Source of the DNA: Pontibacillus marinus BH030004 = DSM 16465
GTDB taxonomy: Bacteria > Bacillota > Bacilli > Bacillales > BH030062
Assembly (NCBI RefSeq): GCF_000425225.1
Contig: NZ_AULJ01000038.1
Span: 1-57,987, forward strand
Length of the DNA stretch: 57,987 bases
Direction of reading: 5' to 3'
Part shown: positions 1 through 57,987 of the stretch, in pieces
Numbering within the stretch: the stretch's first letter is position 1
Layout: each line of letters opens with the position of its first letter
The notes under the pieces: generated by a model
The model's database searches: none
What the model was told of the DNA's origin: nothing
What the model saw: the letters and a program-made list of their open reading frames with translations, nothing else
Position numbers and translations under genes: made by a program

Positions 1-96
1 TGTTCTAATTCCAGGTAGTATAATCCTATCATTACAAGGTTTTGAGCAACTTCTGTGAATATAAATTCCAATCAATTTGAGATGGGAAAGTCCAAA

Positions 97-350
97 TTAT
101 GGTCCGTTAATCTCCATAATCGCGTGGAGGGAAGGAAACGGCAAACTGTCGTGGTAACAAAGGGAAGACGAGACCCCGCAGGCACGAGGAGGCTCGGCTA
201 TACAATGGAGGTTCTACTAAAACCGCCACATCATGTGGCAACGTAGAACTACCCCACGTCGTGTGGGGCAACAACAGGCTCGCCGTTTCACTGACCGGAA
301 CAAATTACACAAAAGCAACGGACTTCTCTCAGTTTCAAGTCTTCAACATA
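97..350. repeat. Palindromic intergenic repeat, copy 1
   Basis: Non-coding element built as nested inverted repeats. The outer arms are GTCCGTT (102-108) and AACGGAC (317-323). The inner arms are around GAAACGGCAAACTGT (135-149) and ACAGGCTCGCCGTTTC (274-289). The central motif with GACGAGACCCCGCAGG and GAGGAGGCTCG lies at 167-198. An extra segment unique to this copy holds GTTCTAC/GTAGAAC arms (211-217, 243-249), a GCCACA-TCA-TGTGGC hairpin (225-239) and a CCCCAC/GTGGGG hairpin (252-268). The same architecture recurs at 44285-44545 and 57630-57850. A 63-codon open frame here is not credible as a gene. The rest of 1-96 shows nothing I can name. Confidence 0.75.
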
Positions 351-378
351 ACTGCCATTTAACTGAATAAACTTAAAA

Positions 379-409
379 AGCCTATGAGGGATCTATACCC
401 TCATAGGCT
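379..409 (-). terminator. Rho-independent terminator of the rbs operon
   Basis: Perfect 12-bp stem (AGCCTATGAGGG / CCCTCATAGGCT) with a 7-nt loop. On the minus strand it is followed by a T-run and lies just after the rbsB stop codon. Confidence 0.9.
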
Positions 410-422
410 GATGTTTCCTATT

Positions 423-1367
423 TTATTCTTTTACTAGCTGTAGTTCAACTGGAATGGATTCTTTGATGTCTTCGCCTTTTACTACTTTACCAGCAGCATT
501 AATCGCTTTTTCACCGATTAGTTTTGGCTGTTGGGCGATTGTTGCATCCATGCGACCCTCAGAAACTGCTGCTCTTGCGTCATCTGTAGCGTCAAATCCA
601 ACTACAATAACATCTTCAAGCATATTGTTCGCTTCTAGAGCTTGTACTGCACCTAATGCCATTTCATCATTATGAGCGAATACGGCATCAATATTGTCTG
701 TACTCTGCAAAATATTTTCCATAACCGTTAATCCTTCAGAACGGTCGAAGTTTGCGGATTGTTTCGCTACAACTTCAATACCATCTTTCTGATCAACGAT
801 GTTGTGGAATCCTTTACCACGCTCACGAGTAGCTGAAGCTCCTGGAATTCCTTCTAGTTCAACGACTTTCCCTTCATCACTTAATTGTTCTGCGATGAAT
901 TTGCCTGCCATTTCTCCACCTGCCACGTTATCAGAAGCAATGTGAGAAACTACTTCGCCACCTTCTGCACTACGGTCAACTGTGATGACCGGCACATCTT
1001 TACCATTTGCTGATTCAATAGCTGAAACTACTGCCGCAGAGTCAGCAGGGTTTACGAGTAATACATCAATGTTTTGTTGCAGTAAGTCTTCAATGTCGTT
1101 AACCTGTTTTGCTGGATCATTTTGTGCATCAGCTGTAACAATTTCATAACCTGCTTTTTCAGCTGCTGCTTCAGCACCATCACGTAGCGATACGAAGAAA
1201 GGGTTATTTAAAGTAGATACGGATAGACCAATCTTCGTTTTACCATCATCAGCGGACTCGCCACCATCATTTGAATCACTAGAGGATCCCGGTTGTTCTG
1301 TAGAGCAAGCTGTAGCAAAAATCAATAACAGAGCGAAAAGGCCAAATGTTTTTAAAAATTTACTCAT
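423..1367 (-). CDS. rbsB: Ribose ABC transporter substrate-binding lipoprotein RbsB
   Basis: Periplasmic-binding-protein family 1 receptor that captures D-ribose outside the membrane and delivers it to RbsAC. The 314-residue product starts with a lipoprotein signal peptide: charged n-region, hydrophobic core and Cys21 in the context FATAC, so it should be lipid-anchored. A Ser/Asp/Gly-rich linker (about 26-42) follows. The mature domain shows the sugar-binding signature around KIGLSVSTLNNPFFVSLRDG, and later DAVFAHNDEMALGA and VVGFDATDDA. The start has a strong site (AGGAGG, 8 nt upstream). It is the last gene of the rbs operon, as in Bacillus subtilis. The identification is firm; ribose specificity rests mainly on the operon. 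Confidence 0.95.
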   Translation of the reverse strand: MSKFLKTFGLFALLLIFATACSTEQPGSSSDSNDGGESADDGKTKIGLSVSTLNNPFFVSLRDGAEAAAEKAGYEIVTADAQNDPAKQVNDIEDLLQQNIDVLLVNPADSAAVVSAIESANGKDVPVITVDRSAEGGEVVSHIASDNVAGGEMAGKFIAEQLSDEGKVVELEGIPGASATRERGKGFHNIVDQKDGIEVVAKQSANFDRSEGLTVMENILQSTDNIDAVFAHNDEMALGAVQALEANNMLEDVIVVGFDATDDARAAVSEGRMDATIAQQPKLIGEKAINAAGKVVKGEDIKESIPVELQLVKE

Positions 1368-1427
1368 GTGAGTAACCTCCTTAAATTTAGTAAATCTATC
1401 ATCATGTTCTAGTGAACACCATGGGTA

Positions 1428-2363
1428 TTATTTAGACCTGCGATCAAGCAGGACAGCTAGTAGAATAACTCCACCTTTAACAATCTGCTGATAGAAGGAA
1501 GAAACGTTTAATAAGTTTAATCCGTTATCTAATACACCAATAATTAAGGCACCAATTAGAGTACCGACAATCCTTCCACGTCCACCAGCAAGACTTGTAC
1601 CACCTAAAACAACAGCTGCGATGGCATCCAGTTCATACATCGTACCCGCTGTCGGTTGAGCTGAGTTGAGTCGACTTGTTAAGATGATACCCGCTAAAAC
1701 GGAAAGCATCCCTGTTAGTGAATACACCCATATTTTGACGCGGTCTGCTTTAATCCCAGAAAGGATAGAAGCTTCTTCATTTCCACCTACTGAGTAAACC
1801 TGACGACCAAATACGGTTTTGCGTAAAATAAAGAATAAAATGAAGAACACGATAATCATTAAGATGGCTGGAAATGGTACGCCAAATACATATCCTTTTC
1901 CAATCATCTCGAATACGAAGCTGTCAGATAATCCTGTAATTGGACGACCATCTGTATAAACGAGGGTCGCTCCACGGAAAATGGTCATGGTTGCAAGTGT
2001 TGCAATAAATGGTGCTACTTTACCTTTAGTGATCACAAAACCGTTGAATGCTCCCATTACAGCACCTGCAAGTAAACCGATTAAGACCGCTAATAAAGGG
2101 TCCATACCACTTGCTAACATTCCTGCTGTAATAGCACTACCAAAGGCGAGAATCGATCCTACAGATAGGTCAATGCCCCCTGTCAGAATAACGAAGGTCA
2201 TACCAAATGCGATTAGAGCATTAATCGATATCTGCCTTAGAAGGTTTAGGATATTGTCTAGTGTGAAAAAGTTATCACTTAAGAATCCTAGTATAATCAT
2301 AATTAGTACTAAGCCAATGAGTGGCCCTAGTTGTGAAATATTCCTCATAATCCTTGCTTGCAT
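1428..2363 (-). CDS. rbsC: Ribose ABC transporter permease RbsC
   Basis: Integral membrane subunit of the ribose importer, from the branched-chain/ribose permease family (BPD_transp_2). The 311-residue protein is strongly hydrophobic with roughly 8-10 membrane segments. It contains the family signature GGIDLSVGSILAFGSAI near residue 63 and the conserved VVLGGTSLAGGRGRIVGTLIGALIIGVLDNGLNLL toward the C terminus (written here as two adjoining blocks of the same loop). It begins 2 bp after the rbsA stop codon behind GGAGGGGAG, so it is translated with rbsA, and rbsB follows 60 bp later. Length and order match B. subtilis rbsC. Confidence 0.95.
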   Translation of the reverse strand: MQARIMRNISQLGPLIGLVLIMIILGFLSDNFFTLDNILNLLRQISINALIAFGMTFVILTGGIDLSVGSILAFGSAITAGMLASGMDPLLAVLIGLLAGAVMGAFNGFVITKGKVAPFIATLATMTIFRGATLVYTDGRPITGLSDSFVFEMIGKGYVFGVPFPAILMIIVFFILFFILRKTVFGRQVYSVGGNEEASILSGIKADRVKIWVYSLTGMLSVLAGIILTSRLNSAQPTAGTMYELDAIAAVVLGGTSLAGGRGRIVGTLIGALIIGVLDNGLNLLNVSSFYQQIVKGGVILLAVLLDRRSK

Positions 2364-2365
2364 TG

Positions 2366-3865
2366 TTACTCCCCTCCTGTGGCAGCCTGCATAATTTTTT
2401 CTTGATCTGCGTCTTTACGATTTAAGATTTTTGCGACCTTTCCTTCATGGATAACCATGATACGATCACTAATGCCGAGTACTTCAGGGAGTTCAGAAGA
2501 GACCATAATAATGGCAACACCTTGTTCAGTAAGTTCATTCATAATGTGATAAATCTCTTTCTTCGCCCCTATATCCACTCCACGTGTAGGTTCATCCAAG
2601 ATTAGCACTTTTGGCTTAATCCCTAGCCATTTCGCTACGACCACTTTTTGTTGGTTTCCTCCACTCAAGGAACGTACTTCTTGTTCTCGTCCAGTTGTTC
2701 GAACATGAAGCTTATTAATTAAATCATCAATTAATTGCTTTTCTTTTGTAGAAGAAATCCACCCCTTATCGGAAATCGCCTTCATGTTTGTTAAAGCAAT
2801 ATTTTCACGAATGGATAAATCAAGTACTAGACCTTCATCTTTACGGTCTTCTGTAATGAATCCGATCCCTTCTTGTATCGCATCTTGAGGGTGTTTAATC
2901 TTAAGCGGACTTCCATTTAAATATATATTGCCTCCGCTTTTCTTACGTGAACCGAACACAGCTTCCATAATTTCCGTTCTTCCTGCACCCATTAATCCTG
3001 CTACACCAAGGATCTCTCCTTTATGAACGTCAAAACTTACATTCTCAAAGAGCCCTTCTCTGGCTAAGTCTTCTACTTGAAGAACCACCTCGCCAATATG
3101 ACTCGTCCGCTCAGGGAATCGTTCACCCAACTCGCGTCCAACCATCATTTTAACGATGGCTTCAAAGGAGGTTTCCTTAATATCTTCTGTACCGACATAT
3201 TCACCATCTCTTAACACTGTAATACGATCACAGATCTGAAAAATCTCCTCCATACGGTGAGAGACATATACAATACTTACACCCTGTTCACGAAGGGAAT
3301 GTACAACCTGAAACAGATTTTCGATCTCTCTTTCCGTTAAAGCAGCAGTAGGCTCATCCATTATGATCATCTTCGCATCAGTAGACATCGCCCTAGCAAT
3401 CTCAATCATTTGTTGTTTACCTACCGATAGATTCCCAGCTTCTTCATCCGGATCAATGTTTGAAGCACCTAACCTCTCTAAGTTTTGGAGGGTTTGCTTC
3501 TTCATTTCTTTCATTTTGAGAATTCCAGATTTACCAAACGTTAATTCTCTTCCTAAAAACATGTTCTGCGTAACGGTTAAGTGAGGGATGATATTTAGCT
3601 CTTGGTGAATCACGACGATCCCTTCACGTTCAGCCTGCTTAGGGTTATTAAATGAAACTTCCTCCCCTTGTAGTTTGATCGTTCCAGCATCACGCTTATG
3701 AATCCCTGTTAATACTTTTATAAGGGTTGATTTACCTGCGCCGTTTTCTCCCATTAACGCATGGACTTCCCCAGGTGAAATTGAAAAATTCACATCCTTT
3801 AAAACTTGGTTTCCTGAGAAGGACTTTTGAATCGCTTTCATTTCCACAAAAGGTGTTTCAGCCAT
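2366..3865 (-). CDS. rbsA: Ribose ABC transporter ATP-binding protein RbsA
   Basis: Cytoplasmic double-ATPase subunit powering ribose uptake. Two ABC cassettes are fused in 499 residues. The first has Walker [10 protein letters not shown] and Walker [12 protein letters not shown] with signature LSVGKQQ. The second has a degenerate Walker A (GLMGAGRTE) and signature LSGGNQQKV with [11 protein letters not shown]. This asymmetry is normal for the sugar-importing CUT2 class. I place the start at the ATG at 3865. A GTG three codons earlier overlaps the GAGGTG ribosome binding site that serves the ATG at six-base spacing. It lies between rbsD and rbsC. Confidence 0.95.
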
Positions 3866-3882
3866 CTCGCTCACCTCTTTTC

Positions 3883-4278
3883 TTAAAAAATAACGCCTGC
3901 TTGTAAAATAACATTGGCAAAAGGAGTATTCTCTCCTGTCCTAATAATGGCTTTAGCTTGCTTTAGTTCATTCTTTAGCTCTTCATGAGTTTGATAGGAT
4001 ACTGGAATATCTTCATAAGTGTTTCGAATATGCTGATCCAGTGACTCGTTATATTCTTTAATTTCATTTGCTAGTGTCATAGATTCGACTTCCATATCGT
4101 CCAAGATTGCTTCGAGGATTGCATCAAACCGGGGATACCCTTGTTTTATAGATAAGTCAATACAAGGTGTTTCCTCAGGAATAGGAAGTCCACAGTCAGC
4201 AATAACAACCTTATCTGTATGACCTAACCTTGCCAAAACAGCTGCGATGTCTCTGTTTAAAACTCCGTGCTTTTTCAT
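3883..4278 (-). CDS. rbsD: D-ribose pyranase RbsD
   Basis: Catalyses interconversion of the beta-pyran and beta-furan forms of D-ribose, giving ribokinase the furanose. It has 131 residues, the usual family length. Family features are visible: the N-terminal [20 protein letters not shown] with the catalytic His, DCGLPIP in the middle, and the C-terminal [20 protein letters not shown] that completes the active site. The start codon overlaps the rbsK stop by 4 bp (ATGA), indicating translational coupling. RbsA follows closely. Confidence 0.96.
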
Positions 4279-5171
4279 GTACGATCAGACCTTTCTTCGA
4301 TGAACGTGTTTACTTCTTCTGCTGATGGCATTCCACTTTGAGCTCCTAACTTCATAATAGATAAGGCTGCAGCTGCATTTGCATAATAAACGGCTTCTTC
4401 TAGAGGCATGCCACTAGCTAGCTGTGTAGCAAGGGCACCGTTAAACGTATCCCCAGCGCCCGTAGTATCTAACACATCTACAGGAAAGCCAGGAATAACC
4501 TGCTCCACTCCATCCTTATAAGCCAATACTCCTTTTTCACCATTCGTGACAATTAATTGTTCCTTGGTCACATGAGAGTTCGGATCTTCAAGCATAGCTT
4601 TGGCTTCCATTTCATTTGGTGTAAGGTAATCTACACCAGATAGCAAAGCATCAGGTAGTGATTGATATGGAGCTGGATTTAAGATCACAGGAACCTCATA
4701 TTGTTGAGCAATCGTAATAACGGCTTGTACCGTGTCTAAAGGAACCTCTAGCTGTAAAAGGATGATGTCACTTTGTTGAATCATCCTTTCATGCTGACGG
4801 ATGATTTCAGGAGTTAATCTTGCGTTTGCACCAGGAGCTACAATAATACGGTTATCTCCTTCAGAAAGAATGATCGTTGCCGTACCTGTTGCTATGTCTT
4901 TTAATTTGTGAATAGCTGTTGTATGAATATTCTCTTGTTCTAATTTATTCTGTAAGCTCTCTCCAAAAACATCATCTCCGATAGCCCCAACCATATTCAC
5001 ATTTGCCCCTAACCTGGCTGCTGCTACTGCTTGGTTAGCACCTTTTCCGCCTGGAAATGTTGCAAATTCTTCTCCGATAACGGTTTCACCCTGGTTGGGC
5101 ATTTGACCAGTTGAGACAGTGAGGTCCATGTTAATGCTCCCCACTACTGTAACTGCCGGACGTTCACTCAT
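4275..5171 (-). CDS. rbsK: Ribokinase RbsK
   Basis: PfkB-family kinase converting D-ribose to ribose 5-phosphate for the pentose phosphate pathway. The 298 residues contain the N-terminal substrate motif VGSINMDLTV, the FPGGKGANQAVAAARLGA signature near residue 40, and the C-terminal catalytic motif DTTGAGDTFNGALA with the catalytic Asp. The gene overlaps rbsR upstream and rbsD downstream, each by 4 bp, so the three are a tightly coupled block. Confidence 0.96.
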   Translation of the reverse strand: MSERPAVTVVGSINMDLTVSTGQMPNQGETVIGEEFATFPGGKGANQAVAAARLGANVNMVGAIGDDVFGESLQNKLEQENIHTTAIHKLKDIATGTATIILSEGDNRIIVAPGANARLTPEIIRQHERMIQQSDIILLQLEVPLDTVQAVITIAQQYEVPVILNPAPYQSLPDALLSGVDYLTPNEMEAKAMLEDPNSHVTKEQLIVTNGEKGVLAYKDGVEQVIPGFPVDVLDTTGAGDTFNGALATQLASGMPLEEAVYYANAAAALSIMKLGAQSGMPSAEEVNTFIEERSDRT

Positions 5172-6157
5172 GCTTCATCCCTCCTCGTTGACTCCCGTTT
5201 GATTAACTGTACGGAAAACTCTTCTGATTGAGTAAGTGTATCTTCTTCTTCAATTTGCTTTATGAGCATTTCTGCCGCTTTTGCTCCGATCTGATATATA
5301 GGCTGAGCCATCGTTGTTAAAGAAGGCGATGTCGTTTCTCCTAAGGTAATCCCATCAAAAGCAATCATAGAAAGGTCAGATGGAACGTTTATACCCAGGG
5401 ATTCTGCTGCCTTTAAAGCACCTACAGCCATCAAATCATTTCCTACAAATAGTCCATCTATGTCTGGGTGTCTCTTTAAAAGATTGATTGTAGCTTGTTT
5501 TGCAGCATCATAGTGATACTCTCCGTGCTCAACTAAGCTAAGTCGAAACCAATCTTCATTTTGGACTTCATCTAAATAACCTCTCCGGCGCTCATTCGCA
5601 TTGTCTACATGTTCCGGACCTGCAACATGAGCGATTTTTTTACATCCCAGGGATTTTAAATATTGAACCGCCTGTCTAGAACCTTCACGGTTGTTTACTG
5701 TTACAGATGCAATCCCATTGTTTAATTTGCGGTCAAGCGCCACAACTGGTATTTGAATGTGATGCAGCTGTTCTGGTGTAAGGGTACTTGATACGATAAT
5801 CAAACCGTCCACCGATTTCTGTTGAAGTGCATCAATATAAGCTGTTTCTTTTTCAATATCATCATCCGTGTTACACAAAATAAATGTGAAATCGTGATTT
5901 TTTGTCATATCTTCAACAGCTCTCGCTAGTTCTGGGAAGAATGGGTTCATGATGTCTGGGATAAATAATGCAATCATTTTTGATCTCCCTTTAAACAGAC
6001 TGCGTGCTACATCATTAGGCTTATAATTTAACTGTTTTATCGCTTTAGCCACCCGGTTTTTCGTTTCTTCATGTACATAACCATTTTCATTTAAGACTCG
6101 AGAGACAGTTGCAGTTGATACCTCTGCTAGTTTTGCTACATCTTTAATCGTTGCCAT
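5168..6157 (-). CDS. rbsR: LacI-family ribose operon repressor RbsR
   Basis: Transcriptional repressor expected to bind operators ahead of the operon and release on sugar binding. The N terminus (MATIKDVAKLAEVSTATVSRVLNENGYV) is a canonical LacI helix-turn-helix plus hinge, followed by a periplasmic-binding-protein-like effector domain from about residue 60 to 329. It is the first gene of the rbs operon, and two operator-like sites and a cre-like site lie within 120 bp upstream, so autoregulation is likely. The ribosome binding site (AAAGTGG) is weaker than those of the downstream genes. Confidence 0.93.
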   Translation of the reverse strand: MATIKDVAKLAEVSTATVSRVLNENGYVHEETKNRVAKAIKQLNYKPNDVARSLFKGRSKMIALFIPDIMNPFFPELARAVEDMTKNHDFTFILCNTDDDIEKETAYIDALQQKSVDGLIIVSSTLTPEQLHHIQIPVVALDRKLNNGIASVTVNNREGSRQAVQYLKSLGCKKIAHVAGPEHVDNANERRRGYLDEVQNEDWFRLSLVEHGEYHYDAAKQATINLLKRHPDIDGLFVGNDLMAVGALKAAESLGINVPSDLSMIAFDGITLGETTSPSLTTMAQPIYQIGAKAAEMLIKQIEEEDTLTQSEEFSVQLIKRESTRRDEA

Positions 6158-6181
6158 AAAAAACCACTTTCTTTTTCATAG

Positions 6182-6274
6182 TGTGTAACCCGTTACATAT
6201 AAAAGAATTAAAAAACAGGTTCATTAATTATGTTTATATGAAACCCGTTACACATTATAATAAAGCGCTTACAT
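6182..6274 (-). promoter_or_regulatory. rbs control region: two RbsR-type operators and a cre-like site
   Basis: Three elements sit upstream of rbsR. TGTAAC-CC-GTTACA (6184-6197) is a perfect palindrome around two central bases. A second copy of the core, AAACCCGTTACA, lies at 6242-6253. A cre-like site, ATGTAAGCGCTTTATT on the minus strand (6259-6274), matches the CcpA consensus with one mismatch. LacI-family operators of this shape, together with CcpA control, are known for Bacillus ribose operons. Assignment to RbsR is inferred from position. Confidence 0.75.
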
Positions 6275-6364
6275 GAATGTGTCAATCATTCAATTCTTAA
6301 ATATAAGATCCTATCGTTATAAAATCCTATGCTCCCTATATCTGATCCCTATCACAAAAATTTA

Positions 6365-6394
6365 GCGATATACCCTCGGCAAAGGATATATCGC
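6365..6394 (-). terminator. Probable terminator after the acyltransferase gene
   Basis: Hairpin GCGATATA / TATATCGC with some extra pairing. It is followed on the minus strand by TAAATTTTTG and lies 5 bp past the stop of the gene at 6400. Confidence 0.65.
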
Positions 6395-6399
6395 CATGA

Positions 6400-7413
6400 T
6401 TAAATTCGATATTCTTTTACTGTACGAACCTTTTTTCTCCATTTGTGATGGTTTTTATCCTTCCACTCAATCAGAGGTGATGCCAGGTTTTTAATAGGTT
6501 GTGAGGATAGTCCCCACGTAATCATAGCAGCAACGGTAATCAACACTACCATATCTAGTGTGGATTGTAGCTGAAACACTTCGAACTCTCTGAAAAAGTG
6601 AATAAAGAATCCATGGAGGAGATACACATATAACGTGTTCGTCCCGTATTTCGTCCACACCCCTTCTTTACGAGGCATCCATGCAAGTACACTGAACATC
6701 ATCAGGATACTAATCACGTAAATTCCTAAACGTATAAAGCCTCCCCACTCGGGCATTCCCATTTCAAGGTAGGATTTAGAGCCAAGAAACCAAGATGTAG
6801 AAAATCTAGGAGCAATCGTAATCGCTGCTGCTGATATGCCTAGTACTACTAGAGAAAAGGCACGAACTTTCTTCTTTCGTAACCATTTCAATTGTTCTGG
6901 TCCAAACCAATATCCCAGTAAAAAGAATGGGAAAAAGACAAACGTGCGTGACAGACTGAAGCTATGTCCAATGATGTCAATATATCCAACGAGTAACCCT
7001 AATTGGACTGTTATCAATAGGGCTAAGTGTTTCGGAAGTCGATAAAACCAATACAACATGATGTGCCAGCATAATAAACTGATTAAGAACCATAAAGACC
7101 AGTGTGGTTCAAACGGCGTATGAAGCCAGTCCTGCTTTCCGATTAAAAAATAATAAATGGTATAAATGCTTTGGAAAATCAAATATGGAATCAGAAGCTT
7201 CTTGGTAAGCTTCCATACATATCCTTTTGATCCTGAAGGCTTCGCAAAATATCCAGCTAAAAAAATAAAAGCGGGCATATGAAACGTATAAATCCATTGA
7301 TAAAGTACATAAATTGAGTCATGTTTCTCTACAAACGGCTGAATCGTATGTCCAAACACAACAAAAAAGATCAAGATCCATTTCGCATTATCAAAAAACG
7401 CTTCTCTTTGCAT
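6400..7413 (-). CDS. Acyltransferase 3 family membrane protein (fucose 4-O-acetylase-like)
   Basis: A 337-residue integral membrane protein with about ten hydrophobic segments. The N-terminal block FDNAKWILIFFVVFGHTIQPF has the His typical of acyltransferase 3 (OafA/NolL) enzymes that O-acetylate sugars or surface polymers. The motif FHMPAFIFLAGYFAK follows at about residue 45. The closest named group I recognise is the NolL/fucose 4-O-acetylase type (COG3594). It stands alone between the rbs operon and ku, with its own ribosome site (AAGGAGGG) and terminator. The substrate cannot be read from the sequence. Confidence 0.8.
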   Translation of the reverse strand: MQREAFFDNAKWILIFFVVFGHTIQPFVEKHDSIYVLYQWIYTFHMPAFIFLAGYFAKPSGSKGYVWKLTKKLLIPYLIFQSIYTIYYFLIGKQDWLHTPFEPHWSLWFLISLLCWHIMLYWFYRLPKHLALLITVQLGLLVGYIDIIGHSFSLSRTFVFFPFFLLGYWFGPEQLKWLRKKKVRAFSLVVLGISAAAITIAPRFSTSWFLGSKSYLEMGMPEWGGFIRLGIYVISILMMFSVLAWMPRKEGVWTKYGTNTLYVYLLHGFFIHFFREFEVFQLQSTLDMVVLITVAAMITWGLSSQPIKNLASPLIEWKDKNHHKWRKKVRTVKEYRI

Positions 7414-7525
7414 AACAAAACCCTCCTTAGGTTCGTCCTTATAAAGGTTCGAACTGTAAGAAGGGGGTGAGAGTGTTGTTACGTGAATGTAATCCCTCTA
7501 TAAAAAAATTGTAACGCTGTAACAT

Positions 7526-8392
7526 TTAGGATGTTTTCTTCTTGGTATCTTCCTTATCCTCCGTTTTCTTTTGGGTAGCCTTCTTCTTCTGTGTCTTCTT
7601 CTTGCTTGCTCCCTTCTTCCCTTTTGTCTTCTCAAGTGATTTTTCTAGAGCTTCCATTAAATCCGTAACGTTATCTGGTGTTGGTTGAGGCTTGGCTGTT
7701 GTTACTTCCTCATCATTTTTCTTCGCCTCAATGAGCTCCATAAGTGCTGTTCGGTATTCATCTTTATAGTTCTCTGGTTCAAACTCTGTCGTAAGCTGTT
7801 CGATCAAGTTTTTCGCTGTATCCAATTCTTTTTTACCGAGATCCTCTTCTTCAGGAACATTAGGAACCTCCTGATAGTCTCGAACTTCGTCTGGATAATG
7901 TATGGTCTCCATAATAAGTGTATTTTCATAAATACGTACGATCGCAAGTTGTTCTTTAGATCGAATGATGATTTTTGCAATACCGATCTTCCCTGTATCT
8001 TTTAACGCTTTACGAAGTAAGGAATATGCTTTTGATCCACCTTCATTCGGTGAGATGAAATAACTTTTTTCAAAATAAATCGGATCAATCTCCTCAAGCT
8101 TAACGAAATCTACAATCTCAACGGCTTTATCCTCTTGTTCTTTTTTCAAATTTTCAAGGTCTTCTTCATCGAGTACAACAAATTTATTTTCAGCATATTC
8201 ATATGCTTTTACGATTTCTTCACTTTTAACCTCTTCATCGCAATTTGGGCATGTACGCTCATATTTAATTGGCGTTTTACATTCCTTATGAAGCTGACGT
8301 AGCTTGATGTCTTTATTTTCTGTAGCTGAATGCAGCTTCACGGGAATGTTGACGAGTCCAAAGCTGATCGTGCCTTTCCACATCGTATGCAC
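7526..8392 (-). CDS. ku: Non-homologous end-joining protein Ku
   Basis: Bacterial Ku binds double-strand DNA ends as a homodimer and recruits LigD. The start MHTMWKGTISFGLVNIPVKL is the hallmark of the family, followed by the Ku beta-barrel core to about residue 190. A Cys-containing stretch (CKTPIKYERTCPNC, about residues 38-51) is also typical. After about residue 245 the protein becomes a low-complexity Lys/Thr tail, as in other bacterial Ku proteins, where such tails contact DNA. It is divergent from ligD with a 109-bp gap. In B. subtilis the pair forms a sporulation-controlled operon instead. Confidence 0.95.
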   Translation of the reverse strand: MHTMWKGTISFGLVNIPVKLHSATENKDIKLRQLHKECKTPIKYERTCPNCDEEVKSEEIVKAYEYAENKFVVLDEEDLENLKKEQEDKAVEIVDFVKLEEIDPIYFEKSYFISPNEGGSKAYSLLRKALKDTGKIGIAKIIIRSKEQLAIVRIYENTLIMETIHYPDEVRDYQEVPNVPEEEDLGKKELDTAKNLIEQLTTEFEPENYKDEYRTALMELIEAKKNDEEVTTAKPQPTPDNVTDLMEALEKSLEKTKGKKGASKKKTQKKKATQKKTEDKEDTKKKTS

Positions 8393-8449
8393 AGTTCACC
8401 CACTCCTTTTTCCTTTATGGTTTACGTTCTGTTACAAAATTATGTTCAT

Positions 8450-8479
8450 GGATGAAAAGAGCCTACGATTGCCACACTA
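8450..8479 (+). promoter_or_regulatory. Candidate forespore (sigma-G-like) promoter of ligD
   Basis: GGATG (8450-8454), an 18-bp spacer and CACACTA (8473-8479) match the sigma-G pattern GMATR-N18-CATNHTA with one mismatch in each half. It lies 23 bp before the ligD start. The match is suggestive only. The idea draws on the known sigma-G control of ykoV/ykoU in B. subtilis. Confidence 0.35.
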
Positions 8480-8501
8480 TACATGAAATTGAGGTGATGA
8501 A

Positions 8502-10289
8502 ATGAAACCAATGTTACCTACATTATCCGAAGAAGCTCCTAAAGGTGATGAATGGGTGTATGAAATTAAGTATGATGGGTTTCGAGTTACGTTAGAATGG
8601 TCTCAAGATCAGGTGAAACTGGTGAGCCGAAATGGAAATGATTTAACCTCTAAATTCCCTGAAATCAAGAATTTCTGTGAAGAACACCATGATACATACG
8701 CCAAGTTCCTCCCTTTAGTTTTGGATGGAGAACTTGTCATTTTGAATACGAAAATCCAAGCCAATTTCCCTATGCTTCAACAACGTAACAGAATGGGAAA
8801 CAAGAAACGAATCCAAGAGTCGGCTGAACAGCGTCCAGTGACATTTTTAGCTTTTGACATTCTGAAACATAAAGGAAAAGATACTGTAGAACTCCCTCTC
8901 AAAAAACGACGAAAACACCTTGAAGCTCTACCTTTTAAAACTGGGGAACGACTTCAGCTCGTTTCACAGTATGAATTCTATGACGACATATGGGAAAAAG
9001 TCATCCTCCATTTAGGAGAAGGAGTGGTGGCTAAGCGTTTAAATAGCAAGTACAAAGAAGGAGAGCGTACAAATAAATGGTTGAAGTTAAAAAATTGGCG
9101 TGTATTATCCGGCATTCTCAGCTCTTATAATCAGGAAAATGGGTACTTTTCTTTAAGGGTTTTTGAGGATGACGTGTTGAAAGAACTTGGCTCATGCAAG
9201 CACGGTCTATCTTCAGAGGATGGAGAAACACTCCGAACCTTTTTCACATCGAAAGGAACGAAAAAAGGGGAGCAATATAAGCTAAAACCGAGTGTATGCG
9301 TAGATGTAAAATGTCTGCATCAACAAAAAAATGATTTACGAGAACCGATGTTTGACTCATTTCGCTTTGATTTATCCCCAGAGGATTGTACCGAACAAAA
9401 AAAGCGATGGGATTTAGCTCAATTCCCAGACGTAAATATTACGCATCCTGATAAGGTTTTATGGCCTAAGCCTGGTTATAAAAAACGAAACCTTCTCTTA
9501 TATATGAGACGGATAGCACCTTATATCATGTCTTTTCTGAAGGACAAAAAGCTTACGGTTATTCGTTTTCCTGATGGAATTCATGAGGAATCTTTCTTTC
9601 AGAAACACTTACCCGACTATGCTCCTGATTATGTTGAATCTCTTGAACGTGATGGAGAGATTTATACGCTATGTCAAAATCTCTCGACTCTTATTTGGTT
9701 CAGTAACCAAGGAGCGTTAGAATACCATGTGCCTTTTGAGCGTATACATGAGCAGAACCCCCATGAAATTGTGTTTGACTTAGACCCTCCCTCTGACGAT
9801 GATTTCGGCATGGCGGTGCATGCAGCACAGTTGTTTAAACATCTCTTGGATAAGCTTGAGCTCGTTTCATTTGTCAAAACCTCTGGCGGAAAAGGAATGC
9901 AGATTCATATTCCAATTCCTAAGGACCGTTTAACATATGATGAAACAAGAGCCTTCACTGAAAAACTAGCTACATTGCTTGTGAAACAAGAGCCATCTAT
10001 GTTTACGATTGAACGCTTAAAGAAGAATCGTGGAAATCGTTTATATATTGATTACGTTCAACATGCAGAAGGAAAAACCATTATCGCACCGTATTCCCCA
10101 AGAGGCCGAGAGCATGCAACGGTTGCAACACCTTTATATTGGAGTGAAGTTGGGGAATCACTTTCACCAACAGATTTCACTATTGAGAATGTTTTGGAGA
10201 GAGTTGAGGAGCATGGATGCCCTTTTGCGAATTACTTTGATGTGGGTGAGCAACAAAACTTGGAACATATTTATCAGTTGATTGAATAA
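8502..10289 (+). CDS. ligD: Bifunctional NHEJ DNA ligase/polymerase LigD
   Basis: Two-domain end-joining enzyme, ligase first and polymerase second, as in B. subtilis YkoU. The ligase domain (about 1-300) has the nucleotidyl-transfer motif EIKYDGFR with catalytic Lys23, then LDGELVIL and GVVAKR and WLKLKNWR. The polymerase/primase domain (about 310-595) has the metal motif FDLDPP, SGGKGMQIHIPI and the later IDYVQHAEGKTIIAPYSPRG. No phosphoesterase domain is present, which is usual in Bacilli. The ribosome site GAGGTGAT sits directly ahead of the ATG. It partners the divergent ku. Confidence 0.95.
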   Translation: MKPMLPTLSEEAPKGDEWVYEIKYDGFRVTLEWSQDQVKLVSRNGNDLTSKFPEIKNFCEEHHDTYAKFLPLVLDGELVILNTKIQANFPMLQQRNRMGNKKRIQESAEQRPVTFLAFDILKHKGKDTVELPLKKRRKHLEALPFKTGERLQLVSQYEFYDDIWEKVILHLGEGVVAKRLNSKYKEGERTNKWLKLKNWRVLSGILSSYNQENGYFSLRVFEDDVLKELGSCKHGLSSEDGETLRTFFTSKGTKKGEQYKLKPSVCVDVKCLHQQKNDLREPMFDSFRFDLSPEDCTEQKKRWDLAQFPDVNITHPDKVLWPKPGYKKRNLLLYMRRIAPYIMSFLKDKKLTVIRFPDGIHEESFFQKHLPDYAPDYVESLERDGEIYTLCQNLSTLIWFSNQGALEYHVPFERIHEQNPHEIVFDLDPPSDDDFGMAVHAAQLFKHLLDKLELVSFVKTSGGKGMQIHIPIPKDRLTYDETRAFTEKLATLLVKQEPSMFTIERLKKNRGNRLYIDYVQHAEGKTIIAPYSPRGREHATVATPLYWSEVGESLSPTDFTIENVLERVEEHGCPFANYFDVGEQQNLEHIYQLIE

Positions 10290-10312
10290 GAGGGAAAGAC
10301 GTGACAGGTGTG

Positions 10313-10400
10313 CCGTTGTATGGCAGTAATGTGGAATAAGCTGGTGCGGGGTGGTTACGTTTCCATGCTGCCTGTTCCTTTCGGATGGGCGTGGGATTCC
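10313..10400. repeat. Partial copy of the palindromic repeat (head only)
   Basis: The segment ATGGCAGTAATGTGGAATAAGCTGG... continuing through GGTGCGGGGTGGTTACGT matches the head of the copies at 44285 and 57630. The shared words are TGGAATAAG, CTGGTGCGGGGTGGTT and CGTT (shown as parts of one stretch). The inner arms and central motif are not recognisable. The remainder up to 10460 is non-coding and has its own short GC-rich repeats. Confidence 0.6.
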
Positions 10401-10464
10401 ATCAGGTAGGTGCTGGATTACACCGGGTCGGCACTGCTTTCCATCGGGTTTGTGCCAAGCCATT

Positions 10465-10499
10465 AAAAAGTGCCCGTCCAAAAGTACAGGCACTTTTTA
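10465..10499 (-). terminator. Terminator of the glutamate dehydrogenase gene
   Basis: AAAAAGTGCC / GGCACTTTTT stem, 14-nt loop. A T-run on either strand makes it potentially bidirectional. It lies directly after the gudB-type stop codon. Confidence 0.85.
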
Positions 10500-10502
10500 A
10501 GT

Positions 10503-11756
10503 TTATCTTTCTTCATCAATCCAGCCACGGACGATCATTGCGTCGCCTAAACGCTTTACCGCTAGATAATAGGCTGCGTGGCGCATGCTTTTATCAATAT
10601 GGTTTCTCATATCATACACCTCTAAGAAAGCAGAAGACATATCTTTTTCTAGACGTTCATTTACTACTTTTTCAGCCCAATGATCGTGGGAATCATTTTG
10701 CATCCATTCAAAGGCAGATACCATAACCCCACCAGCATTACACAGAATATCTGGTATGACGAAGACTCCATTTTCATTTAAAATTTCGTCTCCCTTTTCA
10801 GTCGTTGGCCCATTTGCAGCTTCAGCCACAATTTTCGCCTTAATTTTAGGGGCTGTCTCTTCTGTAATTTGATTTTCAAGAGCAGATGGAATAAACACAT
10901 CGCACTCAACATCAAAGAGATCATCTGGATTCTTATCATCAGCGTACCCTTTTAGAGAACCGTTCGCTTCAACGTATTTAACCATTTCTGGGACGTTTAA
11001 ACCATTAGGGTCCGTTACAAGAGCATCAATATCTGATGCAGCTACTACCTTTACTCCTTTTTCATACAATGTAGCAGCTGTTACTGAACCTACATTCCCG
11101 AAGCCTTGAATAGCGACTGATGATTGTTGTGGATCCATATCAAGCTTCTTCATCGCTTCTAAAATATTGATCACAACACCTCGCCCTGTTGCCTCAACAC
11201 GACCTTCTGATCCACCAACTACTGGAGGTTTTCCTGTAATAAAACCAGGGATATTACGGCCACGTAGCTTGTAGAATTCATCCATCATCCAACCCATTAC
11301 ACGGCCATCTGTGTTGACATCTGGTGCTGGAATATCTTTTTGAGGTCCTATAACAGGTTCGATGTCCTGTATATATTGACGGCTTAATTGTTGAAGCTCT
11401 TTTCTGGAGAGTTCTCGAGGGTCAACCGTGATCCCTCCTTTTGCTCCTCCAAATGGAAGTTTTAAAATAGATGTTTTCAACGTCATCCACATTGATAATG
11501 CAATAACCTCTTGCTCATTTACATCTTTATGAAAACGAATACCGCCCTTTCCTGGTCCAAGAAGATTACTGTGAACTGAACGATAGCCTGTGTAGGTCTC
11601 CACACTTCCATCATCTCTTTCAAGAGTAATCGAGACGGTAATACAGTGCTTTGGATTCTTTAAAATCTGATAGACAGATGGTGATAACTCGAGCTCTTCC
11701 ACCACTTCGTTGATTTGTCGTTTTAGCCAATCAGTCGGATTCTGGTTATCCACCAA
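10503..11756 (-). CDS. gudB: NAD(P)-dependent glutamate dehydrogenase (GudB/RocG type)
   Basis: Oxidatively deaminates glutamate to 2-oxoglutarate and ammonium in the cytoplasm. It has 417 residues, close to the Bacillus enzymes. Visible motifs are LGPGKGGIRFH, LPFGGAKGGITVDP with the catalytic Lys, and the Rossmann motif GFGNVGS. The C-terminal IPDILCNAGGVMVSAFEW is also present. The likely start is TTG at 11756, seven bases after AAGGAG; GTG at 11753 is possible. It is monocistronic. I cannot separate GudB from RocG by sequence alone. Confidence 0.92.
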   Translation of the reverse strand: MVDNQNPTDWLKRQINEVVEELELSPSVYQILKNPKHCITVSITLERDDGSVETYTGYRSVHSNLLGPGKGGIRFHKDVNEQEVIALSMWMTLKTSILKLPFGGAKGGITVDPRELSRKELQQLSRQYIQDIEPVIGPQKDIPAPDVNTDGRVMGWMMDEFYKLRGRNIPGFITGKPPVVGGSEGRVEATGRGVVINILEAMKKLDMDPQQSSVAIQGFGNVGSVTAATLYEKGVKVVAASDIDALVTDPNGLNVPEMVKYVEANGSLKGYADDKNPDDLFDVECDVFIPSALENQITEETAPKIKAKIVAEAANGPTTEKGDEILNENGVFVIPDILCNAGGVMVSAFEWMQNDSHDHWAEKVVNERLEKDMSSAFLEVYDMRNHIDKSMRHAAYYLAVKRLGDAMIVRGWIDEER

Positions 11757-11874
11757 ATGCTCACTCCTTCGTCTTAGTCTATAAGACCTCTTCCCTATTG
11801 AACATTAGGTCGAAACCAGAATATAGAGATGGATGGGTTAGTCTGAAATCAAGGTTTTGTGTTTATAGAAAAAT

Positions 11875-12822
11875 TCAGCTAGGCTTTTTTGACAATTTTC
11901 TATAAACATAAAATTCATCCTGATTCCACTCTTGCATAACATCTTCTATCCATAAGACTTGCCATGGGTTGAACATGGTTTGACCGTGTTTATTAAATGA
12001 TAATTTCTCAGTTAACATGTAGGAAGCGTGCATGGGTAAGCCATCTTGGTTCTTCCAAACGATTACGTCAGCTTCTTGTATGTTTTTATCTTTAATCATT
12101 TCATAGTCTTCCGTTTGAAGTAAGTCTAAAAAACGATCTTCTTTCATCCATTCATGAATGTATTCGAAATTCCCTGTAGCACCTGTGATAGCTGCTGCAA
12201 GGCAATTGGATCCGTTAGCCACAGGGAATCTATCAAAATAAGGAGCTATTATAGGATTTCTCTTGCTAAGCTCAGAAACCTCACCTTTACTGAGCTCGTT
12301 ACAAAAAGCATAGTCTGACACCCACTCATTTGCATAAGCCATTAAGAGTGTTGCTTTAATTCGTGAAGATAGTGATCGAAAAGCTTGTCCTTGTAATAAA
12401 TAGATATTCTCTTGAGACGCTTCATCATAAAAAGAGGTTTCCTGTAACTTTGTCTGAAACTCTGTTTGATCCTTTTTATTTAACACATTTAAAAGCGGGG
12501 ATAATTCACTCTCTCGAAATATCATTCCCCTTCCCAAATCTAATTGTTCCTTCAGGATAAATTGACGAAGACCTTCATCTAATTTATGAAAATCTTGATT
12601 AGAAATCTTTACGACATAGTTTGCATTTCCTGCGACTCTCCATGTTAAAAAAGCTGTTTTCTCATCTAAAGAAATTTCGTTAGCTCGTGCTCTAGTAAAA
12701 TGATCAGCCTTAAAAAATGAAGGATTTTCTTTAAAGAAGAAAATGTCATGTGTAGGAACAAACTTTTCCTCCCAATGTTTCAAGATCTCCTCTGTTACTT
12801 GATAGCCTTTTACTTGATTCAT
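11875..12822 (-). CDS. Uncharacterised protein with a papain/NlpC-like C-terminal half
   Basis: I do not recognise the family with certainty. The 315-residue soluble protein has no signal peptide or membrane segment. The C-terminal part resembles NlpC/P60-type cysteine hydrolases. Cys207 lies in NGSNCLAAAITG at the head of a helix. EADVIVWKNQDGLPMHASYM follows, with His265 in the usual 'D-V-hydrophobic-hydrophobic ... H' arrangement, and then NPW near 285. The N-terminal 190 residues are helical and charged, without a recognised domain. It is a single gene with its own ribosome site (GGAGGAAG). A strong inverted repeat lies immediately upstream, suggesting dedicated control. The enzymatic role is inferred. 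Confidence 0.5.
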   Translation of the reverse strand: MNQVKGYQVTEEILKHWEEKFVPTHDIFFFKENPSFFKADHFTRARANEISLDEKTAFLTWRVAGNANYVVKISNQDFHKLDEGLRQFILKEQLDLGRGMIFRESELSPLLNVLNKKDQTEFQTKLQETSFYDEASQENIYLLQGQAFRSLSSRIKATLLMAYANEWVSDYAFCNELSKGEVSELSKRNPIIAPYFDRFPVANGSNCLAAAITGATGNFEYIHEWMKEDRFLDLLQTEDYEMIKDKNIQEADVIVWKNQDGLPMHASYMLTEKLSFNKHGQTMFNPWQVLWIEDVMQEWNQDEFYVYRKLSKKPS

Positions 12823-12840
12823 ATTTATAGCTTCCTCCGG

Positions 12841-12880
12841 TTTATATAGAGTTTTTCTTTTTAAAAACTTTCTATATAAA
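12841..12880. promoter_or_regulatory. AT-rich inverted repeat upstream of the papain-like gene
   Basis: TTTATATAGA-GTTTTT (from 12841) faces AAAAACTTTCTATATAAA (12863-12880). This is an imperfect dyad spanning 40 bp that ends about 20 bp before the start codon at 12822. The position is right for an operator or mRNA structure. No terminator-like T-run follows. Confidence 0.5.
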
Positions 12881-12947
12881 CTTTAAAAATTCCTTTAATT
12901 GGAATTGTAGAGAGTCTACCTTCTCTTTACTCTTTATCAAACCAAAA

Positions 12948-12979
12948 ACCCCGTATCACTCTAAAACGTGATACGGGGT
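12948..12979 (-). terminator. Terminator of the aminopeptidase gene
   Basis: Perfect stem ACCCCGTATCAC / GTGATACGGGGT, 8-nt loop. A T-run follows on the minus strand and a shorter T-run on the plus strand. Confidence 0.9.
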
Positions 12980-13004
12980 CTCTTTTTAAAACTAGCTATT
13001 CATT

Positions 13005-14246
13005 TTAGTCAAAGTCAATTGCCCAATTTCCGTTACGGAAGATTGGTTCTGTTGTACCGTCTTCCAGTACGCCGTCGATATCCATGTCAGCAGATCCCAT
13101 CATGAAGTCTTCATGAACCATACTGTCATTTACGCCATGCTTTGCTTTTTCATCCTTATCCATGCTAGAGCCGCCCTTAACGTTTGTTGGGTATGCCGCT
13201 CCAAGCGCTAAGTGACAAGAAGCGTTCTCATCGTATAGCGTATTATAGAAGATAAGCTCAGACTGAGAAATTGGAGATTCGTGTGGTACAAGTGCAACCT
13301 CACCAAGGTGACGCGCTCCTTCATCTGTATCAAGCAGATGCTTTAGTGTATCCTCTCCACTTTCTGCTTTAAAGTCAACTACCTTTCCATTTTCAAATGT
13401 TAAGGTAAAGTTATCGATTAAGTTACCTGCATAGTTTAATGGCTTCGTACTTGTTACCGTACCATTAACACCGTCTTTATGAGGCATCGTGAATACCTCT
13501 TCTGTTGGCATGTTCGGGTTGAACTTAACGCCCTCCTGGGACTTTGTATCTCCTCCATGCCAGATGTGGTTATCCACTAACTGGATAGAAAGGTCTGTAC
13601 CAGGTGCTTTATAAACAAGCTTTTTGTATTGCTTTTCATTCAGGTAAGCACGAGCTTTACGTAGTGTTGCATTGTGCTCTTCCCAAGCTTGGATTGGATC
13701 TTCTTGATCAATCCGTGTAATATGGAAAATTTGATCCCAAAGCTTTTCAATTGCTTCTTCCTCTGAAACATCAGGGAAAATTTTCTTCGCCCAGTTTGCT
13801 GTAGGAACAGAAACAATTGTCCAAGTTACTTTGTCGTTCATGACAGCTTGCTGATATTCTCGAAGTGCTTGCCCCATCGCTTTGTTTGCAGCAGCAATAC
13901 GCTCTGAATCAATATCTTTTAAAAGATCCGGGTTTGGACCATAAATCGTCATAATGGAAGCGCCATCATTTACGAAGTCCATGCGTTGATCTACAAGCCA
14001 TTGTGGTACATTTTCTAAAACATCCATCGATGCGTTTTTCATTTTTAAGTATGTAAGATCTTCATCTTTCCAATTCACGTGTACATTTTTTGCACCTGCT
14101 TCGTATGCTTTTCTCGCAACGATACGTACAAAATCTGCGTTTTGAACTTCTGCGTTAATGACTAACGCCTGTCCTTCCTGCAAATTGACCCCAGTTTGAA
14201 CCGCTAATTCAGCATATTTCTCTAATGTTTGCTGTGATGGTTTCAT
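13005..14246 (-). CDS. ampS: M29-family aminopeptidase (AmpS/PepS type)
   Basis: Metal-dependent cytosolic aminopeptidase of the thermophilic M29 family. The 413-residue protein has LEKYAELAVQTGVNLQEGQ at the N terminus and the characteristic metal-ligand blocks in its C-terminal half: GARHLGEVALVP (Glu), LIFYNTLYDENASCHLALG (His) and GVNDSMVHEDFMMGSADMDIDG (His, Glu, Asp). These are read as three separate blocks. I choose ATG at 14246 because GGAGGG lies six to seven bases upstream. The frame stays open 31 codons further, but that extension does not resemble the family. It is a single gene. Confidence 0.92.
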   Translation of the reverse strand: MKPSQQTLEKYAELAVQTGVNLQEGQALVINAEVQNADFVRIVARKAYEAGAKNVHVNWKDEDLTYLKMKNASMDVLENVPQWLVDQRMDFVNDGASIMTIYGPNPDLLKDIDSERIAAANKAMGQALREYQQAVMNDKVTWTIVSVPTANWAKKIFPDVSEEEAIEKLWDQIFHITRIDQEDPIQAWEEHNATLRKARAYLNEKQYKKLVYKAPGTDLSIQLVDNHIWHGGDTKSQEGVKFNPNMPTEEVFTMPHKDGVNGTVTSTKPLNYAGNLIDNFTLTFENGKVVDFKAESGEDTLKHLLDTDEGARHLGEVALVPHESPISQSELIFYNTLYDENASCHLALGAAYPTNVKGGSSMDKDEKAKHGVNDSMVHEDFMMGSADMDIDGVLEDGTTEPIFRNGNWAIDFD

Positions 14247-14362
14247 CGCTATCCCTCCAATAAATATTAGTCTCACATACTTAATTATCACACAAATGAC
14301 AGAACAAGTCATTTCATGTGTTGTAATAGCTCTATTCATTATCCTAAAACATTACGATAAAA

Positions 14363-14393
14363 AACCTCACTAGACATGGCATCCAGTGAGGTT
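14363..14393 (-). terminator. Terminator of the cystine transporter gene
   Basis: AACCTCACT / AGTGAGGTT stem with a 13-nt loop, a T-run on the minus strand, 8 bp from the stop codon. Confidence 0.85.
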
Positions 14394-14400
14394 ATAAGCG

Positions 14401-15798
14401 TTATATATCAGTTGTTTCCGATTCAATAGCTGATGGATTATTAAAGGTTTCTTGATTCAGGGTACCTGTAATCTTAGAGGTAATGGTCCCCGAAGTCATA
14501 GCACCATTAACATTCAATGCTGTACGTCCCATATCTATGAGAGGTTCTACCGTAATTAAAAGACCAGCTAAATAAACCGGAAGATTCATAGCTGATAACA
14601 CAATCAAAGCGGCAAAAGTAGCTCCACCACCTACACCTGCTACGCCGAATGAACTAATACCAATAATTAAAACAAGAGATATGATGAAGTCTAAGCTAAG
14701 AGGATCCACACCCACCGTAGGAGCAATCATCACCGCCAACATGGCTGGGTATATTCCTGCACACCCATTTTGTCCGATCGTGGCTCCAAACGAGGCAGAC
14801 ATATTCGCAATTCCCTCCTGAACACCAAGACTACTCTTTTGTGCTTGCACATTCAACGGGATGGTTCCAGCACTTGAACGGGATGTGAAGGCAAAACCTA
14901 GAACAGGAAGCACCTTTTTCACAAATGTAAATGGACTCAAGCCAAATAACGATATCATCATAAGATGAATGACAAACATAACAGCTAATGCAACATACGA
15001 AGCGAGAACAAATTTCCCAAGCTCCAGTATGCCTGCAAAATCTGTATGAGCTACGGTATTTGCCATGAGGGCCAAAATTCCAAAAGGAGTTAAACGTAAA
15101 ACAAGTGTCACGATTCTCATAACTACAGCGTAAGCGGCATTAATACCTTTTGTGAAAACCTCAGCTTGCTCTGGCGTCTTCCTTCGCACTCCCAACACAG
15201 CAACACCAATGAATACAGAGAAAATAACAACCGCAATCGTAGACGTGGCACGATCTCCTGTCATGTCCTGAAACGGATTCCTTGGTATGAATTGCAAAAT
15301 TTTATCTGGCGTCGACATACCTTCCAGACCTTCTAACCGCTGTTCAAGGGATTGACCTCTCGCTTCCTCGGCTTGCCCAACCTCAATTTGATCCGCATTT
15401 AAGTCAAATACAACTGAGGTACCTACCCCAACTAGAGCAGCAATCATAGATGTTCCTACTAATATCCCAATAATCCAGGCCGACATTTTTCCAAGCTCAG
15501 ATGAAGCTTTTAAATTAATGATGGACTGGATGATCGAAACCATAATGAGTGGAATGACAATCATGTACAATAAGCGAATATAGCCACTACCTACAATACT
15601 GTACCAATCTGTTGTGGTAGCTAAGACTTCTGACTCTGATCCATAAATCCATTGCAAGATAGCACCTAGCAAAATGCCTAGACCTAGCCCAAGAAATACA
15701 CGCTTACTAAACGAGACCTTTTGACGATGAAAATGCACTAAAACACCTATCAACGCAAGCATGACGACGATGTTTAAAAGAATCCAGAACGCCTCCAT
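14401..15798 (-). CDS. tcyP: L-cystine sodium symporter TcyP
   Basis: Dicarboxylate/amino-acid:cation symporter (DAACS) family member most like the TcyP/YhcL cystine importers. The 465-residue protein has eight or more membrane segments. The family's hairpin motifs are visible: FTSRSSAGTIPLNVQAQ (Ser-rich substrate loop, about residue 305) and SFGATIGQNGCAGIYPAML. The first helix plus charged loop (HFHRQKVSFSKRVFLGLGLG) is TcyP-like. The start at 15798 has AGGAGGGACGAG ahead of it; the longer frame lacks a site. The neighbouring LysR regulator and sulfite/sulfate-type exporter suggest a sulfur-handling neighbourhood. Confidence 0.88.
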   Translation of the reverse strand: MEAFWILLNIVVMLALIGVLVHFHRQKVSFSKRVFLGLGLGILLGAILQWIYGSESEVLATTTDWYSIVGSGYIRLLYMIVIPLIMVSIIQSIINLKASSELGKMSAWIIGILVGTSMIAALVGVGTSVVFDLNADQIEVGQAEEARGQSLEQRLEGLEGMSTPDKILQFIPRNPFQDMTGDRATSTIAVVIFSVFIGVAVLGVRRKTPEQAEVFTKGINAAYAVVMRIVTLVLRLTPFGILALMANTVAHTDFAGILELGKFVLASYVALAVMFVIHLMMISLFGLSPFTFVKKVLPVLGFAFTSRSSAGTIPLNVQAQKSSLGVQEGIANMSASFGATIGQNGCAGIYPAMLAVMIAPTVGVDPLSLDFIISLVLIIGISSFGVAGVGGGATFAALIVLSAMNLPVYLAGLLITVEPLIDMGRTALNVNGAMTSGTITSKITGTLNQETFNNPSAIESETTDI

Positions 15799-15906
15799 CT
15801 CGTCCCTCCTTGAAGTCAATTCCCTCACTGATTTCTATAGGGTTACTTCAATTTATGCTAAGGTCATGAATATATATTCTTACAGAAGAAAAAGGATCTG
15901 ATTTAT

Positions 15907-16806
15907 TTACACGGACGAATGGCGATGATCAACAAACTTTTTCAACACCTCTTTTAGAACAAGAGTAGACCTTGTATGCATAGGTTTATCTTTTAATAGG
16001 ATGGAAAAATTCCTATCTACTGTACCCTCTTCCACTTCCATTGTAGCTAGTGTATTTATTGATAGCTCTTTCCGAATGGCCCATAATGAGAGGAGCGTTA
16101 TCCCTAGGCCAGCTTCTACAGATTCCTTAATTATTTGGGTGCTTCCAAACTCCATACGGTGAGGCGGATCTATCCCCATTTGTTCAAAAAGCTTTTCAGT
16201 TGCTTCCCGTGTACCAGATCCTTTCTCTCTTATAATCCACGTTTCCTCTTCAAGTTGACTGGCTTTCACATCCCCCTGATGAGTAAGGTGATGGTCATGT
16301 GAGGCAATGACACACATTCTGTCAGCCGCTAGTGATTCCACTTGAAGTTGAGCGTCATCTACATCTCCCTCAACAATTCCAATATCGAGTTTCATATCAG
16401 CCACTTGCTCGGCAATCTCTTGCGTATTTCCAATAGTGATGCTTGGTTGAATTTCTGGATAGCCCTTCAATAGTTGAGCAATCACCCTTGGTAAAACGTA
16501 TTCTCCGAAAGTGTAGCTTGCACCAATTGATAAATCTCCCTTAGGTTCATGCTCTAAGTCATGTAGTAAATGATGCATCGTTTCAAAATGACCTATCATC
16601 TCTTTTGCATGCTCATACACGATACGTCCTTCTTTCGTTAACCTTATGACTTTGTTACTCCTGTCTAAAACCTGAACCCCCATGTCTCTCTCTAAATTTT
16701 TGATATATTGGCTTACGGCTGGTTGTGTCATATAGAGAGCTTCCGCAGCCCTCGAAAAGTTCCCACGCTCCACAACTTCTACAAAGACACGTAATGTTGT
16801 ATTCAC
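15907..16806 (-). CDS. LysR-family regulator (CysL-like)
   Basis: LysR transcription factor of 299 residues. The winged helix-turn-helix occupies about 1-60 (FVEVVERGNFSRAAEALYMTQPAVSQYIKNLE, seen as one helix-turn-helix) and the substrate-binding domain spans about 88-295. I place the start at GTG 16806 because GGAGGTGAAAG precedes it; an ATG nine codons upstream overlaps that site. It is divergent from the YeiH-type exporter. The 105-bp gap holds two dyads typical of LysR boxes, so it likely activates the exporter. Similarity to CysL (YwfK) and to YeiE-type partners of YeiH is my impression only. Confidence 0.85.
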   Translation of the reverse strand: MNTTLRVFVEVVERGNFSRAAEALYMTQPAVSQYIKNLERDMGVQVLDRSNKVIRLTKEGRIVYEHAKEMIGHFETMHHLLHDLEHEPKGDLSIGASYTFGEYVLPRVIAQLLKGYPEIQPSITIGNTQEIAEQVADMKLDIGIVEGDVDDAQLQVESLAADRMCVIASHDHHLTHQGDVKASQLEEETWIIREKGSGTREATEKLFEQMGIDPPHRMEFGSTQIIKESVEAGLGITLLSLWAIRKELSINTLATMEVEEGTVDRNFSILLKDKPMHTRSTLVLKEVLKKFVDHRHSSV

Positions 16807-16821
16807 CCTTTCACCTCCATC

Positions 16822-16854
16822 ATAAGCAATCACTTATGATTATCATTATAATCA
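16822..16854. promoter_or_regulatory. Two adjacent LysR-type operator dyads
   Basis: ATAAG-N6-CTTAT (16822-16837) abuts TGATTAT-CATT-ATAATCA (16837-16854). Both are perfect dyads in the divergent intergenic region between the LysR gene and the YeiH-type gene. LysR regulators typically bind a T-N11-A dyad next to a second activation site, as seen here. Confidence 0.65.
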
Positions 16855-16911
16855 TTTATTTCCCTTATAACAAACACTCTCATACCATAGATAGTAGAAG
16901 AGGTGTTACGG

Positions 16912-17907
16912 ATGAATCTAAATCAAAAAAGGAATTGGATATCTGGTGTTTTATTTACAGCGGTTTTTGCAGCTTTAGGGCTCCTACTCATTCAACTTCC
17001 TGTATTTCAACATATCGGGGCATTAGCTTCCTCGATATTACTCGCAATCCTATACAGACAATTGTTTGGATACCCTAATCAACTACGTACCGGTATCCAG
17101 TTTTCTACAAAGAAACTTTTGCGTGTTGCGATTATCTTATTTGGACTGAAATTAAATTTAGATGTTGTTTTTAATGAAGGACTTGGGCTTCTTGTAAGAG
17201 GAGCAGGGACGATCATATTCGCTCTAATTGTTACCATGCTTTTAGCTAAATGGTTCAAAGGGGACAAAACCATTTCCATGTTACTTGCTGTTGGAACGGG
17301 GGTGTGCGGGGCTGCGGCCATTGCGGCTGTTTCTCCCATTATAAAATCTGAAGAAGAGGATACTGCATTAAGTGTTGGCATCATTGCACTTGTAGGAACG
17401 ATCTTCGGCATTGCTTACACATTAATTGGACCCTTGTTACCTATATCAGCTGAGTCCTATGGAATTTGGTCTGGACTAAGCCTTCATGAAATTGCACACG
17501 TTGCTTTAGCCGCTGCTCCAGCTGGAGAAGATGCATTAGCCATGGCCTTGTTAGCGAAGTTAGGCCGAGTTTTATTATTAATTCCACTTTGCTTCATACT
17601 GGTATATTGGATGCAACGTAAAAACAAAGACCAAAATGCCGAAACAAATGTGTCTTTCCCTTGGTTTTTACTAGGCTTTATCATCATGAGCTTTTTAGGT
17701 AGTTATGTTTTTGGGCACTCAATCCCCCTACCTGACAATTCTTTAACCATCGTTTCCCATATCACAACATTCCTATTAGCTATGGCGATGAGTGGACTCG
17801 GATTAAATGTCGACCTAAAGAGCATTGGTACCAAAACACTCCGACCATTACTTGCGATGTTTATTACGTCTGTGCTGTTATCCATCGTAACGTATTTCAT
17901 GCTCTAA
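16912..17907 (+). CDS. YeiH-family putative sulfate/sulfite exporter
   Basis: Integral membrane protein of the PSE (YeiH/YadS, UPF0324) family, 331 residues with about ten membrane segments. The characteristic LFGLKLNLDVVFNEGL (about residue 80), VGTGVCGAAAIAAVSPIIKSEEEDTALSVG (about 125-155) and LSLHEIAHVALAAA blocks are all visible. ATG 16912 follows AGAGGTG at six bases, and a GTG three codons earlier is less likely. Members paired with LysR regulators have been linked to sulfur metabolites, but transport substrates are poorly established. It has its own promoter region shared with the divergent LysR gene. Confidence 0.85.
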   Translation: MNLNQKRNWISGVLFTAVFAALGLLLIQLPVFQHIGALASSILLAILYRQLFGYPNQLRTGIQFSTKKLLRVAIILFGLKLNLDVVFNEGLGLLVRGAGTIIFALIVTMLLAKWFKGDKTISMLLAVGTGVCGAAAIAAVSPIIKSEEEDTALSVGIIALVGTIFGIAYTLIGPLLPISAESYGIWSGLSLHEIAHVALAAAPAGEDALAMALLAKLGRVLLLIPLCFILVYWMQRKNKDQNAETNVSFPWFLLGFIIMSFLGSYVFGHSIPLPDNSLTIVSHITTFLLAMAMSGLGLNVDLKSIGTKTLRPLLAMFITSVLLSIVTYFML

Positions 17908-17992
17908 AATTTGCAAAAAACCCTCCCATTTTTGGAATTCTTTCATAGAGTATTTAAGAAAGCATTTCCTTAATGAGTTGGAGGTGTGTTAC

Positions 17993-18091
17993 ATGTCTGG
18001 AGGTTACGGTGGCGGTTTCGCGTTACTTGTTGTGCTTTTCATCTTGCTTATCATTATTGGAGCAGGATTTGGCGGAAGAGGCTATTACTAA
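17993..18091 (+). CDS. YjcZ-family small sporulation-type protein
   Basis: A 32-residue gene too short for routine calling. It encodes a Gly/Tyr N terminus (MSGGYGGGFA), one hydrophobic helix (LLVVLFILLIIIGA) and a Gly-rich end (GFGGRGYY). This is the organisation of the YjcZ/YhjA-type tiny proteins common in Bacillus spores. TTGGAGGTG lies seven bases before the ATG and a strong terminator follows within 20 bp, so it is an independent transcription unit. Function is unknown. The spore link is by family. Confidence 0.85.
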   Translation: MSGGYGGGFALLVVLFILLIIIGAGFGGRGYY

Positions 18092-18106
18092 ATTGATATT
18101 AAAAAA

Positions 18107-18132
18107 GGGGAAGAGCTGATGAGCTCTTCCCC
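18107..18132. terminator. Bidirectional terminator between the YjcZ-like gene and the nag operon
   Basis: GGGGAAGAGCT / AGCTCTTCCCC, 11-bp perfect stem, 4-nt loop, with an A-run on the left and CTTTC on the right. Confidence 0.9.
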
Positions 18133-18147
18133 TTTCTTACTTAATCA

Positions 18148-18870
18148 TCAATATGAAATCCGATCTCTATACTTGTTAAGCAGTGCTTGATTGGATGAAT
18201 CCGAACCATCTACATTGCCACTTTTTAAAATAGGTGGATCTATCCCATTTTCCTTTAATTTTATGATGGTTTTAGAAAACACCTCTTGTAAAAGGGCTGT
18301 TGCGATAACAGAAGATACTGGAGAGAACGGTTCATCTATATCGGTATAGCTCATCACGGCATCTCCTACTGGAACATTCGTCTCAAGAGTATGATCCACA
18401 ACCTCCTCTAACCGGTAGCCGGAAGGGTGTTTGGATTTTAGATTATTTTTGTATTCCTTAGAAAGCAGCCCAACAATGAATGCCCCTTTTTCTTTCCCGT
18501 ATAAAGCAGCATCTATAGGCACGGGGTTACGCCCAGAGGTTGAAATAACAATGAGTGCATCGTTCTTTCTTATATCCTCATGTTGAAAGGAATCCTCTAA
18601 CATGTTCTGTTTTCGTTCATTTTCACTGGCTTGCTCAGCACCGTTGTGTAACATAAAAGGCTCAAGGTTAATAGCACGAACGGGAGCCAACCCCCCTGCT
18701 CGATAAAAGGAATCCTGAGCAATTAAATTGGAATGCCCGCATCCAAATAAATGAATGATCCCTCCATTGCTAATGACCTTAGCCATTTGATCACTTACTT
18801 CGTCTACATCTTTTTTGGTAGAAGCCTCTAGCTCTTGAAGCATTTTTGAAGCGGTTGATAAATAGCTCAT
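18148..18870 (-). CDS. SIS-domain sugar-phosphate-binding protein (UPF0309 type)
   Basis: A 240-residue single-SIS protein. HLFGCGHSNLIAQDSFYRAGG (about 38-58) and the phosphate-binding ALIVISTSGRNPVPIDAAL block (about 108-126) are typical of SIS sugar isomerases/binders in the UPF0309 group. The start ATG at 18870 has TGAGGTGA that overlaps the nagR stop, so it is translationally coupled as the last gene of the nag operon. The frame is open 30 codons further inside nagR, but there is no supporting site. The context implies a role with GlcNAc- or MurNAc-phosphates; the exact reaction is not known to me. Confidence 0.8.
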   Translation of the reverse strand: MSYLSTASKMLQELEASTKKDVDEVSDQMAKVISNGGIIHLFGCGHSNLIAQDSFYRAGGLAPVRAINLEPFMLHNGAEQASENERKQNMLEDSFQHEDIRKNDALIVISTSGRNPVPIDAALYGKEKGAFIVGLLSKEYKNNLKSKHPSGYRLEEVVDHTLETNVPVGDAVMSYTDIDEPFSPVSSVIATALLQEVFSKTIIKLKENGIDPPILKSGNVDGSDSSNQALLNKYRDRISY

Positions 18871-18880
18871 TAGAGTCACC

Positions 18881-19606
18881 TCAAGTCCGATAAATATCGC
18901 TGATGAATTTATAACGGTCGGCTCTATATGCTGATTTAACAACTTCAAATGCCCTACCATCTTTTAAAAAACTGTGACGCTCCATGTGTAAAATAGCTGA
19001 TGCAGGTGGAATTTCTAATAAGTTTGATAAGTGCTGATCTGCAATCGTGGCTTCAATCATCTGTGAAGCTTTTTCGATTTCTAGCTTTAATGTGTTCTCA
19101 ATGTAATCGTATAAAGAACCTTGAACAAGATCTTCTGATAAGTCAGGAATCAACGCTGTATGAATATACGTTGTTTCAACAGCCATCGGTTTATGATCGG
19201 CATAACGTATTCGTTTAATTTCATATACTTGTTGTTCCATATCTAGTTGGAGCTTTGTCGCTATATCTTGTGGTATTGGGATCGTCTTAAATACGAGTAA
19301 CTTACTACTAGCAGTCATCCCCCTTTGTTTCATATCCTCTGTGAAGCCTGTCATCCCTTGAAGTGGCTGTTCAATTTTACGTTCAGAAACAAAGGTACCT
19401 TTCCCTCTTTCTCTATATAAATGACCGTCATTCACCATGTTTGTTATGGCTTGCCGAACCGTCATACGGCTAACATTATAGCCTTCCGATAGTTCTCTCT
19501 CTGATGGAATCATATCCCCTGGATTAAACTCCTGTTGTTCAATCCTGTTCTTCAGATCCTCTATAATTTGATAATAAATTGGTAGAGGAGACTGCTTATT
19601 AATCAT
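18881..19606 (-). CDS. nagR: GntR/HutC-family GlcNAc regulator NagR
   Basis: Transcription factor of 241 residues: a GntR winged helix (about 8-72; VSRMTVRQAITNMVNDGHLYRERGKGTFV, quoted as two consecutive elements) and a UTRA effector domain (about 90-235) ending in LHMERHSFLKDGRAFE. B. subtilis NagR (YvoA) and DasR repress GlcNAc genes and respond to glucosamine 6-phosphate or GlcNAc-6-P. It sits 14 bp after nagB in the same operon. A matching operator lies upstream of nagE. Confidence 0.9.
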   Translation of the reverse strand: MINKQSPLPIYYQIIEDLKNRIEQQEFNPGDMIPSERELSEGYNVSRMTVRQAITNMVNDGHLYRERGKGTFVSERKIEQPLQGMTGFTEDMKQRGMTASSKLLVFKTIPIPQDIATKLQLDMEQQVYEIKRIRYADHKPMAVETTYIHTALIPDLSEDLVQGSLYDYIENTLKLEIEKASQMIEATIADQHLSNLLEIPPASAILHMERHSFLKDGRAFEVVKSAYRADRYKFISDIYRT

Positions 19607-19620
19607 ACATACTCTCTCCC

Positions 19621-20355
19621 TTATTTTCCTTCAACAAGTTGATAGGAAGCTTGATCCACAAGAAGGGTGACATTCTTATGATCGTGTAAAGCAGAAGCTG
19701 GGAATTGCTCATCTACTGGTCCTTCGAGGAGACGTTTGATCGCTTCAGCTTTCCGCTCGCCTGAGGCTAATAAAACAATTTGTTTACTTTTAAGGATGGA
19801 ACCGATCCCCATCGTAATCGCTTGCTTCGGTACTTCATCAAATGAATTAAAAAACCTGGCATTAGCTTGTCGGGTTGATAACTCCAGATTCACAATATGC
19901 GTCAAACTAGTAAAAGAAGTACCTGGTTCATTAAATCCTATATGACCATTTTCCCCAATCCCAAGTAATTGAAGGTCTGGTGGTCCAATCTCATCTATAA
20001 TTCCTTCATACCTCTTGCACTCTTGATAAAGACTGCTTGTTTTTCCATCAGGTATATACGTCTGATCTTCTCGGATATTGATATGGTCAAAAAGCTGTTC
20101 TTTCATAAATAAATGATAACTTTGGGAATGGGTTTTGTCTAAACCTACATATTCATCCAAATTGATAGAAGAAACATTAGAATAATCAATATTCCCTTGC
20201 TTATATCTTCTGATCACATGTTTGTATGCTCCAAGAGGTGTTCCCCCTGTCGCTAAACCTAATACGGACTGAGGATACTCTTGAACTTGTTGTTCTATGA
20301 GTGAAGCTGCTAATTGACTGAGCTCCTCATAGTTTTCTAAAACCTTAACATTCAT
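19621..20355 (-). CDS. nagB: Glucosamine-6-phosphate deaminase NagB
   Basis: Converts glucosamine 6-phosphate to fructose 6-phosphate and ammonia. It has 244 residues, the short Bacillus length. Motifs include LGLATGGTPLGAYK near residue 33, NLDEYVGL, and LLGIGENGHIGFNEPGTSF with the catalytic His/Asp region. The start overlaps the nagA stop by 4 bp. The E. coli-type allosteric C-terminal extension is absent, as in Gram-positive homologues. Confidence 0.95.
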   Translation of the reverse strand: MNVKVLENYEELSQLAASLIEQQVQEYPQSVLGLATGGTPLGAYKHVIRRYKQGNIDYSNVSSINLDEYVGLDKTHSQSYHLFMKEQLFDHINIREDQTYIPDGKTSSLYQECKRYEGIIDEIGPPDLQLLGIGENGHIGFNEPGTSFTSLTHIVNLELSTRQANARFFNSFDEVPKQAITMGIGSILKSKQIVLLASGERKAEAIKRLLEGPVDEQFPASALHDHKNVTLLVDQASYQLVEGK

Positions 20356-21539
20356 GATGCTTCTTCACCTCTTTGATCATAGGAGATAGTGCCTCTACAA
20401 ATCGTCATAATAACCTGATCTTGATTATCTAATAAAATCAAGTCAGCATCTTTCCCTACTGATATACTCCCCTTGCGATCAAATACATCTAACTGTTTAG
20501 CTGCATTAGCAGAAGTAATAGCTGCAAGGTCTGCGTAGGAGAGGTTATTTCCTGCTTTCATATTTCTTGCGGCTTCTTCTAACGTTAATATACTTCCAGC
20601 CAATGCCCCATTTGCAAGACGTGCTTCTCCATTACTGACAATAACATCTTGCCCACCAAGGTCATAAGTTCCCTCCGGAAGACATTTTGCTCTCATAGCA
20701 TCCGTAATCAGGATTGTTCGATCAGCCTTTGTAAATTGATAGGCAATATGAATAGCATCCTTTTGAACATGAATATGGTCGACAATCATTTCGACTTTCA
20801 CATCATCATTCAAAAATGCTGCTCCGACTACACCTGGCTCACGATGATGAAGCCCACTCATTTGATTATAAAGGTGTGTAATATGACGAGCTCCTTTTTG
20901 AACTGCCTGATTTACAGTGGCTAGCGTCGCATCACTATGACCAATGGAAGCCACAACACCTTGAGAGGTTAGATGTTCAATGAAGTCTAATCCCCCCTCT
21001 ACCTCAGGGGCTAGTGTCACCAATCGAATATGGTTTCGACTCTCTTTTTGCCAGGCTTGAAATAAATCAATGGAAGGAGGAACAACATGATCAATAGGTT
21101 GTGCTCCTACTTTTTTCTCTGAAATAAATGGACCTTCCAAATGAACACCTAATAATTCAGCCTGACCACTTTCAGGCTGGTCATCAACATATTCCCCTGC
21201 ATTTGAAAGGGCATTTGAAATAGCTTCATCAGATTGTGTCATCGTTGTTGCTAAAAAGCTTGTTGTTCCTTCCTTAGGCAGCTGTGAAGCCATTCCTGAC
21301 AAAGCTTCTTCTGTTGCATCCATTACATCATGACCGTTAGCTCCATGAATATGAACATCAACAAACCCCGGTAGAAGCGTCCAGTTTTTACCTTTTCCAT
21401 CAATGACATGATCTGCTCCCCCAATAAATTGAGAGGAGATTTGATTGATCTTGCCGTCTTTTATCTGTAATGATCCCATATCGATTTCTTGGGTTTCTGA
21501 AATAATGTTAACATTCGTGATTTCAATGATTCCTTGCAT
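20352..21539 (-). CDS. nagA: N-acetylglucosamine-6-phosphate deacetylase NagA
   Basis: Amidohydrolase removing the acetyl group from GlcNAc-6-P. In 395 residues it shows PGFVDVHIHGANGHDVMDA (metal ligands HxH), HLEGPFISEKKVGAQ (Glu), SIGHSDA (His), ITHLYNQMSG (His) and the catalytic Asp in ILITDAMRA. The ATG at 21539 is supported by AGGAGG six bases upstream. The frame remains open five codons earlier with no site. It lies between nagE (53 bp upstream) and nagB. Confidence 0.95.
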   Translation of the reverse strand: MQGIIEITNVNIISETQEIDMGSLQIKDGKINQISSQFIGGADHVIDGKGKNWTLLPGFVDVHIHGANGHDVMDATEEALSGMASQLPKEGTTSFLATTMTQSDEAISNALSNAGEYVDDQPESGQAELLGVHLEGPFISEKKVGAQPIDHVVPPSIDLFQAWQKESRNHIRLVTLAPEVEGGLDFIEHLTSQGVVASIGHSDATLATVNQAVQKGARHITHLYNQMSGLHHREPGVVGAAFLNDDVKVEMIVDHIHVQKDAIHIAYQFTKADRTILITDAMRAKCLPEGTYDLGGQDVIVSNGEARLANGALAGSILTLEEAARNMKAGNNLSYADLAAITSANAAKQLDVFDRKGSISVGKDADLILLDNQDQVIMTICRGTISYDQRGEEAS

Positions 21540-21562
21540 CTTATTCCTCCTCATCGTTTGAA

Positions 21563-21587
21563 TGGGAGAAGCATTATGCTTCTCCCA
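21563..21587 (-). promoter_or_regulatory. Intercistronic hairpin between nagE and nagA
   Basis: TGGGAGAAGCA / TGCTTCTCCCA, perfect 11-bp stem, 3-nt loop. No T-run follows on either strand, so it is more likely an mRNA stabiliser or processing site than a full terminator. Confidence 0.6.
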
Positions 21588-21592
21588 TCAAC

Positions 21593-23524
21593 CTATGAAC
21601 CCACTGTAATAATTCCTGATTCTCCTTTTTGAACAGAACCGGACTTATGAAGGGTAACCATTTCATTTTCAAGATTTGTAAAGATGATCGGAGTAATAAC
21701 AGAAGGTGCTTTCTCTCTTACCTCATCCATTTGAACTCGAATTAAAGGATCTCCTTGTTTTACCGTTTGCTCAGCTTCTACTAGTGTTTCAAAACCTTCA
21801 CCATTCAGCTTCACTGTATCCAGTCCGATATGAATTAGGATTTCTAATCCATTCTCTAATTCTAATCCAATAGCATGTTTGGTTGGGAATACCTGAACCA
21901 CTTTTCCATCTACCGGAGAATGGAATGTGTCCCCTTGAGGATCGACAGCAAAACCTTGACCCATCATCCCTTGTGCAAAAACTTCATCTGGAACTTCAGC
22001 TAAAGGAAGAACCTTACCATCCATCGGCATCACAAAGTCTTTCCCACTAAGACTACGATCATGAGGTTTGTCATTCTCAGAATTTGTAGTTTGACCCTGC
22101 TCTTGTGGCGGATTCATATTCCCTTGTTCCATTCGTTTCTTCATGGCTTCAGCAAGAAATTCTACACTTGTTCCTACTATAACCTGTAAGTTGCGCTTTC
22201 CAACTTTCATTACACCTCTAGATCCGTATCTTTTAAGTTTATTTTCATTCGCTTGATCTCTGTCTTTCAACTGCATTCTTAAGCGAGTTGTACAATAATC
22301 TAGAGATTCAATATTATCTGGTCCGCCTAATGCATCTAGGTAATAATATGCTTTTGTATCAAAATCATCCGTTTCATCATTTGGTTGCCCAACTTCTTGC
22401 GTTTCTTCTACAAAGTCTTCATCCTCATCTTCACGACCTGGTGTTTTCAGATCAAGTTTCACGATAAGGAAATAGAATACAAAGAAGTATATTGCCGCCA
22501 TCAATATTCCTATTAGAAGTAGCATTAATGGATTTTCAGCAATACCAAAGTTCAATACGTAGTCAATTAAACCTGCTGAGAATCCAAAGCCATGACGAAT
22601 TTCAAATAGATATGCGATAACCATTGATAAACCTGTCAGAACAGAGTGTACCGCATATAGTAAAGGTGATAAGAACATGAATGAAAACTCAATCGGTTCT
22701 GTAACACCGGTTAAAAATGATGTTAATGCAATACTTAAGAACATGCCTCCTACAGCTGCTTTACGATGTTTCTTCGCTGCAGCATACATCGCAAGACAAG
22801 CCGCGGGAAGACCAAACATCATAACAGGGAAGAATCCTGCTAAGAAGTAACCCGCTTCAGGATCACCATTTAAGAAGCGATTGATTTCCCCATGGACCAC
22901 ATCGCCTCCACTTGTCGTAAAGGAACCGAAGTCGAACCAAATTAATGCGTTAATAACGTGGTGCAATCCTACTGGAATAAGGAGACGGTTGAGTACACCA
23001 TACACCCCTACACCTGCAGCACCAGAGTTTAAGATCCAATTCGTTGTAAAGTCTAAAATTTGCTGTGGATATACCCACAAATGACCAAATATAAATGCAA
23101 GAACAACCATAACAGCGGAAGTGATAATAGGCACAAACCGCTTGCCTCCAAAGAAGGAGAGGTAATCTGGAAACTTCACATCATGGAAGCGATTATAGAG
23201 CATTCCACCTGTTATACCTGCAATGACACCTGCAAAAACGCCCATTTTGACGTCTTCATTAATAGCTTCTATACCACTGTCTAACACTAAGTAACCGATC
23301 GCACCGGCCAATGCAGCAGCTCCACTACCATCTTTCGCAAATCCCATTGCAATACCAATTGCAAAGATCAATGATAGATTCCCCAATATTCCATTCCCTG
23401 CTGCCGTCATGAATGGAATATTCAACATATCTTCCATACCAAGTCGCACAAGAATGGCTGCTGCAGGTAAAGTTGCAATTGGGAACATTAATGATTTCCC
23501 GATTCGTTGTAAGAAATTAAGCAT
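21593..23524 (-). CDS. nagE: N-acetylglucosamine-specific PTS enzyme IICBA
   Basis: Phosphotransferase permease importing GlcNAc as GlcNAc-6-P. The 643 residues hold all three domains in order. IIC is membrane (about 1-365; FGLPAACLAMYAAA, TGVTEPIEFSFMFLSP). IIB (about 395-470) has the phospho-Cys in LDYCTTRLRMQL. IIA (about 500-640) has GLEILIHIGLDTVKL with the phospho-His. It has its own strong ribosome site (GGAGGAAG). It leads the nagE-A-B-R-SIS operon, preceded by a NagR-type operator and a cre-like site. Confidence 0.94.
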   Translation of the reverse strand: MLNFLQRIGKSLMFPIATLPAAAILVRLGMEDMLNIPFMTAAGNGILGNLSLIFAIGIAMGFAKDGSGAAALAGAIGYLVLDSGIEAINEDVKMGVFAGVIAGITGGMLYNRFHDVKFPDYLSFFGGKRFVPIITSAVMVVLAFIFGHLWVYPQQILDFTTNWILNSGAAGVGVYGVLNRLLIPVGLHHVINALIWFDFGSFTTSGGDVVHGEINRFLNGDPEAGYFLAGFFPVMMFGLPAACLAMYAAAKKHRKAAVGGMFLSIALTSFLTGVTEPIEFSFMFLSPLLYAVHSVLTGLSMVIAYLFEIRHGFGFSAGLIDYVLNFGIAENPLMLLLIGILMAAIYFFVFYFLIVKLDLKTPGREDEDEDFVEETQEVGQPNDETDDFDTKAYYYLDALGGPDNIESLDYCTTRLRMQLKDRDQANENKLKRYGSRGVMKVGKRNLQVIVGTSVEFLAEAMKKRMEQGNMNPPQEQGQTTNSENDKPHDRSLSGKDFVMPMDGKVLPLAEVPDEVFAQGMMGQGFAVDPQGDTFHSPVDGKVVQVFPTKHAIGLELENGLEILIHIGLDTVKLNGEGFETLVEAEQTVKQGDPLIRVQMDEVREKAPSVITPIIFTNLENEMVTLHKSGSVQKGESGIITVGS

Positions 23525-23556
23525 GTTTAATCTTCCTCCTGCTGAAAATAAAATGA

Positions 23557-23610
23557 TGAAAACGCTTCAACGTCATATTATCATCTTAACATATAGTTGT
23601 CTATACCAAT
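23557..23610 (-). promoter_or_regulatory. nag operon control region: NagR (dre) operator and cre-like site
   Basis: On the minus strand ATTGGTATAGACAACT (23595-23610) closely fits the operator shape bound by NagR/DasR (TGGT-TA-TAGACCA-like dyad). Between it and nagE lies TGAAGCGTTTTCA (23557-23569), a cre-like palindrome one base short of consensus spacing. The first call is fairly safe given nagR in the operon; the second is tentative. Confidence 0.7.
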
Positions 23611-23706
23611 TATATATGCCACTATTCTTTTCACTCTTACTATGAATCAAAGGTGATCATTTTATGTCCTCTGTGGAGAGGTTAAGATTATCTATTCCTT
23701 AAAAAG

Positions 23707-23741
23707 AAAAACGCTTAGAGCTGTTTTGCTCCAAGCGTTTT
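23707..23741 (-). terminator. Terminator of the riboflavin operon
   Basis: AAAACGCTT-GAGC paired with GCTC-AAGCGTTTT (one mismatch), 5 bp after ribH, with an A/T-run on each side. Confidence 0.88.
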
Positions 23742-23745
23742 ATCT

Positions 23746-24216
23746 TTACATATCAAAGCTTTTATTCAAGTTCGCCATTTCAAGCGCTGCTGTAGCTGCT
23801 TCCCAGCCTTTGTTACCAGCTTTTGTACCAGCACGTTCAATTGCCTGCTCAATCGTTTCAGTCGTAATGACACCGAAAATAACAGGTACACCCGTCTGCA
23901 TAGAAGCTTGGGAAACCCCTTTAGCCGCTTCACTGCAAACATAATCAAAGTGTGGAGTTGAACCGCGAATAACTGTACCTAATGTAACCACAGCATCGTA
24001 TTTCCCTGTATCCGCCATGCGTTTTGCAATCATAGGAATTTCGAATGCGCCTGGTACCCAAGCTACATCAATATCATCTTCACTAACACCGTGGCGTTTG
24101 AAAGCGTCCATCGCACCACCGTGAAGCTTACTTGTAATAAAATCATTAAAACGCCCAACGACGATTCCTACTTTTAATCCTGTCCCGACTAAGTGTCCTT
24201 CAAATTGTTGTCCCAT
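23746..24216 (-). CDS. ribH: 6,7-dimethyl-8-ribityllumazine synthase RibH
   Basis: Condenses the RibA-derived butanone phosphate with the pyrimidine to make lumazine, as a 60-mer capsid. It has 156 residues. Visible motifs are [33 protein letters not shown]-like [21 protein letters not shown] with the catalytic His, and [18 protein letters not shown] at the end. The ribosome site is AGGAGG. It is the last gene of ribD-E-BA-H, the B. subtilis order. Confidence 0.96.
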
Positions 24217-24235
24217 TGAATTGGCCTCCTAAAAT

Positions 24236-25429
24236 TTAATAGTGAAATAAATGACCTAGCTTACTTTGCTTGGCACTCAAGTATTTTTCATTTTCCTTAC
24301 GCTTTTCCATTTGAATTGGTACACGATCTACTGCTTCGAGTCCATATCCTTTTAAACCGGTGATCTTTTTAGGATTGTTTGTAAGCAACTTCATTTTAGA
24401 GATGCCTAGATCCCGTAAAATTTGCGCTCCAATTCCATAATCACGTAGGTCAGGTGGGAATCCTAGTTTTTCGTTTGCTTCTACTGTATCAAGGCCTTCT
24501 TCCTGGAGTTTATAGGCATACATTTTATTGATTAATCCAATGCCACGGCCTTCTTGGCGCATATAAAGAAGAACGCCTTCTCCAGCTTCTTCAATTTGTT
24601 GAAGGGCAGCATGAAGCTGAGGTCCACAATCGCAACGGTACGAACCAAATACATCACCTGTTAAACATTCAGAATGAACACGTACAAGTGTCGGCTCATC
24701 TGGGTTAATGTCTCCTTTAACAAGAGCGATATGTTCCTTATCATCAACAACATTGGAATAACCAATCGCTTTGAAATCTCCATATTCAGTTGGTAAATTA
24801 ATTTCAATTTCTCTTTGTACAAGCTTATCCTTTGAATTACGGTAATGGATTAAATCCTGGATCGTAATCATTTTTAAATCATGCTCATTAGCCATTTCAC
24901 GAAGATCAGGCACTCGTGCCATCGTTCCGTCATCTTTTATGATTTCACAGATTACACCTGCAGGCTTTGACCCGGAAAGCTTCGCCAAGTCTACAGCCGC
25001 TTCTGTATGCCCTGCACGGCGAAGTACGCCTCCCTCTTTAGCAAGGAGCGGGAAGATGTGTCCAGGACGTTTAAAATCCTGCGACTTTGCTTCAGGGTTC
25101 AGCATTTCTTTGATCGTTACAGACCGCTCTGCCGCTGAAATTCCTGTGCTCGTTGTTTTATGGTCAATGGAAACGGTAAAAGCTGTACCATGTGGATCTG
25201 TGTTTCGCTCTACCATCGGAAAAAGTTCAAGACTTTCAGCTATATCCTGAGAAACCGGAGCACACACAAGACCTTTTCCATGCGTAATCATAAAGTTGAT
25301 CACTTGTGGTGTTGCTTTATCGGCTAATGCAATCAGGTCACCTTCGTTTTCTCGATCTTCATCATCACACACGATAACCATTTTGCCATTCTGAAGATCT
25401 CTTATGGCATCTTCTATTTTATCAAACAT
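24236..25429 (-). CDS. ribBA: Bifunctional DHBP synthase/GTP cyclohydrolase II RibBA
   Basis: Two-domain riboflavin enzyme of 397 residues. The DHBP synthase part (about 1-200) shows [17 protein letters not shown] and [16 protein letters not shown]. The GTP cyclohydrolase II part (about 205-397) has the zinc site [17 protein letters not shown] and the catalytic [12 protein letters not shown] 25429 matches the B. subtilis RibA start and has GGGAGTGA upstream. A further ATG five codons ahead overlaps that site. Operon gene three of four. Confidence 0.95.
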
Positions 25430-25453
25430 GTTCTTCACTCCCATTTATTCAAC

Positions 25454-26107
25454 CTACATGAACCCGTTCTCTTGTAGAAAGGACTCTGTAATGGACGATG
25501 ACTTTTTATCTGAACCAAATTGTTTTGTTAAAAAATTCACGACATACTTGCCTAACATATCGATCTCAATGTTCACATGATCACCAGCGCCTTTATCCCC
25601 TATAATGGTGTGTTCCATTGTGTGTGGAATTAGAGAGATCGTAATCCCTTTATCATTTACGCCAAAAACCGTTAGGCTCGTGCCATCAACGGTGACAGAT
25701 CCTTTATAAACAAAATAATCAAGTAATTCAGTTGGAAGCTCAATGTCATAATAAACAGCATTGGATTCCGCTTTTTTGCTTGTAATGGTCCCAAGGCCAT
25801 CAACATGACCTGATACCATATGTCCTCCAAATCTACCATCTGCTTTCATGGCTCGTTCTAGATTGACTTTACTACCCTTTGATAGTTCATTTAGATTCGT
25901 TGCTTTAAACGTTTCAGGCATTACATCGAAGCTTGCTTCATCTTTCGTATAGTGTGTCACAGTTAAGCACACACCATTAACGGATATACTATCACCTAAA
26001 TGAACGTCCTCAAGGATTTTACTGGCTTGCACAATGATTTCCATCGATTCTTGACCCGATTGGATACGTTTCACTGTGCCAAGCTCTTCTATAATTCCAG
26101 TAAACAT
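25454..26107 (-). CDS. ribE: Riboflavin synthase alpha subunit RibE
   Basis: Dismutates two lumazines to riboflavin. The 217 residues comprise two lumazine-binding barrels: MFTGIIEELGTVKRI with GDSISVNGVCLTV in the first, and GGHMVSGHVDGLGTI with KGSVTVDGTSLTVFGV in the second. The duplicated G-x-C/S-LTV pattern is clear. The ribosome site is GGGGGA close to the ATG. It sits 14 bp after ribD and 24 bp before ribBA. Confidence 0.95.
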   Translation of the reverse strand: MFTGIIEELGTVKRIQSGQESMEIIVQASKILEDVHLGDSISVNGVCLTVTHYTKDEASFDVMPETFKATNLNELSKGSKVNLERAMKADGRFGGHMVSGHVDGLGTITSKKAESNAVYYDIELPTELLDYFVYKGSVTVDGTSLTVFGVNDKGITISLIPHTMEHTIIGDKGAGDHVNIEIDMLGKYVVNFLTKQFGSDKKSSSITESFLQENGFM

Positions 26108-26121
26108 GGGATCCCCCCTGC

Positions 26122-27210
26122 CTAAATTGGTTTTGAAATGATTTTTACGTCTTCCCCTAACTGGGTTACTTCAGTGATGGTAAGCTGCATGGATTCCGAA
26201 AGCTTCGCAATCCCTTCTCCTCCAATAGGAGTTGGAGATTGTTGACCACCAATCAGCTTTGGTGCGACATAGTTAATGACTTGCTGGACTGCTCCTGCTC
26301 TAAGAAAAGCGTCGTTAATTTTTGCGCCACCTTCTACAAATACGGAGGTTACGTCCTTCTCTCCTAGCTGTTGCAATATTTCTTCTATTGATATCGTCGG
26401 TTCTGAAAGCTGAATGATTTCTACATGTTCGTAATGTGTAAAACGATCAATTTTTTCTTTCTCCACTTCACTACCTGTTACAATCCAAGTCGGGGCCTCG
26501 GGGTTTTGAATGAGAGGCGTGTCGATCGGTGTTCGAAGATGCGTATCGAGCACAACGCGAATCGGATGCTTCCCACCATGAGGGAGTCTTGTGGTGAGGT
26601 TCGGTTTATCTTGAATAACAGTATTTACACCAACAAGAATTGCATCATGTATATGACGGTATTGATGAACATCTCTACGTGCTTCCTCGCCCGTAATCCA
26701 TTGGCTTTCACCAGTTGTCGTAGCGATTTTTCCGTCTAGTGACATCGCAGTTTTTAACGTGACAAAAGGCCGCTTGGATTGAATCCAGTGGTAAAACACT
26801 TCATTCAGGTCATCTGCTTCCTTTTTTAAGACATGTGTCTTCACTTCAACCCCTGCATCTTCAAGCATTTTAATGCCTCTTCCAGCAACTTTTGGATTCG
26901 GATCAAGTGTCGCTACAACAGCACGGGATATCCCTGATTGAATAATCTTTTCAGCACATGGGGGCGTCTTCCCATAATGGCTGCATGGTTCAAGTGTTAC
27001 ATAGATGGTTGCACCTTGCGCACGCTCACCAGCCATATTCAATGCATGTACTTCAGCATGAGCCTCACCAGCTTTTAGGTGCGCTCCCATACCAATGACT
27101 TCACCATTTTTGACAACAACAGAGCCAACCGATGGATTGGGTGCCGTCTGCCCTTTAGTGGAAGCTGCCATTTGGATAGCTAATTTCATATATTGTTCAT
27201 CCTGATTCAC
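26122..27210 (-). CDS. ribD: Bifunctional pyrimidine deaminase/reductase RibD
   Basis: Performs the deaminase and reductase steps of riboflavin synthesis. The deaminase domain (about 1-145) carries the zinc site GEAHAEVHAL and TLEPCSHYGKTPPCAEKII. The reductase domain (about 145-362) has RPFVTLKTAMSLDGKIAT and ILVGVNTVIQDKPNLTTR. The best start is GTG 27210 behind AGGGGGTGAG; a GTG three codons earlier lies within that site. It is the first gene after the FMN riboswitch, with the riboswitch terminator only 29 bp upstream. Confidence 0.94.
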   Translation of the reverse strand: MNQDEQYMKLAIQMAASTKGQTAPNPSVGSVVVKNGEVIGMGAHLKAGEAHAEVHALNMAGERAQGATIYVTLEPCSHYGKTPPCAEKIIQSGISRAVVATLDPNPKVAGRGIKMLEDAGVEVKTHVLKKEADDLNEVFYHWIQSKRPFVTLKTAMSLDGKIATTTGESQWITGEEARRDVHQYRHIHDAILVGVNTVIQDKPNLTTRLPHGGKHPIRVVLDTHLRTPIDTPLIQNPEAPTWIVTGSEVEKEKIDRFTHYEHVEIIQLSEPTISIEEILQQLGEKDVTSVFVEGGAKINDAFLRAGAVQQVINYVAPKLIGGQQSPTPIGGEGIAKLSESMQLTITEVTQLGEDVKIISKPI

Positions 27211-27238
27211 GGTTCTCACCCCCTAAAAAATATTAAAA

Positions 27239-27270
27239 AACCCTGAGGAAGATATACGTTCCCCAGGGTC
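27239..27270 (-). terminator. FMN riboswitch expression-platform terminator
   Basis: ACCCTGGGGAA / TTCCTCAGGGT stem (one mismatch) followed on the minus strand by six T residues. It is located between the FMN aptamer and ribD, so FMN binding should favour it and stop transcription. Confidence 0.92.
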
Positions 27271-27403
27271 TAAGTTTAGTCACGAAAGAATTTGTGTAAA
27301 AAGACACAGTTCACCTGTGCTTGAGTCATCATTTATAAAACGGACATACTTGCAGAATTTTACAAGCAGTTCAAAAAAATCAGTACTCTCCTGACTCGTT
27401 CGA

Positions 27404-27539
27404 CTTCCTTCTCCCATCCGGACTGTTACCGTCGGCTTTGGTTTCTCACCAAATCAGCCGCAAAGCAGTGCTATGCGGGTCGCGGGCTAGCAAGACAAGC
27501 TTGATCACCGCCGGTTGGGATTTGCACCCGACCCCGAAG
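27404..27539 (-). ncRNA. FMN riboswitch (RFN element)
   Basis: On the minus strand the conserved RFN blocks occur in order: CTTCGGGGTCGGGTG at the 5' end, AACCGGCGGTGA, a variable stem with GCCCGCGA, then CCGACGGTAACAGTCCGGATG and GAGAAGG at the 3' end (the last two are adjoining). This is the FMN aptamer. It lies 194 bp before ribD, with an intervening terminator and an upstream sigma-A-like promoter. Together these form the standard Bacillus rib leader. Confidence 0.97.
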
Positions 27540-27581
27540 GCATCCGTTAAGAAACGGATGGTTGTATTAAGTTGTATCTTC

Positions 27582-27611
27582 ATAATACCCTTATATATAT
27601 TTAGATTTCAA
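27582..27611 (-). promoter_or_regulatory. Candidate sigma-A promoter of the rib operon
   Basis: Minus strand TTGAAA (27606-27611), 18-bp AT-rich spacer, TATTAT (27582-27587). Transcription would start near 27575, about 35 bp before the FMN aptamer. Confidence 0.6.
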
Positions 27612-27889
27612 GAGATAGAGTCTGTTGTATAATTATGGGATCTAATTTGTTTAACTAATAAACCACCAATTCCAACTAAACGTTGCATCATCAATGGCAT
27701 TAGCTGATTGGGAATAAATGGGTTACGCGAGGACTAAAGAATTAATTTTATATAAACTTAAGCAAAAAAACAGAAGGAAAATATTAACCATGATAAAATA
27801 TAAGAAAATTTTGCTTTTACATTTTATCACTTTAAACGAAATAAGTGTAAATTCAAAATCCTATATTAAAAGGAGTTGTAGTAGAGGAA

Positions 27890-28801
27890 ATGAAAAAATA
27901 CAGCCTACAAGAGATTTCTTCTGTTGTAGAGAAGAGCCCAAACGTTATTGAAAACTGGATGAATGAGCTTGAATTCCGATTAAACCATCAAGCCCTTATT
28001 GAGAATGGAGAAAAATATTTTGATGATCTAGATTTAAGAATCATTAAATTTATAATGAACAAAAGGGATGAAAGGTTATCATTTAACGAAATATTTACTA
28101 ACGTTGATGAAGTGTTTGAACTACGACAGAACGAAGAAATTGATGTTATGGGGAGTAAAGAAATTAATAAAAGTCAAGATAATAACATTGATGATTACGC
28201 TACATTCAGTGGTTTAGGACGGGATCCAGAAAGCCTTTTTTATGATATTGCTCAAGATAATGAAATTATTAAAATGTTTAAATATCATTCTCTACGTGTC
28301 ATGTTTCTTTCCGGTATGTTAGCAAAAAGGGTAAACTGTTATGATGAGGACTTACGAGTAGCTGCATTATTGCATGATATAGGAAAAATGGGGTTGTCTA
28401 GTAATATTTTATTGAAACCAGAAAAACTAAGTGATCTAGAGTTCTCTATAATTCAAAGCCACTGTCATATAGGAAACGTGATTGTTAGGAAACACCTTGG
28501 ATTGACTAGGGCAGCCAAGTTTATTCGAGATCATCATGAAAGATGGGATGGCAAGGGGTACCCGCGTCGATTAGTAGGCGATGAAATCACAATACAGGGT
28601 CGAATTATTTCGATTTGCGACGCCTTTGACACTATGACAATTGATCAGCGCAATTATAAAAAAAATACCTTAAGTTATGACGACGCTTTCGAAGAATTGC
28701 ATAAGTGTTCGTGGAGACAGTTTGATGGAAACTTAGTTAAAGTATTCACTGATATGAGGGAAGATATAGTTATTCCAGATTACATGATTCAAGAAATTTG
28801 A
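27890..28801 (+). CDS. HD-GYP protein with an N-terminal MerR-like DNA-binding segment
   Basis: A 303-residue protein. The C-terminal part (about 115-270) is an HD-GYP phosphohydrolase, typically degrading cyclic di-GMP. It has His133, His162-Asp163 in LLHDIGKMG, His191/193, DHHERWDGKGYP with the GYP triad at 223-225, and a final DAFDTM. The first 75 residues (YSLQEISSVVEKSPNVIENWM ... DDLDLRIIKFI, two blocks) look like a MerR-type helix-turn-helix of the kind seen in Bacillus regulators. No receiver or membrane domain is visible. The surroundings are AT-rich and contain gene remnants. GGAG-poor start: AGAGGAA precedes the ATG. Output as a c-di-GMP-responsive regulator is inference. Confidence 0.8.
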   Translation: MKKYSLQEISSVVEKSPNVIENWMNELEFRLNHQALIENGEKYFDDLDLRIIKFIMNKRDERLSFNEIFTNVDEVFELRQNEEIDVMGSKEINKSQDNNIDDYATFSGLGRDPESLFYDIAQDNEIIKMFKYHSLRVMFLSGMLAKRVNCYDEDLRVAALLHDIGKMGLSSNILLKPEKLSDLEFSIIQSHCHIGNVIVRKHLGLTRAAKFIRDHHERWDGKGYPRRLVGDEITIQGRIISICDAFDTMTIDQRNYKKNTLSYDDAFEELHKCSWRQFDGNLVKVFTDMREDIVIPDYMIQEI

Positions 28802-28864
28802 TAAAGAATATTAGACTAGTAAGGTTTCAGTAATAAAGAAATTAATAAACACCAAATCACTTGA

Positions 28865-29068
28865 AAAGGTTTACTATGGTGGATTGAGTTGGAACTACCA
28901 AACAAAAAAGGAACACGAACTTTTGAAGGAATAATTGTCCTTGATGATCATGAGTAAATAATTGATGTAGACTTAACCACGTTCAAAACTCCAGACGAAA
29001 GCGAAAGAAGCTTAATTATAGAGTGCTTTCAGTCTCATTCTGTTGGTGAAAACCAAAAAGCATTATAG
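28865..29068 (+). pseudogene. Degenerate gene remnant with an in-frame stop
   Basis: One reading frame gives coding-like sequence on both sides of a TAA at 28955-28957: GLLWWIELELPNKKGTRTF before it, IIDVDLTTFKTPDESERSLI after it. It ends at TAG 29068. No start codon or ribosome site is present, so a 5' truncated, inactivated gene is most likely. I do not recognise the family. The rest of 28802-29143 holds nothing else but the terminator at 29124. Confidence 0.45.
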
Positions 29069-29123
29069 AAATAGTCGATTCTCTAAATTCAATATAAAGC
29101 ATTTGATTTTTTAAACTAAAAAG

Positions 29124-29140
29124 ACTCCATAATATGGAGC
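29124..29140 (-). terminator. Terminator of the osmC/redox operon
   Basis: Short stem GCTCCATA / TATGGAG-type dyad with TCTTTTTAG after it on the minus strand, 4 bp past the OsmC-family stop. Confidence 0.75.
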
Positions 29141-29143
29141 CTT

Positions 29144-29596
29144 TTATCCTTCATTAACAGTTAAGTCAGCTTCTAGTCTTACATCCACATTCCCTTTAAT
29201 AGCCCGGGAAATCATGCAACTTTCTTCTGCTTTTTCTGCGATTCGCTGTAGCTTGGTTAAATCATCCATTGTTGCTTCTGGCTTTAGCCTTACTACTGGA
29301 CGGTGGATGATTTCTTCGTATGTGATCACACCTTTTGTTACATCTACTACACCCTCTGAACTCATGTCCATCTCATCTAGCGGAAGACCAGCGCGTTCAA
29401 TCATTGCTCCGAGTGTAATGATATAACACGTAGCTGCTGCTCCTAGTAACATTTCATCTGGGTTTGTCCCAATACCAGGCCCGTCCATTTCTGTTGGAAC
29501 AGAGATTTCTGTCTTCAACTTGTCTGCTTCAATTGTACCTACACTGTTTCGCCCACCTGGCCAGTCAGCTTTTAAGTGAAAATGATGTTTTGCCAT
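29144..29596 (-). CDS. OsmC/Ohr-family peroxide reductase
   Basis: OsmC-fold thiol peroxidase of 150 residues that would reduce organic hydroperoxides in the cytoplasm. The two redox cysteines are at the family positions: Cys57 in LLGAAATCYIITLGAM and Cys127 in KAEESCMISRAIKGN. The N-terminal NSVGTIEADKLKTEISVP is also OsmC-like. The subgroup is closer to YhfA/OsmC-like than to Ohr, a weak judgement. It starts 11 bp after the selenoprotein-like gene with a strong ribosome site (GGAGGAACC), so the two are likely cotranscribed as a redox pair. Confidence 0.87.
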   Translation of the reverse strand: MAKHHFHLKADWPGGRNSVGTIEADKLKTEISVPTEMDGPGIGTNPDEMLLGAAATCYIITLGAMIERAGLPLDEMDMSSEGVVDVTKGVITYEEIIHRPVVRLKPEATMDDLTKLQRIAEKAEESCMISRAIKGNVDVRLEADLTVNEG

Positions 29597-29607
29597 GTTG
29601 GTTCCTC

Positions 29608-30165
29608 CTACTCTTCGCTGTTATGTTTCTCCATGTATTGCAAGACTTTGTCTAGCTGTGCATGGTCCTCTGGTGATGAATCAATATGATGCCAGATCAT
29701 TTGACCTTTTTGATCATATAACCAGGTTCCACCTTGAATATAGACATCCTGCGTTTTCATTGATTCTTTTACAAATTCTTTTTGGTTTTCATTGTTAGGC
29801 AGGAAGTTCTTCACCTTGCCTGTCATTGCACCCCAAAGCGCTTTTGATAGTAGCTTCCACTTTGGCATTGTCACAGTACCTTGTTCTTTATATAGTTGTC
29901 GGGAAGGATCTCCATATATACCGAATGGAAATGGCCCAAAGTGCTCCATAAATTGCGCGATAAACGATGCACTTGATGGAGCAATGGCGACAACCTGAAA
30001 TTCTTTGGATTCAACTTCATCTATTCGCTCACGCAACTGCGTGAGATAAGCACGACAAACCGGTCAACCAAGGTGACGCACGAAAACAACCATTGTCTTT
30101 TGACCTTCAATAACCTGACCTAAGGTTCTCTCATCCGTCTGCCCTTCTAAGATTGGTTTGGACAT
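29608..30165 (-). CDS. AhpC/TSA-family redox protein, probable selenoprotein (UGA-encoded Sec34)
   Basis: Thioredoxin-fold protein of the AhpC-TSA_2/SelL-like type, 185 residues if TGA at 30064-30066 is read as selenocysteine. From ATG 30165 (AGGTGGTG upstream) the frame runs MSKPILEGQTDERTLGQVIE, then VVFVRHLG-U34-PVC37-RAYLTQL and on in frame to the stop at 29608. The TGA replaces precisely the first Cys of the C-x-x-C expected after 'FxRHxGC'. A perfect hairpin lies 18 nt downstream (separate entry). Without recoding only a fragment starting at an internal TTG would be made, lacking the active site. Alternatives are a nonsense mutation or base error. Cotranscription with the OsmC-type gene supports a peroxide/disulfide role. 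Confidence 0.75.
30028..30045 (-). promoter_or_regulatory. Candidate bacterial SECIS hairpin
   Basis: On the minus strand CTCACGCA / TGCGTGAG is a perfect dyad with a 2-base centre, best folded as a 6-7 bp stem with a 4-6 nt apical loop containing AGTT. It begins 18 nt after the in-frame TGA (30064-30066), and the loop G is 26 nt from it. That lies within the 16-37 nt spacing known for bacterial SECIS elements. Confidence 0.65.
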
Positions 30166-30246
30166 TGGCTTCACCACCTATACCCCCTATCATACCGAAA
30201 TCTAATCACATAATCCAAATGGTACGATGTGATGTTTGCTAAATCA

Positions 30247-30870
30247 TCACTTTTTTATGTAATGCTGTTTCAACAAAAAATCCCTGTCCTTCATCCTGAT
30301 AACATTACAATCATAACTTGACTCAAATTCTCTTAGCCTTTCTTCAATAGTTTGGTCCGATTGAAAGAGGTCCTCTCTATCATAATGAGGAAAAATAATA
30401 TCATCATGTAAGTAAAGCCCTGAAAAATTTCTTAATCCAACTTCATTCATAAATGGAGTGAAGACGTTAACCAAATTAATATGGGGACCTAGAACCATGG
30501 CACCTGCACTCACTCCAACAATCACCCCTTCTTTTTGGGCAGCAAAATCGAATAAATCTTTGTCTGCACCACTTTCTTTTAGGTGATACAGAAGTTTATA
30601 AGGGTTGCCTCCATTGATGTAAATGATCGAGTAGTTTTGAATAAACGAAGGAGCATCATGTTCCACATCTAAAAAGTCCACTACACTTACTCCCATTTCC
30701 AACAAATCCGACTCAGCTTTTCGTGCATATTTGTTCTGTTCTTTTTCCTTCGATGCGGTCGTTATGATAACTGTAGCAGTATCCTGTTTATGCGCAATAA
30801 CTTTCATAAAGCACTCTTTAATTTCATCAGTGAAAAAGCCATTGGAGGTTAATAAAATATCAGATTTCAT
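30247..30870 (-). CDS. Peptidase S51 (dipeptidase E-like) family protein
   Basis: Class I glutamine-amidotransferase-fold serine peptidase, 207 residues. The nucleophile Ser121 is in VGVSAGAMVLGP. INGGNPYKL (about 86) and FPHYDRED (about 161, His) complete the typical S51 pattern. It is similar in layout to B. subtilis YgaJ. The ATG at 30870 follows GGTGGG and is nested in the end of the DUF402 gene (11-bp overlap in another frame). The preceding GTG is an alternative. Substrate is unknown. Confidence 0.82.
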   Translation of the reverse strand: MKSDILLTSNGFFTDEIKECFMKVIAHKQDTATVIITTASKEKEQNKYARKAESDLLEMGVSVVDFLDVEHDAPSFIQNYSIIYINGGNPYKLLYHLKESGADKDLFDFAAQKEGVIVGVSAGAMVLGPHINLVNVFTPFMNEVGLRNFSGLYLHDDIIFPHYDREDLFQSDQTIEERLREFESSYDCNVIRMKDRDFLLKQHYIKK

Positions 30871-31393
30871 CACTACCCACCCATTTTTCCGCTTCTCTTA
30901 AGATATCAAATTGCCCTAATTCCAATAAACTTGTTACTTTTCTGTGCGTTCTCAGTGCTAAGTCATATTGTTCTCTCGTGATATCTCCTAATCTCCATGC
31001 CGCATCTAATTCATCATGATCCAGTGTATAGTAACCCCCATTTGGTAATGCTACTACATCTAAATATAAATCTTCATACCATGGGATACCATCTTCCGTT
31101 TCACCATACGCATGAATCATATCAATATACCATTGCACAACATTTCCATTTTGGTTAATCATAGCCGTAACCGTAAAATGCTCACCTTTCGGAAAATGCT
31201 GCACCCATACGTACCCGTCATCCGCGATACAAATATTACTGTCTTCATATGGAATCACTAGTCTAGTTTGTACTTTATGTATATGTAAGACTGCCACTGC
31301 ACCTTGGAACGACTCACTATTCTCATGATGAACTGAAAAGGAGCGTTCCTTCACTCGGTTCCAATGAGAGCGGTCTGCGTATTTAACCTTCAC
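30860..31393 (-). CDS. DUF402-family nucleoside phosphatase-like protein
   Basis: Single DUF402 (FomD-like) domain protein, 177 residues. Family features: VVQWYIDMIHAYG, WYEDLYLDVVALPNGGYYTLDHDELDAAWRLGDIT (consecutive blocks with acidic metal-binding residues). B. subtilis YgaC and the staphylococcal Ntdp belong to this family and hydrolyse nucleoside di/triphosphates, so a similar activity is plausible. It is 3 bp downstream of a GNAT gene and overlaps the S51 gene, making a three-gene operon. Confidence 0.8.
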   Translation of the reverse strand: MKVKYADRSHWNRVKERSFSVHHENSESFQGAVAVLHIHKVQTRLVIPYEDSNICIADDGYVWVQHFPKGEHFTVTAMINQNGNVVQWYIDMIHAYGETEDGIPWYEDLYLDVVALPNGGYYTLDHDELDAAWRLGDITREQYDLALRTHRKVTSLLELGQFDILREAEKWVGSDEI

Positions 31394-31396
31394 CCC

Positions 31397-31867
31397 TCAC
31401 TCACCCACCTCATATTCCATCTTTACAAATTCAAAGGTACTTCCGTTTGTATCTTGCATAAAGGCTTGAACCTTTTTAAATCCAACTCGTTCATAGACTT
31501 TTATCGCACGTTCGTTAAAGGTAGCTACAGATAACGTCAGCTTTTGAGGGGAAAAAGAATCTTTTACATAATCAATCCCCTGCTCTAAAAAGTATTGCCC
31601 CTCTCCATTACCTGTTAAATCCGGGCGTAATCCCAAGCCAATGTCTACAACATTTGGTTCAGGTTTAGTAAAACTAAAAAAGCCAATTAAGCTACCATTT
31701 TTATAAACACTAAAGGATTTACCCTCTCGCTGTTTAGGGTCTAAAAATTCCTCGTGGTCTTCTTCATCTGCTGATATATCATAAAAGGAATACTTCCCTT
31801 CATAATGCCACTGACCTGCTATATGTTCTGCTTCCTTTTGAGTCATCGGTTGAAATGTGTACATCAT
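31397..31867 (-). CDS. GNAT-family N-acetyltransferase
   Basis: A 156-residue GNAT-fold enzyme. The acetyl-CoA pyrophosphate-binding region is the LRPDLTGNGEGQYFL segment (Q/R-x-x-G-x-G/A variant, about 89-103). It is followed by LSVATFNERAIKVYERVGFKKV, the usual beta4-alpha4 end. The ribosome site AGGAGG is six bases before the ATG. First gene of an operon with DUF402 and S51 genes. The acceptor is unknown. Confidence 0.8.
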   Translation of the reverse strand: MMYTFQPMTQKEAEHIAGQWHYEGKYSFYDISADEEDHEEFLDPKQREGKSFSVYKNGSLIGFFSFTKPEPNVVDIGLGLRPDLTGNGEGQYFLEQGIDYVKDSFSPQKLTLSVATFNERAIKVYERVGFKKVQAFMQDTNGSTFEFVKMEYEVGE

Positions 31868-31951
31868 TGTTCTCCTCCTTACATCAATTATTATTTCAAA
31901 TTTTCAAATTATTTTAAAGTTAAATAAGGAAATTTTAGGTAAACCAATAAA

Positions 31952-31998
31952 AAGAGATGCATATAAAAGTTGAAACCAACTCTTTATATGCATCTCTT
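31952..31998. terminator. Bidirectional terminator
   Basis: AAGAGATGCATATAAA / TTTATATGCATCTCTT, 16-bp perfect stem, about 14-nt loop. It lies just after the cupin gene on the minus strand. Confidence 0.85.
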
Positions 31999-32004
31999 CT
32001 CCAT

Positions 32005-32379
32005 TTATATGTCTTGAGGTTGTAAGGTTACTTCTTGCATTCTGTCCTCTGGCTTTAATGTCCCTGATTCAATCACCATCACTGTCATACCCTTTTCAGA
32101 GCCAGAAGCATGGCTTTCTCCTGTCACCCAAAAAGCTGCAGTCCCTTTTTGAATCGGATACGTAACACCATCTTCTCCATAAACCCAACCTTCACCTTCC
32201 ATAACAGCGAAGAGCTGGTCGCAAGCTGCCTGATGCTCCCCAACCATACCACCTTGAGGGATGTGCATACATCCTACATGCGCCCCTTCCTCTGTTAACA
32301 GTAACGGTGACATAGAAAACGTAGATTCGTATTGTGTAATCGGCTTTGCTACCTTTTCATCAAAGCGAAAAAACTTCAT
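32005..32379 (-). CDS. Cupin-domain protein
   Basis: Single beta-barrel cupin of 124 residues. Cupin motif 1 is weakly kept (HIPQGGMVGEHQAACDQLFAVMEGEGWVYG, read as two strands), with Glu/His/Gln as possible metal ligands. Motif 2 is GTAAFWVTGESHASGS. It starts one base after the end of the interrupted DUF488 frame, whose last codons supply the GGGGGGAG ribosome site. Small-molecule or metal binding is likely; the ligand is unknown. Confidence 0.78.
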   Translation of the reverse strand: MKFFRFDEKVAKPITQYESTFSMSPLLLTEEGAHVGCMHIPQGGMVGEHQAACDQLFAVMEGEGWVYGEDGVTYPIQKGTAAFWVTGESHASGSEKGMTVMVIESGTLKPEDRMQEVTLQPQDI

Positions 32380-32739
32380 TCATTCTCCCCCCTGTAAAAG
32401 TTCTTCAAGTACTTTAGCATGATTATAATTTTCTTCTTTTGTAGCAAACAAAATGGTTACTTATCCTTGATTAACCCAACTCTTTAGCTTTTGATAAGCA
32501 TCTTTCTTATCATCATCTTCTTCTAACTCTTGCTTATATTTCTTTTTAAATTTTGGAAATTTATTAGGGTCATGAGAAAACCACTTACGCAAGTCAGAGC
32601 TTGGGGCAATGCCTTTTAACCATTCATCCAACTGTGCGTCTTCTTTTGAAACACCTCTTGGCCAGATGCCATCCACTAACACTCGTTTCCCGTCCTTTTT
32701 GGAAACATTTTCATAGATCCTTTTGAGTTGTACTGACAT
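32380..32739 (-). pseudogene. DUF488-family gene interrupted by a TAA stop
   Basis: The frame begins MSVQLKRIYENVSKKDGKRVLVDGIWPRGV with the DUF488 signature and reaches KSWVNQG after 92 codons, where TAA occurs at 32461-32463. The same frame continues without interruption for VTILFATKEENYNHAKVLEE and a few residues to TGA at 32380. That is exactly the conserved C terminus of DUF488 proteins (about 119 residues). A single base change (for example AAA to TAA) explains it. The product would lack its last strand and helix. A sequencing error cannot be excluded. TAA excludes selenocysteine. Confidence 0.8.
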
Positions 32740-32860
32740 CGAATTTCCTCCTAACCTTTATTTCTTCCATTCTTTTTCCCTTTTTCCTTCTTTCAAAAAG
32801 GATTTTCATAATCGTTTCTTGTATCCTAGAAAGAAGAAAGATTTTTAGGAGGCATAATAC

Positions 32861-33793
32861 ATGAAAACTTTATCCCAAAATACATTTCAACAAGCACGAA
32901 ACTGGATCATGACAGAAGCACGCCCTTTGGAGCAGGCTCTTTTCTCATACGAGTATGAAAATGGTTCAGCAGATGATGTCCTAGATGAACTTTCAAAATT
33001 CCAAAATAAAGATGGTGGGTTTGGCCATGGTTTAGAAGCCGACTTTCGCATGCCTCAATCCTCCCCCATGGCTACATCAGTAGGTCTTCAACATTTAATT
33101 CAATTCGCTGACCAACCTAAAGCTGAAACCATGATTCAAGAAGCAATCCGCTACCTGGAATATTCTTTTCTTGAAGAACGTCAAGGCTGGTTGGCTGTTC
33201 CTAAAGAAATAAATGATTATCCACACGCCTTTTGGTGGTCGGTACATGATAACGGGATGTCATGGATTGATGACAACTGGGGGAACCCTAGTGCAGAGTT
33301 AATTGGCTACCTCCATATTTTTGAACACTATGTAGCAGCCTTAAATGTACCCAAACTTGTGGATCAGGCGGTTCAACACTTTTTAGAATTGGAAGAGTTT
33401 CCATCAGAACATGAGATTTATTGTTACTTACGCCTACTCGCTATGGTTCCATCACAGCGTACAGAGAAAGTGGAGAAACAACTGGAACGTGCGGTACAAG
33501 CTGTTGTAAAACTAGACCGTGAAAATTGGGAGAAGTACGTTCCATTCCCTCTTAAATTTGTAGCAAGTCCTGAATCGAAAACATACGGCATCCCTCAATT
33601 TAAAGTCGAAGATAACTTAGATTATTTTGTAGAGAAAATTGAAGAGCATGGTGTAGTAGAGCCAACATGGGCATGGAATGATTATATGGATGTATGGGAA
33701 GAAGCAAAACGTGAGTGGACAGGCGTTCTTACACTTGGCACACTAGGGGGCCTTAAACGATTCAATCGATTGGAAACGGAAAACAAACTATAA
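32861..33793 (+). CDS. Prenyltransferase/squalene-cyclase-like alpha-alpha toroid protein
   Basis: Soluble 310-residue protein. LSKFQNKDGGFGHGLEADFRMP (about 45-66) is a QxxDGGFG-type repeat typical of terpenoid cyclase/prenyltransferase toroids. VLDELSKFQ and later LTLGTLGGLKRF bracket helical repeats, and AFWWSVHD and PTWAWNDYMD carry many aromatics. No catalytic DxDD motif is evident, so cyclase activity is not claimed. The start has AGGAGG eight bases upstream. Single gene, function unknown. Confidence 0.65.
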   Translation: MKTLSQNTFQQARNWIMTEARPLEQALFSYEYENGSADDVLDELSKFQNKDGGFGHGLEADFRMPQSSPMATSVGLQHLIQFADQPKAETMIQEAIRYLEYSFLEERQGWLAVPKEINDYPHAFWWSVHDNGMSWIDDNWGNPSAELIGYLHIFEHYVAALNVPKLVDQAVQHFLELEEFPSEHEIYCYLRLLAMVPSQRTEKVEKQLERAVQAVVKLDRENWEKYVPFPLKFVASPESKTYGIPQFKVEDNLDYFVEKIEEHGVVEPTWAWNDYMDVWEEAKREWTGVLTLGTLGGLKRFNRLETENKL

Positions 33794-33955
33794 CTTATAC
33801 CCTTATCATTTAATTTTTAAACCATTTTTCACCGAAGAGTGATCTAACTATACAGCTCAATCGATTGCTTAGCGAAGATCACTTACAGAAAAGTATAAAA
33901 TGTGATATCCCCTATGCTATCCTAGCCTTATGCCGAGAAAATAAAGGAGAATCTT

Positions 33956-34525
33956 ATGAGTGATCGGGATTTACAACTTTATCACAGGGTCCTTGATGGA
34001 GATAAACAAGCGTTAGAGGAGATCTATGATAAGTATGAAAAACTATTATTTTCTTTTGCCTATAAAACATGTGGTCAAAAAGAAATGGCAGAAGAAATTT
34101 TACAAGAGGTCTTTATCAAACTATGGACTCAAAGGGCTACTTACGATGAGTCTAAAGGGAAATTCTCCTCTTGGATCATGACGATTACACGCTATACCAG
34201 TATTGATACCGTTCGGAAAAAGGAGAACCATAACTATTCTCTTGAAGAAGAACGGGATACACTGCACCAAGAAGAACCTTCAGCTGAAGATTTAGCTGAA
34301 TGGCGAGAACAGGGAGAACTTATTCGAAAAGCCATAAAGAAATTATCTAAAGATCAAAGCAAAATTATAAGATTATTTTATTTCAAAGGGTTAACTCAGC
34401 AAGAGATCGCAAATAAATGCGATTTATCCCTCGGAACAGTGAAGGGACGAATACGCTTAGCTTTAAAACATTTAAGAAAAGAGTTATCGAACATCAAAGA
34501 GAAAGGGGGTGTGCGTGATGCGTAA
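33956..34525 (+). CDS. ECF-type RNA polymerase sigma factor
   Basis: Sigma-70 family ECF factor, 189 residues. Region 2 is YEKLLFSFAYKTCGQKEMAEEILQEVFIKLW (about 24-54). Region 4 with its helix-turn-helix is GLTQQEIANKCDLSLGTVKGRIRLALKHLRKEL (about 142-174). It directs polymerase to a stress or envelope regulon. The next gene encodes a zinc anti-sigma factor overlapping its end, the standard pair. The group resembles RskA-linked SigK-like ECFs. AAGGAGAA precedes the ATG. Confidence 0.92.
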   Translation: MSDRDLQLYHRVLDGDKQALEEIYDKYEKLLFSFAYKTCGQKEMAEEILQEVFIKLWTQRATYDESKGKFSSWIMTITRYTSIDTVRKKENHNYSLEEERDTLHQEEPSAEDLAEWREQGELIRKAIKKLSKDQSKIIRLFYFKGLTQQEIANKCDLSLGTVKGRIRLALKHLRKELSNIKEKGGVRDA

Positions 34526-35312
34526 TAACTGTGATCTGTTAATAGATTATTTTAATGGTCAACTTTCAAAAGAAGAGGAAGAAGCTTTTGAACAACACTT
34601 AGAAACCTGTTCAGATTGTAAGGAAGAACTAGCTGAACTTCAAGAAATGACAGAAGACCTACCGTTTGCTTCGGAACCTGTAGAACCAGCTGTAGGAATG
34701 AAAGACCGCGTTTTAAGTGGTGTTTTTGGTGAAGAAATTACAAAAGATGAAGTTCAGGAAAGCTCATCAACCAATCACTCAGCAGTATCATCCGATTATG
34801 AAGAGGAATCTGAAAATGAATTAGCATCACGCTACACTCGAAAACAGCCACGAGGAATAAAACCATGGATGGTTACTACACTAGCTGCTGCGTTAATGTT
34901 ATCGCTTATCGGAAATATGTATGCCTTTTTACAAGAACCCGAAACTACACAACCAGATCCAGAAGAAGAATCAATCGATCAAGTTGTTCGTCGTGTTACG
35001 TTACAAGGCCAAGCTTCTGGTAAGGCAACTGCCTCTATCATTAAACAAAATGAAAACCAAGTTTTATCTGTGGATGCCCAAAACCTTCAACAATTAGAGG
35101 GAGAAGAGGTATATCAGGTATGGCTGCTTGAAGGAGAAACTCCTTATCGTGCAGGAAGCTTCGTTGCAAACCAAAATGGTGAAGGTGCCGTTTCATTTTC
35201 AATGGAACAGCTTCCTAATGATAAAACATGGGATATGATCGCCATATCAAAAGAACCTGATGCAACAAGCAAAAAACCACGAGGAAATGTCGTCTTAAGC
35301 TCCAAGTTTTAA
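34518..35312 (+). CDS. Membrane anti-sigma factor (zinc-finger plus RskA-type domain)
   Basis: Holds the neighbouring ECF sigma inactive. The 264 residues comprise a ZAS zinc motif (Cys5, His27-x3-Cys31-x2-Cys34), an acidic linker, one membrane helix (about 118-138, MVTTLAAALMLSLIGNMYAF) and an extracytoplasmic RskA-like domain (about 150-264) with VYQVWLLEGETPYRAGSF. I choose ATG 34518, seven bases after GGGGGTG and overlapping the sigma gene end by 8 bp. Regulated intramembrane proteolysis is the usual release mechanism for this class (family knowledge). Confidence 0.88.
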   Translation: MRNNCDLLIDYFNGQLSKEEEEAFEQHLETCSDCKEELAELQEMTEDLPFASEPVEPAVGMKDRVLSGVFGEEITKDEVQESSSTNHSAVSSDYEEESENELASRYTRKQPRGIKPWMVTTLAAALMLSLIGNMYAFLQEPETTQPDPEEESIDQVVRRVTLQGQASGKATASIIKQNENQVLSVDAQNLQQLEGEEVYQVWLLEGETPYRAGSFVANQNGEGAVSFSMEQLPNDKTWDMIAISKEPDATSKKPRGNVVLSSKF

Positions 35313-35318
35313 TAAATA

Positions 35319-35349
35319 GACCCGAACCATGAAATACATGGTTCGGGTC
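35319..35349. terminator. Terminator of the sigma/anti-sigma operon
   Basis: GACCCGAACCATG / CATGGTTCGGGTC, 13-bp perfect stem, 5-nt loop, followed by TTTTC on the plus strand. Confidence 0.92.
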
Positions 35350-35400
35350 TTTTCATTTATATTGATAAATTCAATACGCTCTTGATCCTCTTACATAACA

Positions 35401-36507
35401 TTAATAAGCCCTCACTGGTGAGATCAGATGGAGCTGATTCTGTTCACCCTCTCCTTGTATCGTAATCGGTCGCATTGCACCACCTACACCTAATTTCACC
35501 CTATCATTCCTTAACGTCTTTAAAGCCTCCATCATAAAAGATCCATTAAATGTTATTTGGAAATCATCTCCATCCATTTTCTCTATCCTAATGGCTTCCT
35601 GTATATTCCCAACTTCACTTGAATTTGAATAAATATTGAGTCGACCTTTTGAAATCACCTTCATTGTTACATTATAATGCTGCCAATCACTCGCAAATAA
35701 ACAAGCCCGGTCTATGCTCTTCATTAGATCAGTACGATCTAAAAGCAGGGAAGTAGATGAAGATACATTAATCAATTCCGATACATTCGGAAACTTACCC
35801 TCTATCAATCTTGAATAGAGGGTAAATCGTTGTGCTTGAAAGCTTATATTCGCATCTGAAAAAACAACATGTACCTCTTCGCTGTCAGAAAGTAATTTGT
35901 CTAATTCATTTAAAGTATTTCCAGGAACAATCAAATCCCCCATTAAAGAGTCCTGGATTTGGAGTTTGGACAAAGCTAAACGGTGCGAATTTGTTGCTGC
36001 AGCTTGCAGCACCCCATCTTTTATTGATAGATTTACTCCAGTTAAAGCTGGACTAGATTCCTGTTTCGATACAGCAAATACGGTTGAATGAATTAAGTGA
36101 TGAAGATCTCTACCTAAAAATTGGAAAGATGCTTCTTCTTGAATATTAGGGAGTTTCGGATAATCTTCTGGGTCCATTCCATTTAAACTTGTCTGAATGT
36201 CATCCGAAGATATGTACATTTTAAGATCTTTAGTTAAGATGTGTATAAGGTCCGGAAGCTTCTTTACCACCTCTATAAAATGATGAGAGGGTACCACAAT
36301 ACTCCCAAATTCAACCACATCGACATCCTCTTTTGGGATATGTCTTTCTATAATAATGTTCGAGTTACTTGCGATAAACGTTACGCCTTCCTTAGAAGTT
36401 TTAATGAAAATACCTGTTAAGATCGGGATTGTGGTCTTTGTTGAAATAGCCCTCCCTACATCTTTTAAAGCTTCTCGGCCATGGGATTGCTTCATATAAA
36501 ATTCCAT
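35401..36507 (-). CDS. Second DNA polymerase III beta-clamp (DnaN paralogue)
   Basis: Sliding-clamp protein of 368 residues, the length of housekeeping DnaN. It shows the three-domain clamp pattern: REALKDVGRAISTKTTIPILTGIFI at the N terminus, ASFQFLGRDLHHLIHSTVFAVSKQESSPALTGVNLSI in the middle and the C-terminal QLHLISPVRAY. The start is ATG 36507 after AAGGAG; the frame is open 30 codons more but without a site. There is no dnaA, recF or gyrB nearby, so it is not the housekeeping locus. The divergence (for example VHVVFSDANISFQAQRF) suggests an accessory clamp. Similar second clamps occur in some Bacillus species. Confidence 0.87.
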   Translation of the reverse strand: MEFYMKQSHGREALKDVGRAISTKTTIPILTGIFIKTSKEGVTFIASNSNIIIERHIPKEDVDVVEFGSIVVPSHHFIEVVKKLPDLIHILTKDLKMYISSDDIQTSLNGMDPEDYPKLPNIQEEASFQFLGRDLHHLIHSTVFAVSKQESSPALTGVNLSIKDGVLQAAATNSHRLALSKLQIQDSLMGDLIVPGNTLNELDKLLSDSEEVHVVFSDANISFQAQRFTLYSRLIEGKFPNVSELINVSSSTSLLLDRTDLMKSIDRACLFASDWQHYNVTMKVISKGRLNIYSNSSEVGNIQEAIRIEKMDGDDFQITFNGSFMMEALKTLRNDRVKLGVGGAMRPITIQGEGEQNQLHLISPVRAY

Positions 36508-36596
36508 AATATTCTCCTTAGATAAATTTAACCCAAACATATATTCGATAATTCTATCGCCAATTCCTTTATGATAATAAAAACGATTTTGATTCA

Positions 36597-36923
36597 TTAT
36601 TGATTATGTTGATGTTCATGAATATACGGGTGGCGGAAGAAAAGGAATAAGGGTAATGCCATAGAAAGCCCCACTGTTAACGTCAAGATCAGACATATCC
36701 ACCATTCTTTTATTTGGTATTTTTTTGTTTCAACAAACATAAACACCCAAAACACTACACAAGAAATAAGAAAGTCTACAGCAAAAAATGTGGATATTTG
36801 GTTAGCGAATAGCTGCTTGATAATTAAATTTAGATCCAGCCCGTGTTCAATTAAAAAGCTGGTAAAGAAATAATAGGGTAGAATAGCACCTATAACAGCT
36901 AGAATGAAATAGACCTTTCTCAT
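36597..36923 (-). CDS. DUF2834-family small membrane protein
   Basis: A 108-residue protein with three membrane segments (about 5-25, 42-66, 73-97). The sequence begins MRKVYFILAVIGAILPYYFF and has the DUF2834 hallmark FFAVDFLISCVVFWVFMFVE. The His-rich C-terminal tail (HPYIHEHQHNQ) might bind metal, a guess. The ribosome site is GGGGGAT. Function is unknown. Confidence 0.75.
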   Translation of the reverse strand: MRKVYFILAVIGAILPYYFFTSFLIEHGLDLNLIIKQLFANQISTFFAVDFLISCVVFWVFMFVETKKYQIKEWWICLILTLTVGLSMALPLFLFFRHPYIHEHQHNQ

Positions 36924-36943
36924 CTAATCCCCCTCTTTAGTAA

Positions 36944-37222
36944 TTAGTCGCTCTTCAGATTTATAACTCTACTCACATTCTTTTGTGTAAAGTAAATGAC
37001 CAATAAAGCAATACCTTTCCAAGATAAGAGGAAATCGATTACTTGTTTAATACCTTCTTGAAGACTTTCGAATATATGTAAGATAATATATAAAACTAGT
37101 TTCCCATCATTTTCAGGATGTGGATCAAATACAAATTCCTCCAAGAAAAGACCTATATCAATATACGAGTAGAGAAAAAAGATAAAAAGAAGTACACCCA
37201 GCCATAATTTTTTATTTTTCAA
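36944..37222 (-). CDS. Uncharacterised small membrane protein
   Basis: About 92 residues with two hydrophobic segments (LWLGVLLFIFFLYSYIDIGLF, GIALLVIYF) separated by an acidic loop. The start is uncertain. TTG at 37222 has GGGGGTGAG six bases upstream, while GTGs at 37231 or 37240 lie at or before that site. It is 20 bp upstream of the DUF2834 gene in the same direction, likely one transcript. No family recognised. Confidence 0.5.
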   Translation of the reverse strand: MKNKKLWLGVLLFIFFLYSYIDIGLFLEEFVFDPHPENDGKLVLYIILHIFESLQEGIKQVIDFLLSWKGIALLVIYFTQKNVSRVINLKSD

Positions 37223-37345
37223 GCTTCTCACCCCCAACACCTATTAGATTCCATATTTACCATAAAAACCCACAACACTATTTTTATGTGTCATGGGCTT
37301 TTATCATTCAATATATCCTTGTGTTATAGATCAATCAAATCAAAA

Positions 37346-37389
37346 ATCGATACGCTTTCTAACTATACTAAAGCTAGAAACGTATCGAT
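37346..37389 (-). terminator. Long-stem terminator after the GNAT gene
   Basis: ATCGATACG with CTTTCTA pairs with TAGAAA and CGTATCGAT over some 15 bp. On the minus strand TTTTTGATTT follows. A second weaker hairpin (CCCA-ACAC / GTGT-TGGG) is at 37267-37300. Confidence 0.75.
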
Positions 37390-37456
37390 CTCTTTTTGAT
37401 ATAATCTTTTTCCGCTCAACAGATACCCTCTCTCTTTGCCCAACCTTCCGGCTATC

Positions 37457-37852
37457 TTATTTCTTTGTACGATGTAATACATATTGAGATGAACTACTTC
37501 GAAATCCCTCAATTTCATAAAATGGGATCAACGTTTCGTCGCAAAATAAGCTAATAATATCGATATGCTCCAACTCATGTAGCAAACGTTCAATAATATG
37601 AGTTCCTATTTCTTTGCGGCGATATTGATGATGGACGACAACATCCTCTACATAGGCTCGGAACTTCCCATCAGATACAGCTCTAGCAAATCCAACTAAT
37701 TCATCATCAATCCAAGCCCCTACTGAGATTGTTCTCTCTAATATGTCTTCTATTTCGCTTTCTTTCATATCTTCCCACCATCCAACATTTTGATATAACC
37801 TAATCACACTTTTGGCGGGGATAACTCTTTCCCCATAACTATTGATCTCCAC
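37457..37852 (-). CDS. GNAT-family N-acetyltransferase
   Basis: Small GNAT enzyme, 131 residues, close in layout to aminoalkyl/YjdJ-like acetyltransferases. SVGAWIDDELVGFARAVSDG and VEDVVVHHQYRRKEIGTHII (with the acetyl-CoA loop R-R-K-x-I-G) are clear. FCDETLIPFYEIEGF forms the final part. The GTG start lies 3 bp after the upstream hydrolase stop, whose last codons offer AAGGATG, so translation is coupled. The acceptor is unknown. Confidence 0.8.
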   Translation of the reverse strand: MEINSYGERVIPAKSVIRLYQNVGWWEDMKESEIEDILERTISVGAWIDDELVGFARAVSDGKFRAYVEDVVVHHQYRRKEIGTHIIERLLHELEHIDIISLFCDETLIPFYEIEGFRSSSSQYVLHRTKK

Positions 37853-37855
37853 TAA

Positions 37856-38728
37856 TCACTCATCCTTCTTGTTTTTCCACATGTTATAAAGAGGGTACAT
37901 GATATCATCCACCAAACGATCCGCTTCTTCTCTATTCTCTAAACCTTTAGCAGCAATCACCACAATATAGGGATTTTCTTGAAAAGCTCCTAATACACTG
38001 ATTTCAATTAATGACCCAGGTAACCCACCTGTCATATTGACTTGATGATAATATGGAATTCTTACATGCTTGTCTTGCATCCGTACCATCCCCTGAATAA
38101 CAGGTTCCCATGTATCAGGATCTTGTTGATAACTGTTGTAAATCGTTTGAACTAATTTTGCAATCTCCACAAGCTGTCCACGATTTTCCTCATCACGGGG
38201 ATCCTCTGTAACATTTATACTCAAAAAATTCTTGTCGATCTGAGATTGGATACGAGAAAAGCCTCCCAATTGATTTGCACAAGCCTTTGCTAATTCCACA
38301 TCATGACACGCAATCATCCCCTCTACAACTTGCCTAAGCTGCAAAGTATCACGCCTTTGCCAGTGTGGATAAAGTTGTTCACTATCTTCTCGTGGATCCA
38401 CCTTTACTTCAGACACTACGTCGTCCCAGTTCATCTCCCCTTCCTCTACTAACTTAGCGATCCCATATCCCATTGCTACCTTTCCAGCTGATGCGAGTGG
38501 ATACGTCTCCAACTCGTTAATTTGTATAGATCTATCTAGATCTTGAGCAGAGTGAACCGATATCCCCCATGTTCCAGATTGTTTTTTGAAACAGTCTATA
38601 AGTTTATCCACAGTTGTATGACTCCCTTCTTGATTATGTATTCTCGAGCGTTGTGGATATTCCTTGTTTTGTGCATAACTTTTACCTAATTCGGGATAAA
38701 TAGGACAGATAGAATACATAGAAAGCAA
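37856..38728 (-). CDS. Class A beta-lactamase-like serine hydrolase
   Basis: A 290-residue protein of the beta-lactamase2 fold. YPLASAGKVAMGYGIAKL supplies S-x-x-K (Ser-Ala-Gly-Lys). In place of the S-D-N triad there is ACHDVELAKA, and MTGGLPG stands where K-T-G is expected. These changes argue for a hydrolase other than a true antibiotic-resistance enzyme. No convincing signal peptide is present, though the N terminus (MLSMYSICPIYPELG) is unusual and the real start might differ. Coupled to the GNAT gene and divergent from cydA with only 16 bp between. Confidence 0.7.
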   Translation of the reverse strand: MLSMYSICPIYPELGKSYAQNKEYPQRSRIHNQEGSHTTVDKLIDCFKKQSGTWGISVHSAQDLDRSIQINELETYPLASAGKVAMGYGIAKLVEEGEMNWDDVVSEVKVDPREDSEQLYPHWQRRDTLQLRQVVEGMIACHDVELAKACANQLGGFSRIQSQIDKNFLSINVTEDPRDEENRGQLVEIAKLVQTIYNSYQQDPDTWEPVIQGMVRMQDKHVRIPYYHQVNMTGGLPGSLIEISVLGAFQENPYIVVIAAKGLENREEADRLVDDIMYPLYNMWKNKKDE

Positions 38729-38744
38729 AACTGAGGTGAAGCTT

Positions 38745-40076
38745 GTGGATACAGTAGATTTGGCCCGTGCTTTGTTTGGTTCATCGCTCGGTTTTCATAT
38801 TATCTACGCAACAATTGGTGTAGGAGTTCCTCTTATGATCATCATTGCTGAGGTTATGTACATAATCAAAAAAGATAAGGACTATGCTTTAATGGCAAAA
38901 CGCTGGACGAAAGGATTTGCCATTCTCTTAGCCGTGGCCATCGCTTCAGGAACAATTGTTGGTGTCTTAATGTCCTTACTCTTCCCAGGCTTTATGGAGA
39001 TTGTCGGCCAAGTCATTGCATTACCTTTTCAAATCGAGATTTTTGCCTTCTTAATTGAAGCTGTATTTATGTCCATCTACTTGTATGCAGCTGACCGTTT
39101 ACCTGCATGGATGAGACTTGTGAGCATAATTTCTGTCGCAATCGGAGCAGTTGGATCAGCTATATTAATAACGGATGCCCACGCTTGGATGAATACACCA
39201 GCAGGCTTCGAAATGACAGCTAATGGTGAAGTGATAAACGTAGATCCTTGGGCAGCTTTTTTCAATCCTAGCTTCTTCGTAACAGCCACCCATGTAGCTG
39301 TATCTGCATATATGACAGTTGCGTTTTTAATTGGGTCTATAGCTGGATTACGGTTATTACGTTCTAGTATTTCTTCCGAAGAACGAAAGTACCATCAAAA
39401 AAGTTTTATGATCGCCGTTTATCTAGGTGCTTTCATGTCCCTTGCCACAGCCATAAATGGACATGAAACGGCTCAAATGCTTCATGAGTATAATCCTAGA
39501 AAACTAGCCGCTGCAGAGGGGTTATTTGAGACAACAGACTATGCCCCTTTATCCATTGGAGGTTGGACTTCAAGGGAAAAAGAAGAGGTCCTTTATGCTA
39601 TAGAAATTCCATATGCACTAAGCTTCTTAGCTGGAGACCGCTTTGATACAGAAGTAAAAGGCTTAAATGAGTATCCTGAGGAGCTTTGGCCACCTTTATA
39701 TGTCCATACACTATTTAATGTGATGGTAGGAATCGGCAGTGTACTTATTGCATTATCTCTATTTGCAATCTTCTGGCGTCATGTCTTGAAAAAGGATTGG
39801 CCGGGTTGGGTGCTTGCTCTTTTTGTTGCTGGAGGCCCACTTGCATTAATTGGGATTGAGGCAGGTTGGTGTTTCAGCTGTATCGGTAGACAACCTTACA
39901 CAATCGTAAACGTATTAAAAACGGCAGATGCTGCAACCAAAGCGAACAATGTAGGAGTCTTGTTCGTCCTGTTTATATCTCTATACGTAGTGCTGTTATT
40001 CGTAACAGTCTTTGTTATGTCATTTTATTTTAAGCGCAACCCTGTACAAAAAGAATTAGAGCAACGAGGAGTGTGA
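38745..40076 (+). CDS. cydA: Cytochrome bd-type quinol oxidase subunit I
   Basis: Haem-binding subunit of a cytochrome bd oxidase, 443 residues with about nine membrane segments and a short Q-loop, so like the CIO/YthA group. His in SSLGFHIIYA, the acidic pair in FQIEIFAFLIEAVFMS, and GRQPY near 405 are visible. The conserved Glu in GWxxxExGRQPW is Cys here (GWCFSCIGRQPY). GTG 38745 is supported by GAGGTG six bases ahead. A GTG three codons earlier overlaps it. It forms an operon with the next gene. No cydCD here. Confidence 0.9.
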   Translation: MDTVDLARALFGSSLGFHIIYATIGVGVPLMIIIAEVMYIIKKDKDYALMAKRWTKGFAILLAVAIASGTIVGVLMSLLFPGFMEIVGQVIALPFQIEIFAFLIEAVFMSIYLYAADRLPAWMRLVSIISVAIGAVGSAILITDAHAWMNTPAGFEMTANGEVINVDPWAAFFNPSFFVTATHVAVSAYMTVAFLIGSIAGLRLLRSSISSEERKYHQKSFMIAVYLGAFMSLATAINGHETAQMLHEYNPRKLAAAEGLFETTDYAPLSIGGWTSREKEEVLYAIEIPYALSFLAGDRFDTEVKGLNEYPEELWPPLYVHTLFNVMVGIGSVLIALSLFAIFWRHVLKKDWPGWVLALFVAGGPLALIGIEAGWCFSCIGRQPYTIVNVLKTADAATKANNVGVLFVLFISLYVVLLFVTVFVMSFYFKRNPVQKELEQRGV

Positions 40077-40082
40077 TAGGTT

Positions 40083-41108
40083 GTGGAAGAATCTTTAATA
40101 GCAGTTACGATTCTCTGGAGCTTTTTGTTCGTCTATTCCATGCTGGGATCACTTGACTTCGGTTCAGGGTTCTGGGGGATGGTGTATGGGAAAAATAAAA
40201 ACACAAACGCCTCTGCAATCGCTAATCGATTCTTATCCCCAACCTGGGAAGTGACCAACGTGTTCCTTGTTTTACTCGTTGTTGCTCTTGTGAGTTTCTT
40301 TCCATTTGCAACGTCTATGCTCGGAACACTTTTACTTGTGCCAATTGGATTAGGTTTAATTTTATTAACGATTCGTACGACCTTCATGGTTTTTGCCCAT
40401 CATGTTCAGAAGTTTGGTGACATGCTCAGGGTAACTTCAGGACTGACTGGATTGTTGATACCTGCATTACTTGTGAGTATTTTACCCATCACTTTAGGTG
40501 GATTTATAGAAATGGAGAATGGGTATCCACAACTTATGTATGGAAAACTATTGTCGAGCTCTACCACTTACATGCATATCCTATTTGGCTTAAGTACAGA
40601 ACTATTTTTATCGGCCTTGTTTTTAACAGATTATGCCCGTGAAGCAGGAGATCAGAGTGCGTTCAGGACATATCGTATGCATACAATTTGGCTAGGACCA
40701 TTAACCATGGTCATTGCGGTTTTAACCATTTTTACTATGCCGAGCGAGGCCTCTTGGCTTGTGGATAATGTAGGTGAAAATTTATACGGATTCGGCATGT
40801 CCATCGCGTTTTTCTTAATTGGTTACATCCTTCTATTTGTTAAAAAACCAAACGGAGAGGTCGGCTATACGAGGTGGGCAGTTATTGCTGTTATTCTTCA
40901 ATACGGTTTTGCCATTTATGCTTATGGATCCGCTCACTTACCCTATATGGTTTATCCACACCTCACAATCAGTGATGGTTTTACAAATCCAGCAATGTTT
41001 TATCAGCTATTAATTGCATATATTATCGGCCTTTCTATACTTGTTCCGGCCTTTATTTTATTCTGGAGACTCTTCCTTAAAGATAAACGGTATGTAAAGC
41101 AAGAGTAG
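40083..41108 (+). CDS. cydB: Cytochrome bd-type oxidase subunit II
   Basis: Second subunit of the bd oxidase, 341 residues and about nine membrane helices. The N-terminal FLFVYSMLGSLDFGSGFWGMVY and FLSPTWEVTNVFLVLLVVALVSFFP (CydB-like WE-NNVWL variant) are visible, and IRTTFMVFAHHVQKFG follows. GTG start 6 bp after cydA. It probably assembles with CydA to reduce oxygen using menaquinol. The terminator at 41117 ends the operon. Confidence 0.88.
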   Translation: MEESLIAVTILWSFLFVYSMLGSLDFGSGFWGMVYGKNKNTNASAIANRFLSPTWEVTNVFLVLLVVALVSFFPFATSMLGTLLLVPIGLGLILLTIRTTFMVFAHHVQKFGDMLRVTSGLTGLLIPALLVSILPITLGGFIEMENGYPQLMYGKLLSSSTTYMHILFGLSTELFLSALFLTDYAREAGDQSAFRTYRMHTIWLGPLTMVIAVLTIFTMPSEASWLVDNVGENLYGFGMSIAFFLIGYILLFVKKPNGEVGYTRWAVIAVILQYGFAIYAYGSAHLPYMVYPHLTISDGFTNPAMFYQLLIAYIIGLSILVPAFILFWRLFLKDKRYVKQE

Positions 41109-41116
41109 GTGAAAAA

Positions 41117-41150
41117 GTACAGGCTTTCTTATAAAACGGTAAGCCTGTAC
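41117..41150. terminator. Convergent terminator after cydB
   Basis: GTACAGGCTT / AAGCCTGTAC, 10-bp perfect stem, between two converging genes. Confidence 0.8.
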
Positions 41151-41779
41151 TAACGTTCACTATCTTGCCAATGAGTAATAAATAAATAAACGAGCGCCCC
41201 GATAATCGGAATAAACCCAAGTAAAGAAAAACGAGTTCCATGACCATTTCTATGATAAGCATGGTGATTAATCCCCATTACAGAAAGTAGAGTAAGTACA
41301 CAAAAATCAAGCGTCATAACATGGACAAAACGGGAGTTAACAAACGCCTCTTGATAGACTCCAACATTTCCATAGACAAGCCCATAAATGATAAAAATCA
41401 TAGTAAATATCAGGATTGAGAAAGGGAAGAAAGGATTTTTAATCAATTCACGTGTGCGATTGGACGTTCGATTTTCTCTTTTACGTTGATCCCGATGAAA
41501 AATGAAGTAGGGTAAAAGCGCAAATGCACCAAATAAAAAGGAGAACATAACATAGGGCCAGGCTGAAATAGTTGATTGATCATTTTCTAACAAGAGTAGC
41601 CCAAAAACTACAGGCCACACACCTAGTAACAAGAAAACAGCCATGATAAGTGGTTCAGGTTCATCTAAAGAGAACAATGTTGCGACATAATTCAAATTCC
41701 CTTCTACGGGTGTAAGAAATAAAGCGTAACAAATAAATAACAGCCAAAACGCTAAAAGGATTGATTTAAGTTCTTTCAT
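41150..41779 (-). CDS. Uncharacterised polytopic membrane protein
   Basis: About 209 residues with six hydrophobic segments and a positively charged middle loop (FHRDQRKRENRTSNRTRELI). I do not recognise the family with confidence. The first third (PEPLIMAVFLLLGVWPVVFGLLL) and the end (LLGFIPIIGALVYLFITHW) recall DUF2834-like proteins. The start ATG 41779 overlaps the upstream small gene (ATGA). GGGAGGAAGG is nine bases before. Confidence 0.7.
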   Translation of the reverse strand: MKELKSILLAFWLLFICYALFLTPVEGNLNYVATLFSLDEPEPLIMAVFLLLGVWPVVFGLLLLENDQSTISAWPYVMFSFLFGAFALLPYFIFHRDQRKRENRTSNRTRELIKNPFFPFSILIFTMIFIIYGLVYGNVGVYQEAFVNSRFVHVMTLDFCVLTLLSVMGINHHAYHRNGHGTRFSLLGFIPIIGALVYLFITHWQDSER

Positions 41780-41973
41780 GAACGGCCTTCCTCCCAATCC
41801 TTCTTATACCGCTCTACTTTTAACCTAAGATCCTCTATCATGCTTAACAAACGATCGAGATCAGATGGATCAGCTGTCTCTCCATCCATGGATTCAATGA
41901 CTTGCTGAAGCATTTGGATTCGGTTTTGAAGATAGATCATTTGCGATGAACGATCATTTGTTGCCTTCCCCAT
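41776..41973 (-). CDS. Small coiled-coil protein (SE1561-like)
   Basis: A 65-residue soluble protein, mostly a charged coiled coil (MIYLQNRIQMLQQVIESM ... SDLDRLLSMIEDLRLKVERYKKDW, two helices). It resembles the short SE1561-type family of Bacillota, of unknown function; this identification is moderate. The ribosome site is AGGGGAGG. It is coupled to the membrane protein downstream by a 4-bp overlap. Confidence 0.65.
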   Translation of the reverse strand: MGKATNDRSSQMIYLQNRIQMLQQVIESMDGETADPSDLDRLLSMIEDLRLKVERYKKDWEEGRS

Positions 41974-42048
41974 ATTTATTCCTCCCCTAACCTCTACGTT
42001 GTTTAATAGTTTGTGTCCTTATGATATCAATAAAAATAGAGCAATTAA

Positions 42049-42076
42049 AGAAGACCTACCTATCGGTAAGTCTTCT
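42049..42076 (-). terminator. Terminator of the MHYT-GGDEF-EAL gene
   Basis: AGAAGAC plus TTACC pairs with GGTAG plus GTCTTCT (imperfect centre). TTTAATT follows on the minus strand. Confidence 0.7.
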
Positions 42077-42092
42077 TGTTTAATAAGAATGA

Positions 42093-44135
42093 TTACATAT
42101 GAACCTTCTCTCCATCACAAACCTTTTCAAGCTGTCGACAAGGCATTGGTTTGTAAAAGTAGTATCCTTGAAGATGATCACAATGTAATAGCTGCAACAT
42201 ATGAGCTTGCTGTTTCGTCTCAACACCTTCTACTGTAACTTTCGCTCCTAGATGGTTTGCTAATTGAATGACTGTTTTTACAATGGCTTGCTTAGTGGTG
42301 TCCTGATCTAAATCATTCACAAATGTCCGATCAATTTTTAATGTATCAATCGGTAGCTGTTGTAAGTAATTTAATGAGGATAGCCCCGTCCCAAAGTCAT
42401 CCAAAGCTATTCTGAAGCCTAATTCACGCAAGCTTTCCAAGGTTTGCACAGCTTGATCGATGTTTTTCATAACTGATGTCTCAGTTATCTCCAGTTCAAC
42501 CTTGGATGGATCGACTTGATAATCTTCAATTAAGCCTACAAGCATTTGATAGATGTTTCCATATTGGAAATGTACAGGTGAAATATTTATAGCCAGACAA
42601 CAAATTGGAAACTCAGTATCCTCCCATTCCTTTAATTGCTTAAAGGCTGATCGCAAAACATATTCAGAGATCTCCACGATAAGACCATTCTTTTCTGCAA
42701 TTGGTATAAATTCACCTGGTGATATCATCCCTAATTTTTCGCTATTCCAACGTAAGAGGACTTCCGCTTCTTCTGCTTGCATGCTCTTAACGGTTATCTT
42801 GGGTTGGAAATAGAGAGAGAGCTCTTCCTTAGAAACAGCTTGTTTTAGTTCATTGATAATAAGGTTCTCTCTTTTTTGAGAGTGAACTTCTGGATTGTAT
42901 AATTGAAAATTGTTTCTTCCTTGATTTTTAGCATAGTGGAGTGCCTGTTCAGCCTGAATAAATAAATCATCATAAATATCAGGTGCAAACTCTTTAACAG
43001 AAGCCCCAATAGAAAGAGTAGGATGGAATTCAAATTGACCGTGAGAAAAATTTAATTGATCGAACTTCAACTGAATTCTTTCTAAAACTCCATTTAAATC
43101 TTCCAGTGATTTTTCCTTCTGGATTAATAACCCAAAACGATTCCCATCTAACCTAGCAATAATGATATTTTTATTCTGGAACCCTTTCATTTGTTGGGCA
43201 ATTTGTTGCAAAACTCTGTCTCCAGCCTCATATCCAAACGTATCATTGATCCGTTTAAAGTGATCAACATCAAATAAAATACATGAGAGCATCGTTTCAT
43301 TTTTTCTTGCGCGTTTTAATAAGTACTCGTACTGCTGAACAAAGTAACTCCTATTTGGTAACTTTGTTAGTAAATCATAGTGTGCGATCTGTAAAGCATG
43401 TCGATTTTCCATTCGATTCATCAAGATAACCGCCATAAGTACTACAGTCATGATTACCGAGACACTTAAGATCAAGAATTCCTTATTACCTACTTGACTG
43501 GGGAAAAAGATGTAATCTGCTGTTTCTTGATAGTGAGTTGCTTTCATTGCCACATAGTGCATGCTAGAAATAGCCATTCCCATTAGCAATGCACTGCCGA
43601 TCTTAATAAGAGTAGAGTGGCTGGACTGAATTCTTTTAAACAAAAACAAGGCTACTATAGATACGAATAGTGCAATTCCAATAGATAAGGTAACATAGGC
43701 CTCATCATATACCATCTCCACCCCAGGGATGACCATCGCTTGCATCCCTGAATAATGCATCGTGACAATGGCTAAGGCCATAAAAACACCGGACCCCAGG
43801 ATTTGAAGAGTGTTTACGTTGGTACGATTTATTAAGTAAAAAGCTATAAATGCTGCTCCAAAGGCAGGTAGTATGGATAAGAATGTATCTAACCAATCAT
43901 AATAAACCTCTACGTTTAAACGTAAGGCTGTCATTCCAATAAAGTGCATAGCCCATATACTTAATCCCATTGTAATGGACCCCATACTTAACCAAATTCG
44001 TTTCATCTCTCTGTGCGCTTTGGGGATGTGCTGAGAGATATCTAAAGAAATATAAGATCCAAGTACTGCTATAAGTATTGATAGGACGACAATACCTTCG
44101 TCCCAACTTCCTTGTATTTCATTCAAATCCACCAC
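42093..44135 (-). CDS. MHYT-GGDEF-EAL membrane protein (c-di-GMP phosphodiesterase candidate)
   Basis: A 680-residue three-part signalling protein. The N-terminal 240 residues form seven membrane helices with three MHYT repeats (AMHFIGM, TMHYSGM, SMHYVAM), proposed to sense O2, CO or NO via copper. The GGDEF domain (about 250-410) keeps FDVDHFKRINDTFGYEAGD, but the active motif is DGNRF instead of GGDEF, so cyclase activity is probably lost. The EAL domain (about 425-675) retains EVLLRW, EITETSVM, DDFGTGLSSLNYL and IDRTFV, consistent with activity. Starts are GTG 44135 or TTG 44126 (GAGGAG is closer to the latter). B. subtilis YkoW is the nearest known design. Confidence 0.88.
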   Translation of the reverse strand: MVDLNEIQGSWDEGIVVLSILIAVLGSYISLDISQHIPKAHREMKRIWLSMGSITMGLSIWAMHFIGMTALRLNVEVYYDWLDTFLSILPAFGAAFIAFYLINRTNVNTLQILGSGVFMALAIVTMHYSGMQAMVIPGVEMVYDEAYVTLSIGIALFVSIVALFLFKRIQSSHSTLIKIGSALLMGMAISSMHYVAMKATHYQETADYIFFPSQVGNKEFLILSVSVIMTVVLMAVILMNRMENRHALQIAHYDLLTKLPNRSYFVQQYEYLLKRARKNETMLSCILFDVDHFKRINDTFGYEAGDRVLQQIAQQMKGFQNKNIIIARLDGNRFGLLIQKEKSLEDLNGVLERIQLKFDQLNFSHGQFEFHPTLSIGASVKEFAPDIYDDLFIQAEQALHYAKNQGRNNFQLYNPEVHSQKRENLIINELKQAVSKEELSLYFQPKITVKSMQAEEAEVLLRWNSEKLGMISPGEFIPIAEKNGLIVEISEYVLRSAFKQLKEWEDTEFPICCLAINISPVHFQYGNIYQMLVGLIEDYQVDPSKVELEITETSVMKNIDQAVQTLESLRELGFRIALDDFGTGLSSLNYLQQLPIDTLKIDRTFVNDLDQDTTKQAIVKTVIQLANHLGAKVTVEGVETKQQAHMLQLLHCDHLQGYYFYKPMPCRQLEKVCDGEKVHM

Positions 44136-44284
44136 TCCTCAACAAAATTCGAGTAGGTCTATTAGATTAAATTCTATAACAAATTTGGTAATAGTGGAAT
44201 AGATTCGGTTTTTTATAGGTATAATTTTGGCGAGAAGATTTCGACAAAATTCGACTCTTTATCCTATGTGAGTTTCGTATAGGC

Positions 44285-44545
44285 ATATTATTCAGCAATA
44301 TGGAAGTTATCTGGAATAAGCTGGTGCGGGGTGGTTCCGTTGCTTTTATGCAGAGCGGCAAAGGGGTGAGGGAAACGGCAAACTCCAGTGGTAGCAAAGG
44401 GCTGACGAGATCCCGCAGAGAGCTTGCGAACGAGGAAGCTCGGCTGGTCTTCCACAGGAGGCTTGCCGTTTCACTGAACCCCTTACTCTTTTTCCGCAAC
44501 GGACTCCTCACAACTTTATCTCGATACCAAGTCTTCAACAATAGG
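44285..44545. repeat. Palindromic intergenic repeat, copy 3
   Basis: Head with TTCAGCAATATGG and GGAATAAG. Outer dyad TCCGTTGC / GCAACGGA (about 44335-44342, 44496-44503). Inner arms AAGGGGTGAGGGAAACGGCA (44361-44380, continuing to AACTCC) and GGAGGCTTGCCGTTTCACTG (44457-44476, continuing to AACCCCTT). The central motif GACGAGATCCCGCAG...GAGGAAGCTCGGC spans 44404-44444. The element fills most of 44136-44622. A plus-strand 89-codon frame across it follows the palindrome and is not a gene. Confidence 0.8.
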
Positions 44546-44567
44546 GGGCTTTTAAGGAAGATAAAAT

Positions 44568-44589
44568 AGCCCAGAGAATACTCTGAGCT
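44568..44589 (-). terminator. Terminator of the tubby-like gene
   Basis: AGCTCAGAG / CTCTGGGCT stem, 4-nt loop, followed by ATTTTAT on the minus strand. Confidence 0.75.
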
Positions 44590-44622
44590 TTCGTTTACTA
44601 TATTAATGGGGGTTTCCCAATT

Positions 44623-45138
44623 TTAAGTAGCTCCTCCTGCTCCGTTAGCTGCGTTGGAGGAGTTTCGTTTTTCAATCATATTCACACCCATAACGACAGC
44701 AATCAGTTCATCATCTGTTAGAACCTCAGTATGGTTGGTTAAGCAAAAAGCAGGTGATTCAAAGAAACCATCTGTCCTATGAAACTCACCTACTAAACTT
44801 TCTTGTTCATCATATATCTCATAATCTCTAGAGAACGATTCAGATTCGATTCGGTATAGCCCACGATCATATGCTTCATATTCATATTTCTTGGAGAAAA
44901 AAGCAAACCTTTGTGCTAGTTCTCCAATTTCCTGTTCTTGTTGATCTTGTATAAACCACTTTCTTGAGAAAAATCGGAACCCACCTGACAAAAGTACTTC
45001 TTCATTATTATTTAAAATCATAACATCAGAGCTGAATGCACCCTTTAAATCCAAGGTCCCTATTTGTTCTTTTTGATCATTATAAATCTCCGTTTTACCT
45101 GCAGAAAAGAAATTGTCTGTAAAATAAATAGTAGACAT
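44623..45138 (-). CDS. Tubby C-terminal/LURP-one-like domain protein
   Basis: A 171-residue protein made of short repeated strands: TEIYNDQKEQIGTLDLKG, ILNNNEEVLLSGGFRFFSRKW and IYDEQESLVGEFHR, each pairing an N/D-turn with 'x-G-x-L/F'. This is the pattern of tubby-like/scramblase-like barrels (YxjI/LURP-one relatives). A hydrophobic end (LIAVVMGVNMIE) could contact membrane. The GGAGGGGT ribosome site is strong. A single gene with a terminator. The role is unknown. Confidence 0.6.
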   Translation of the reverse strand: MSTIYFTDNFFSAGKTEIYNDQKEQIGTLDLKGAFSSDVMILNNNEEVLLSGGFRFFSRKWFIQDQQEQEIGELAQRFAFFSKKYEYEAYDRGLYRIESESFSRDYEIYDEQESLVGEFHRTDGFFESPAFCLTNHTEVLTDDELIAVVMGVNMIEKRNSSNAANGAGGAT

Positions 45139-45248
45139 GATACCCCTCCGTATTATTGGTTTACCTTTTATACGTATGCAGCCATTAAAAGTTTCATGGA
45201 CTTTTTATCAAGGTTACTTGTCACCCAATCTTTAGAAATAATAAAAAT

Positions 45249-45279
45249 ACCGTACCCCTCTCAGTTAAAGGAATACGGT
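45249..45279 (-). terminator. Terminator of the phosphoglucomutase gene
   Basis: ACCGTA / TACGGT with inner CC/GG pairing. TTTTTATT on the minus strand lies after it. Confidence 0.75.
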
Positions 45280-45291
45280 CATTTAGATTAC

Positions 45292-47016
45292 TTATATGTT
45301 TTTCATTTTTGTTACTACATCTTCTTTCAATTGAGCCAAACGATCCTGACTCTTCTCATAAGAATCTGTTTTCACTCCGAAATAGCATTTGATCTTTGGT
45401 TCTGTACCAGAAGGGCGTAAACAACACCAGCTATCCTGCTCTAAATTAAATTTAATTACATTGGCATGCGGTAACGCTATTTTTTCTGAGCTATTATCTG
45501 TTATAAATGTACGAACGCTTGTATCGTAATCCTCTATGGTCTCGATCGTAAAAGGTCCCATTTTGGTTTCATCATAGTCACGGAAATACTTCATCATTTT
45601 TTGAATTTTTTCCGAACCATCTTTACCTTTAAGGGTCATAGATTCAAGTCCTTCAAGGTAATATCCATGGCGCTCAAAAAGAGTATGGAGCGCTTCAATG
45701 ATTGTCTTCCCATTTGATTTCCAGTATGCCGCCATTTCACATGCTGTCATTGCAGCCTGTACAGCATCTTTATCTCGAACAAAATCACCGATCAAATAGC
45801 CATAGCTTTCCTCGTACCCAAACATGAATGAGCCTTCCCCTTGCTCATCAAATTGACGCATCTTTTCACCAATGAACTTAAAGCCAGTTAAGGTTTCTAA
45901 TGTATTAACATTATAATAGTCTGCTACAGCTCGTCCCATTTCTGTGGTTACAATGGTTTTGATCATTTGTGCATCTTTAGGGATATCTTTCGTTTGAGAT
46001 AACACGTAATCAAGCATTAACGTTCCAAGTTGATTTCCTGATAATACAACATACTCACCTTGTTCATCCTTTACAGCTACTCCTAGTCGATCTGCATCAG
46101 GATCCGTACCAATTAATATGTCAGCATCCTCTTCTTTCCCTAATTCAATTGCCTTTTGGAAGGCTTGATGTTCTTCTGGGTTAGGCGACTCTACTGTTGA
46201 AAATTCCGGATCTGGTTCAGCTTGTTCCTCTACAATAGATACATTACGAAATCCTAGTTTCTCTAATCCATCTAAAATTGGTTTGTATGCCGTCCCATGA
46301 AGGGGAGTAAATACAATCTTTAACTGATCGGCTTGTTCATGAATAACCTCTTGATTTTTTACAATTCCTTTTAATTGTTCAAGGTATGCTTGATCCACGT
46401 CATGACCGATCCATGTGAGAAGTCCTTTACTCTCAAGCTCATCTTGTTCTAAAACATTGATTTCTAATTCATTTTCTACACCGTTCACATACGAAATAAT
46501 GCGATCAGCCTCTTCCGGAGGTGTTTGACCTCCGTCCTCATTATATACTTTAAACCCATTATATTCGGGTGGGTTATGGCTTGCAGTGATCATCGCTCCT
46601 GCCGCCGTCCCAAGGTGACGTACAGCAAAAGATAGATACGGTGTCGGACGTAATGTTTCGAATATGTATGTACGAATGTTATGAGCTCCCATAACTTTAG
46701 CTGTCTCCAGGGCAAACTGAGGAGACATATAACGTGAATCATAAGCTAAGGCCACACCTTTTTGCTGAGCATTTTCTACATTTTCCTCTAGGTGTTGAGC
46801 TAATCCTTCAGCCGCTTTCCTTACAGTATAGCGATTCATGCGATTTGTTCCAGGTCCTAATACTCCTCGCATGCCACCCGTTCCGAAAGTTAAGTTTGTA
46901 TAGAACGCATCTTCCAATTCTTTCTCATCAGAAGAGATTTTCGTTAATTGCTCTCGTAAATCTGGATCTAAGTTTTGATACTGATCCCATTTTTGATATG
47001 TATCTTGCCAGTTCAT
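45292..47016 (-). CDS. pgcA: Alpha-phosphoglucomutase PgcA
   Basis: Interconverts glucose 6-phosphate and glucose 1-phosphate, feeding UDP-glucose for teichoic acid/glycolipid anchors. The 574 residues carry TFGTGGMRGVLGPGTNRMN near 43, the phospho-Ser146 loop MITASHNPPEYNGFK, the metal loop GTDPDADRLGV (about 298) and C-terminal RPSGTEPKIKCYF. The length matches B. subtilis PgcA (YhxB). The ATG has GGAGGAGCAGG ahead. Monocistronic. Confidence 0.94.
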   Translation of the reverse strand: MNWQDTYQKWDQYQNLDPDLREQLTKISSDEKELEDAFYTNLTFGTGGMRGVLGPGTNRMNRYTVRKAAEGLAQHLEENVENAQQKGVALAYDSRYMSPQFALETAKVMGAHNIRTYIFETLRPTPYLSFAVRHLGTAAGAMITASHNPPEYNGFKVYNEDGGQTPPEEADRIISYVNGVENELEINVLEQDELESKGLLTWIGHDVDQAYLEQLKGIVKNQEVIHEQADQLKIVFTPLHGTAYKPILDGLEKLGFRNVSIVEEQAEPDPEFSTVESPNPEEHQAFQKAIELGKEEDADILIGTDPDADRLGVAVKDEQGEYVVLSGNQLGTLMLDYVLSQTKDIPKDAQMIKTIVTTEMGRAVADYYNVNTLETLTGFKFIGEKMRQFDEQGEGSFMFGYEESYGYLIGDFVRDKDAVQAAMTACEMAAYWKSNGKTIIEALHTLFERHGYYLEGLESMTLKGKDGSEKIQKMMKYFRDYDETKMGPFTIETIEDYDTSVRTFITDNSSEKIALPHANVIKFNLEQDSWCCLRPSGTEPKIKCYFGVKTDSYEKSQDRLAQLKEDVVTKMKNI

Positions 47017-47122
47017 CCTGCTCCTCCTCTATAACATCAGTTGAATAGACTTATATGCGCTTATAGAATATAGGTGAATTATACCATATGTAACCAGTTA
47101 ATTGAGTCCCGCATAAAGAAAA

Positions 47123-47138
47123 CTTGCCGATTGGCAAG
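47123..47138 (-). terminator. CTTGCC/GGCAAG hairpin (terminator-like or repeat)
   Basis: CTTGCC-AATC-GGCAAG followed by TTTTCTTT on the minus strand. It is in the 270-bp gap between EAL-HDOD and pgcA genes, beside GGCGGAGACAGAGG-like sequence. Nothing else in the gap is recognisable. Confidence 0.5.
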
Positions 47139-47253
47139 CCTTTTAAGGCGGAGACAGAGGTTTAGCCTTGGCTTATACTTCATGCTACCAAAATTTTCAC
47201 TACGTCGATTTACTCCATTGCTAAAATTTTATATTTTCTTAACGTAAAAAATA

Positions 47254-47278
47254 AAAGACTCTTATCACAAGAGTCTTT
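47254..47278 (-). terminator. Terminator of the EAL-HDOD gene
   Basis: AAAGACTC / GAGTCTTT stem, 9-nt loop, followed by TATTTTTT on the minus strand, 8 bp past the stop. Confidence 0.85.
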
Positions 47279-47286
47279 ACTACATC

Positions 47287-48549
47287 CTATTTAACGCTTT
47301 GGCCTTTTTTATAAAAGGTTTCCATTATAGTTTGTGTCCATTCTAATGAATCTTTATAATATTGAAAAACATCTTCTATAGAAACCCCTAATTCATGGGA
47401 TTTCATCTCTATCTCGTCCCATTTCCCTTTTTCAACGAGCTGGCATAATTCAAGCACAGCTCTATAGGAATTGGACTCCCCCTTAATCGCATCTTTAATT
47501 TCCTCATGCAAAGGAAGATCTTTTAATATGTCATCTAAAGGTCTCTGCATGAAGGTATCAATACAAGATAACATCCCAGTTAAAAAGTAGCTTGAACTTT
47601 CTTGCTTTCTTCCTAGTTGGCTGGCAATGAGTTCTCCCATTTTGGCCCTCATGAAACTAAGTTTTATGACTTCGCTTGGAACTTTGTTATTCTGAAATTT
47701 TAATTCTCTTAGTGTTAAAACATAAGCCCATTTCTTTACTTCTTTTAATCCTAGTAACACAATTGCTTGCTCTATGGATTTAATAGGCTCTATGCGTCGA
47801 TATGATGCAGAATTAATCAACTGTAATAGTTTGAAAGATAACGCCACATCCATCTCCACTTTTTGAGCAACCTTTTTTATGTTTGGTTCTTCTTGTGAGA
47901 GTTCTTTTATGAGTTCTAAATGGTGAAATGGGTAAATCGATACATCATATGAGGTTAAGATGACTGGTTTACTGAAGAAATACCCTTGAAAGTATGTAAA
48001 CCCTTTTTGGACACATGATTGATATTCTTCGTAAGTCTCCACTTTTTCTGCTAACCATTCCAATTCATATGATTCTAGTTTTTCAAACATCTTTCTTTGT
48101 AATTCATCAGAGGTTGCTTGAATATCTACTTTAATAATATCTGCATACTGCAATAATTCATAAGTATAAGGGCAGTCTTCGTTAAGAATATAGTCATCTA
48201 GAGCGATCCGAAATCCTCTCTTTTTTAACATCCTACATATTTGAATAACTTCTTTAGTAGGTTCTATATTTTCTAATACTTCTATTACAAGTGTGTCTGG
48301 AGGAAAACATAAGGGAAGTTCACTTTTAAGTAAGTTCTCTGTGAAATTAACAAAAACACTTTTGCCTTCTGAAATTTGCTCTAAACCGATATTAAAATAA
48401 CTATTAAATACTACATCAGCTGTTGCCTTATCTCCATCTATTTGAGGAAAAAAGTTGTTCTCTTTACTACCACGGTATAAGAGCTCATAGGCAAACACTT
48501 CACACTTGTTGTTTAAAATCGGTTGCCTAGCAACATAAACTTCCAACAC
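47287..48549 (-). CDS. EAL-HDOD signalling protein (YuxH-type)
   Basis: Cytoplasmic 420-residue protein with an N-terminal EAL-like domain (about 1-200) and a C-terminal HDOD domain (about 205-390). The EAL motif reads YELLYR, and DDFG is DDYI, so catalysis is likely lost. B. subtilis YuxH and related CdgJ-type proteins have the same architecture and influence motility. VNFTENLL and IEVLENIEP are characteristic. GTG start with GAAGGGGG upstream. A CcpA-type site may lie before it. c-di-GMP binding remains possible. Confidence 0.85.
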   Translation of the reverse strand: MLEVYVARQPILNNKCEVFAYELLYRGSKENNFFPQIDGDKATADVVFNSYFNIGLEQISEGKSVFVNFTENLLKSELPLCFPPDTLVIEVLENIEPTKEVIQICRMLKKRGFRIALDDYILNEDCPYTYELLQYADIIKVDIQATSDELQRKMFEKLESYELEWLAEKVETYEEYQSCVQKGFTYFQGYFFSKPVILTSYDVSIYPFHHLELIKELSQEEPNIKKVAQKVEMDVALSFKLLQLINSASYRRIEPIKSIEQAIVLLGLKEVKKWAYVLTLRELKFQNNKVPSEVIKLSFMRAKMGELIASQLGRKQESSSYFLTGMLSCIDTFMQRPLDDILKDLPLHEEIKDAIKGESNSYRAVLELCQLVEKGKWDEIEMKSHELGVSIEDVFQYYKDSLEWTQTIMETFYKKGQSVK

Positions 48550-48592
48550 TTAAGCCCCCTTCTCATAAAAAACGTGTAATTTTAATATAAAC

Positions 48593-48606
48593 TATAAACG
48601 CTTTCA
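48593..48606 (-). promoter_or_regulatory. cre-like site upstream of the EAL-HDOD gene
   Basis: Minus strand TGAAAGCGTTTATA matches TGWAANCGNTNWCA with one mismatch, about 45 bp before the start codon. Confidence 0.4.
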
Positions 48607-48681
48607 AGGAAATAGGAACTAGGATTTTTTTCTCGATTAATTCCATTTTTATTACAGTTTTCAAAGGGGCTTACGTGGTTG

Positions 48682-49311
48682 TTAAGCGTGAGCGTGATTT
48701 GGCTCATGCTTTAATAATTTTACTTTGTCAATTTTATGCAACCAAAATTGAATACATGGTCCGAGCAAAAATACGGACAGGATTGTTCCGACTCCCACAG
48801 GTCCACCTAACAAAAAGGCAACAACTGATACTGTAAACGCAACTAATGTTTGAGAAGCACCAATCTTAAATTTAAATCGATAGGAGATTGCAATAAACAA
48901 TTGATCTACTGGCGAACGCGGAAAACCCGTCATAATATACAGCGCAACACCAAATCCAGCAATGACTAGGGCTAACATAAATATTCCTATACGTGTTATT
49001 AAAAGAAAGTCTGTGAAATGAATGTTTTTAAAAACAACTTCTAACCAGAAATCAAATATGATACTCTCTAGCAATATTGGAATAAAAGCTAATAACTCAG
49101 GCTTCCCTTTTAGTAATAATGCATTTATAAAGACAATAAGAATTTGGGAAGCAGCAAACCAAACTCCAACTGAAAAAGGGAGCGAATCACTTAAACCCAC
49201 AAATAAAGCTGACCAGAAACCGGCACCAATAGTCGATTTAACAACTAATGTTGTAGCAAGATATATAATGGTCATACCGATCAGATATTGGAAGGTTCGA
49301 ATGAAGAACAT
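48682..49311 (-). CDS. YczE/YyaS/YitT-like membrane protein
   Basis: Five to six membrane segments in 209 residues. The pattern TIIYLATTLVVKSTIGAGFWSALFVGLSD at the N terminus and GFGVALYIMTGFPRSPVDQLFIAISYRF (about 118-145) is typical of the YczE/YyaS family, small integral membrane proteins of unknown transport role. Divergent from a LysR gene with 70 bp between, suggesting control by it. A His-rich end (NHAHA) is present. Confidence 0.75.
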   Translation of the reverse strand: MFFIRTFQYLIGMTIIYLATTLVVKSTIGAGFWSALFVGLSDSLPFSVGVWFAASQILIVFINALLLKGKPELLAFIPILLESIIFDFWLEVVFKNIHFTDFLLITRIGIFMLALVIAGFGVALYIMTGFPRSPVDQLFIAISYRFKFKIGASQTLVAFTVSVVAFLLGGPVGVGTILSVFLLGPCIQFWLHKIDKVKLLKHEPNHAHA

Positions 49312-49381
49312 TGTATTTCACACCTTTCTTTGACAGAATATAAATAGATTACGTTTACTTATAAAATGGCGGGTGATGATA

Positions 49382-50215
49382 ATGCTATTCCATAAGCTCA
49401 AATATTTTATAGAAGTTGCTCATTATAAAAGTTACACCAGAGCTGCTAACCAACTTTTCATATCCCAACCAGCACTTAGTAAACAGATGAAATTGTTAGA
49501 GGAAGAGTTAGGCTTCACCCTATTTAATCGATCTTCTAAAGGGGTTGAACTGACTTCTAAAGGGAACGCACTATATCACGAACTAGATCCCCTTTTTAAA
49601 AACATTGACAAAACCGTTGAACGCCACAAAAATAATGGTATTATTCGGTTTGGATCCACCCCACTCCTAAGCTCTTATTTCCTACATGAACATTACGAGA
49701 AGCTACAATATACAAACATCTATGTTACTGCTATAGAGGATGATAGTCAGGACTTACTCCCTCTCCTTAAAAGACATGAAATTGATGCAGCTATCATCCA
49801 AGATATCCCTCATACAGAAGGACTTTATTCTAAACATTTATTTCAAGACGTTTTCGTTGCAGCTGTACCATCAAGTTACTCATTAGCAGCCCAAGAAGAA
49901 ATCACTATGGAGGAATGCCTTTCAAAACCACAGATCATAACACCCAAAGGTTCAAGGTTATACAACCAACTTCATAGTATTATGGAAGATTACCCTTATC
50001 CTGAGGAGATCTTTGAAACGCATTACCATGCAATGGCTGGGTTTGTATCTCTAGGCATGGGTATTGCTTACCTCCCGGGAATTATGGCGAATCACATCCA
50101 ATATAAAGGCATTACTTTTCTACCTATTAAAGGACAACCTTTAAAAAGGGACATGTATTTATATTCGATTTCTAAACATTTAGGAGAAATGCTAAGTGAA
50201 AAATTCTCTCTATAA
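49382..50215 (+). CDS. LysR-family transcriptional regulator
   Basis: LysR factor of about 277 residues. Helix-turn-helix: FIEVAHYKSYTRAANQLFISQPALSKQMKLLEEELG (about 7-42, read as the usual four helices). A LysR-type effector domain follows to the end, with IDAAIIQDIPH and GMGIAYLPGIMA. The start is uncertain between ATG 49382 (GGCGGGTGAT upstream) and ATG 49376. Paired with the YczE-like gene; the inducer is not known. Confidence 0.82.
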   Translation: MLFHKLKYFIEVAHYKSYTRAANQLFISQPALSKQMKLLEEELGFTLFNRSSKGVELTSKGNALYHELDPLFKNIDKTVERHKNNGIIRFGSTPLLSSYFLHEHYEKLQYTNIYVTAIEDDSQDLLPLLKRHEIDAAIIQDIPHTEGLYSKHLFQDVFVAAVPSSYSLAAQEEITMEECLSKPQIITPKGSRLYNQLHSIMEDYPYPEEIFETHYHAMAGFVSLGMGIAYLPGIMANHIQYKGITFLPIKGQPLKRDMYLYSISKHLGEMLSEKFSL

Positions 50216-50265
50216 CCAAATTATAATGTGAGCTAAGTTAAATAAGGAAATACCAAAATGTGATA

Positions 50266-50290
50266 ATGCCATAACTTTAAGTTATGGCAT
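50266..50290. repeat. Perfect 12-bp palindrome after the LysR gene
   Basis: ATGCCATAACTT-T-AAGTTATGGCAT, 50 bp past the LysR stop. No T-run follows, so it may be a protein site or a weak terminator. Confidence 0.55.
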
Positions 50291-50436
50291 ATTGAAGGTT
50301 TGAAAAAAATCTATTAAGTCATACTGGGTAAGGAAGGATTTTATTATGAAGATGGCGAAATGGGTTAACTTCCCGAGGATTTAATATAGCGTATATATTA
50401 ATCTTTATTTCTTATATTGAAGAAGGTGTTGGTTTT

Positions 50437-51513
50437 ATGTATCAAAAGCGTTGGTTTCAAACATTAATTGTCTTAATGCTTGTACTATTAATCTTTTTAC
50501 TATTTCGTGAAACACAATATATGTTTCATCCAATCTATACATATATCGGAGCCATTGCGTTACCGTTTATCATAGGCGGGCTGCTCTACTATATTTCACG
50601 CCCCCTCATGCATATTTTAGAAGCATATAAAGTACCAAGGATCGCAGCTATATTAATCATATTTGTGCTGTTTATTGTATTAATATACCTAGTTATCACT
50701 TATATTGCTCCAATCGCTCAAGAGCAGTTTACGCGCTTCATAGATAGTACAGATGAATGGTCTTTAGAAGTTCAATCTATTATTGAATCATGGCAGAACA
50801 ATCAAGTCATTATCCCAGATCAGTTATCTGAACCAATTGATAATGCAACTGATTCTCTAATAAATTTTGCAAAGGATTTTGCAGTAGGTTTACCAAACTT
50901 TATTTTCACACTCATTGCCCAAATCGTTCAGTTTGTGTTCCTATTAGTACTTGTACCATTCTTTTTATTCTATATGTTGAAAGATGGGGACAAGCTCCAA
51001 CCATTCTTAACTCAATTCTTTAAGGAGAAAAGAGCGAAAAGTCTAGATCGGCTATTAAAAAGAATGGACCACACATTATCTTCTTTTATCCAAGGACAAC
51101 TAACCGTTAGTTTATGTGTGGGTGTTCTTTTATATATTGGTTATGTCATTATAGGTCTTCCTTACTCTTTATCTCTTGCTTTATTTGGGATGCTAACGAA
51201 TGTCATCCCATTTGCAGGGCCATACTTAGCCGTTGTACCGGCTATCTTAGTAGCATTCTTCCAAGATCCAATGATGGTGTTATACGTGATCATTATTATG
51301 ATTATCGCCCAACAAATTGAAGGGAACCTTATTTCACCAAATATCATGGGGAAAGCTCTTCAAATACACCCGCTTACGATCATTACACTCATCTTAGCGG
51401 CCGGGAGTATTGCTGGATTTATAGGTCTTCTATTCGCAATACCATTTTACGCGATTGTTAAAACAATTGTAGCTCATTTTTATGAAGAAGCGTTTCATTC
51501 AAAAGAAATTTAA
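50437..51513 (+). CDS. AI-2E family transporter/permease
   Basis: 358-residue membrane protein of the AI-2E exporter superfamily (YdbI/YtvI-like), eight helices with a large soluble loop (about 85-160; ITYIAPIAQEQFTRFIDSTDEW). QIVQFVFLLVLVPFFLFYMLKDG and the C-terminal HPLTIITLILAAGSIAGFIGLLFAIPFYAIVKTI (adjacent blocks) are diagnostic. Some members act as Na+ or Li+/H+ antiporters in halophilic Bacilli, so ion export is possible; AI-2 transport is unproven. AAGGTG precedes the ATG. A strong terminator follows. Confidence 0.85.
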   Translation: MYQKRWFQTLIVLMLVLLIFLLFRETQYMFHPIYTYIGAIALPFIIGGLLYYISRPLMHILEAYKVPRIAAILIIFVLFIVLIYLVITYIAPIAQEQFTRFIDSTDEWSLEVQSIIESWQNNQVIIPDQLSEPIDNATDSLINFAKDFAVGLPNFIFTLIAQIVQFVFLLVLVPFFLFYMLKDGDKLQPFLTQFFKEKRAKSLDRLLKRMDHTLSSFIQGQLTVSLCVGVLLYIGYVIIGLPYSLSLALFGMLTNVIPFAGPYLAVVPAILVAFFQDPMMVLYVIIIMIIAQQIEGNLISPNIMGKALQIHPLTIITLILAAGSIAGFIGLLFAIPFYAIVKTIVAHFYEEAFHSKEI

Positions 51514-51522
51514 GACTGAAAA

Positions 51523-51548
51523 AGAGCCCTTACCTATGTAAGGGCTCT
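51523..51548. terminator. Bidirectional terminator
   Basis: AGAGCCCTTA / TAAGGGCTCT, 10-bp perfect stem, 6-nt loop, T-run on the plus strand. Confidence 0.9.
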
Positions 51549-51577
51549 TTTTTGGTTTATTCATATAGGCAAAGAGG

Positions 51578-52225
51578 CTACGCTGACTGATCAAATATTG
51601 TCTGAGGTTTTCTCATAAATGCTCCTTGCTGTTGTTGATATTTTTGAATGGCCTGGTTTCGAAGATCTTCATGGTGCTGTTCATCTGCATTTTTATTTTC
51701 CTCGCTCTTCATTTCAGATTGAGCTTCTAAAATAGCTTGTGAAGCCTTTGACGCTACTTGCATGTCTTGTGAAGAAGGATTTGCAGGTGCTAATGCAGCA
51801 CGACGGACTTGTTCCATTGCCTGAATGGTTTCTTCAGGGTCTTCACTTTTCGGCATTTGAATAGGCACTTCTCCACCTACAATATACTCTTGACCATCTG
51901 GCCCTTTCTGATAATCATAGCTAATGCCCCCTGCGAAATTCCCACCAACAGATTGATGAGCTTGTTCATGAGCTTTAACTTTTTGTTCTACAGCTTTCAG
52001 CTCAGAAATTTGTCTTTTTTGCTCTGGCGAAAGCTGTTCCCCATAGTGAAGATCCTTCTTTTCCGTATCTAAAGCTACCTTTTCTCGATTAGACGAAGAG
52101 ACATTCTTTTGACTATGGTTTGAATCAATTTGATTTTGGACAGAATGGTTACTGCTACGTACGATAGAATTGTAGGCGGAATGTTGGGGGTTTCCTTGAA
52201 CCAAATTCAGTTGAACCACCTCCAT
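51578..52225 (-). CDS. SprA-related putative metalloprotease
   Basis: 215-residue protein of the SprA-related (PF12118-like) family. The core EQKVKAHEQAHQSVGGNFAG with an HExxH-like AHEQAHQS and ISYDYQKGPDGQEYIVGGEVPI (about 85-125) is the family signature. It is bracketed by low-complexity charged ends. No signal peptide. The start at ATG 52225 has its GGAGGTGG site overlapping the ATG, so a CTG or TTG 5-7 codons in might be used. The function in Bacilli is unclear. Confidence 0.75.
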   Translation of the reverse strand: MEVVQLNLVQGNPQHSAYNSIVRSSNHSVQNQIDSNHSQKNVSSSNREKVALDTEKKDLHYGEQLSPEQKRQISELKAVEQKVKAHEQAHQSVGGNFAGGISYDYQKGPDGQEYIVGGEVPIQMPKSEDPEETIQAMEQVRRAALAPANPSSQDMQVASKASQAILEAQSEMKSEENKNADEQHHEDLRNQAIQKYQQQQGAFMRKPQTIFDQSA

Positions 52226-52392
52226 CTATTGATTTAAATAAGGACGAACTGGTATTTAAGTATTCTTTCTCCATGCATTTGCCATATTCCTCTATCATTC
52301 GTAAAAAAACCTAAAACTAAATACATTACGTTTCAAATTACCACTACAGTTCCATAGAAGTTTTTTCTATTCTAAAATTTTTGATAATTGAA

Positions 52393-52421
52393 TTGACAAA
52401 AAATTTTGATGTTGGTACGAT
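52393..52421 (+). promoter_or_regulatory. Sigma-A promoter of the brnQ T-box leader
   Basis: Consensus TTGACA (52393-52398), a 17-bp spacer and TACGAT (52416-52421). Transcription would start near 52428, about 326 bp before brnQ. Between 52226 and 52392 I see no other feature. Confidence 0.8.
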
Positions 52422-52427
52422 TACATC

Positions 52428-52718
52428 ATCTTAAACAACGAAGCAAACATCTATGATGAGAAGAGTAAGATAGATTGGAGTATCACAGAGAGTCAACACT
52501 TGCTGAAAGTTGACATACTGCACCTGTTCGAATATCACCTCTGAGATGCTTGGCTGAACCTACAGTAAGCCATGCCGGGTTTTCCTCCGTTACCAAGGAA
52601 TGTGTATGATTGTACACAACCAAAGAGCTATGGCTAAATATTCTAAAAATTTTGTCATAGAATTAAGGTGGTAACGCGAAACGCTCGTCCTTATAACGTA
52701 AGGGACGGGTTTTTTTAA
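52428..52718 (+). ncRNA. T-box leader, isoleucine-type specifier
   Basis: T-box riboswitch. Stem I has AGAG/CTCT pairing around the hairpin GTCAAC / GTTGAC, with GAATATCACC holding a specifier at 52534-52536 read as AUC (Ile). The T-box motif AAGGTGGTAACGCG is at 52665-52678; its TGGT would pair with an ACCA tRNA end (A73, as in tRNA-Ile). The terminator CTCGTCCTTA / TAAGGGACGGG with a T-run is at 52684-52717. Uncharged tRNA would favour readthrough into brnQ. The specifier assignment is by position and fits a branched-chain amino acid transporter. Confidence 0.9.
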
Positions 52719-52753
52719 TGAATAATGAAAACAATTGAGAAAGGGGTAGGGTT

Positions 52754-54079
52754 ATGACTAGAAAAGATACATTTACAATCGGTTTTATGTTATTTGCATT
52801 ATTTTTTGGAGCCGGAAACTTAATTTACCCTCCTGAGCTCGGAATCCAAGCCGGGACATCATTTTGGCCAGCAATTTTGGGATTTATTTTAACAGGAGTA
52901 GGGTTACCTATTGTAGGCGTTGCAGCCATTGCTCTTGTAAGTGATGATGCCAAAGCTTTAGGAAGTCGCGTGCACCCTATGTTTGGTCTTGTGTTTACTG
53001 CAATCATTTATTTAGCTATCGGCCCATTCTTTGGAATTCCACGTGCTGCAAACGTTGCGTATGAGATGGGCGTTATGCCGATTCTCGGATCAGGTGGTAC
53101 GATGGCACTCTTCTTATTTACTATTGTTTTCTTTGCTATCGTATTATTTGTTAGTTTAAACCCATCTAAAATCGTCGACCGTATCGGGCAATGGTTAACA
53201 CCTGCATTGTTATTAGCCATCGTAGCTTTAAGTATTGCAAGCTTCTTTCAGCTTGATGCACCGTTACAATCACCAGAAACAACTTATACAGCTGCTCCAT
53301 TTTTCAAAGGATTTGTGAACGGCTACCTAACAATGGATGCAATCGCTGGTTTAGCTTTTGGAATCATTGTTGTTACAGCGTTGAAAGATCGAGGTGTAAC
53401 AGAGAAAAGATCCATTTTCAAACACACATTAAAGATTGGTGCTGTCACAGCCATTGGTCTTGCAGTCGTCTACACTTCCATTGGTTGGATGGGTGCAAAA
53501 TTAGCAACATTCGGTTCATTCGAAGGTGGAGCTGACATTCTTTCTGCAGGTGCGGATCATTTATTTGGTTCATTCGGTGCTATTCTATTAGGTGTTATTG
53601 TTGCTTTAGCTTGTTTTACAACTTGTGTAGGACTTACTGTTGCATGCAGTCAGTTTTTCTCAAACACTTTCACTGGATTAAAATATTCACACGTTGCAGC
53701 AGGAGTAACTATTGTTAGTTTTCTTGTAGCGAACCTTGGACTATCTCAAATCATCTCTTACTCTGTTCCAGTTCTATACTTTATTTATCCGTTAGCCATC
53801 GTACTAATGGTCTTATCCTTCTTCCATGGCTTTTTCAAGGGGTCAAGCTATGTATACCGCGGTGCACTTATATTCACAAGCTTCTTTAGCCTATATAGTG
53901 GACTAAGCGCTGCCAAGATCACTTGGGCACCTCTTCAAAGTACATTATCCATCTTCCCGCTATTTGAGGAAGGTCTAGGATGGATTGTACCAGCCCTTGT
54001 TGGTGCATTGTTAGGATATTTATTAGATCGCTCTAGAAGAAATTCCAAGTACGTAGCTGCTACGAAAAAGGTCTCTTAA
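52754..54079 (+). CDS. brnQ: Branched-chain amino acid:sodium symporter BrnQ
   Basis: LIVCS family importer of Ile, Leu and Val. The 441-residue protein has about 12 membrane segments. FMLFALFFGAGNLIYPPELGIQAG at the N terminus is the family hallmark. VTALKDRGVTEKRSIFKHTL and FTTCVGLTVACSQFF are also typical. Expression is expected to be controlled by the Ile-type T-box leader 36 bp upstream. The ribosome site is AAAGGGG. Confidence 0.94.
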   Translation: MTRKDTFTIGFMLFALFFGAGNLIYPPELGIQAGTSFWPAILGFILTGVGLPIVGVAAIALVSDDAKALGSRVHPMFGLVFTAIIYLAIGPFFGIPRAANVAYEMGVMPILGSGGTMALFLFTIVFFAIVLFVSLNPSKIVDRIGQWLTPALLLAIVALSIASFFQLDAPLQSPETTYTAAPFFKGFVNGYLTMDAIAGLAFGIIVVTALKDRGVTEKRSIFKHTLKIGAVTAIGLAVVYTSIGWMGAKLATFGSFEGGADILSAGADHLFGSFGAILLGVIVALACFTTCVGLTVACSQFFSNTFTGLKYSHVAAGVTIVSFLVANLGLSQIISYSVPVLYFIYPLAIVLMVLSFFHGFFKGSSYVYRGALIFTSFFSLYSGLSAAKITWAPLQSTLSIFPLFEEGLGWIVPALVGALLGYLLDRSRRNSKYVAATKKVS

Positions 54080-54102
54080 GAATGCTTGCTATTGTAATAA
54101 AA

Positions 54103-54137
54103 AGCCCAGCCTTCGTTCATGCATCGAAGGCTGGGCT
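54103..54137. terminator. Convergent terminator after brnQ
   Basis: AGCCCAGCCTTCG / CGAAGGCTGGGCT, 13-bp perfect stem, with A-run and T-run on the two sides. Confidence 0.92.
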
Positions 54138-54140
54138 TTT

Positions 54141-54359
54141 CTATTCCTGATCTATGGAGGGAGCTATACGATCTGAATCTTTATCTTGGCACGATTGGAG
54201 TTGCAATCTGTGGTATCGATGCAACGCATAAAAGTGTTCGAATAATTTCCCGTGAGTCTGTTGATATTGCCTCGCTAAGTGTTCATAAATTTTTGCCTGC
54301 TCACTGTGGAAATCAGGATCATGTATCATCCCCATCATCCTCTCTACATACGACTTCAT
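54141..54359 (-). CDS. Uncharacterised small basic/His-rich protein
   Basis: A 72-residue charged, helical product (HSEQAKIYEHLARQYQQTHGKLFEHFYALHRYHRLQ as two helices) with many His and Gln and no membrane segment. ATG 54359 has AAAGGAG only one base away, too close. ATGs at codons 8, 9 or 11 behind GAGAGG are alternatives. It ends right before a bidirectional terminator, which supports a real gene. No family recognised. Confidence 0.5.
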   Translation of the reverse strand: MKSYVERMMGMIHDPDFHSEQAKIYEHLARQYQQTHGKLFEHFYALHRYHRLQLQSCQDKDSDRIAPSIDQE

Positions 54360-54476
54360 TCTCCTTTACTAAAGTATGTAAGAACCCTCTTGTTTCATTC
54401 TTAAACTTTTTCAATAAGTATAAGAAAACCGCAAGCGTTTGTTTATCACGTATAAGTTAACTAATATCTCATTAAA

Positions 54477-54518
54477 AAATCCACATGCGGCGTTTTAAAT
54501 TAAGCCGCATGTGGATTT
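54477..54518 (-). terminator. Terminator of the Na+/H+ antiporter gene
   Basis: AAATCCACATGCGGC / GCCGCATGTGGATTT, 15-bp perfect stem, 6 bp past the stop. Confidence 0.92.
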
Positions 54519-54523
54519 CCTAT

Positions 54524-56380
54524 TTACTGATTTTCCTTTTCTTCTTCACGTTTTTCGGTTATCTTTTGTTGGATTTTCTTAAATTCTTTACTTGGTGGCA
54601 TTAGACTTACCACTACATCTCCAGTTTCAACTTTAGGTTTATTTTTATGAGTGAAAAACGCAATTTTACCCGAACGTTTTAAAACAAACATGAGTAACGT
54701 TTCAGGGTGCAACTCTTTTGAGTACTGATCAAATGGATATTGTTCAGTAATATTTGTTTTTCTAAAGACATAACCAGCCTCAACCTTTTCATTTAGACGC
54801 TCCCATGTTGCTTGTTCGTTAAAGAGCAGTCTTCCTCCGATTGTATGTCCCATATCCTCCAGGTCATCTCCACGACGATTATGAAGTGTGAGCTGATACA
54901 AGTTGTTACGTCCTATTTCAGGGATAAATGTATTACATACTAGCGCATTATAAGAATCTAGCTCAGAAGCAGCAACCATATATTCATATGGTGTCATATC
55001 AAGATGATACTCTGTTTGCTCTGATAAGATCTCTTCACGCATAAACGGAACACCTTCTTTGCGCGCAGACTCAAGCCTCTGCCAAGAAGAATCCGTTATC
55101 ATCGTAGGAACATCTAATTCTCGAAGAGCTTTAGCTAATCCCGTACTAAAGCTACTTCCCCCTACAATCAGGACGCCTGGCTGTTCATCATTGGCTAGGT
55201 TGAATTTTTTCGCAAGCCAACCAATGGAGAATCCGTGTGCACAAACCGTGGCAAAAACGAGTGCAAACGTTAAAGATGTTAGAATGGAAGCATCTTCAAA
55301 ACCTGCATCAGAAAGCACGTTTGCAAAGTAACCTGCTACAGTTAAAGCAACAATTCCTCGAGGCGCAATCCAGCCAACAAGGATACGTTCCCCTACCGAT
55401 AAATCAGTTCCAATCGTGGATAACCAAATGGATAGAGGACGTACGATAAATAACATAAGAAGAACGTAAGCAATAATATTTAGATCTAAAATTTGTAATA
55501 ATGTATCAACGGATAATGATGCTGTTAACATCACGAAGATTGTGGATACAAGTAAAACAGAAATGTTCTCTTTAAAGTTACGCATATCCCCAATGGAAGA
55601 AATATGCATGTTTGCTAATGTCATTCCCATAGCCGTTACAGCTAATAGACCTGTTTCATGAGCAATTTCATCAGCTAGTGTAAAACAGAGGATCACGGAT
55701 GCAAACATAACCGGTGATTTTAGAAACTCCGGCACATGACCTCGCTCGAACATAAACCCGAGTCCTTTTGCTAATAAGTAACCGATAATAATAGCAAATA
55801 TCGATGCCATAAAGAAGAAGAGCAAAGCATCTGCTGTTACATCATCTTCCATAAAAAAGACGATAATTTCAAAAGCAAAAACGGATAGTAAAGCACCAAA
55901 CGGATCAACAATGATACCTTCCCATTTTAATATGGCTGCAGGACGAGGCTTTAATTTCGCCTGTCGTAACAAAGGTAAAATGACGGTAGGCCCTGTTACG
56001 ATAAAAAGTCCCCCGATAACAAAGGCAACAGCTAAGGATAAACCTGCTACATAATGAGCGGTTAAAGATCCTAAAAGCCAAGCTAAGATCGCTCCTACGG
56101 TTACAATTCTCATTACAGGTTTACCTAAGCCTTTTACTTCACGAAAATCAAGGTTTAAGCTTCCTTCAAATAGTATAATGGCAACTGCTATTGAGATGAT
56201 GGGATCAAATAATTCTCCAAAGTCATCTGCTGGATTAATGAATCCGAAGATTGGACCAGCTAACAAGCCGACGATGGACATTACTACAATGGCTGGAATA
56301 CGATATCTCCATCCAATCCATTGAGAACCAACACCCAATGCACCAATTAACATGAAATCAAACAAAATCGAGTGGAACAT
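54524..56380 (-). CDS. CPA1-type Na+/H+ antiporter with C-terminal TrkA-like domains
   Basis: A 618-residue membrane protein. The first 390 residues form about 12-13 helices of the Na+/H+ exchanger family. IPAIVVMSIVGLLAGPIFGFI, VTGPTVILPLLRQAKLK and KWEGIIVDPFGALLSVFAFE (ion-pathway Asp) are visible, and WIAPRGIVALTVAGYFA follows. A Rossmann NAD-binding TrkA-N domain (about 395-510, VLIVGGSSFSTGLAKAL) and a TrkA-C-like tail follow. ATG 56380 is preceded by GGAGGGGGCAC. Salt/pH homeostasis fits a halotolerant host. Specific name uncertain. Confidence 0.88.
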   Translation of the reverse strand: MFHSILFDFMLIGALGVGSQWIGWRYRIPAIVVMSIVGLLAGPIFGFINPADDFGELFDPIISIAVAIILFEGSLNLDFREVKGLGKPVMRIVTVGAILAWLLGSLTAHYVAGLSLAVAFVIGGLFIVTGPTVILPLLRQAKLKPRPAAILKWEGIIVDPFGALLSVFAFEIIVFFMEDDVTADALLFFFMASIFAIIIGYLLAKGLGFMFERGHVPEFLKSPVMFASVILCFTLADEIAHETGLLAVTAMGMTLANMHISSIGDMRNFKENISVLLVSTIFVMLTASLSVDTLLQILDLNIIAYVLLMLFIVRPLSIWLSTIGTDLSVGERILVGWIAPRGIVALTVAGYFANVLSDAGFEDASILTSLTFALVFATVCAHGFSIGWLAKKFNLANDEQPGVLIVGGSSFSTGLAKALRELDVPTMITDSSWQRLESARKEGVPFMREEILSEQTEYHLDMTPYEYMVAASELDSYNALVCNTFIPEIGRNNLYQLTLHNRRGDDLEDMGHTIGGRLLFNEQATWERLNEKVEAGYVFRKTNITEQYPFDQYSKELHPETLLMFVLKRSGKIAFFTHKNKPKVETGDVVVSLMPPSKEFKKIQQKITEKREEEKENQ

Positions 56381-56554
56381 GTGCCCCCTCCTTTTCACAA
56401 GTGTTTCCTATGGATTATGGTTTACTGGAATAAACCTTTCTATCAAAAAACTCAGATATAAAAACATTCTATACATGTTCGAACCTCGTGTAAATCATTT
56501 TATTTTGAATTCATAAGAATTTCATATTCACGTAATGATTTCAATACATAAAAA

Positions 56555-56575
56555 CTCTCCCTCCTTATTGGAGAG
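56555..56575 (-). terminator. Probable terminator after the oxidoreductase gene
   Basis: CTCTCC / GGAGAG hairpin (9-nt loop) with TTTTTATG after it on the minus strand. It lies 23 bp past the stop. Confidence 0.65.
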
Positions 56576-56597
56576 AGAGAGAAACCTTAGGTTAACA

Positions 56598-57545
56598 TTA
56601 GCAATCAGTAGGTTTTATTTGTACAACGATCTTACCTCTTGCATGGTGGGTCTCACTCAATTCATGTGCATCTCGAATTCCTTTCTCACTGAACGGAAAG
56701 GTTTTACCCACAATAGATTTCACTTCTCCTTTTTCCATAAGCTCAGCCACTTTTGCAAGCTGATCACCATCTGGATTAAGGAATACAAACTGAGCATTTA
56801 CGCCTTTCTGTTTTGCGAAATCCTCATCAGGTTGTTTCGTAACAGAGACTAAATGGCCGCCTTGTTTTAAAATATTGTAGCTTCGGTCATGAATTTCTCC
56901 ACCTAGAGTGTCAAATACGACGTCATAGTCCTCAAGAACTTCATCAAATGCTTCTTCTTCGTAATTGATGAAACGGTCTACTCCTAGAGATTCTAATAAT
57001 TCTTTATTTTTACTGCTAGCAGTTGAGGCAACATAGGCACCTGCCCATTTTGCAAGCTGAATGGCATACGTTCCGACACCACCTGAGCCAGCATGAATTA
57101 ATACTTTTTGTCCTTTCTGCAGGTTCGCAACTTCAAAAAGACATTGCCATGATGTCAGGGCAGCAAGAGGTGTAGCAGCTGCGTCTTCAAAACTAACTCG
57201 CTCTGGTATAGAAGTAACTAGATGTTCTTCCACCGCTACAAATTCTGCATAGGTCCCGTTCGGTGTAGTAGCTGGGCGGGCAAAAACTTGATCACCTTTT
57301 TTAAATTTCGTAACGTTAGAACCTGTATCGACTACAACGCCTGAAACATCCCAACCTAAAATAATCGGGAAATCCCAATCGAGCATATCTTTTAAATATC
57401 CTTCGCGTACTTTCCAGTCAATTGGATTGATGGAAGTTGCGTGACTTTCAATTAGAACTTGATCTTCATTAATTTGAGGTGTTGGAATATCTTTTTCCTT
57501 TAATTGATCTTTACCTCCGTATTGTTCAATAACAACAGCCTTCAT
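56598..57545 (-). CDS. Zinc-independent quinone oxidoreductase-like MDR enzyme
   Basis: NADP-dependent medium-chain reductase, 315 residues. The catalytic GroES-like domain (about 1-130) lacks zinc ligands. The Rossmann domain has VLIHAGSGGVGTYAIQLAKWAGA (about 148-170). FINYEEEAFDEVLEDYDVVFDTLGGEIHD (about 200-228) is typical of the QOR/YogA group. It probably reduces quinones or alkenals. GAAAGGAG precedes the ATG at 57545. A single gene. Confidence 0.87.
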   Translation of the reverse strand: MKAVVIEQYGGKDQLKEKDIPTPQINEDQVLIESHATSINPIDWKVREGYLKDMLDWDFPIILGWDVSGVVVDTGSNVTKFKKGDQVFARPATTPNGTYAEFVAVEEHLVTSIPERVSFEDAAATPLAALTSWQCLFEVANLQKGQKVLIHAGSGGVGTYAIQLAKWAGAYVASTASSKNKELLESLGVDRFINYEEEAFDEVLEDYDVVFDTLGGEIHDRSYNILKQGGHLVSVTKQPDEDFAKQKGVNAQFVFLNPDGDQLAKVAELMEKGEVKSIVGKTFPFSEKGIRDAHELSETHHARGKIVVQIKPTDC

Positions 57546-57629
57546 GATCAGAAACTCCTTTCTATGATGTAGCTCCGTAATAAAGTACCCGTCTTGGGAC
57601 TCTATTACACTTTGGACGCAGATAAGACG

Positions 57630-57850
57630 TTATTCAGCAATATGGCAGGATTGTGGAATAAGGCTTAGAGTGGTTCCGTTGCCAAATTGAGAGCGGGTGG
57701 GCTGGGAAATGGGTTGCTTTCCTGCGGACGAACTATCGAGCCTCCTCATCCGCTATTCGCTCCTTGCGGGGTCTCGCTAGCCCGTTTTTCCGCTGGAGTC
57801 AACCCATTTCCCAGCCCACCTTAGCCGAATGGTGAATAACGGAACCGCAG
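57630..57850. repeat. Palindromic intergenic repeat, copy 4
   Basis: Head TTATTCAGCAATATGGCAGG and TGGAATAAGG. Outer dyad GGTTCCGTT (57672-57680) / AACGGAACC (57838-57846). Perfect 21-bp inner arms at 57696-57716 and 57800-57820 (start GGTGGGCTGGGAAATGGG). The central motif is TCGAGCCTCCTCATCC...GGGGTCTCG (57735-57776), opposite in orientation to copies 1 and 3. It fills most of the 57546-57987 gap. After it, 57851-57987 shows nothing beyond a ten-codon frame. Confidence 0.85.
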
Positions 57851-57987
57851 CTATCGTAAGGTTTTCTGATGTAAATTATGGGGGTGAGTCATATATGCAC
57901 CAAAGTGATCTAAAGCCTTATATGTAGAGCTAAAATACAGTTTCCTTAAGCAAGAGATAAAATGATCTCAGCCATGGGTCCGTTAAC

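Follow-up and report, generated by a model that had tools for sequence, protein, structure and literature searches.

In the available part of PMC9312934, the selenoprotein of the AhpC-TSA_2 family (pfam13911 / cd02970) is described with the active-site motif UxxS. The same motif is given for the Prx-like2 entry in the accessible portion of Table 1 of a 2026 review (PMC13188914), which comprises 119 families and subfamilies by its authors' count, and the accessible reference list traces this UxxS entry to the Olavius symbiont paper. The review, in the part available, also describes a Prx-like thiol:disulfide oxidoreductase (PF00578) with UxxC or UxxU and the classical peroxiredoxin PxxxTxxU, carrying Thr three positions before the peroxidatic residue. 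For the Bacillales, three selenoproteins of three families were reported in 2006 (PMC1794560, accessible text). The combination of PF13911 with UxxC was looked for in the accessible portion of the 2026 table of 119 families and was absent, a UxxC form of AhpC-TSA_2 was not named in the available text of PMC5029168, and none of five search terms was found in the available text of the deep-Sep paper PMC12013277. The gene reported here apparently belongs to a subfamily that is of a known kind but absent from the catalogue and Sec-only at close range; RefSeq or the literature may hold an earlier mention of it.

The window, by which the whole analysed stretch of 57,987 nucleotides from Pontibacillus marinus is meant, carries this gene on the minus strand at 29608..30165 (185 residues plus stop). 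Rereading of the sequence placed the start at ATG 30165-30163 and the terminal TAG at 29608-29610, with a TGA at codon 34 (30064..30066, minus strand) as the single internal stop; the coordinates in the original prediction, which had described the frame as open save for this TGA, were exact. A ribosome-binding-like AGGTGG (30174..30179, minus strand) precedes the ATG, as judged from the sequence and the choice of start. In the mechanical ORF list the gene begins at TTG 30036, resulting in loss of the active site, just as had been foreseen for standard gene callers. Both strands of the window hold 2391 TGA triplets, exactly one of which (30064-30066) had 20 or more open codons ahead of it, 60 or more behind it and a perfect hairpin of at least 6 bp, located 16-37 nt away and carrying G at loop position 1 or 2; these thresholds were chosen with the site known.

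The 185-residue protein passed the Pfam gathering cut-off for AhpC-TSA_2 (PF13911, 56.6 bits vs 27) and was also over the cut-offs for AhpC-TSA (PF00578, 42.9 vs 26) and Redoxin (39 vs 26.6). A near full-length match was obtained with NCBIfam NF040769 (SelL-related redox protein; window E 7.5e-28), which all 42 aligned members matched (42/42), the best of them being L094 with 114.8 bits and E 3.3e-33 (L, G and C numbers denote loci, genomes and contigs of this study). The curated cut-off of 120 bits was not reached by the window protein (97.3 bits), and no NCBIfam model was over its cut-off for the window protein or for ten members scored individually. As the window protein stays below the NF040769 cut-off, the label 'SelL-like' used at first was partly right: relatedness stood, membership did not. 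With the published AhpC-TSA_2 selenoprotein, the window protein shares the Pfam domain and a Sec in the active site, whereas the motif is UxxS there and UxxC or UxxY here, a comparison made by description only. The UxxC motif and a Prx-like fold are common to the window protein and the Prx-like thiol:disulfide oxidoreductase; the latter is assigned to PF00578, whereas the window protein scores higher for PF13911, a distinction drawn by description in which the two may overlap. Where the classical peroxiredoxin motif given in PMC13188914 has its Thr, the window protein has His31, which is near-invariant in 42 sequences.

The best solved relative by sequence was human prostamide/prostaglandin F synthase (PDB 9us9, 9usa; 1.2e-9), of which a C44S/C47S mutant is a deposited entry. 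A structural model of the window protein was of low confidence (mean pLDDT 57.7) and was used for the general fold only. It showed a strand at 23-28 and a helix at 35-52, which would place residue 34 at the helix start. The top fold matches, weakened by the low model confidence, were again the human enzyme, here with 19-21% identity, and then Bcp-type peroxiredoxins. In the alignment with the human enzyme, U34 and C37 fall on its CxxC (GUPVC vs GCVVC); the human enzyme has Cys where Sec is placed here, and its substrate may differ. The TGA is at the first-Cys position of the redox motif (residue 34 of U-x-x-C), as had been proposed. The family is probably related to eukaryotic SelU.

Genomes of the order were searched with a query carrying Cys at residue 34, so that TGA forms were not favoured by the search. 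A homologue was found in 70 of 397 genomes (E up to 1e-10). Residue 34 was covered in 69 of these and was encoded by TGA in every one (69/69); no Cys form was found among the order matches at E up to 1e-10. The expectation of Cys or Sec at this position was therefore borne out for Sec and not for Cys. Loci of Bacillus haikouensis, Rossellomorea aquimaris (two) and [Bacillus] enclensis carried the same TGA at 57-60% identity. Using a 42-member profile (A1; 42 of 73 loci, with the window's own row in place of L023), 12/398 genomes of the class matched at 1e-12, all with TGA at the site (12/12); 8 of these 12 belong to orders other than that of the host (TGA in 8/8). Across the phylum, 5/398 genomes matched this profile: the host, one genome of the same order, the distant G629 and G761 with tandem copies, and the distant G426. 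The last (~26% identity) has Cys at the residue-34 site. In G629 and G761 (24-30% identity), TGA occupies the site in 4/4 tandem copies, and a CAGTTGCG loop follows at the same distance from the TGA in 4/4, with stems such as CTGGCGC/GCGCCAG; the residue three after the TGA is Cys in 3/4 copies and Gly in 1/4. Judged from these alignments, Cys forms exist but only far off among the genomes sampled. G761 (L100) and G629 (L101) lie outside the class, as distant relatives arranged in tandem pairs. In a plasmid collection, 3 records had distant matches (28-34% identity).

The 73 loci represent about 70 genomes, since L020, L021 and L022 are apparent duplicates of L045, L051 and L043. L097, which has no residue 34, was left out of the site count, and the truncated L096 was left out of the synonymous count. 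The frame was open for at least 143 codons after the TGA in 72/73 loci. In L096 (G179) the TGA is kept and a stop follows 47 codons later, while L097 (G285) is a C-terminal fragment only, without residue 34; both genomes retain selA. Residue 37 (codon 30055..30057, minus strand, in the window), the presumed resolving thiol of U-x-x-C, was Cys in 65/73 loci and Tyr in 8/73, indicating that the second thiol was not retained in every lineage. The UxxY loci (L086-L090, L092, L093, L095) have kept both the TGA and the hairpin.

The host genome (4.28 Mb in 77 contigs, listed as 100% complete with 1.4% contamination) was searched for selA, selB, selC (tRNA-Sec) and selD, as had been suggested with the original prediction. 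All four were present, together on contig C41. Profile searches yielded 557.6 bits for selA (cut-off 267.9) and 362.6 bits for selB (cut-off 242.25). The tRNA-Sec scored 65.9 bits (gathering 47), in agreement with ARAGORN, and has anticodon TCA. selD is located between selB and selA and was recognised by its sequence, not via a family search. Its N-terminal part (L010, contig C41, 9954, minus strand) requires an in-frame TGA, MTKEEKIRLTTLSTKAG-U-GCKLGP, and the ORF list begins selD at an internal TTG. Between selD and selA lies a SelW-like (Rdx) CxxU frame (L010 10166, plus strand; PF10262 73.8 bits, 1 internal TGA). Both TGA sites, of SelD and of the SelW-like gene, are also present in the relative G004. 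The inverted repeats that follow them could fold as AGUUU-loop hairpins when read by eye; the minimum-energy folds differ from this hairpin (z -2.21 for the SelD stretch, z -2.15 for the SelW-like stretch), so that their support for a common loop is weaker. Three host genes, namely the present one, SelD and the SelW-like gene, appear from their sequences to need UGA as Sec. A search of the host genome for AGUUU-loop hairpins 3' of a TGA returned 11 rows, two of them being one site, vs 4 for a reversed control pattern; in our judgement, plausible frames among these rows hold only the SelD and SelW-like sites. Because hairpins with another kind of loop, such as the AGUU of the present gene, escape this pattern, the host may have further selenoproteins. 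According to the available part of PMC13188914, no bacterial selenoprotein is more widely distributed than FdhA. The host genome has 3 matches to formate dehydrogenase alpha, 2 of them over the family cut-off (C44:5460-7466 and C2:151016-153058), and an internal stop was looked for in all 3 and found in none.

In the order, selA was over the cut-off in 181/397 genomes, so that Sec machinery is common there even if its proteins are rarely recognised. All 70 gene-bearing genomes have selA (70/70 vs 181/397; hypergeometric P 1.6e-28, with kinship ignored). In the host family, the gene was found in 2/9 genomes at a limit of E 1e-15; selA was over the cut-off in 2/9 as well, and these are the same two genomes.

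The dyad CTCACGC-AGTT-GCGTGAG (30028..30045, minus strand) is separated from the TGA by an 18-nt spacer, the distance from the TGA being 25 nt to the loop and 26 nt to the loop G; the perfect dyad at 18 nt and the loop G at 26 nt had both been reported correctly. In the bacterial SECIS model given in the accessible text of PMC13188914, the apical loop has 3-9 nt with a G as its first or second base, the upper stem has 4-16 bp, and the spacing from the UGA is 16-37 nt. The hairpin agrees with this text: its loop is AGTT, its stem has 7 bp, the G is the second loop base and the spacing is 25 nt. Among 65 distinct sequences and 7 pairs, pairing was retained in 98.7% of 455 cells. Both-sided changes were observed in 3/7 pairs (C-G/U-A, A-U/G-C, plus C-G/U-A in one sequence). 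The covariation score was 0.260 vs a shuffled mean of 0.173, with 0/500 shuffles reaching 0.260, and the signal was lost when the pairing partners were slid; the number of pair types (7 vs 6.0 in shuffles, reached by 19/500) was in weak excess. Since kin sequences can beat shuffles without any structure, the synonymous-codon test matters. Over 72 loci, the same residue always had the same codon at +8, +9 and +10 (1.00), which are located at the hairpin loop; elsewhere within 25 codons of the site, synonymous identity was 0.21-0.67, except for +12 (0.90). The loop was AGTT in 72/73 loci and AGGT in one, and CAG was present at the loop site in 73/73; further downstream in these genes, CAG accounts for 253/521 Gln codons. 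The hairpin of G004 has one mismatched pair. When 50 nt were folded alone, the hairpin formed with z -0.51, 48/200 shuffles being at least as stable; its stability alone is unremarkable, so the case for it is comparative. In this proposed check the hairpin and its fit to the SECIS model held up. No Rfam match was obtained for window positions 29900-30200 up to E 10.

In view of the sel genes present, the TGA in 69/69 genomes, the agreement with the SECIS model and the compensatory changes, the original prediction that Sec is inserted at UGA-34 is almost certainly correct. With scarcely less confidence, the gene is predicted to encode a Prx-like2 (AhpC-TSA_2) thioredoxin-fold selenoprotein in which UGA-34 specifies Sec. 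Bacilli are known to read UGA leakily, and ordinary suppression, inserting Trp or another residue without selenium, could be invoked on that basis. It was judged very improbable, as the strict selA link (70/70) has no role under such read-through, the covarying hairpin serves no purpose, and TGA at the active-site position of every copy covering it is left unexplained. Still less credible is the synthesis of two products, in which translation from TTG 30036 would yield a protein of 142 residues beside a short N-terminal peptide. This TTG (30034..30036, minus strand) is found in 72/73 loci, and the exception, GTG, is also a start codon; it lies within the SECIS loop and stem, where a start is unlikely. 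The ribosome-binding match at the TTG was at background (mean 3.47 vs 3.49 of 6), whereas the proposed starts scored 5.60 of 6, though they were partly picked by such a score. The codons ahead of it, CAG and ACG/GCG, are equally frozen and the stem covaries, neither of which a start codon explains, and the resulting protein would be without the active site.

Substitution rates were compared in four pairs. Between the window and G004, dN was 0.047 and dS 0.396 after the TGA; the 32 codons before the TGA hold just 1 synonymous and 3 replacement changes, too few to judge, so that selection in that part rests on more distant pairs. In three other pairs, dN was below dS both before and after the TGA. 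By these estimates, purifying selection acts on the region after the TGA in each of the four pairs. A nonsense mutation or sequencing error in a decaying or misread Cys gene, to which the in-frame stop typical of pseudogenes and the two remnant-like relatives L096 and L097 would be suited, is as hard to credit as the two-product reading, given an identical TGA in all 69 genomes covering the site, a downstream frame open in 72/73 loci and this purifying selection. On the comparative TGA, selA-link, hairpin and ribosome-binding evidence, we rejected a pseudogene, a sequencing error, read-through as Trp and an internal start.

For the selenoprotein, the following mechanism is proposed. SelB and Sec-tRNA(UCA) would insert selenocysteine at UGA-34, with guidance from the 7-bp hairpin whose AGUU-looped stem begins 18 nt downstream of the UGA. 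Sec34 would lie where the first main helix begins, and its selenol would attack the substrate, a peroxide or a disulfide. Cys37 would then close a selenenylsulfide, and a thioredoxin-type donor would probably reduce it. In the Tyr37 lineage, an outside thiol would replace the Cys37 step. A redox role of Sec34 is very likely given the kinship with prostamide/prostaglandin F synthase and Bcp-type peroxiredoxins. That the main substrate is a peroxide, and not a protein disulfide or lipid endoperoxide, was given an even chance.

The next gene (29144..29596, minus strand) encodes an OsmC-type SACOL1771 family peroxiredoxin (NCBIfam TIGR03563, 212.1 bits vs cut-off 166.15) and lies 11 nt downstream. 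We infer that the two genes are co-transcribed, and such a neighbour fits a role in oxidative stress. The OsmC-type gene adjoins the selenoprotein gene in 2/73 loci (the window and G004). In flanks of mostly ~1.5 kb, neighbour genes were common within groups of near relatives and different between groups, and no functional clue can thus be drawn from the neighbourhood.

Gene finding that stops at TGA is expected to lose the active site of this gene, which is present in 70/397 genomes of the order. Selenoprotein families can be found by Cys/Sec pairing (PMC13188914, available part); families that lack close Cys relatives are difficult to detect in this way. As UxxC and UxxY forms coexist, what the partner Cys contributes can be tested directly. 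The results also draw attention to a lineage with frequent Sec machinery (selA in 181/397 genomes), tied there to small redox proteins. On a view to which we give about equal weight for and against, the subfamily would be Sec-only at close range among the genomes sampled, class-wide and missing from the published catalogue; its UxxY lineage (8/73 loci), having lost the partner Cys, would function as a peroxidase with a single selenocysteine and an outside thiol as reductant; and, together with SelD and the SelW-like protein, it may keep the Sec machinery alive where formate dehydrogenase alpha genes are found without an in-frame TGA.
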